Source: a virus. From it: a DNA stretch of 28,235 nt. Below the pieces are notes generated by a model that did no database searches, was not told the DNA's origin, and was given only the letters and a program-made list of their open reading frames with translations. The position numbers and the translations under genes are program-made. Where the stretch lies: the IMG/VR virus record IMGVR_UViG_3300045120_000539, positions 1 through 28,235 of that record; one strand, given 5' to 3'. Shown here piece after piece: positions 1 to 28,235 of the stretch (position 1 is its first letter; every line of letters begins with the position of its first letter).

Positions 1-1
1 C

Positions 2-178
2 GACCCAGAGAAACCGCACGCGTACTACGCCGATCGCGACGAGAGCGGCATCTGTGCGGCATGCGGCGAATCGCTTGCCGACCCGATCCACGAGAACATC
101 ACCGCGACCGGTCCCGACCTCGACGGCTACAGTGAGGAGAGCGTCGTTCTCGCTGCGAACGACCTTCCGGAGAACTGA
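2..178 (+). CDS. Partial hypothetical zinc-binding protein (C-terminal end)
   Basis: Only the last 58 codons are present; the gene enters from outside the window and stops at TGA 176-178. The frame reads as a coherent acidic peptide with strongly G/C-rich third positions. It contains a CAACGESLADPIH segment, i.e. one Cys-x-x-Cys pair, as in small phage zinc-finger proteins where a CxxC is followed by a His-containing segment. The stop lies one base before the GTG of the TerS-like gene, so the two are probably co-transcribed and translationally coupled. No family can be assigned from this fragment. Confidence 0.6.
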   Translation, partial: DPEKPHAYYADRDESGICAACGESLADPIHENITATGPDLDGYSEESVVLAANDLPEN

Positions 179-179
179 C

Positions 180-896
180 GTGGCGAAGGGCGACAAGAGC
201 GCGCAACGAGAACGGCAGGCCGCGCGCAAGAAAGCCGGTGTCGTCCGCCCGAAGTGCGCCAGCCCGAAGACGAACGGCGAGCCCTGCAATTCGTACGCCG
301 TCGAGGGCGGAACGAAGTGCAACAAGCACGGGGGCACGCCGCGCGCCAAGCCTGGCGGGCTGACCTCCAACACCAAGACGGGCCGCCGCTCGCTGCTGTT
401 CCGTCACCTGGCCGACGAGGGCCGGCTCCGGATCGCGATGTTCGAGACGCAGCCCGAGCTGCTCGACCATCGCCAGCCAGTCGCCCTGTCGCGATACATC
501 GTCGACGAGATCTTGATCGAGGTAACGGCGGAGGGCATCCTCAAGCAAGCGCGCCAGATGTTTCCGGGCCTCCGCGAGTATGCTGTCGACGACCCGATGC
601 AGGGATTCGAGGCCGACGAGCTGATGCTCGCGCGCACGGCGATCCTCGAGCGGATGCACCGCGTCATCACCGCGCACGCGGGCAACGTCAACAACGCCGC
701 GAAGGCCGCGAAGCTCGACGAGATGATGCGCATGGGCGCAATGCCGGCGTTCCAGCGCCTCGCCGAGGTGACGCTCCGCCTGGGCGACCGGTACGTGCCG
801 GAAGCGCAGCGAGCGCAGTTCCGCGCTGACTTCAAGATGGCGATCGAGGCCGCTGTCGCCGAGGTCGCGAAGGGCGCTCTCGACGAGGTCCGGTGA
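180..896 (+). CDS. Putative terminase small subunit-like protein with Cys/His cluster
   Basis: A 238-residue protein starting at GTG 180, one base after the preceding stop; the frame is open further upstream, but that part reads as an Arg/Ser/Thr-rich shadow of the partial gene. Residues 1-20 are basic. They are followed by a compact putative zinc site: C26, C36, C47 and H50 in the segment ending CNKHGG. This Cys...Cys...Cys-x-x-His-Gly-Gly pattern is common in phage proteins encoded just before the large terminase. The rest is helical, with a Lys/Arg/Glu-rich middle and an amphipathic C-terminus. Its stop overlaps the TerL start (GTGA). Position and motif suggest the DNA-recognition subunit of the packaging motor; the family assignment is an inference, and a generic HGG zinc protein is the alternative. 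Confidence 0.6.
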   Translation: MAKGDKSAQRERQAARKKAGVVRPKCASPKTNGEPCNSYAVEGGTKCNKHGGTPRAKPGGLTSNTKTGRRSLLFRHLADEGRLRIAMFETQPELLDHRQPVALSRYIVDEILIEVTAEGILKQARQMFPGLREYAVDDPMQGFEADELMLARTAILERMHRVITAHAGNVNNAAKAAKLDEMMRMGAMPAFQRLAEVTLRLGDRYVPEAQRAQFRADFKMAIEAAVAEVAKGALDEVR

Positions 897-2815
897 GCCC
901 ACATCACCTGCGAGCGAACCCCGAGGCGCAGTTCCTCACCGCGGTTCTGGCTGGCATCGCCGGAGCCGGCATCATCGACGTCGGCGGACGGTCGCCGATC
1001 GACCCGATGAAGAGCGGGCTTGAGTTCGTCAATAACTATCGGCTGACCATCGATAACCGGCTGTTCGACTGGGGCCCGCAGGGCTATATGCACCTCGTCG
1101 ACCTGTTCGAGGACGAGCACGACAGCCTCGTTCTGATGGCGGGCGCGCAGACGGGCAAGACCGCGCGCCTGCTCGTGAAGCTGCTCCGGTCCGGCATCGT
1201 TCACTGGGGCGCGCTGTTCGGATATTACTTCCCGGATTATCACCTCCCGAAAGCGTTCTCGCGAGAGCGGTTCGGGCCCTTCGTGCGTTCGAACGAGACT
1301 CTCGCACCGTGGCTCGGTCGGGACGCAATGAAGCGCCGCGGGTCGGACGCGGTGCTCACCCGCAAGTACGGGGCGTCGACGTTCTTCTTCCTGTCGACCG
1401 GCGGCAAGTCGGCGACGGAAGGCCTCCCGATGAAAGGGGTGTTCTTCGACGAGGTCCGTCGAATGGAGAAGTCGGACGTCAGCCGCGCAGAGGAGCGGTA
1501 TTCCGCACAGAAAGACCCGATCGACGTGAAAGTCTCGACGGCGTTCCTGCCGAACCAAGACATTCACATGTACTTCATGCGCGGCGATCAAAGGTACTTT
1601 CACAGCGACTGCAAGTGCGCCGACGGTGTCGTGCTGTCGCTCACGTTCCCGAACTGCATCGCCGACATGGCCGGAACGTCGTCGGAGTTTCAGAGGAAGG
1701 TCGCGCACAAGTTCACGGTCGCCGGGATTCCATACCTGGGCATGGGCGAGCGCGAGCGCGCGCAGTACGGCGACGCCGTGTACGTCTGCCCGAAGTGCGG
1801 CGAGATCATCGTCAATCCGCGCGCGGGCTGGTGGCACCCGCACAATGAGGCGGCGTACACGCACAGCTATCAGATGCCGCAGCTCCTGACGCCGTCATAC
1901 CCGGCCGCGCGCGCGTGGCAAAAGTTCTTCCGACCTACCGAAGTCGTCGACCTGCAGTACATCTGGAACGACATGGTCGGGCTGCCCTACATCGACGAGA
2001 ACGCGCAGCCGGTGACGATGGATCACCTCATGGCCTCGGTCAATCCCGAGCTGTTCTGGCCCATCCACAAGGGCGAGCGATGGATGCGCGAGAACCTCAT
2101 CAACTGCGCGATGGGTGTCGACGTCCAGCAGGGGTACAACGTCGTCGTGATCAAGCAGCTCGCCGAGAACGGCAAGTTCCGCACGATCCACACCGAGATC
2201 GTTCATGGCGAGGATCCGTTCGCCGGCACCGCGAAGCTGATGCAGATGTTCAACGTCCGCGTCTGCGTCATGGACGCGCAACCCGAGTACAACGAGGCGT
2301 TTCGGTTCGCGAAGACGCTCGAGGGCCGCGTCTGGCTCGCCTACTACGTCGAGGGCGAGCGGACCGAGCTTGTCGACTGGAAAGACCGGCCGAAGCACAA
2401 GGCCGGGCAGAAGGGCGAGCAAACGCGGCACAAGCACACGGTCGTCATCTCGCGCACGAAGGGCCTGCGCTGGAGTCTCGACCGGTGGACGCGCGGGCTG
2501 AACGAGGTGCCACCGTCGCACCAGCTCATCCAGCGGCTGCCGCGCCAGGGCGGGCACGTCATCCTGTCGTCGGGCCTCCGCATCGGGCAATGGGAGGCCG
2601 TGCCGATCGTGCAGGTGCTCTACTTCATGCACCAGACGCGCGTGGGGTTCATCCCGCAGGAGGTCGCGAAGGGCGAGGACGTCAAGATCGGCGCGCGCGA
2701 GATCCGCGCCGAACACCTGGGCGGCGTCGATCCGCACTTCGCGCACGCCGAGCTGTACTGCAACCTCGCGCTGGCCCGCATCGGAACTGGCCCGGCGCAT
2801 CCGCGTCAAATCTGA
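893..2815 (+). CDS. terL: Phage terminase large subunit, GpA-like
   Basis: A 640-residue protein starting at GTG 893, overlapping the previous stop by four bases. It has the architecture of lambda GpA-type large terminases, which use ATP to pump DNA into the prohead and cut the concatemer. Visible motifs are a Walker A-like GAQTGKT at residues 84-90, a Walker B VFFDEV at 183-188 (D186, E187), a later Cys-pair zinc-knuckle segment YVCPKCGEI, and the start of the nuclease domain at a GVDVQ motif near residue 409 (the usual acidic metal-binding position in GpA nucleases). The length matches the GpA family (about 600-650). The portal gene follows after one small gene, as expected. Confident call; the headful or cos mode of packaging cannot be read from it. 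Confidence 0.93.
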   Translation: MSPHHLRANPEAQFLTAVLAGIAGAGIIDVGGRSPIDPMKSGLEFVNNYRLTIDNRLFDWGPQGYMHLVDLFEDEHDSLVLMAGAQTGKTARLLVKLLRSGIVHWGALFGYYFPDYHLPKAFSRERFGPFVRSNETLAPWLGRDAMKRRGSDAVLTRKYGASTFFFLSTGGKSATEGLPMKGVFFDEVRRMEKSDVSRAEERYSAQKDPIDVKVSTAFLPNQDIHMYFMRGDQRYFHSDCKCADGVVLSLTFPNCIADMAGTSSEFQRKVAHKFTVAGIPYLGMGERERAQYGDAVYVCPKCGEIIVNPRAGWWHPHNEAAYTHSYQMPQLLTPSYPAARAWQKFFRPTEVVDLQYIWNDMVGLPYIDENAQPVTMDHLMASVNPELFWPIHKGERWMRENLINCAMGVDVQQGYNVVVIKQLAENGKFRTIHTEIVHGEDPFAGTAKLMQMFNVRVCVMDAQPEYNEAFRFAKTLEGRVWLAYYVEGERTELVDWKDRPKHKAGQKGEQTRHKHTVVISRTKGLRWSLDRWTRGLNEVPPSHQLIQRLPRQGGHVILSSGLRIGQWEAVPIVQVLYFMHQTRVGFIPQEVAKGEDVKIGAREIRAEHLGGVDPHFAHAELYCNLALARIGTGPAHPRQI

Positions 2816-2836
2816 TACCCTGACGGCGGAGCGTAC

Positions 2837-3271
2837 ATGAACCTCGGACCGTCGTCGACGCGGCGACTCAACGAGATGCTCGGCGTTCCGAGCGAACAGG
2901 ACGTCAAGCGTCGACCGCCGCAGTCGATGGGCCCGACGCTGATCATCGTGTCCGAGCCGATGCGAGTCGCAGAGGACGTCGTCAAGAACCTCTACGATCC
3001 CGAGGGTGCGGGGAAGCCGCCGCCGAACGGCTGGCTGCAGCGCCAGCGTCGTCGAGGTCTGCTCGCCGGCGCCGGTGTCGAGGATGCGGGGGCACGGCTT
3101 TCGAAGCCTCAAGCCGAGATCAACGGCCGCGCGTGCTGCATGGTGCTGATCGGACAGCTCGACCGACAGCTCGCGATGCTGCAGCTTCCGTCGACGCACA
3201 CCTGCTCGACGTGCGGTACGGTGTACCGGATCGAGATGCGGGTTCGGGAGGCGCGCGACCATGGCAGGTAG
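2837..3271 (+). CDS. Hypothetical protein between terminase and portal, C-terminal CxxC
   Basis: A 144-residue protein with ATG 2837 preceded by GGCGGAG. It is not a family I recognise. The first 80 residues are Pro/Arg-rich with a short hydrophobic stretch (TLIIVSEP), and the C-terminal third contains CSTCGTVYRIEM, a single CxxC that could be half of a zinc ribbon. A pair of cysteines (ACCMVLIG) lies about 30 residues earlier and could complete a site. The stop at 3269-3271 lies inside the portal gene (11-base overlap), which implies translational coupling. Small genes in this position in phages can encode head-tail joining proteins or packaging accessories, but nothing here proves either. 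Confidence 0.7.
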   Translation: MNLGPSSTRRLNEMLGVPSEQDVKRRPPQSMGPTLIIVSEPMRVAEDVVKNLYDPEGAGKPPPNGWLQRQRRRGLLAGAGVEDAGARLSKPQAEINGRACCMVLIGQLDRQLAMLQLPSTHTCSTCGTVYRIEMRVREARDHGR

Positions 3272-5315
3272 ACGAGCCGCTCCGGCCGGAGCCATCGAGA
3301 GCCAGCGGGACCAGGTCGTCGCGCACCCGGCCGCCGGGAGCGCGCCCGAGTTCCGGTCGACCGACCCGTCGACGGCACCGCCGACGCCGACGCGCGCCGA
3401 GGGCGTCAAGTCGCCCGTGTTTGAGCTCCACGACGCTCCGACAAAGGGCGTCGTGCAGCTCGCCGACGGTGGGCTCAAGATCGGGGCCGATGTCGTCAAG
3501 ACGCTCCGCGACCGGGCGATTCGCGAGACGACGACGACCCGCGTGCCGTCGACCCCGCGGTACATGTTCCGCGACGGCGGAGGTGTCGGCGTAAAAAAAG
3601 GCGCGTCGCGCTGGGACGTGCTGCAGATCGAGACGCTGCGCAACATCCGCGAACAGTCGCCTTTGCTCAACGCGATTCACTCGGCGCGCCATCACCAGAT
3701 CAAGCGCCTGTCGCAGCAGTGGAACGGCCGGCGCGGCGAGGTCGGCTGGCGAGTCGTCCACAAGGATCACCTCGAGCACGACAGCAAGCCGCCCGACATG
3801 ATCGAGCCGTACATCCGGACCTTCACGGAGATGCTCCGGAAGCCGTCGCCGCGGTACTGCCCGACGACCGCGCAGCTCATGGGCCAGCTCGAGGAGGACT
3901 ACCTCACCATCAACCGGCCCGTGGTCGAGAAGCTGTACAGCGACCTCGATCCGACGCTCGTGGTGGGCTTCCGCGCCGTCGACGGCGGTCTGATCTGGCC
4001 GACGATGCGGTTCCTCGAGCGTTGGACGCAGGACAATCCGCGCTGGACGCTGGGTTACGAGCGGACGAAGCTCACCGGCGACGACGTGCTCGCCATCCTG
4101 TCCGACAAGCTCGGTCACGACCTGCACACGGCCGAATACTGCCTCGTGCGCGAGGGCGTGCTCGAGGCCGTCTACGAGCCGCACCGCCTGATCGTCGCGC
4201 CGGACATGAACCGGACCGACATCCGGTACGCCGGCTGGCCTCCGTCGTACGTCGAGCAAGCCGCGGAGATCGTGCTCGGGTTCCTCAACACCTGGGAATA
4301 CAACTCGTCTTTTTTCACGCGCGGCATGATGGCCGAGATCATCATCGGCGTCACCGGCAACATCAACGACGAGGACATCGACGCGTTTGTCGACATGCTC
4401 CGCGCGGCGACGCAGGGGCACGGGAAGGCCTGGCAGCCGCCGGTCATGCCGCTCCCGCAGGACGGGGCGATCACCGCGATCCCGCTCAAGACGAACAACA
4501 AAGAGATGGGATTCGAGACGTGGCTGTCGCTCATGATCTCGCTGACGTGCGGCGTTTATCGCATGGATCCGACGGTAATCAATGCGAAGCCCTGGGACGG
4601 TGGACAGGGCGGCGGATTGTCCGCGCCGAACCGTGAGAAGGAGATCGCGCTCGCGAAGGAGGAAGGCCTCCAGAGCGACTTTGCGCACCTGAAATGCGGC
4701 ATGCTCGACGTGCTCGCCGCCGAGGTGCACCCGGATCTGCGCGTGATCGCCGAATATGGCGACTTCGACCCGATGAAGGAAGCGCAGATCTACGAGATCC
4801 GCTCCAAGTGCGAGATGACGCGGAACGAGGTGCGTCTCGCGCAGGGCATGGAACCGCAGGGGTTCTGGCTCGCGCCCGACCAGTACAAGGTGGCCACGCC
4901 AGAACAGAAGGCCGCGCACGACGAGAATCAGTGGAACATGCCGGCCGACCCAGCGTTTGCGAACGCGCTGAACCAGTCGCGCATGCAGAAGATGATGGCC
5001 GCGCAGGGCCAGCAGCCGGGCGCCGACGGGTTCGGTGGACAGCAGCCAGGCGCGGCCGATGGCGATGGGTTCGGCCAGCCGAAAGAGAAGACGCCGTTCG
5101 GCGCGCCGCCGGCACCTGGCGGAGGCGCTCCAGGAGGTGCCGCGCCGTCCGGTGCTGCTCCGAAGCCGCCGGCACCAGGGGCGATGCCACTGCCGGCGCC
5201 GAAGCCCTTGCCGGCCGGCAACACCCGGCCGACCCCGTCCGCGTCCTTGCAGAAGGCGGACGGACAGCGCACGATCACGATCGTCGTAGCGACGGAGCCC
5301 GACCCCCATGCCTGA
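3261..5315 (+). CDS. Phage portal protein
   Basis: A 684-residue protein; ATG 3261 lies just inside the end of the preceding gene. The N-terminal 80 residues are Pro/Ala-rich and disordered. The body (about 110-560) reads as a portal: helices for the clip and wing, a central segment SSFFTRGMMAEIIIGVTG, then a mixed region ending in a C-terminal helix with KCEMTRNEVRLAQGMEP, a pattern typical of HK97/Mu-type portals where residues after the crown discuss MTxNEVR. The last 130 residues are a Gly/Pro/Ala/Gln-rich tail. Portals form the dodecameric DNA channel at one capsid vertex. Position (after TerL, before the Mu-F protein) and length agree. The next gene starts eight bases before the stop. 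Confidence 0.85.
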   Translation: MAGRRAAPAGAIESQRDQVVAHPAAGSAPEFRSTDPSTAPPTPTRAEGVKSPVFELHDAPTKGVVQLADGGLKIGADVVKTLRDRAIRETTTTRVPSTPRYMFRDGGGVGVKKGASRWDVLQIETLRNIREQSPLLNAIHSARHHQIKRLSQQWNGRRGEVGWRVVHKDHLEHDSKPPDMIEPYIRTFTEMLRKPSPRYCPTTAQLMGQLEEDYLTINRPVVEKLYSDLDPTLVVGFRAVDGGLIWPTMRFLERWTQDNPRWTLGYERTKLTGDDVLAILSDKLGHDLHTAEYCLVREGVLEAVYEPHRLIVAPDMNRTDIRYAGWPPSYVEQAAEIVLGFLNTWEYNSSFFTRGMMAEIIIGVTGNINDEDIDAFVDMLRAATQGHGKAWQPPVMPLPQDGAITAIPLKTNNKEMGFETWLSLMISLTCGVYRMDPTVINAKPWDGGQGGGLSAPNREKEIALAKEEGLQSDFAHLKCGMLDVLAAEVHPDLRVIAEYGDFDPMKEAQIYEIRSKCEMTRNEVRLAQGMEPQGFWLAPDQYKVATPEQKAAHDENQWNMPADPAFANALNQSRMQKMMAAQGQQPGADGFGGQQPGAADGDGFGQPKEKTPFGAPPAPGGGAPGGAAPSGAAPKPPAPGAMPLPAPKPLPAGNTRPTPSASLQKADGQRTITIVVATEPDPHA

Positions 5316-5753
5316 TCCCCTCGAGCCGACGAACCCGTTCGACCCCAAGACGGGCCCGCCGAGCGCCGCGCAGCGCTACAACGGCGCGTCCGCGCAGGCC
5401 TGGAAGTGCTGGCAGTCGGGCATCGTCGCCGACCAGGAGGCGCCGACCGACATCAACGGCTATCTGCGCAGCAACAACGCCAAGTCCAACATCGTGCGCT
5501 GGACGGTGTTCCGTCCCGACGACACGCCGGGCTGCGTCCTGCACGTGGGGCGCTTGGTGCTCACCACGCTCAAGGATCCGGCGAACACCGTGCTCGGGAT
5601 GTGGGTCGAGGAAGGCGCCTATCCGATGCAGCCGGGCTCGCCCGCGATCATCGACCAGTACATCGACGGCGACCCAGTCGGCGCGTACATCGACGGCATC
5701 CTCGGAACGCCGGCCGACCCGGGGTACGCGCTCCTGTTCAAGCAGTCGGCGCG

Positions 5754-5757
<4 letters not shown>
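5308..5757 (+). CDS. Hypothetical phage protein in head cluster
   Basis: A 149-residue acidic protein whose ATG 5308 overlaps the portal stop by eight bases (ATGCCTGA). The sequence is a mixture of short beta-like segments (LHVGRLVLTTLKD) and Gly/Pro/Asp loops, with one pair of separated cysteines and no signal peptide or membrane helix. Third codon positions are strongly G/C, which supports coding. It is followed by a four-base ATGA overlap with the membrane protein gene. The location and coupling suggest a head or head-tail-connection protein, but no motif identifies it. Confidence 0.75.
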
Positions 5758-6076
<319 letters not shown>

Positions 6077-6080
<4 letters not shown>

Positions 6081-6754
6081 TCTGTTCGCGTCCAGACGAC
6101 GGAAGCCTCGGACCGGTACTGTTGCGCCGCAAGCTCGTTCTGCCCGGCTCGATCGACTGGATGCCGGACCGGCCCATCTGCACCGTCGTCCGGCGCTGGC
6201 CCGGGGGCTCGCAGGCGACCGTCGGCGGGCTCACCGCTGCGTACCGACCCGACGACCTGGTCGCGTTCGAATGGCGCGACAGCGTCGACGGCAAGATCTG
6301 GGAGATCTACTCGCGCTGCACCGCGGATCCGGGCATCGACCCTGGACATCGCGAGGGGATCGTCTGCCCGGGGTTCTACCCTCGCGTACTGGCGCGCGGA
6401 CCGATGCACAAGGGCACGAAGTACGAGCAGGATTGCTGGGTTCCGAGCGGTCAGCCGAATACCGGCTTCCGGTACTGGCTCACGACCGACCGGGGCGCCG
6501 TCACCGATACGATGCCGATCTACCTGGCGACGCCGGCGACGAGCATCTGCATGCACGTCGGATACGGACCGCAGGTCGGCAACAACTCCGACGCATGCCT
6601 CGTGTGGTTCAACGCCGAGGGCACGGCGCCTGCAGAGTTCGCGGCCGCTCGCGCGGCGTTCGATGCGATGGTCGCGCGGGGCGGCTCGCCGTTCCTCGAC
6701 GTCGGGCTGATCGAGGTGCCCAACGGCGACGACCTATTCCGACTCGCCGCATAG
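6077..6754 (+). CDS. Hypothetical phage protein, 225 residues
   Basis: GTG 6077 is chosen because it makes the GTGA four-base overlap typical of this genome and has GGAGGG five to eleven bases before it; the earlier part of the open frame is an Asp/Thr-repeat shadow of the upstream gene. The protein is globular, rich in aromatic residues and cysteines (about six), with segments such as VAFEWRDSVDGKIWEIYSR and a C-terminal VGLIEVPNGDDLFRLAA. There is no membrane segment or signal peptide. It sits between a membrane protein and another unknown gene in the head region. I do not recognise the family; a virion or tail-completion protein is possible. Confidence 0.72.
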
Positions 6755-6764
6755 GAGTAGCGTT

Positions 6765-7256
6765 ATGGCGTGGACACCAGCAGCAGAGATGACCGACCTC
6801 GAGCGTGAGGCCGGTCGGGCCTGTCGAGACGAATTGCTCGCCGTCCTTCCCGGCTTGCGCTTTGGCCTGGTGGGCATCGAGCGCTACGAAGAGGGCCGGA
6901 CGCTTCTGGTCGCCGCACAGCTCGACAACACGGCGATTCTCGTGCGCAGTTACGAGGGCGGTCCATATAGGTCCAACGTACGCGTGGTCATCAACGGCCA
7001 GGAGATCGGAGGCTCTTCGAGCGTCTCGAGCGCAGCGACCTTCCTACGGAACTATCTGGAGAGACTCCGGGCGCGTCTCGATTCCGCGCTGTCGACGGCG
7101 CCATCGAATCGACAGAGCTTCGATGAGGCCGCCGGACGGATGCTGACCGCGCACAACGAAACCGAGAAGGGGCTCCAGAAATGTCGCTGCGGGGCGACGA
7201 TACGACCCGATGGTCGCTGCCCGACCGCACTCGCGAGCGGACTCAATCTGGTATAG
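6765..7256 (+). CDS. Hypothetical protein with C-terminal Cys cluster
   Basis: A 163-residue protein with ATG 6765 and AGGAG about eleven bases upstream. The N-terminal two thirds look like an alpha/beta fold (LLAVLPGLRFGLVGIERYEE, LLVAAQLDNTAILVRSYEG, VRVVINGQEIGG), followed by a helix and then a short tail with CRCGATIRPDGRCP. This tail is a three-cysteine knuckle that may bind zinc or be a degenerate rubredoxin-type loop. It ends at TAG 7254-7256, and the next gene begins 17 bases on. No family recognised. Confidence 0.7.
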   Translation: MAWTPAAEMTDLEREAGRACRDELLAVLPGLRFGLVGIERYEEGRTLLVAAQLDNTAILVRSYEGGPYRSNVRVVINGQEIGGSSSVSSAATFLRNYLERLRARLDSALSTAPSNRQSFDEAAGRMLTAHNETEKGLQKCRCGATIRPDGRCPTALASGLNLV

Positions 7257-7273
7257 TGGCGCCGGAGGTTCCC

Positions 7274-7540
7274 ATGATTCGACTGTTCCTGGTTTCCGCC
7301 TGTCTCCTCGCCGCGACGTTCGGGTTCGGCGGACCGTCGCCCGCATGGGCCGAGGACGCGTTCCCGGTGCACGCCGCCGTCGCACCGACCTTCGCGCTCG
7401 ACTTCACCCCGATCTACGCATCCGAGCCCGTCGCGCCGCCCGTGCAGGCCACGGTCGACGCCCTGACCGTCTGCCCGGTCGTCGCGCCGACGGTTCCCGT
7501 GCGGCACTTCGTTCGCGGCTCGGCGCGCTATAGCTGCTGA
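7274..7540 (+). CDS. Small exported protein with Sec-type signal peptide
   Basis: An 88-residue protein. ATG 7274 is chosen because GGAGG lies just upstream and the N-terminus then forms a classical signal peptide: MIR, hydrophobic core LFLVSACLLAATFGFGG, and an AWA-ED cleavage site near residue 26. The mature part is about 60 residues, Pro/Val/Ala-rich, with two cysteines including the penultimate-type C-terminus RYSC. A lipobox-like VSAC exists but is too close to the N-terminus to be convincing. An exported protein within a head-gene block is unusual. It could act at the envelope (superinfection exclusion, spanin-like or moron function), but this is not shown by sequence. Confidence 0.65.
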   Translation: MIRLFLVSACLLAATFGFGGPSPAWAEDAFPVHAAVAPTFALDFTPIYASEPVAPPVQATVDALTVCPVVAPTVPVRHFVRGSARYSC

Positions 7541-7575
7541 CGGGAGCGCGTCGAAGTCGAGCGAGGAGCAGCGTC

Positions 7576-8826
7576 ATGGACAGAGGCGATCCGCTCGACT
7601 TCTTCGACTTTCCGCCTGAAATGGTCGCGATGATGAAGGCCTACCGCGCGCGCCAGGCTCTCACCACGCACGCGCCGGCACCGGCCGATGACGGCCGCCT
7701 GCACGTGAAGCTCGTCGGGCTCGAGCACGTCGAACCTTGCGACCATCCGACGCTGCTCGCCGCGATCGGACTGCATCTCGGGCTCGAGCCGATGACGAAG
7801 GCCGTCCAGCACGAGGACGAAGGGCCCGACCCGCGGTTCCCGAAGCTCGCGCGCCTCGTCGAGCTGGCGCAGGCCGACTGGCACACCTGGATCGACCAGC
7901 TCGTCGAGGCCGTCGCCGAGCTGGCGGCCGCGGGGAAGCTCTCGCCGCTGAACGAGGAGAACGAGAACGTGCTCCGCGCGCTGTTCGCGGACCACGAGGC
8001 GGCGCTCGTCCTGCGTTTCACCGGACGCGGCGACGCGCTCACCGTCCAGCGTCTCGTGGACGCCGGGCTCGTTCATCCAAGCGTCGCCAGCCGCGCCTGG
8101 ATCCCGACGGCGTACAAGCTCGGCGCGGCCGTCAGCGCGCTCCGCGTGCACCCCGACGACCAGCCGCCGAGCCGCGCCACCATCGAGCAACTGCTCGCCA
8201 CCGTGGAGCCGATCAGGCTCACCCAGCAGCAGCGCCGCGCGTCGGAGGCCGTCGCTCGCCGGGGCGAGATCTACATGCGTCGCCCGGCGATGCAACTCAC
8301 CAACGGCATCTGGCAGCGGATCGCCGAGAATGAGCGGATGTGGAACCCCGCCGAGCTGCAGCAGCTCCGCGACACGACCGCGAAGGCCGTCGAGCAACGG
8401 AAGGGGGCGAAGGAGCTGGCTCGCGACCTGCGCGACGTGGTGAACGGCAACCCGTCGATGCAGAACGACATGGACCGCGTCGCCCGCACGGAACTGTGTC
8501 TCGCCCACGGGGCGGCCGCCTATTCGACGCTCAAGCAGCAGGCCTCGCAGATCGGCATGGACGATCCGCTCGTCTGCAAGCTCGTGTCGCCGCGCGCGTG
8601 TACCGACTGCAAACGGATCTGGGGCCTTCCGAGCGACCCTATCCCGTACCGTCTGTCGTTCATCGAGGCGCGTGAGGCCGCCGGCGGCAACTTCCGACTG
8701 CCGCATGCGAGCTGGGGACCGGTCGTCGGTCCGGTACATCCGAATTGCACCGAGGGCGCGCTCTTGCTGTACGATCCACGATTCGTGAAGGGTGCGAACG
8801 CGAACGCCGCGCGCGTCAAACCGTAG
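7576..8826 (+). CDS. Phage minor head protein, Mu gpF / SPP1 gp7-like
   Basis: A 416-residue protein; ATG 7576 with GAGGAG upstream. The N-terminal 250 residues are largely helical. The C-terminal part carries the signature of the Mu F family of head morphogenesis proteins: an RVARTEL...AHG helix near residues 300-310, a CTDC pair at 342-345, and VVGPVHPNC ending at C391 (H388, C391), a likely metal site conserved in the family. Family members sit on or near the portal inside the capsid and are often co-ejected with DNA; in many phages the C-terminus is replaced by toxin or polyvalent domains, but here it ends about 25 residues after the HPNC motif, so it is the short form. Order portal - MuF supports the call. 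Confidence 0.88.
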   Translation: MDRGDPLDFFDFPPEMVAMMKAYRARQALTTHAPAPADDGRLHVKLVGLEHVEPCDHPTLLAAIGLHLGLEPMTKAVQHEDEGPDPRFPKLARLVELAQADWHTWIDQLVEAVAELAAAGKLSPLNEENENVLRALFADHEAALVLRFTGRGDALTVQRLVDAGLVHPSVASRAWIPTAYKLGAAVSALRVHPDDQPPSRATIEQLLATVEPIRLTQQQRRASEAVARRGEIYMRRPAMQLTNGIWQRIAENERMWNPAELQQLRDTTAKAVEQRKGAKELARDLRDVVNGNPSMQNDMDRVARTELCLAHGAAAYSTLKQQASQIGMDDPLVCKLVSPRACTDCKRIWGLPSDPIPYRLSFIEAREAAGGNFRLPHASWGPVVGPVHPNCTEGALLLYDPRFVKGANANAARVKP

Positions 8827-8845
8827 AACAGCGTCAGGAGGACAG

Positions 8846-9730
8846 ATGAACCTCGAAGAGTTCAAGAGTGCGATCACGTGGGAGAAGGGCGCCGTCGAAT
8901 GGCCAGGGGCTACCGGGCTCTGGGGCCAGCTCATCGGAACCGTGCGGTTCGCGAGCGTTCTCTCGCAGGTCGACCGCGAGCTGACGATCACGCTCCAGGA
9001 GGTACCGACCGTCGAAGGTGTCAACAACTTCGATCCCAACGCGCCGACCGTTCGTCGCTGGTTCTGGTGGTATGAGGCGCCCGGGCTGATCGATGGGAGG
9101 TACAGTTCGGAGAACGAAAAACCGTACGTCGAATCCGCTGATGCAGAGGTCGTGGCCATCGAATCCGCGTTCAAGCGGCTCAACGAGGCATGGAACCTTG
9201 ACGGCACCGCGGCCAGCACGTCGAGCAATTTCGGACAGTTCTCGGCTCCGAATCGTCGTCCAAACTATGCGATGGGTGAAAGCGACGACAAGTCGCAATA
9301 TCTGAATCCGCCCGGCGAGGTGATTCCCGGCTCGGTTCCGGCGAACGACATGATTCCGCGCCGCAATCGGCTCGACCTGATGACGGCCGCCGAACTGTCG
9401 ATCCGGTCGTCGATGCTGGTAGTCGAAACGCTCGGCTGCGACGAGCGCCTCACCGAGGCCGTCTGCCTGCTCGACCGCGCCCGTGAACTGGTCGCCGACG
9501 TCGTCGACGACCCGCTCCGCAAGGTCGGCGGACCCGCCATCATCACGGGGAAGGTCGAGGATAAGGACGTCGATACGTTCGTCGATGAGCTTCGGAAGGC
9601 CCATACGTTCTCGTGGCAGGACGGCACGAAGTTCGAAGAGACGACGCCGATGCTCTGCGACTTCACGCACCCGCATCCGGCTCACCCGTGCGGCCGTCGA
9701 GTCGAGAGCGACGCACCGCCGCGCGCGTAG
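8846..9730 (+). CDS. Hypothetical structural-region protein, 294 residues
   Basis: ATG 8846 is chosen over earlier in-frame codons because AGGAGG precedes it by five bases and the previous gene ends at 8826. The N-terminal half contains beta-rich, Trp-rich segments (RRWFWWYEAPGLIDGRY); the C-terminal half is helical, with a VETLGCDERLTEAVCLLD segment and a final Cys/His stretch (MLCDFTHPHPAHPC) that could bind metal. It is acidic overall and lacks signal or membrane segments. I do not recognise a family. Position downstream of the Mu-F gene would allow a scaffold or connector role, but no protease or capsid motif is visible. Confidence 0.72.
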   Translation: MNLEEFKSAITWEKGAVEWPGATGLWGQLIGTVRFASVLSQVDRELTITLQEVPTVEGVNNFDPNAPTVRRWFWWYEAPGLIDGRYSSENEKPYVESADAEVVAIESAFKRLNEAWNLDGTAASTSSNFGQFSAPNRRPNYAMGESDDKSQYLNPPGEVIPGSVPANDMIPRRNRLDLMTAAELSIRSSMLVVETLGCDERLTEAVCLLDRARELVADVVDDPLRKVGGPAIITGKVEDKDVDTFVDELRKAHTFSWQDGTKFEETTPMLCDFTHPHPAHPCGRRVESDAPPRA

Positions 9731-9760
9731 TACGCTGCGAGCACCCGCCCGGGAGTCTCC

Positions 9761-10141
9761 ATGGCCGCGATCCGTTCCGCCACCCTCCGCGTCATCGTCG
9801 ACATGCAGGACGACACCGGCGCCGCGCCGAGCAAGTCCCTCGACGAGACTGGCCTGCTCACGCTGATCAAGAACGCGACGCCGGGGCGGCGACTGATTCT
9901 GGCGCCGGACGCCGACGACGAGGTCGTCACGTTCACGAACGTCGCCGGACTCGTCATCATCTCGCACGACTACGCGTTCGCGCTCCGTCTCGCCGGCGGC
10001 GAGGCGCTGCTCGACAACCTGCAGATGTTCGTCGTCTGGGCGAAAGATACGACTGCCGGCGCGCATACGACGAGCGTGCTGCTGACAGGCAACGGCACCA
10101 ACGAGGCCGACCTCGAGATCTGGATCATCGAGAAGCCGTAG
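9761..10141 (+). CDS. Hypothetical small structural-type protein
   Basis: A 126-residue protein; ATG 9761 with GGGAG upstream. It reads as mostly beta strands: TLRVIVDMQ, RRLILAPDADDEVVTF, GLVIISHDYAFALRL, MFVVWAKDTT, SVLLTGNG, EIWIIEKP. That composition resembles small capsid-decoration or tail/adsorption proteins, but no specific family is recognised. It is the last gene before a terminator hairpin at 10319, so it closes the first long transcription unit. Confidence 0.7.
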   Translation: MAAIRSATLRVIVDMQDDTGAAPSKSLDETGLLTLIKNATPGRRLILAPDADDEVVTFTNVAGLVIISHDYAFALRLAGGEALLDNLQMFVVWAKDTTAGAHTTSVLLTGNGTNEADLEIWIIEKP

Positions 10142-10318
10142 GTTATGACCTGCGGGAATCCAAATGGCAGCCCGTGATGCTCGGGACGGAGTCGCGGTTA
10201 CGCACGCGAACGCAGTCGGGCCGACCCTTTCCCGTTAGGAACCGACGAAGGCCGGAGATCGACGACCGAGAGCGCAACGGGCTCGTGTCGGCGACGCAGA
10301 CGAAGCGAACGTTCCATG
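10142..10318. other. Non-coding stretch before terminator
   Basis: No convincing gene on either strand. The long frames crossing it are Arg- or Ser-rich shadows. A ten-codon ATG frame (10145 onward) ends at once. No tRNA-like T-arm (GGTTCGAATC type) is present. It may be the 3' untranslated region of the upstream transcript. Confidence 0.5.
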
Positions 10319-10357
10319 GACCCACCAGATCACCCGGTCTGGTGGGTTCATCGTTTT
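10319..10357 (+). terminator. Rho-independent terminator
   Basis: A perfect ten-base inverted repeat, ACCCACCAGA (10320-10329) and TCTGGTGGGT (10338-10347), with an eight-base loop, followed by TCATCGTTTT. The stem is strong and G/C-rich, and the T run is in the plus direction. It separates the head-gene block from the gene at 10414. Confidence 0.8.
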
Positions 10358-10387
10358 GCAGGGGCTCGCCTTCCGACGCGCGCGGGG

Positions 10388-10393
10388 TATAGT
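10388..10393 (+). promoter_or_regulatory. Possible -10 element of the 10414 gene
   Basis: TATAGT lies 26 bases before ATG 10414, just downstream of a terminator and in a G/C-rich context. A transcript starting about seven bases later would carry the AGGAGG ribosome-binding site. No good -35 hexamer sits 16-18 bases upstream, so this is tentative. Confidence 0.4.
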
Positions 10394-10413
10394 CGCGGTT
10401 CAGGAGGGCTACC

Positions 10414-11460
10414 ATGTCGTTTGCCGCGCTTTCGAAGAAGCTGCTCGACCTTCTCAACGGCAAGAGCGCGGGTTCGCCCATCGTTCCGCTCGACATGGCG
10501 AAAGAGGCGGGTCTGGGCGACCGACTCGACTTCGTCGGGCTGCTCTCGCGCACCGGCGGCGATGCGCTTCCGGCAGCGTCGTTCATCTCGACGAAGGCCG
10601 GCGCGGCCGTGCTCGAGGCCGGCAACGCGCTCGCGCTCACCCAGACGGACAACGTCGCCACGGGCGTCGGTGGCTCCGTCAACGTCGACAACCTGTCCGG
10701 GCTCACCGCCGGCCAGCGCTTCACGATTCGGCTCGCCGACGCGAGCAAGAACATCGTGCTCCGCAACCACGGCGGCGGGACCGGCAACATCCGCACCCCG
10801 GGCGCGACCGACATCACGCTCGACGTGGTGACCGATACCGTCGGCGGGTTCCTGAACGACGCCGGGCTGTACATCATCGACACGATGAGCGTCGCCGCGT
10901 TGCTCCCGGCGAACCTGTCGACCGCGCTCGCCAGCAACGCGAACGGCCAGGGCGCCAGCCTCATCGGGCTCGAGGATCCGCTCGGCTACGTCGTCGGCAC
11001 GACGGGCGAGGCGGGCATCGTCGAGGTCGCCACCGTCACCAGCGACGTCGCCGGCGCCGTCGACGGACTCCACGCGGTCAAGGTCGCTCACGCGACCTTC
11101 GATCCGTCGGCGAATTCCGGTCACCGCACCATCGGTGCGCACACCCTCGGCGTCACCATCCCGGCGAAGGGCATCGTCAAGCGCGCCTACTACCAGGTCG
11201 TCACCACCTGCGCGGACGGGGCCTCGGACAACGCCACGCTCGCCATCTCGGTCGAGGGCGCGAACGACATCGTGACGGCGATCGCCATCTCCGACGTGAC
11301 GAATGTCTGGGATGCCGGGTTCCACGATGCGAAGCCCGACGGCACGGCCGCGCACTTCGTTCAGGCGTCCGTCGCGCGCCTCGTCACCGTCACCGTCGCC
11401 GTCCACGAGCTCACCGCCGGCAAGGTGATCGTGTTCCTCGAATACGTCATGGGCCTGTAG
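10414..11460 (+). CDS. Virion structural/appendage protein
   Basis: A 348-residue protein; ATG 10414 with AGGAGG eight bases before. The N-terminal 40 residues are helical. Residues about 70-155 form a beta-sandwich-like region (LTAGQRFTIRLADASKNIVL, NIRTPGATDITLDV) resembling phage fibre or adhesin pieces. The C-terminal third has the pattern GVTIPAKGIVKRAYYQVVTT ... NVWDAGFHD ... LTAGKVIVFLEYV. I recognise this as a domain repeatedly seen in predicted virion proteins of environmental and marine phages, with unknown exact function. Its separation by an upstream terminator and probable own promoter would suit a highly expressed structural protein. It could be a head fibre or decoration protein; it does not look like an HK97 major capsid protein. 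Confidence 0.75.
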   Translation: MSFAALSKKLLDLLNGKSAGSPIVPLDMAKEAGLGDRLDFVGLLSRTGGDALPAASFISTKAGAAVLEAGNALALTQTDNVATGVGGSVNVDNLSGLTAGQRFTIRLADASKNIVLRNHGGGTGNIRTPGATDITLDVVTDTVGGFLNDAGLYIIDTMSVAALLPANLSTALASNANGQGASLIGLEDPLGYVVGTTGEAGIVEVATVTSDVAGAVDGLHAVKVAHATFDPSANSGHRTIGAHTLGVTIPAKGIVKRAYYQVVTTCADGASDNATLAISVEGANDIVTAIAISDVTNVWDAGFHDAKPDGTAAHFVQASVARLVTVTVAVHELTAGKVIVFLEYVMGL

Positions 11461-11481
11461 TCCGCGGACAATCAGGAGATC

Positions 11482-12096
11482 ATGATGCGGTTCGTAGTGC
11501 AGCGGATGATGAAAGCGGTCGGCGAGGGCATGCGGGGCGGGGTCGTGATCGGCCACACCCGCAGCGGGAAGCCGATCTACAAGGAGCATCCGCTCGGCGC
11601 CGCACCGCACACGATGTTGCACCATCTCCGCGACTGGACGTCAGAAGATCACGCCGACGCCGCGGATGCGCACTGGAAGCTCGGAGCCGACGTCAAGGCC
11701 AGTCACGACGATCGGCGCTTCCACACCGCACAGGGACATGCTCACTTCCACGCTTCGCTGGTGCCGAAGTCGGCGCAAGAGACGCACGCTCTCGCGATCC
11801 CGGACGGGCAGCACATCGTTCAAACGCTGCATCGCGCCGGTCAATACGCCGTGTACAAGCGCGGGGCTGGCGACGGCAAGTTCGCCGGCAAGTTCGGCGT
11901 CACGCACACGCCGTCGGGCCTCGGCGCGCACATGAACCTCCCGACGCGCGCGTCGGCGGTCGCGCTGGCGAACCACATGCACGAGGCCGCGCCGACGCTC
12001 GCCCACGACGCGAAGTTCGGCGAGGTGCCCGATCGCAAGACCCAGGACGAGTTCAGCGCGCACGTCAGCACGGGGCTGAACAAGATCTTTCCGTAG
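11482..12096 (+). CDS. Polyvalent/virion-type protein with GHTxSGKPI N-terminal motif
   Basis: A 204-residue His-rich basic protein; two adjacent ATG codons (11482, 11485) follow AGGAG. Near the N-terminus is IGHTRSGKPIY (about residues 23-33), followed by DWTSEDHADAADAHWKL. I know this GHT-x-SGKPI plus DHxDAA pairing as a recurrent N-terminal module of phage and phage-like multidomain proteins of unknown biochemical role. The remainder (HTAQGHAHFHASLV, GKFAGKFGVTHTPSG) has no catalytic motif I can name. It starts a run of three adjacent same-strand genes carrying such modules. A packaged internal protein is possible; this is inference. Confidence 0.7.
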   Translation: MMRFVVQRMMKAVGEGMRGGVVIGHTRSGKPIYKEHPLGAAPHTMLHHLRDWTSEDHADAADAHWKLGADVKASHDDRRFHTAQGHAHFHASLVPKSAQETHALAIPDGQHIVQTLHRAGQYAVYKRGAGDGKFAGKFGVTHTPSGLGAHMNLPTRASAVALANHMHEAAPTLAHDAKFGEVPDRKTQDEFSAHVSTGLNKIFP

Positions 12097-12105
12097 GGGC
12101 GACCT

Positions 12106-12330
12106 ATGAAAAGAGCCGACGTGCAGATCGGGCTGTTCGGGTCGACACCACCGCCCGCGCCTCGCGCCGTCCACGTGCGCGCGCACGCTCGCCAGGCGCC
12201 CGACGGCACGCTCGAGATCGTCGATGCCCACGACCGCCACCGTCGACACGCCGCACCGGCTACCCGTAGACCGGGGCGCGTGCCGGATGTTCCGGCCGTT
12301 CCTCCCGGGCCGCACCCGGCGAACAAGTAG
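12106..12330 (+). CDS. Free-standing copy of a short shared module
   Basis: A 74-residue protein starting at ATG 12106, nine bases after the previous stop. It consists almost entirely of a module also present at the N-terminus of the next gene and inside the 20219 gene: IGLFG, a Pro-rich spacer, then VHVRAHARQAPDGTLEIVDAH-type residues ending in a run of His/Arg. The tail after residue 50 is Pro/Arg-rich and disordered. The shared spacing and residues (LGxF ... xHxRxGPxGxEIVxxH) argue that it is a real gene. Function unknown; a capsid-targeting or protein-binding tag would explain its recurrence (inference). Confidence 0.65.
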   Translation: MKRADVQIGLFGSTPPPAPRAVHVRAHARQAPDGTLEIVDAHDRHRRHAAPATRRPGRVPDVPAVPPGPHPANK

Positions 12331-12339
12331 GAGTCGACG

Positions 12340-15300
12340 TTGCTGCTCATGATTCGCCGATGGCTGCAGGTGCCGCTCGAGAAGGGGCGACAGCTCGGCA
12401 TGTTCGCGCTCCCGGCGATCGGCGGATCGACGAACGTGCGCACCCACGTCCGTCGTGGGCCGAACGGCCTGGAGATCGTCCAGCAGCACGAACGACACGA
12501 GCACCGTGCCACCGTGCCACCGCCGGCGACGACCGACACGCCAACGACTGCGACGGGGGATGGCGAGTCGCCGATCGTCGAGTCGACGGCGACGATCGAG
12601 ATCCCGATGCCGAGCGCGTCGCTCGTCGCGCCGCCGACCGAGCACGCGACGACGAGTACGCCGCCGGCCGGTGTCGTCCAGCCGACCGCCTTCGACGAGG
12701 AGACACCAGCGGGCCCGGTGTCGCCCGAGTCGACGCAGGGAGCTCCCACGGCTCACACGCCGCCCGGTGCGACCGACACCTCGTCGACCGCATCGGGCAA
12801 CACCGTCGACGAGCGGATCACGCCGGCGACGTCAGCGGGCAGGCCCGCGAAGATCGTCGACGAGATCCCGGAGAAGCAGCTCGACACCGCGACGCGCACG
12901 GTCCACGTGGACAACCTCGAGCTGGTCCGCGCGAAGGCGAAGGCGCTCGGACTCGAGATCGAGGAACTGCCCGTCTCCGCCGATTCGGTGCTGTCGACCC
13001 TATCTCCGGCCGGCTGGGACGACGTCAACAACGTCGGGATCTACTCCGCGAAGCAGGAGGAGTGGGCGAAGAAGCACGCGGAGAAGCTCCGGCACATCCT
13101 CATCAAGGCGCCGAAGCACACCGAGCGCATCGTCGGAATCGCGAAGCTGGCCGACGGGCCAGGGGGCGAAGAATCGATCTTCTCCAACGTCCGCACGAGC
13201 AAGGATGACCCGGTTTATTTCGACAAGACGCGGGTATCTAACTTCGACTTCAAGCACTGCGATGAGTGTGGTCGGAAGATTCAGCGCGGGCTGTCGTTCA
13301 TCGTCCGCGACAAGGATGGGCATCACACGCAGATCGGCGGGCAGTGTGCGGCGAACCTGAACCTCGCGCAGAAGCTCAAGAATCAGCTCGACGCGTTCGA
13401 GGAGCTGACGGCGTTCGTCCGCGACCGCGAAAACAGCGGCATGCGCGACGATACGCGGTTCTCGCCGGCGCGGATGCTGGCCGGAATCGAATGGTCGCGT
13501 CGAAAGTACGGCTACATCACCGGACAAGCCGCAGAACGCATGGGCCATGAAGGGCGGTCGACCGCCGGGCATGCGATGGGCACGCTCAACGCGATCGACA
13601 TGGCCCGGTCGGGCAAGGTGCAACTCGGCGCCGAGGAGAAGCGCGCGCTCCGCGAGGCGGACGCCGCAATCTCGAAGATCGAGGAACACCAGGGCGAGCA
13701 GCTCCACGCGGACGTGATCAAGATCGGACAGGAGGCGTTCGACAAGCTCGCCGACGGACAAGATGCGACGTTCGCCCACAACCTCAAGACGGCGACGAAG
13801 GGCGCGCGCGAGAAGCATGCCGGGCTCCTGGCGTTCGCGCTGCACAAGCGCGCGCAGAAGATCGAGGACGAACTGTCGGCATCGCGCCCGCGCCAGGACT
13901 ACACGCCGGAGCCGGCGAGCGAGAAGCTCAAGGCCGAGCCGCCCGCACAGCTCGCCGCGAAGCTCGGCGTCGAGCCGCGCGCGATCGAGAAGGCGCTCAC
14001 GACGGGCAAGCTACCCAAGACGCTCGAGAACAAGCTCGAGCGGTACCTGCCGGGCACCTGGCGCGTCCTGAACCATCGCACCAGCGAGGGAAACTACGGA
14101 ACGACGCACCATTACGACCTGCAGCGCTTGAGCGACGGCTCGGTCGTGCACTGGTCGTCGGGCACGCCGGCGTACAGCGACGTGCACCCGCGCTGGAAGT
14201 TCTCGCCGCACGCCGGTCGCGACAAGGTGCTCGACGACCTCGGCAACGTCTCGAAAGAGGGCGAGGGCCACGACGAGGTGCACTGGGCGGCGACGCCGCA
14301 CGTCGGCGAGCACCTCGAGATCCACGGCGCGCAGGTCGACGAGAAGCCCGGCGAGAAGGTCGAGCGGGGCGGCCGCACGTACCACAACGCCCGGAAGATC
14401 AACCGCGTCACCGCGAAGCGCGTCGAGGGCCCGACCGAAGATCCGGCAGAGACGCCGGCACCGCTTGAGCCGGCCGTCCACTTCGGAAGTGCGGCGTACC
14501 TCAACCGCCCGGGAGAGCGCCGCGCAGCCGTGGACAAGCTGCTCGCGGAGAAGCCGCCGGAGCCGGGCGACGAGCCAGCATGGGCGCAGAACCGAGACTT
14601 CGCCGCGCCGCCCGAATGGCTCGCGTGGAGCAAGCGAGTCGGCGAGCAAAAGCAGCACGTCAACGCGCTGCGCTCGCATTACGTCGACGAGAATGGTACG
14701 CCGGAGCCGGGCTATGGCTGGGAGGGTGCTGACGTGCGACCGACCGACAAACCCGAGCATGTGCATCCGCGCGACCGTCACCTGCTGCCGATGACGAAGG
14801 GCGTCCGACGCCCGATCGCCGCGATCGAACTGGGTCCGAACGGGCCCGTGCTGGTGCCGATGATCAAGGCCGAGCTGACGACGCACGGTCGAAACCAGAT
14901 CGCCGCGCACAACTTCGCGCTTTCTGGCGGTCGATACCCGATCCACGACGAGGCGCACGCGCGCAATGCGCTCGCTCGAGTCGCACAGTTCGGCACGGCC
15001 GAGGAGCAGGCCGAGGTACGCGCTGCCGTGCGCGCGAAGTACCCTGGAATCGACGTCTCCGGGTCGGGCGAGACGCAGGCTCTCGAGAAGGCGTTCGGCT
15101 CGATGCCGCGTCCGCAGGGGCCGCCGCCGATGGTCACCGGCGTCCGTCCGCCGGCCGATCGCGTCCAGTACCGTCACCCCGGCTCCGGCGAGATCCGGTC
15201 GGGAAAGGTGCAGGCCGGTGGCGAGCAGGGCATCTCGCTCGTCGACGAACAGGACGGAACGCTCCAGCGCGTGCCGCACGGGCACTACGTCGTGCATCCG

Positions 15301-16077
15301 GACGAGGACAAGGGCGGACCGCCGCTGGCGCCGGGAAAGGGCAAGCCAGGCACCGAGCGCCCGACTCCCGAGGAGGGTACCGCCAACGCAGCGACGAAGG
15401 CCGACGCCGATTCGAAGTTCGCGCGGCTCAAGCACACCGCCGAGCAGCTCCCGGCGCACCGTGCGCAGGCGCACAAGGAGATGCGTCTCGGGCCCGACTC
15501 GCACGTCGCGCACAAGGCCGCCGCTGCATTGTTGGCCGCGCACACTGGCCGTCCGGCGCACGACCTCAAGTCGTCGCAGCTCGACACCGAGGGCGACAAG
15601 GTGAAGGTGCGTCGCACGCCCGACCAGCAGGACGAGGTCAAGGACAAGCACCTCGCCGCGTTCGTCGGCGCGTCGAAGAAGGGCCGGAAGCCTGACGATC
15701 CCGCGTTCGGCGGGAAGGATTCGCAGGGCAACATCAAGCCCGTCAAGGAGAGCGACGTCGCCGATCACCTCGCCGCGCACGGCGACGGGATGACGCCCGA
15801 GGACGTCAGTCGCTACCACACCACGCGCGAAGCCGCCGAAGCGAAGGGCAAGCCGCCAGCCGGTCGACCGCCCGAGCACGTCGATCCGAAGGTCGCCGCC
15901 GCGATGAAGGACCACAACGTCAAGATGCCCGACAAGCCGGCCGACGCCGTCGACGGCGACAAGCGCGACGACCGCGAACGCAAGTTCGGGGCTATGCTGG
16001 ATTCGACCGAAGAAGCCGATCCGACGGGCGCGCGCGCGTTGCCCGAGGGAGCGGACGAGGACGGGGACAACACGTGA
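12340..16077 (+). CDS. Giant multidomain (polyvalent-type) protein: zinc finger, OB-like and degenerate topoisomerase-IB-like domains
   Basis: A 1245-residue protein. TTG 12340 is preferred over ATG 12349 because AGGAG (12329-12333) ends six bases before it. Domains in order: shared tag module (about 10-55); Thr/Pro-rich linker to about 165; a zinc segment with C307, C310 and C336 (HCDECGRKI ... GGQCAANL), followed by a helical segment with RKYGYITG; an OB-like part about 575-690 (YGTTHHYDLQRLSDGSVVHW, later GEHLEIHG); a GRYPIHDEAHARNALARV module at about 864-907, known from many phage proteins; a linker; and a C-terminal region (about 1040-1200) resembling topoisomerase IB, with its tyrosine position occupied by H1180 (PPEHVDPKV). 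The zinc-plus-OB pair is recurrent in phage/plasmid multidomain proteins. Likely a virion-carried or early-acting DNA-associated protein. No catalytic site is certain. Confidence 0.75.
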   Translation: MLLMIRRWLQVPLEKGRQLGMFALPAIGGSTNVRTHVRRGPNGLEIVQQHERHEHRATVPPPATTDTPTTATGDGESPIVESTATIEIPMPSASLVAPPTEHATTSTPPAGVVQPTAFDEETPAGPVSPESTQGAPTAHTPPGATDTSSTASGNTVDERITPATSAGRPAKIVDEIPEKQLDTATRTVHVDNLELVRAKAKALGLEIEELPVSADSVLSTLSPAGWDDVNNVGIYSAKQEEWAKKHAEKLRHILIKAPKHTERIVGIAKLADGPGGEESIFSNVRTSKDDPVYFDKTRVSNFDFKHCDECGRKIQRGLSFIVRDKDGHHTQIGGQCAANLNLAQKLKNQLDAFEELTAFVRDRENSGMRDDTRFSPARMLAGIEWSRRKYGYITGQAAERMGHEGRSTAGHAMGTLNAIDMARSGKVQLGAEEKRALREADAAISKIEEHQGEQLHADVIKIGQEAFDKLADGQDATFAHNLKTATKGAREKHAGLLAFALHKRAQKIEDELSASRPRQDYTPEPASEKLKAEPPAQLAAKLGVEPRAIEKALTTGKLPKTLENKLERYLPGTWRVLNHRTSEGNYGTTHHYDLQRLSDGSVVHWSSGTPAYSDVHPRWKFSPHAGRDKVLDDLGNVSKEGEGHDEVHWAATPHVGEHLEIHGAQVDEKPGEKVERGGRTYHNARKINRVTAKRVEGPTEDPAETPAPLEPAVHFGSAAYLNRPGERRAAVDKLLAEKPPEPGDEPAWAQNRDFAAPPEWLAWSKRVGEQKQHVNALRSHYVDENGTPEPGYGWEGADVRPTDKPEHVHPRDRHLLPMTKGVRRPIAAIELGPNGPVLVPMIKAELTTHGRNQIAAHNFALSGGRYPIHDEAHARNALARVAQFGTAEEQAEVRAAVRAKYPGIDVSGSGETQALEKAFGSMPRPQGPPPMVTGVRPPADRVQYRHPGSGEIRSGKVQAGGEQGISLVDEQDGTLQRVPHGHYVVHPDEDKGGPPLAPGKGKPGTERPTPEEGTANAATKADADSKFARLKHTAEQLPAHRAQAHKEMRLGPDSHVAHKAAAALLAAHTGRPAHDLKSSQLDTEGDKVKVRRTPDQQDEVKDKHLAAFVGASKKGRKPDDPAFGGKDSQGNIKPVKESDVADHLAAHGDGMTPEDVSRYHTTREAAEAKGKPPAGRPPEHVDPKVAAAMKDHNVKMPDKPADAVDGDKRDDRERKFGAMLDSTEEADPTGARALPEGADEDGDNT

Positions 16078-16442
16078 GCACCGACACCGGACCCGCGATG
16101 GCAGCAGGAGCCCGACCGCCCGAAGCTCAATGGTCGTTCGGCTCCTACGTGTTCGAGTACCGCAAGGGCGGGCCGAAGGGAATCGGCATTCTCACGGTGA
16201 AAGGGAAGAAGGTCGGCGCGCTCGCCTTTCACATGGTCGCGGGCACGATGGCCGGCGCGAGAAAGATGGCCGGCGACGCGATGAACGCGTTCGAGCAGGG
16301 CAAGATTCCCGATGAGGGCGTGTTCCGCATGGAGGCGCTCGCCAAGTCGTCGCCCGAGACGATCGCCGCGCTGATTCGCGGCGAACGCGCTCCGTCGTCA
16401 CTCCGGTTCGTCATCCGGAAGCGGATCCAGGTCACGCGGTAG
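16074..16442 (+). CDS. Hypothetical small basic protein
   Basis: A 122-residue protein; GTG 16074 overlaps the stop of the giant gene (GTGA), so translation is probably coupled. It has a beta-like start (WSFGSYVFEYRKGG, GIGILTVKGKKVGALAF) and helical middle (GTMAGARKMAGDAMNAFEQG), ending with a basic tail (RFVIRKRIQVTR). No motif is recognised. Its last 45 bases overlap, in convergent orientation, the end of the minus-strand gene 16398-16796; no terminator hairpin lies between them. Confidence 0.68.
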   Translation: MSTDTGPAMAAGARPPEAQWSFGSYVFEYRKGGPKGIGILTVKGKKVGALAFHMVAGTMAGARKMAGDAMNAFEQGKIPDEGVFRMEALAKSSPETIAALIRGERAPSSLRFVIRKRIQVTR

Positions 16443-16796
16443 CGACGCGATCGTCAGGTGACGGTCGCAGGGGACCAGGATCTCGCAGGCCGAGCACGCC
16501 GGCCAGAACGACGCCGGGTGCAGCGTCGGATGCCTCGCGCGCGCACGCGCTCGCCAGTCGTTCGGGTCGACCGGCGCCGTCGAGGCCAGGGGCAATTGGG
16601 CCGGCTCGAGCGCCGCCAGCGCCTCGCGCCCGCGGTCGGTCGCATGCACCCGCTCGAGGCCTTCGAACGCGAGTCGCCGACGGACCAGCGACGCGACGGT
16701 GCGAGCTGGTCGCAGGCCGCCGAGCTTCGCGTGCAGCTCGGCGGCGGTCGCGGGCAGCATGCGCAGGGCGATGACCTGCGCGTCGGTCAGAATCAC
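16398..16796 (-). CDS. Hypothetical winged-helix-like protein with C-terminal Cys/His site
   Basis: 132 residues from GTG 16796, chosen because it overlaps the upstream stop as GTGA like its neighbours; an earlier GTG at 16835 would add 13 residues. The N-terminal part, ILTDAQVIALRMLPATAAEL then LGGLRPARTVASLVRRRLAF and HATDRGREALAAL, has the rhythm of a winged helix-turn-helix (helix, helix, basic recognition helix, wing, helix). The C-terminal part contains FWPACSACEILVPCDRHL, i.e. C-x-x-C then C and H, a probable zinc site. It is the third gene of the minus-strand operon after the methyltransferase. It could be a small transcription factor or DNA-binding partner; family not identified. Confidence 0.68.
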   Translation of the reverse strand: MILTDAQVIALRMLPATAAELHAKLGGLRPARTVASLVRRRLAFEGLERVHATDRGREALAALEPAQLPLASTAPVDPNDWRARARARHPTLHPASFWPACSACEILVPCDRHLTIASLPRDLDPLPDDEPE

Positions 16797-17182
16797 GGGT
16801 TCGCCATCTGATGAGCGCGGTTCGCGAACGCCCACCGCGAAGCATCCTCGACGTACTCTTTCGGCTTCCGCTTGCCGTCAACACGGGCGATCGACCTGTC
16901 CTCTTGCGTCGTGTTCGTCGCCAGTTCGTAGCGAACGACGTCGAGGCGCGAGCCCGCGTACTGGCCGGCGGGATCGTGGCCACCGTACGGGGCCGCGCTC
17001 GAGCGGGCGCAGGGGATGAGCTGCACGGTGTACCTGGCGTAGCCATCCATCCGGTCATCGTGGCGCTCGACGACGCGCGCGAGCGCACCGCCGTTGCGAC
17101 CGGCGACTCCCGACCGGATGCGTACGATGTGGTCGTGAGGAAGTGGCTTCCACACCTGCAGAATCTTGTCGACGTCGATCAC
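16793..17182 (-). CDS. Hypothetical protein downstream of methyltransferase
   Basis: 129 residues. GTG 17182 is preceded by AGGAGG at good spacing and overlaps the methyltransferase stop (GTGA); the frame open further upstream is a His/Arg-rich shadow of the methyltransferase. The protein is a mixed alpha/beta basic protein: VDKILQVWKPLPHDHIVRIR, then Arg/Asp-rich strands (YARYTVQLIP, SRLDVVRYELATN) and a C-terminal helix. No cysteine cluster beyond one residue, no membrane segment. The tight coupling on both sides suggests it works with the methyltransferase or is simply co-expressed; no function can be named. Confidence 0.68.
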   Translation of the reverse strand: MIDVDKILQVWKPLPHDHIVRIRSGVAGRNGGALARVVERHDDRMDGYARYTVQLIPCARSSAAPYGGHDPAGQYAGSRLDVVRYELATNTTQEDRSIARVDGKRKPKEYVEDASRWAFANRAHQMANP

Positions 17183-18843
17183 GCTGCCTCCTGGTCGCCG
17201 CAGAACATCGGCATCTGCCGAGGCGCCGGGCGACGACGCGGTGAAGGGGCGGAGAGCTGCGCGCGCACGATGGCGCTCGCGACCGGCGGACAGACGCTGT
17301 TCCCGATGCGGGCCGTCTGGTTCTCCTTGGTGCCGGTGAGGATGTACGATGGAGGAAAGCCCTGCGCGAGCGCCAGTTCGCGCGGCTGCAGCATGCGCAT
17401 TCCAATGTCGACGATCGCATAGCATTCGCCGCCGATCGTCACGGTCACAAGGCCGAACCGGGCCTTCGTGACGATGGTATCGAGTGGCTCGTCGAGCGCC
17501 GCGCCGTAGATGTCCGACCCGTAGTATTTGCAGAGAAAGGCCGCAACGAGCCCGAACCGGTTCTCGGTCGTGACGGTCGGAAGCGGACTGTCGAGGCATT
17601 CCACGCGCGCCGACTCACCAGGGCGGCGCTCGCCGTGGTACCTGGCGACGAACGCGGTGACCAGCGCTTTCGTGTCGCGCCCGGTGACCGTGTGCATCGG
17701 CTCGTCGAGGGCCGACCCGATCGCCGCGTTCCACGTCTCGCCCGACCCGTTGTGCTTCGCGAGGAAGGCGGCGACGAGCGCATGCTTCCCACCGCCGGCG
17801 ACGACCGTGCCGAGGGGCTTGTGCAGGTTCAGGATGCGCGGGGCCTGGCCTTCACGCTCGCCGTACCCGGTCTGGATCAGCGTCGGCGAGACGAGCAGGT
17901 GTTCGGCCTTCGTCACCACGGTCGACAGCGGCTGGTCGACGCCGCGCACCTTCCCGGCGTCGCTGCTCTGGTGGCCGGTCGTGACTATGAAGGGCCTCGG
18001 ATTATCCAGGACGTACCGCTTCACGCCGGCGGCGATCCGGCGCTGCGTCGCCTCGGCGAGCGGGCGACGTGGGATGCCCTCCGAGCCGACCTCGCGCGCC
18101 CAAGCCTTCGCCTCGGCGGGCGACGCGAAGATCGACAGCGTCGGGATCGACCAGTCGATGCATTCCGCAGCGGTGCGCCAGGCGCGCGGGGCCTGGCGAC
18201 GACGACGGGCCGTCTCGTCGACGACGGGCGCCGTCTCGACGTGCGTGGCCGCCGGCCAGACGATCGGAGCGCCGTCGCGACGCGCCACCAGGAACAGCCG
18301 CTTCCTCGTCGTCGGCGCACCCAGGTCGGCACACACGACGATTTGCCAGTCGACGACGTACCCAAGCTCGCGGAGCTGGCTGACGAACAGGTCGAACGTC
18401 TCGCCGGCGCGGCTCGGAATCGGCTTGTTGTCGTCGTCGAGCGGGCCCCACGTGGCGAATTCCTCGACGTTCTCGAGACAGATCACGCGCGGGGCGACGG
18501 TGCGCGCCCACGTGACGACGACCCAGGCCAGCCCGCGGATCTTCTTGCTGCGCGGTTTCCCGCCTTTCGCCTTGCTGAAATGGGTACAGTCGGGGCTCGC
18601 CCAAAGGAGGCCGACCCGGCGACCGCCGCACACCTCGAGCGGGTTGACGTCGAACACGCTCTCGCAAAGGTGACGGGTGAACGGATGGTTCGCCGCGTGC
18701 ATCGCGATAGCGTCCGGGTTGTGGTTGACGGCGATGTCCACGTGCCGCCCGGTCGCTTCCTCGATCCCGGTCGAGGCGCCGCCACCGCCCGCGAACAGGT
18801 CGACGATGAGTTCGTCTGGGTCGAGCTTGAGACGAGGGGTCAT
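17179..18843 (-). CDS. C5-cytosine DNA methyltransferase
   Basis: 554 residues from ATG 18843 (GGAG about eight bases before; an upstream ATG at 18891 would add 16 residues that look untranslated). It transfers a methyl group from S-adenosylmethionine to C5 of cytosine. Motifs: I, DLFAGGGGAS at 15-24; IV, ASPDCTHFS with nucleophile C86 (Asp replaces the second Pro of the common PPC); VI, ENV at 124-126; VIII, around Q167 and TTRKRLF; IX, RELALAQGFPPSYIL; X, TARIGNSVCPPVASAIV. The variable region about 300-460 holds five copies of a D-x-P-x-x-T-V repeat followed by a hydrophobic strand. No restriction endonuclease is adjacent, so it is probably a solitary phage methylase protecting phage DNA. 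Leads a three-gene minus operon. Confidence 0.92.
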   Translation of the reverse strand: MTPRLKLDPDELIVDLFAGGGGASTGIEEATGRHVDIAVNHNPDAIAMHAANHPFTRHLCESVFDVNPLEVCGGRRVGLLWASPDCTHFSKAKGGKPRSKKIRGLAWVVVTWARTVAPRVICLENVEEFATWGPLDDDNKPIPSRAGETFDLFVSQLRELGYVVDWQIVVCADLGAPTTRKRLFLVARRDGAPIVWPAATHVETAPVVDETARRRRQAPRAWRTAAECIDWSIPTLSIFASPAEAKAWAREVGSEGIPRRPLAEATQRRIAAGVKRYVLDNPRPFIVTTGHQSSDAGKVRGVDQPLSTVVTKAEHLLVSPTLIQTGYGEREGQAPRILNLHKPLGTVVAGGGKHALVAAFLAKHNGSGETWNAAIGSALDEPMHTVTGRDTKALVTAFVARYHGERRPGESARVECLDSPLPTVTTENRFGLVAAFLCKYYGSDIYGAALDEPLDTIVTKARFGLVTVTIGGECYAIVDIGMRMLQPRELALAQGFPPSYILTGTKENQTARIGNSVCPPVASAIVRAQLSAPSPRRRPAPRQMPMFCGDQEAA

Positions 18844-18866
18844 GCACGCTCCGAGGTTCTGGAGCC

Positions 18867-18895
18867 ATGCTATGCGATGCCGCCTCAACATGCAA
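18867..18895 (-). promoter_or_regulatory. Probable promoter of the methyltransferase operon
   Basis: Reading the minus strand, TTGCAT (18895-18890), a 17-base spacer, then TAGCAT (18872-18867), placed about 29 bases before ATG 18843. Hexamers and spacing fit a sigma-70-type promoter. It is back-to-back with the plus-strand promoter at 18920. Confidence 0.5.
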
Positions 18896-18919
18896 GCGCC
18901 GTGCGCGGAAACAATTCGC

Positions 18920-18948
18920 TTGACGCTATAGGCAGAAACGCATAGGCT
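18920..18948 (+). promoter_or_regulatory. Probable promoter of the 18969 gene group
   Basis: TTGACG (18920-18925), a 17-base spacer, then TAGGCT (18943-18948), 26 bases before GTG 18969, in one of the most A/T-rich patches of the window. The likely start would be near 18955, giving a short leader that contains the GGAGG site. Two similar TATAGGC / CATAGGC words overlap the spacer and -10 and could be an operator. Confidence 0.55.
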
Positions 18949-18968
18949 GACACCAGAACGGAGGCGCC

Positions 18969-19799
18969 GTGATCGAGGCCTGTCCCTACTGCGATTCAGA
19001 CGTCGTCGTCGACTGCCCGTCGATCTACGGCATCGATGTTCATGTCTCGCACGCGTGCGGCGAGTGCTTCTGCACCTTTGCCGCCTGCTGTGAAGACATG
19101 CAGAACGACGTCGAGACGCGCGGCTACGAAGCGACCTACGGCGCCAGCGTCGGCGCGGTCGTCGAGATGATCACCGGGTACGAGGTGCTCGAAGTGCTCG
19201 AGGAGGGCGACGGAACGGTCGTCTGTCGCCTCCGCATCGTCGACCCGACCATCGTGCTCGACGTGACCGACAAGCACGGGCATCCGAAGGCCTCAAGCCC
19301 GGCCGGCTGGCAGGGCCAGGTGTTCGCCGACGTCGCCGAGCACCACCGGCACCACGAGGCGCCGGCGGGCCACAAGTTCAGCGTGGCCGTGTTCAACGGC
19401 CCGGTGCGCGTCGGTGTCGCTGTCGTCGGGCATCCGCAGAGCCGCCTGCTGCAGAAGTCAGAGCCGGACATGCTCGAGGTCACACGCGTCGCGACCTGGG
19501 GACACGCCGCGCTGCGCAAGAACGCGGTGAGCAAGCTGTACGCGGCCGCCGGCGACCGCGCTCGCTCGCTCCGGTTCACGAAGCTCGTGACGTACACCCT
19601 GCACGGCGTCGAATCGGGACACAGCCTCGTCGCGAGCGGCTGGAAGGCGATCAAGATCACGCGCGGCGAGAAGTGGGACCGCCCGTCGCGCAGCCGGCCG
19701 AACGAGTCGCCAGACGGTGCCAAGGTCCGCTGGCAACGGGCTCTCACGCAGCGCGCGAAGCGCGACCTTTCGAAGATTCCACCTGTCGAAACGAGGTGA
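18969..19799 (+). CDS. XF1762-family (GNAT-fold-like) protein with N-terminal Cys-rich domain
   Basis: 276 residues; GTG 18969 with GGAGG upstream. The N-terminal 45 residues hold eight cysteines (C5, C8, C16, C30, C33, C35, C40, C41) in a zinc-ribbon-like arrangement. Residues about 120-260 match the phage/prophage XF1762 family as I know it: HHRHHEAPAGHKFSVAVF, VGVAVVGHPQSRLL, LEVTRVAT, NAVSKLYAAA, LVTYTL, SLVASGWK, and a closing WDRPSRSR...RW. The strand-helix order resembles acetyltransferase (GNAT) folds. The family has no settled activity; related phage acyltransferases modify DNA bases (Mom-type), so with a divergent cytosine methylase nearby a nucleic-acid-modifying role is conceivable. 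The Cys-rich extension is an added domain. Confidence 0.78.
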   Translation: MIEACPYCDSDVVVDCPSIYGIDVHVSHACGECFCTFAACCEDMQNDVETRGYEATYGASVGAVVEMITGYEVLEVLEEGDGTVVCRLRIVDPTIVLDVTDKHGHPKASSPAGWQGQVFADVAEHHRHHEAPAGHKFSVAVFNGPVRVGVAVVGHPQSRLLQKSEPDMLEVTRVATWGHAALRKNAVSKLYAAAGDRARSLRFTKLVTYTLHGVESGHSLVASGWKAIKITRGEKWDRPSRSRPNESPDGAKVRWQRALTQRAKRDLSKIPPVETR

Positions 19800-19802
19800 C
19801 CG

Positions 19803-20195
19803 ATGAAGTCGACCCGGCAACAGCAGCTCCGAGCGCGCAGCAACACCCTACGACATGGCTCGTTCGTCCTGTGCGATCCCCGGTCGATCAACAAGCAGGG
19901 CGAGCGTCCACGCGCGGAGGTGCGTTTGCCCGTGTTCGGTCGGTTCGAGGATGCGGTCGGACGCGCGCGCGAAGTGTCGAGGACGCTGCGCGCCTACTCG
20001 CACCCGTACGGCTCCGACGAGGTGTACGTCGCGGAGGTCGACGTCGTCGTCGAGCGCAGCCTCGACCTGCAGGACGAGCGCGACGACCGCGCGACGGTCC
20101 GCTGCAGTCGGCTCTGGATCGTGCGCGCCACCGAGCCGCCGAAGCTGCAGATCGGTTCCCGGCCGGTCGATGACGTCGACGACAGCATCGGGTAG
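19803..20195 (+). CDS. Hypothetical basic/acidic small protein
   Basis: 130 residues; ATG 19803 lies three bases after the previous stop with GAGGTG before it. It has a basic N-terminus (MKSTRQQQLRARSN), then alternating strands and one helix (FEDAVGRAREVSRTLRAYSH, EVYVAEVDVVVERSLDL, SRLWIVRATEP), ending in an acidic tail. The pattern resembles a small ferredoxin-like or dsDNA-mimic-like fold but no motif supports a specific call. It lies between the XF1762-like gene and the pyrophosphatase/JAB fusion on the same strand. Confidence 0.65.
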   Translation: MKSTRQQQLRARSNTLRHGSFVLCDPRSINKQGERPRAEVRLPVFGRFEDAVGRAREVSRTLRAYSHPYGSDEVYVAEVDVVVERSLDLQDERDDRATVRCSRLWIVRATEPPKLQIGSRPVDDVDDSIG

Positions 20196-20218
20196 TCTGG
20201 CGAACCAGGGAGGCCCGC

Positions 20219-22288
<2,070 letters not shown>

Positions 22289-24076
22289 TCACATCATCGC
22301 GAAGAATGGAGCCGGACCCTGGGGAGGCGGAGCGGTGAAGATGACTCCATCGCCGGCCGTCGACACGCCCTGATTGTTCGTGCTGTGCGTGCCGCCGTAC
22401 CAGAAGTTCGCCGGCGTAGCCAGACAATGCTGGACGTTCATATAGTCCATCGAAACCTGGCCGTAGCCCGTCTTCCGAAGCGTGAAGAGGCCCGTCGACA
22501 GCGACGTCAGGGTTACGACGTGGCTCACGTCGCCGCTCACGTGGAAGCCGCCCGTCGTATTGATCGTGCCGTCGGTGAACTTATAGGAATGGGCTCCGGT
22601 GCCCGTATCTTTGAAGTCAACAAAGGTCGAATTGTCGGTAATCAGCAGGTCGCCGGTCGATGCTCCGCGCGCGAACCAGACGGTGCCGTAGGTGACGGTC
22701 CCCTGTCCGCCGATCCACGTAATGCTGGAGTTCGAAGTGTCCGTGAATTTCACGGTCGAGCCCGACATGTGCATCTCAATCGGGCTCGTCGCCGTGCCGA
22801 TGGTCCAACAGGCGCCGACGCCGGTAATCGTGACGGTCACGTTCTCCGCGTGAAGGATACCGCCGCCGACGATGTTCGATTCCTGGCCGAAGAACGTGCC
22901 AACGGTGAGGTTGTGCCCGTTGCAGTCGAGCGTGCCGGTGTTCACGTCCATCCGACCGGTCGACGTGAAATCGTCCTGGAGAGAATAGGTGCCACCGGGA
23001 CAAGTCCAGACGTGCCGCCGGGGCGACGACACCGAGAACGTCTGCAGGGTCTGCGACCCGCGACCGCGGAGAACGACGATGCCAGCGCCAGTAATCGTCA
23101 GGCCCGCGATAAGCTTGATTGAGCCGTAGATGCTCGTCGAGATCGTCGATGCCCACGTGAGCGACGTCGTCCAGGTTGCCCCGGTCCAATCCATAGACTT
23201 TCCCGCCTGCCGCATGTCGAACGTGATCGTCTGCGCGGTGCCGAAAGCGCAGTCATAGGCGGTATTGTCCTGCGGAAGCGGCACGCGCGACGTCCATTTC
23301 GTCACGTCGGAGAAGTTCCCACCGGAGGCGCTGATCCAGTGCTGGGTTGTCGGGCTGGTGAAGGTCAGGTTCGTATTGCCCTGACAGTCGCCGGACAGGC
23401 CGGTAATCGCGCTCAAGTTCCAGTTAGCAGCGCCAAGACCGGTAATGTCTTCGAAGTCGCAGTTCGTGAAGTCGACCGCGCCGGCCGTGATCGTCACCGC
23501 GACGCCGCCGGTCTGGCATGCAACCAGAACGCGGTTGACGTTCGAGTTCCCGTGGCAGGTGAGCGTGCCGGTCACCGTCAGCGCACACGAATTGCAGAGG
23601 AGCAGCGTCTCGCTGATCTTGGTCGCGCCGCCCGTGTAGTTCAGGGCCGCGAGGGTGTTCCCGGTGTCGCCGATGAACAACTGACCGGTGCCGGTCGCCG
23701 TCAGCACGTTGTACGTCTTGCCACCGCCGAAGAACTGGGGCGAGAGGCCGGACAGCAGAAGCGTGCTGGTACCCGCGCTGATCGTCTGGATGCCGCGCGC
23801 GTCGAAGGCCACGCCGGAGGCCTTGTTGCAGGTCAGGGTGAACGTCGACATCGCCAGCGTGCCGGCGAACAGGCTCACGGCCGCGCTAAGAACCTGCACG
23901 ACCGTCGGGCTCGTCGTGAGCGTGACGGTGCCGGTGCCGGAGTTCGCGTCGAACGTGACGATATCGGCGGAGCCAGGCACGCTCTGACCGCCCGCGCCAC
24001 CGGACGTCGCAGCCCAGTGCGTCGTGGTGGAGGCGTCCCAGTTCCCAGCGCCACCGACCCAAAAGCGCGCCGCCAT
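22289..24076 (-). CDS. Tail spike / tail fibre-type protein
   Basis: 595 residues; ATG 24076 lies one base after the upstream stop, with GGAGGT eight bases before. The N-terminus ARFWVGGAGNWDASTTTHWA followed by a Ser/Gly turn and DIVTFDANSG is a module I recognise from many phage tail-fibre or spike proteins. A second, diverged copy begins near residue 260 (HWISASGGNFSDVTKW). The rest is Gly/Thr/Asn-rich short beta strands of the right-handed beta-helix type, as in host-binding spikes. It is visibly less G/C-rich than its neighbours. Probably binds the host surface; no depolymerase active site can be named. Its stop abuts the stop of the convergent plus-strand gene (TGATCA). Confidence 0.8.
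   Translation of the reverse strand: MAARFWVGGAGNWDASTTTHWAATSGGAGGQSVPGSADIVTFDANSGTGTVTLTTSPTVVQVLSAAVSLFAGTLAMSTFTLTCNKASGVAFDARGIQTISAGTSTLLLSGLSPQFFGGGKTYNVLTATGTGQLFIGDTGNTLAALNYTGGATKISETLLLCNSCALTVTGTLTCHGNSNVNRVLVACQTGGVAVTITAGAVDFTNCDFEDITGLGAANWNLSAITGLSGDCQGNTNLTFTSPTTQHWISASGGNFSDVTKWTSRVPLPQDNTAYDCAFGTAQTITFDMRQAGKSMDWTGATWTTSLTWASTISTSIYGSIKLIAGLTITGAGIVVLRGRGSQTLQTFSVSSPRRHVWTCPGGTYSLQDDFTSTGRMDVNTGTLDCNGHNLTVGTFFGQESNIVGGGILHAENVTVTITGVGACWTIGTATSPIEMHMSGSTVKFTDTSNSSITWIGGQGTVTYGTVWFARGASTGDLLITDNSTFVDFKDTGTGAHSYKFTDGTINTTGGFHVSGDVSHVVTLTSLSTGLFTLRKTGYGQVSMDYMNVQHCLATPANFWYGGTHSTNNQGVSTAGDGVIFTAPPPQGPAPFFAMM
22291..22306 (+). repeat. 16-base direct repeat, copy 1
   Basis: ACATCATCGCGAAGAA, identical to 25618-25633. 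This copy sits at the 3' end of the minus-strand spike gene, at the edge of the minus-strand fibre block. Chance identity is not excluded. Confidence 0.5.
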
Positions 24077-24077
24077 C

Positions 24078-25295
24078 CTAGACCTCCGTCGTGGCGGCGA
24101 TGCAGTCCCAGGTCGTAGTTACCTCGTTCCATTCGAGGCCAATGCGCAGGTATTTCCCGCTGACCGTCGTGATCGGGAGGGCCACCCCGCGGCTCGCAAA
24201 CTTCGCGCCCCACGCGATAGCGTAGGGTCCGGCGCCGTTGTCGAGGATGCGGATGATGATGTGCTGACCGGCGTAGGGCGTGCCGGTGAGGTTCGTCGTG
24301 AACGAGGTGATCGCCAACGCGAGGGCGGTGATCGAAAAGAAGCTGACGGCGTCCGTGTTGATCGCCGGCGTTGCCGAGCTGACGATCGTCGCCGCGCCGG
24401 CCGCGCCGAGCAGCGCGCGAAACGCGCCATAGTCAGCGGCGTTGAGCAGCGACTTGATGTTCGTCGCGAAGGCGAGCAAGCTCGTCGTAATGCTGTTCGG
24501 TGCGATGTCCGCGCCGACTGCCGTGGCGGTCGGTCCGCTCAAGCCAGCGAGGCCCGACCGGAGCGACAGCAGCTCGACCTTGATCACGAGCACGATGCCG
24601 CCAGTGACCGCGATCGTCGGCGTGATCGGCACCGGAGCGCCGTCACTGGTCCGCGTCGAATACAGCCACATACGCCATTTGCTGTCGGCTGCCTTGTCGG
24701 ACCGGAACGAGAGAACGCCGTAAACCGGTGTCTCGACGTCGGCGATTCCGGCCGCGATAGCCGCCGCCGGCGAGAGGACATCGCCCGCGACCAGCACAGA
24801 CTGGTCGGCCTTGAGCAGCACGTGTCGACGTGGCGAGGCGATCGGAGTCTGCCCCGGGAAGTCGCTCGCGTTGAGCGGCTGTGTCGTCGCCGTCGCCGAG
24901 CCGAGGCCACCCTGCCCGGCGCCGGTGTTCTGTTCGGCTGCGTCGCTCGCGAACGAGGGCGCCATCCAGCCGAGCGTGCCCGTGGTGGCGCTGGTCGCCA
25001 TCGAGCCGCCGGCGACGGCACCAGCGAGCGCCGCGTCGGAGAGCGAGAAGAAGCCCGCGCCGGTGCCGTACGCCACGCCCGTCGCGACCTGGATCCGGTC
25101 GCACGTGTGGAGCTGGTCGGTTTGCACCGCCCGGAGCCCGGTCGTGAGCGCCGTCTCGTCGACGGTGCCAGCGCCAGGCGTCGGTGTCGCGTTGCCGGCC
25201 ATCGCGTCGAGCGGGCCGGTGCCCAGCGTGCGCGCGGACGCGACATTCGCAGGGCCGTCGGAAGGGGGAAGCCCGTTGCTCGGAATCGCCAGCAT
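24078..25295 (-). CDS. Tail fibre-type structural protein
   Basis: 405 residues from ATG 25295 (GAGGG seven bases before); the frame is open for about 250 codons further upstream, but that part is a shadow of genes on the other strand. The N-terminal part is Ala/Gly/Thr-rich (LPPSDGPANVASARTLGTGP, TVDETALTTGLRAVQTDQLH), then a region with LNASDFPG and beta strands (RHVLLKADQSVLVAGDVL), and a linker NIKSLLNAADYGAFRALLGA common in fibres. The C-terminus (GVALPITTVSGKYLRIGLEW then WDCIAA) resembles the terminal beta domain of phage fibres. Probably the proximal partner of the spike encoded one base downstream. Host-binding role inferred. Confidence 0.75.
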   Translation of the reverse strand: MLAIPSNGLPPSDGPANVASARTLGTGPLDAMAGNATPTPGAGTVDETALTTGLRAVQTDQLHTCDRIQVATGVAYGTGAGFFSLSDAALAGAVAGGSMATSATTGTLGWMAPSFASDAAEQNTGAGQGGLGSATATTQPLNASDFPGQTPIASPRRHVLLKADQSVLVAGDVLSPAAAIAAGIADVETPVYGVLSFRSDKAADSKWRMWLYSTRTSDGAPVPITPTIAVTGGIVLVIKVELLSLRSGLAGLSGPTATAVGADIAPNSITTSLLAFATNIKSLLNAADYGAFRALLGAAGAATIVSSATPAINTDAVSFFSITALALAITSFTTNLTGTPYAGQHIIIRILDNGAGPYAIAWGAKFASRGVALPITTVSGKYLRIGLEWNEVTTTWDCIAATTEV

Positions 25296-25312
25296 GCAGC
25301 CCTCGCCCGCGG

Positions 25313-25321
25313 AGCGTAGCA
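25313..25321 (-). promoter_or_regulatory. Possible extended -10 of the fibre operon
   Basis: On the minus strand TGCTACGCT (25321-25313) reads as an extended -10 (TG-n-TACGCT), 23 bases before ATG 25295. No convincing -35 is present. It lies in the 93-base spacer between the divergent fibre operon and the 25389 gene. Confidence 0.35.
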
Positions 25322-25367
25322 CGGCGGTCGAGCGCCGGTGACGCTCGCCGGACGCGCCGCACCGTTG

Positions 25368-25373
25368 TAGGAT
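25368..25373 (+). promoter_or_regulatory. Possible -10 of the 25389 gene
   Basis: TAGGAT lies 21 bases before ATG 25389, with a G-rich ribosome-binding site between. No matching -35 is seen at 16-18 bases upstream, so support is weak. Confidence 0.3.
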
Positions 25374-25388
25374 GGGGCCGGGGGTTTC

Positions 25389-25781
25389 ATGGCCTACTCG
25401 GCGGTCGTAACGGTCGTGCGTGGTCCGCGCGGTCTGTTCGAGATCACGATCGAGGAGACGGGCGCGAGCACCTCCGACGAGAAGGAGATTCCGCTCGTCG
25501 ATTACGACCTTCCGATCGACTTCGACTGGGAGTCTGGCTCGACGGCGAAGGTCTCCGGCACGTGCGCGACGACGAATCCGCAGCTCGCGCAGGTGACCGG
25601 CGCGACGCTGTCGACGGACATCATCGCGAAGAACCTCGTTCCGGCCGCGCAGGTATCGAACATCGGCCTTCCTCCGATCCCGTGGCGCATGGCGTCGGGC
25701 AGTCTGTTCCACCGGTCGGGCGCCGACGCGGGTTCCGACAACCACCTGCGCACGATCTACCGCATCCGCGCTCGGCAGTAG
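25389..25781 (+). CDS. Hypothetical small structural-type protein
   Basis: 130 residues; ATG 25389 after a GGGGG run. Short beta strands dominate (YSAVVTVVRGPRGLFEITIEE, TAKVSGTC, FHRSGADAG), ending with a basic TIYRIRARQ. No signal peptide, no membrane helix, no known motif. The composition resembles small capsid-decoration or tail-tube-associated proteins. It stands between the divergent fibre operon and the giant gene that follows; the stop at 25779-25781 is four bases before that gene's GTG. Confidence 0.68.
   Translation: MAYSAVVTVVRGPRGLFEITIEETGASTSDEKEIPLVDYDLPIDFDWESGSTAKVSGTCATTNPQLAQVTGATLSTDIIAKNLVPAAQVSNIGLPPIPWRMASGSLFHRSGADAGSDNHLRTIYRIRARQ
25618..25633 (+). repeat. 16-base direct repeat, copy 2
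   Basis: Identical to 22291-22306; this copy lies inside the 25389 gene, where it encodes DIIAKN. Together the two copies bracket the minus-strand fibre genes and part of this one. Confidence 0.5.
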
Positions 25782-25785
25782 CGCC

Positions 25786-28235
25786 GTGGGCGACGTCTGG
25801 CGTCCCTGCCCCTCTCCGTGCTGCGATGGCGACGATCCGGAGCACGCGATCGTGCAGGTGCACGACGCGCCGACGGGCGATGTCTGGCCCGTGAAGGTGC
25901 CATTCGAACACCGGCACGACCCGGTCGGCTGGGGGATCGAGCCGCGCCTCCGGTTCAAGGCGGCGGACGGCCGCGACCGCAATGGGATCGAGGTCGCGCG
26001 CGACAAGGAGGGCGTCGAGGCCGTCGACCACGAGGGCAAGCTGCACCGGCTCGATCACGGCACGTTCACCCGCTGGCATCCGCTCGACGGCGACCTCGAC
26101 GGCGACCTGCCTTTGCCGAAGTTCCGCGGGGCCACGATCCCGATGCGCAAGGCCGAGTCGTCGCCGGCGACGTCGCCGGCGGACCCCGAGGAACACCACT
26201 CGAAGCACGTCGCGCTCAAGCCGGGCGACCGCTGGGTGACGGCGCATCCGAACGGGCCCGGTGAGAAGGGCGTGCCGATCTTGATTCGCCCGAACCCCGA
26301 CGGCTCGCACCGCATCATCGGCGGGGCTGGCGGCAAGCTCACGCACCTCCGCCTCAAGCACGTCAAGACCGAAGAGGAGATGAAGGCGGCGACGTCGGAC
26401 AAGGCCGCCGACAAGAAAGCGGCCGAGAAAGCGCGTGTCGCCGCACTGACGCCGGAGCAGCGCGACGCCGAGAAGAAGGCGAAAGGCGCCGTCGAGAAGG
26501 CCAAGCACCACGCCGAACGCCAGTTCATCGAGAAGGTGCGCGAGAAGCTCGGCGGAGTCTCGCAAGATCTGGACGAGTCGAAGCTGTCGGACATGTCCGA
26601 CGGCGCTCGGAAGCTCATTCTCGGTCGACACCACCGGAAGCAGCTCAAGGAAGCGCTCGGCCGAAAGGATGACATCGCGCGCAAGCTCGTCGAGCACAAC
26701 GTCGACGAAGCGACCGCCGGCGCGATGATCGAGAACGCCGTCCGCGCCGAGCCGGCCGTGCTCGAGCAGGCGCACGACCTGGCTGCGCTCGAGCTGTCGC
26801 TCAACAGCGCCGAAGAGCAGGAGCGCAAGGACGAGCGCGCGATCAACACCTCCCGGTCGCCCAACAAGGGCGGAGGCGTGTCCGACCAGGCGCTCGAGGC
26901 CGACCTCGCCAGCATCGACAAGGAGCCCGATCCTGCGAAGGCGCTGGAGAAGCTCGGCGGACGCTCCGACGCGGAGAAGCCCGGCGCACCTCCCGAGGAA
27001 GCGTCCAAGGAGCTCGAGCGCCGCGCGCTCGAGGCGGTCGACGACGCGAAGCGTCTCGTCCAGGCGAGCAAGGGCGAGGGCGTCGACGACCCGATCACCA
27101 AGCGCGTCGTGCAGAAGGCGCTCGAGCGTGCGGGGCTCGACCTGCAGACACCGCCGGCGGAGGCGGCCGCCGTCCTGCAGAAGGAGGCCGGTCGGAAGGC
27201 TCGACGCGCCGAGATCCAGCGCGCGCGCGCCGAGACGCTGGCGAAGATGGAGAAGGACGGAGGCGAGGGCGGAGCTGCGAAAGCGCGCGGTGCTCTGGCG
27301 TTCTCCGACCTGCTCTCGGGCATCGCTGGTACGGCCGCGACCGCGAAGAAGATGGGGCTCATCGACTCCGAGCGGACGCCGCTCCAGGAGCCCGAGATCG
27401 CCGAGATCCGCGACATCCTGCAGAGCGCCGGCGACCTCCGCGCGAAACAGAAGGCGTTTAAGGAGATGAATGCCGCCGCGGAGAAGGGCGACTACGACAA
27501 GTCGCGCCGCGCGTTCGACCTGCAGGTCGAGGCCGCGCCGTCGCAGGTCGACGCTGACGTCGAGGAGGACGTCCGCCGCGCGCTCACGAACCAGCTCCTC
27601 GGCATCGCGAATCCGAAGTCGGCCGTCCACGTGCAGAGCGTCGCGAACGCCCATTACGGCACGCTCGCCGACGTCGGGCTCGGTGTCGGCGGGAGTCGGT
27701 ACCTCGATCGCTCGGTCGTCGACGCCGTCGGGCTCGGCAACGCGGCCGTGCTCATGCGGCACGCGATGGAGTCGGACGGGCACGCGCCGGCGACGGTGCT
27801 CACCGCGCTCGAGCGTCACCACGTCGCGTCGATCAACCGCGAGAGCACACGCGCGCTCGCGCAGGCCGAGGCGGCGATCCCAGGCCTGCAGGCGACCGTC
27901 GAATCGACCGGCGACCTGCAGAAGGCCATGGCACAGCTCGGCACGTACGAAACCGACATGGACGAAGCGCAGCGCTCCGTCGGCTCGGCGATCGGCAAGC
28001 TCGAGGCGACGGCGGCGCTGGGGCAGGCCTTCCGTGAGAAGGTGCCCGACGTCCTGACGATCAAGGGCGCGGAGGGTTCCTCGCTCGATACGCAGGTCGC
28101 CTGGCTCCATGCGGCGGGCCTGACGCCCGGCGACTACCGCATCGACCACGCGACGAAGACGGTCACCATCCCGAAAGGCGCCTGGGGAAAGCTGATCCAC
28201 AAGACGCCGAAAGACGAGATCGAACGTCAGCAGGC
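25786..28235 (+). CDS. Giant helical polyvalent-type protein, 3' end outside the window
   Basis: At least 816 residues from GTG 25786, open to the window end. The start is tentative because no good ribosome-binding site precedes it. The N-terminus has a Cys cluster (C8, C12, C13) and FEHRHDPVGWGIEPRLRFK. Residues about 140-190 carry the module KHVALKPGDRWVTAHPNGPG ... GGAGGKL, which I know from the front of many phage large polyvalent and Mu-F-associated proteins (usual form: WxTxHPNGxxxKGxxVxI ... GGxGGKF). From about 200 onwards the protein is Ala/Glu/Lys/Arg-rich helix, probably extended or coiled (KAADKKAAEKARVAAL), with a final domain at about 620-816. An antisense frame of 859 codons covers the same DNA but is a shadow. 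Further enzymatic domains (helicase or methylase) may lie beyond the window. Confidence 0.72.
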   Translation, partial: MGDVWRPCPSPCCDGDDPEHAIVQVHDAPTGDVWPVKVPFEHRHDPVGWGIEPRLRFKAADGRDRNGIEVARDKEGVEAVDHEGKLHRLDHGTFTRWHPLDGDLDGDLPLPKFRGATIPMRKAESSPATSPADPEEHHSKHVALKPGDRWVTAHPNGPGEKGVPILIRPNPDGSHRIIGGAGGKLTHLRLKHVKTEEEMKAATSDKAADKKAAEKARVAALTPEQRDAEKKAKGAVEKAKHHAERQFIEKVREKLGGVSQDLDESKLSDMSDGARKLILGRHHRKQLKEALGRKDDIARKLVEHNVDEATAGAMIENAVRAEPAVLEQAHDLAALELSLNSAEEQERKDERAINTSRSPNKGGGVSDQALEADLASIDKEPDPAKALEKLGGRSDAEKPGAPPEEASKELERRALEAVDDAKRLVQASKGEGVDDPITKRVVQKALERAGLDLQTPPAEAAAVLQKEAGRKARRAEIQRARAETLAKMEKDGGEGGAAKARGALAFSDLLSGIAGTAATAKKMGLIDSERTPLQEPEIAEIRDILQSAGDLRAKQKAFKEMNAAAEKGDYDKSRRAFDLQVEAAPSQVDADVEEDVRRALTNQLLGIANPKSAVHVQSVANAHYGTLADVGLGVGGSRYLDRSVVDAVGLGNAAVLMRHAMESDGHAPATVLTALERHHVASINRESTRALAQAEAAIPGLQATVESTGDLQKAMAQLGTYETDMDEAQRSVGSAIGKLEATAALGQAFREKVPDVLTIKGAEGSSLDTQVAWLHAAGLTPGDYRIDHATKTVTIPKGAWGKLIHKTPKDEIERQQ

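What the first reader, a model, noticed from the sequence alone, without database searches (positions are those of the whole stretch)
15430..15960. Topoisomerase-IB-like domain with the catalytic tyrosine replaced, at the end of a giant phage protein
The C-terminal part of the 12340 gene (about residues 1040-1200) has the order of topoisomerase IB landmarks: a helix before MRLGPDSHVAHKAAAALLAA, then a basic stretch, GGKDSQGNIKPVKESDVADH, a TPEDVSRYHTTREAAEA helix resembling the DFRTWHxTxxAA motif, and PPEHVDPKV where bacterial enzymes have a SYxDPRV-type tyrosine motif. Here the tyrosine position is H1180, so the domain is probably a DNA-binding relic rather than a nicking enzyme. A dead topoisomerase fused to zinc/OB modules in a phage internal protein would be a new arrangement. 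The similarity is my reading of motifs, not a computed alignment.
Basis: partly seen in the sequence, partly recalled or inferred. Interest (0 to 1): 0.72.

Follow-up and report, generated by a model that had tools for sequence, protein, structure and literature searches.

The report
Dead topoisomerase kept in phage protein
The end of a very large phage protein descends from a DNA-untwisting enzyme (topoisomerase IB) but has lost every part of its active site, and two other environmental phages keep the same dead version, while close relatives still carry the intact enzyme in the same gene position.

Summary
Residues about 1016-1228 of the 1245-residue product of 12340-16077 are homologous to type IB topoisomerases. 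An HMM of eight bacterial enzymes scores the stretch 15.9 bits; the best of 2000 shuffles scored 3.6. Two relatives with the same terminase, portal and MuF genes carry an unmistakable TopoIB in the same gene slot (Pfam Topoisom_I 1.7e-28 and 6.4e-25). PDB matches 1-17 of the predicted structure are all TopoIB. The domain is dead: the segments bearing the first Arg and the Lys are deleted, the second Arg is Ser1157, the His/Asn and Tyr segments are gone, and no tyrosine follows Y1159. Two motif details are wrong: MRLG is not the IRxG Arg motif, and most alignments put H1180 in the preceding helix, not at the Tyr. It is not a random relic. Two other phage contigs keep the same reduced domain (34-38% identity) with shared deletions and purifying selection; one also has an intact InPase-TopoIB fusion. 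Other contigs fuse intact TopoIB to portal+MuF. I read it as a conserved pseudo-topoisomerase, a non-catalytic module of a virion-cluster protein. What it binds is unknown; weak basicity argues against a strong DNA grip.

The parts
12340..16077 (+). Gene for the 1245-residue multidomain protein; probable start ATG at 12349, by the homologous start MVLRFIPLEKAHQLGLF in L146
   Evidence: ORF list and coding codon-position GC of 0.70/0.48/0.87; homologue L146 5112-8891, E 1.2e-70
13246..13878 (+). Zinc-knuckle-like stretch (CDECG...GGQC) with following helical part, residues 303-513
   Evidence: phrog_2319 E 4.4e-10; colinear in relative P0003, where phrog_2319 is 1.4e-48. Zinc binding itself inferred from the Cys pattern.
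14869..15039 (+). Stretch like phrog_16160 (YPIHDEAHARNALARV), residues 844-900, also in Streptomyces phages
15157..15294 (+). Small Tudor/SH3-like beta barrel ending in VPHGHYV, residues 940-985, directly before the TopoIB-like domain
   Evidence: conserved in L018, L119, L120, L146; modelled at pLDDT about 70-90, matched by PDB Tudor domains
15385..16023 (+). Degenerate TopoIB domain, residues 1016-1228, followed by a disordered acidic tail
15535..15564 (+). Place of the deletion that removes the catalytic Arg1 segment (IRAGN...GITT in relatives)
   Evidence: alignments; column table
15610..15630 (+). Shortened beta-hairpin; the Lys-bearing GKAG turn of the relatives is missing
15808..15810 (+). 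Ser1157 at the position of catalytic Arg2 (KDFRTFH -> EDVSRYH)
15877..15879 (+).
16074..16442 (+). Next gene (122 aa), whose homologues also follow the TopoIB-like gene in L018, L119 and L146
20219..22288 (+). Neighbouring polyvalent-type gene with InPase domain; in relative L120 the homologous InPase is fused to an intact TopoIB
   Evidence: PF18823 E 1.7e-34
7576..8826 (+). MuF-like head protein gene of the same cluster
   Evidence: phrog_2468 E 1.6e-4; homologues in the relatives
893..2815 (+). Terminase large subunit, used to find the relatives

Best explanation
The C-terminal domain is a pseudo-topoisomerase: a type IB topoisomerase catalytic domain that an ancestor of this phage group carried as a working enzyme in a virion-cluster protein, and that lost all five catalytic elements while its shortened core fold was kept. 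It cannot cut or rejoin DNA by the TopoIB mechanism (shown at sequence level). It is kept by selection in at least three phages (shown). I infer that it works as a non-catalytic binding or structural module, joined to the Tudor/SH3-like barrel, inside a multidomain protein that is packaged in or made with the head and perhaps delivered with the genome. In the intact relatives the same domain probably relaxes torsion in the incoming or replicating phage DNA.
For: Homology: (profiles against shuffles; hhalign E 1.5e-10 against bacterial enzymes alone). Intact orthologues in the same gene slot (MuF - g11 - TopoIB-like gene - g16): L018 and L119, Pfam 1.7e-28 and 6.4e-25. Catalytic columns intact in 9 of 9 phage enzymes; four of five absent in the window, L146 and L120 4772-5632, and Arg2 also lost in the window. 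The dead forms are one clade, 100/100 support. Purifying selection, TopoIB part only: codon positions 1 and 2 match at 0.52 and 0.57 (0.33 and 0.28 expected by composition), position 3 at 0.46 (0.38 expected). Fold: the well-modelled core matches TopoIB 3m4a at 3.5 A, and ranks 1-17 in PDB are all TopoIB. Phage G028 has both a dead and an intact copy.
Against: No experiment shows virion location or binding. Net charge of the dead domains is only +2, 0 and -4 against +4 to +15 for the intact ones, which weakens a DNA-binding role. The AlphaFold alignment contained intact TopoIBs, so the fold match is not independent of the homology. The C-terminal 75 residues are modelled at low confidence. Only three dead members were found, each from one contig.
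Confidence: 0.75

Rival explanations
1. A decaying relic: the enzyme died and the remains are only a C-terminal tail drifting until deleted.
For: Large deletions, long branches (1.75 changes per column for the window row), a poorly ordered C-terminus.
Against: Three phages share the same deletions and one clade; first and second codon positions are conserved against the third; the frame stays open with coding GC 0.73/0.45/0.90 in the domain.
Confidence: 0.12
2. A non-catalytic DNA-binding module: the dead domain grips or bridges phage or host DNA, as catalytically dead human TOP1 still acts through DNA binding.
For: TopoIB has a secondary DNA-binding surface that works without catalysis, and a Y723F mutant still lowers RNA (PMC10576097). 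The core beta/helix scaffold is retained. Two of three dead members keep the Arg2 residue.
Against: Low basicity; the strands and helices carrying the Arg1 and Lys contacts are deleted.
Confidence: 0.35
3. A partner or regulator of an intact TopoIB: the dead domain pairs with, or competes with, the active InPase-TopoIB made by the same phage.
For: Phage G028 encodes both, about 1.4 kb apart.
Against: No intact TopoIB in the window record or in L146's record, though both are fragments; TopoIB usually works as a monomer (general knowledge).
Confidence: 0.12
4. Not TopoIB but a chance resemblance in a low-complexity, Ala/Asp/Lys-rich stretch.
For: Library profiles give no hit to the window protein.
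Against: Shuffled copies of the same composition score far lower; orthologues in the same gene slot are clear TopoIBs.
Confidence: 0.02

Closest known systems
Bacterial type IB topoisomerase (Pfam PF01028 Topoisom_I; PDB 2f4q/3m4a)
   Same: Same order of core elements over about 180 residues; predicted core superposes at 3.5 A over 192 columns
   Different: Lacks the N-terminal lobe, the Arg1 and Lys segments and the His/Asn and Tyr C-terminal part; about 215 residues against about 390 in the intact phage relative; part of a 1245-residue protein
Intact phage TopoIB of related IMG/VR contigs (L018, L119, L120)
   Same: Same gene slot in L018 and L119 with the same Tudor/SH3-like domain in front; 20-28% identity; L119 also shares the zinc-knuckle part
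   Different: All catalytic residues present there
Jumbo-phage topoisomerase I with tyrosine-recombinase-type catalytic domain (phages PaBG, Lu11, RSL1; PMC7824862)
   Same: A phage-specific enzyme of the same superfamily; PaBG's topoisomerase is fourth in the viral fold search
   Different: Reported there as a DNA-processing gene, not as part of head-cluster proteins; not reported as dead
Polyvalent proteins of phages (Iyer et al. 2017, PMC5512222)
   Same: Long multidomain protein beside MuF, portal and InPase genes
   Different: A word search of that paper finds 'topoisomerase' once only, in a reference title, and no tyrosine recombinase
Tyrosine recombinases (XerA, XerD)
   Same: Same catalytic fold superfamily
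   Different: Far weaker structural match: E 0.17 for XerA against 4.8e-6 for the best TopoIB

Membership tests
Type IB topoisomerase | Sequence homology to the catalytic core | tested here: met
   orthology to Pfam-positive L018 and L119
Type IB topoisomerase | Core fold | tested here: met
   predicted only, partial; PDB ranks 1-17 all TopoIB
Type IB topoisomerase | Nucleophilic tyrosine | tested here: not met
   no Tyr after Y1159; the YIDP segment is absent or changed
Type IB topoisomerase | Catalytic Arg1, Lys, Arg2 and His/Asn | tested here: not met
   Arg1 and Lys segments deleted, Arg2 is Ser1157, His/Asn position not conserved
Type IB topoisomerase | DNA relaxation activity | not testable with these tools
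   needs an assay; not expected
Phage polyvalent protein | Several unrelated domains in one chain, encoded among virion genes | tested here: met
   zinc-knuckle-like, phrog_16160-like, Tudor/SH3-like and TopoIB-like parts; MuF, portal and InPase neighbours
Phage polyvalent protein | Packaged and injected with the genome | not testable with these tools
   inferred from gene place only
Phage polyvalent protein | Contains domains catalogued for polyvalent proteins | tested here: inconclusive
   none by Pfam in this chain; InPase is in a neighbouring gene
Tyrosine recombinase / integrase | Best match to that family rather than TopoIB | tested here: not met
   TopoIB ranks far ahead of XerA and XerD

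The most novel reading that the evidence does not exclude
Phages of this group carry a TopoIB in their head-gene cluster, in other contigs fused outright to portal and MuF, as a virion-delivered torsion-relieving enzyme; one lineage turned it into a conserved pseudo-topoisomerase with a new, non-catalytic job in the head or in the first minutes of infection.
Probability: 0.45. Interest if true: 0.75.

Novelty: new variant of a known kind. Interest (0 to 1): 0.58.

Why it matters
I found no paper that describes a naturally catalysis-free TopoIB domain kept by selection. The open-access library gave no such report under the terms tried, and subscription papers are not held. The intact relatives place TopoIB in phage head gene clusters, in one case as a portal-MuF-TopoIB chain, which suggests that some phages bring their own swivel enzyme with the particle. 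That links genome ejection to DNA topology and can be tested by virion proteomics and relaxation assays. It also shows that standard profile libraries miss such dead domains.

Tried and rejected
A single-sequence scan of IMG/VR with the domain, with residues 271-520 and with the 348-aa gene at 10414 found no relative. Tblastn of the domain in phages gave Annihilus at E 0.07, which lies antisense to the annotated gene 16 and is chance; plasmid hits were E 3 or worse. PF01028 and the bacterial alignment A1 do not ring on the window in the whole-record search: the domain is too worn for those filters. A weak ClpE match in PDB sequences (E 0.38) and Cas5d in Pfam (E 0.043) were judged chance. A phage search with intact L018 TopoIB found nothing in 50,697 phage records, so this type is rare among sequenced phages. 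I considered a frameshift or assembly fault as the cause of the missing residues and rejected it, since three contigs share the deletions. The last IMG/VR scan with the three dead members found no fourth. L125, L126 and L127 carry the same gene as L124, and L128 and L129 are near-copies; I do not count them as independent.

Full report
Setting. The window is a 28,235-base IMG/VR virus record, 67.6% G+C, with genes in head order on the + strand: terminase large subunit 893-2815 (phrog_675, 6.8e-58), portal 3261-5315 (phrog_2662, 1.5e-15), MuF-like 7576-8826. The gene in question, 12340-16077, is one open frame of 1245 residues with coding codon-position G+C of 0.70/0.48/0.87. Further on lie a Mom-like modification gene (18969-19799) and an InPase gene (20219-22288).

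Is it really there? Yes. I built an HMM from eight plasmid-borne bacterial TopoIBs and scored the last 245 residues: 15.9 bits, against at most 3.6 for 2000 shuffles. With three intact phage relatives as profile the score is 35.6 bits, against 10.8 as the best of 5000 shuffles, and no other frame in the window comes near. The profile of the three dead members aligns to the bacterial enzymes alone at E 1.5e-10 and to all intact enzymes at 3.1e-17 (hhalign).

The key evidence: relatives. A terminase alignment brought in related contigs. In two of them, L018 and the 72.7 kb contig of L022/L119, the window protein's C-terminal part aligns to proteins that are plain TopoIB: A1 profile E 5.4e-48 and 3.8e-40, Pfam Topoisom_I 1.7e-28 and 6.4e-25. 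They sit in the same gene slot, after MuF and the g11 homologue and before the g16 homologue. The Tudor/SH3-like stretch (VQYRHPxSG...HGHYV) directly before the domain is shared, and in L119 the zinc-knuckle part (phrog_2319) is also colinear. The OB reading itself was not tested: residues 520-700 found no homologue by phmmer.

It is dead. In nine phage enzymes the catalytic columns are intact: IRxG Arg, GK/AK Lys, DFRTFH Arg, His or Asn, YI(D/N)P Tyr. In the window the segment with Arg1 is deleted, the Lys turn is deleted, Arg2 is Ser1157 (Arg1158 is next to it), the His/Asn segment is altered and no tyrosine exists after Y1159. About 75-95 residues before the C-terminal tail are missing. H1180 is a possible but unsafe match for the Tyr: a local BLASTP piece pairs HVDPKV with YIDPKV (16.5 bits), but hmmalign, MAFFT and hhalign put it in the helix that precedes the lost segment.

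It is conserved, not just broken. L120 4772-5632 (286 aa; 34% identity) and the C-terminus of the 1260-residue protein L146 5112-8891 (38%) carry the same reduced domain with the same deletions. The three form one clade with 100/100 support, nearest to L018, L119 and L120, though on long branches. Between window and L120, in the TopoIB part alone, codon positions 1, 2 and 3 match at 0.52, 0.57 and 0.46, against 0.33, 0.28 and 0.38 expected from composition. That is the mark of protein-level constraint. Two of the three keep the Arg2 residue, so the losses did not all happen at once. The L120 phage also has an intact TopoIB, fused to InPase, so in that phage the dead copy cannot be serving as its only topoisomerase.

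Fold. AlphaFold2 on the 12-row alignment gives a core (about residues 1015-1165) at pLDDT mostly 84-96 and a poor C-terminal 75 residues. In PDB the first 17 matches are all TopoIBs; bacterial 3m4a superposes at 3.5 A over 192 columns; XerA comes next at E 0.17. The intact relative L018 models at pLDDT 85 with 3m4a first at 9.5e-16. Because intact TopoIBs were in the alignment, this supports the homology but is not independent of it. The front part matches Tudor domains.

A wider pattern. Other IMG/VR contigs carry TopoIB within chains of head-gene type: L124 is portal (Phage_portal 1.5e-61) + MuF (2.6e-13) + TopoIB (5.5e-27) in 1066 residues; L121 has TopoIB after a HELGH metallopeptidase-like region; L120 joins InPase to TopoIB. 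TopoIB in phages is known from some jumbo phages (PMC7824862). The polyvalent-protein survey does not name it (PMC5512222), and papers joining MuF, portal, effector, topoisomerase and phage were not found. Only open-licence papers are held.

How it most likely works. Shown: TopoIB descent, loss of the active site, conservation of the dead form, place in the head cluster. Inferred: a non-catalytic module of a head-cluster protein, perhaps delivered with the DNA. A DNA-binding role has a precedent in dead human TOP1 (PMC10576097), but net charges of +2, 0 and -4 for the dead domains, against +4, +15 and +9 for the matching part of the intact ones, do not favour it. A structural or protein-binding role is at least as likely. 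The rival readings overlap with the best explanation in part: DNA binding would be one way for the non-catalytic module to work.

Verdict. It is a new variant of a known fold: a conserved pseudo-topoisomerase IB in a phage multidomain protein.

Noticed in passing
L124 5577-8774 (same gene in L125, L126, L127): A single 1066-residue chain of portal, MuF and intact TopoIB domains; I know of no report of this fusion.
   Followed up: partly
L120 7002-9089: InPase fused to an intact TopoIB, about 1.4 kb downstream of the dead copy in the same phage.
   Followed up: partly
L121 5817-8669: 951-residue chain with a HELGH metallopeptidase-like region and intact TopoIB at its end; weak sub-threshold Pfam metallopeptidase match (0.0037).
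   Followed up: no
window 21491-21529 within 20219-22288: The InPase protein has a JAMM-like HNHPSSGPLSPQD motif in its second half, not recognised by Pfam; possibly a JAB-type metallopeptidase part.
   Followed up: no
window 18969-19799: Mom-like DNA modification protein (phrog_1384, 1e-20) between the large gene and the InPase gene; possible anti-restriction role.
   Followed up: no
window 14869-15039: YPIHDEAHARNALARV stretch (phrog_16160, 1.3e-11) shared with hypothetical proteins of Streptomyces phages Frankenweenie, JustBecause and Kela.
   Followed up: no
L021 13391-16540 and L119 2161-5310: A neighbouring 1049-residue protein in the relatives repeats the HGHY Tudor/SH3-like end and has an R-S-E-like pattern suggestive of an ADP-ribosyltransferase (read by eye).
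   Followed up: no
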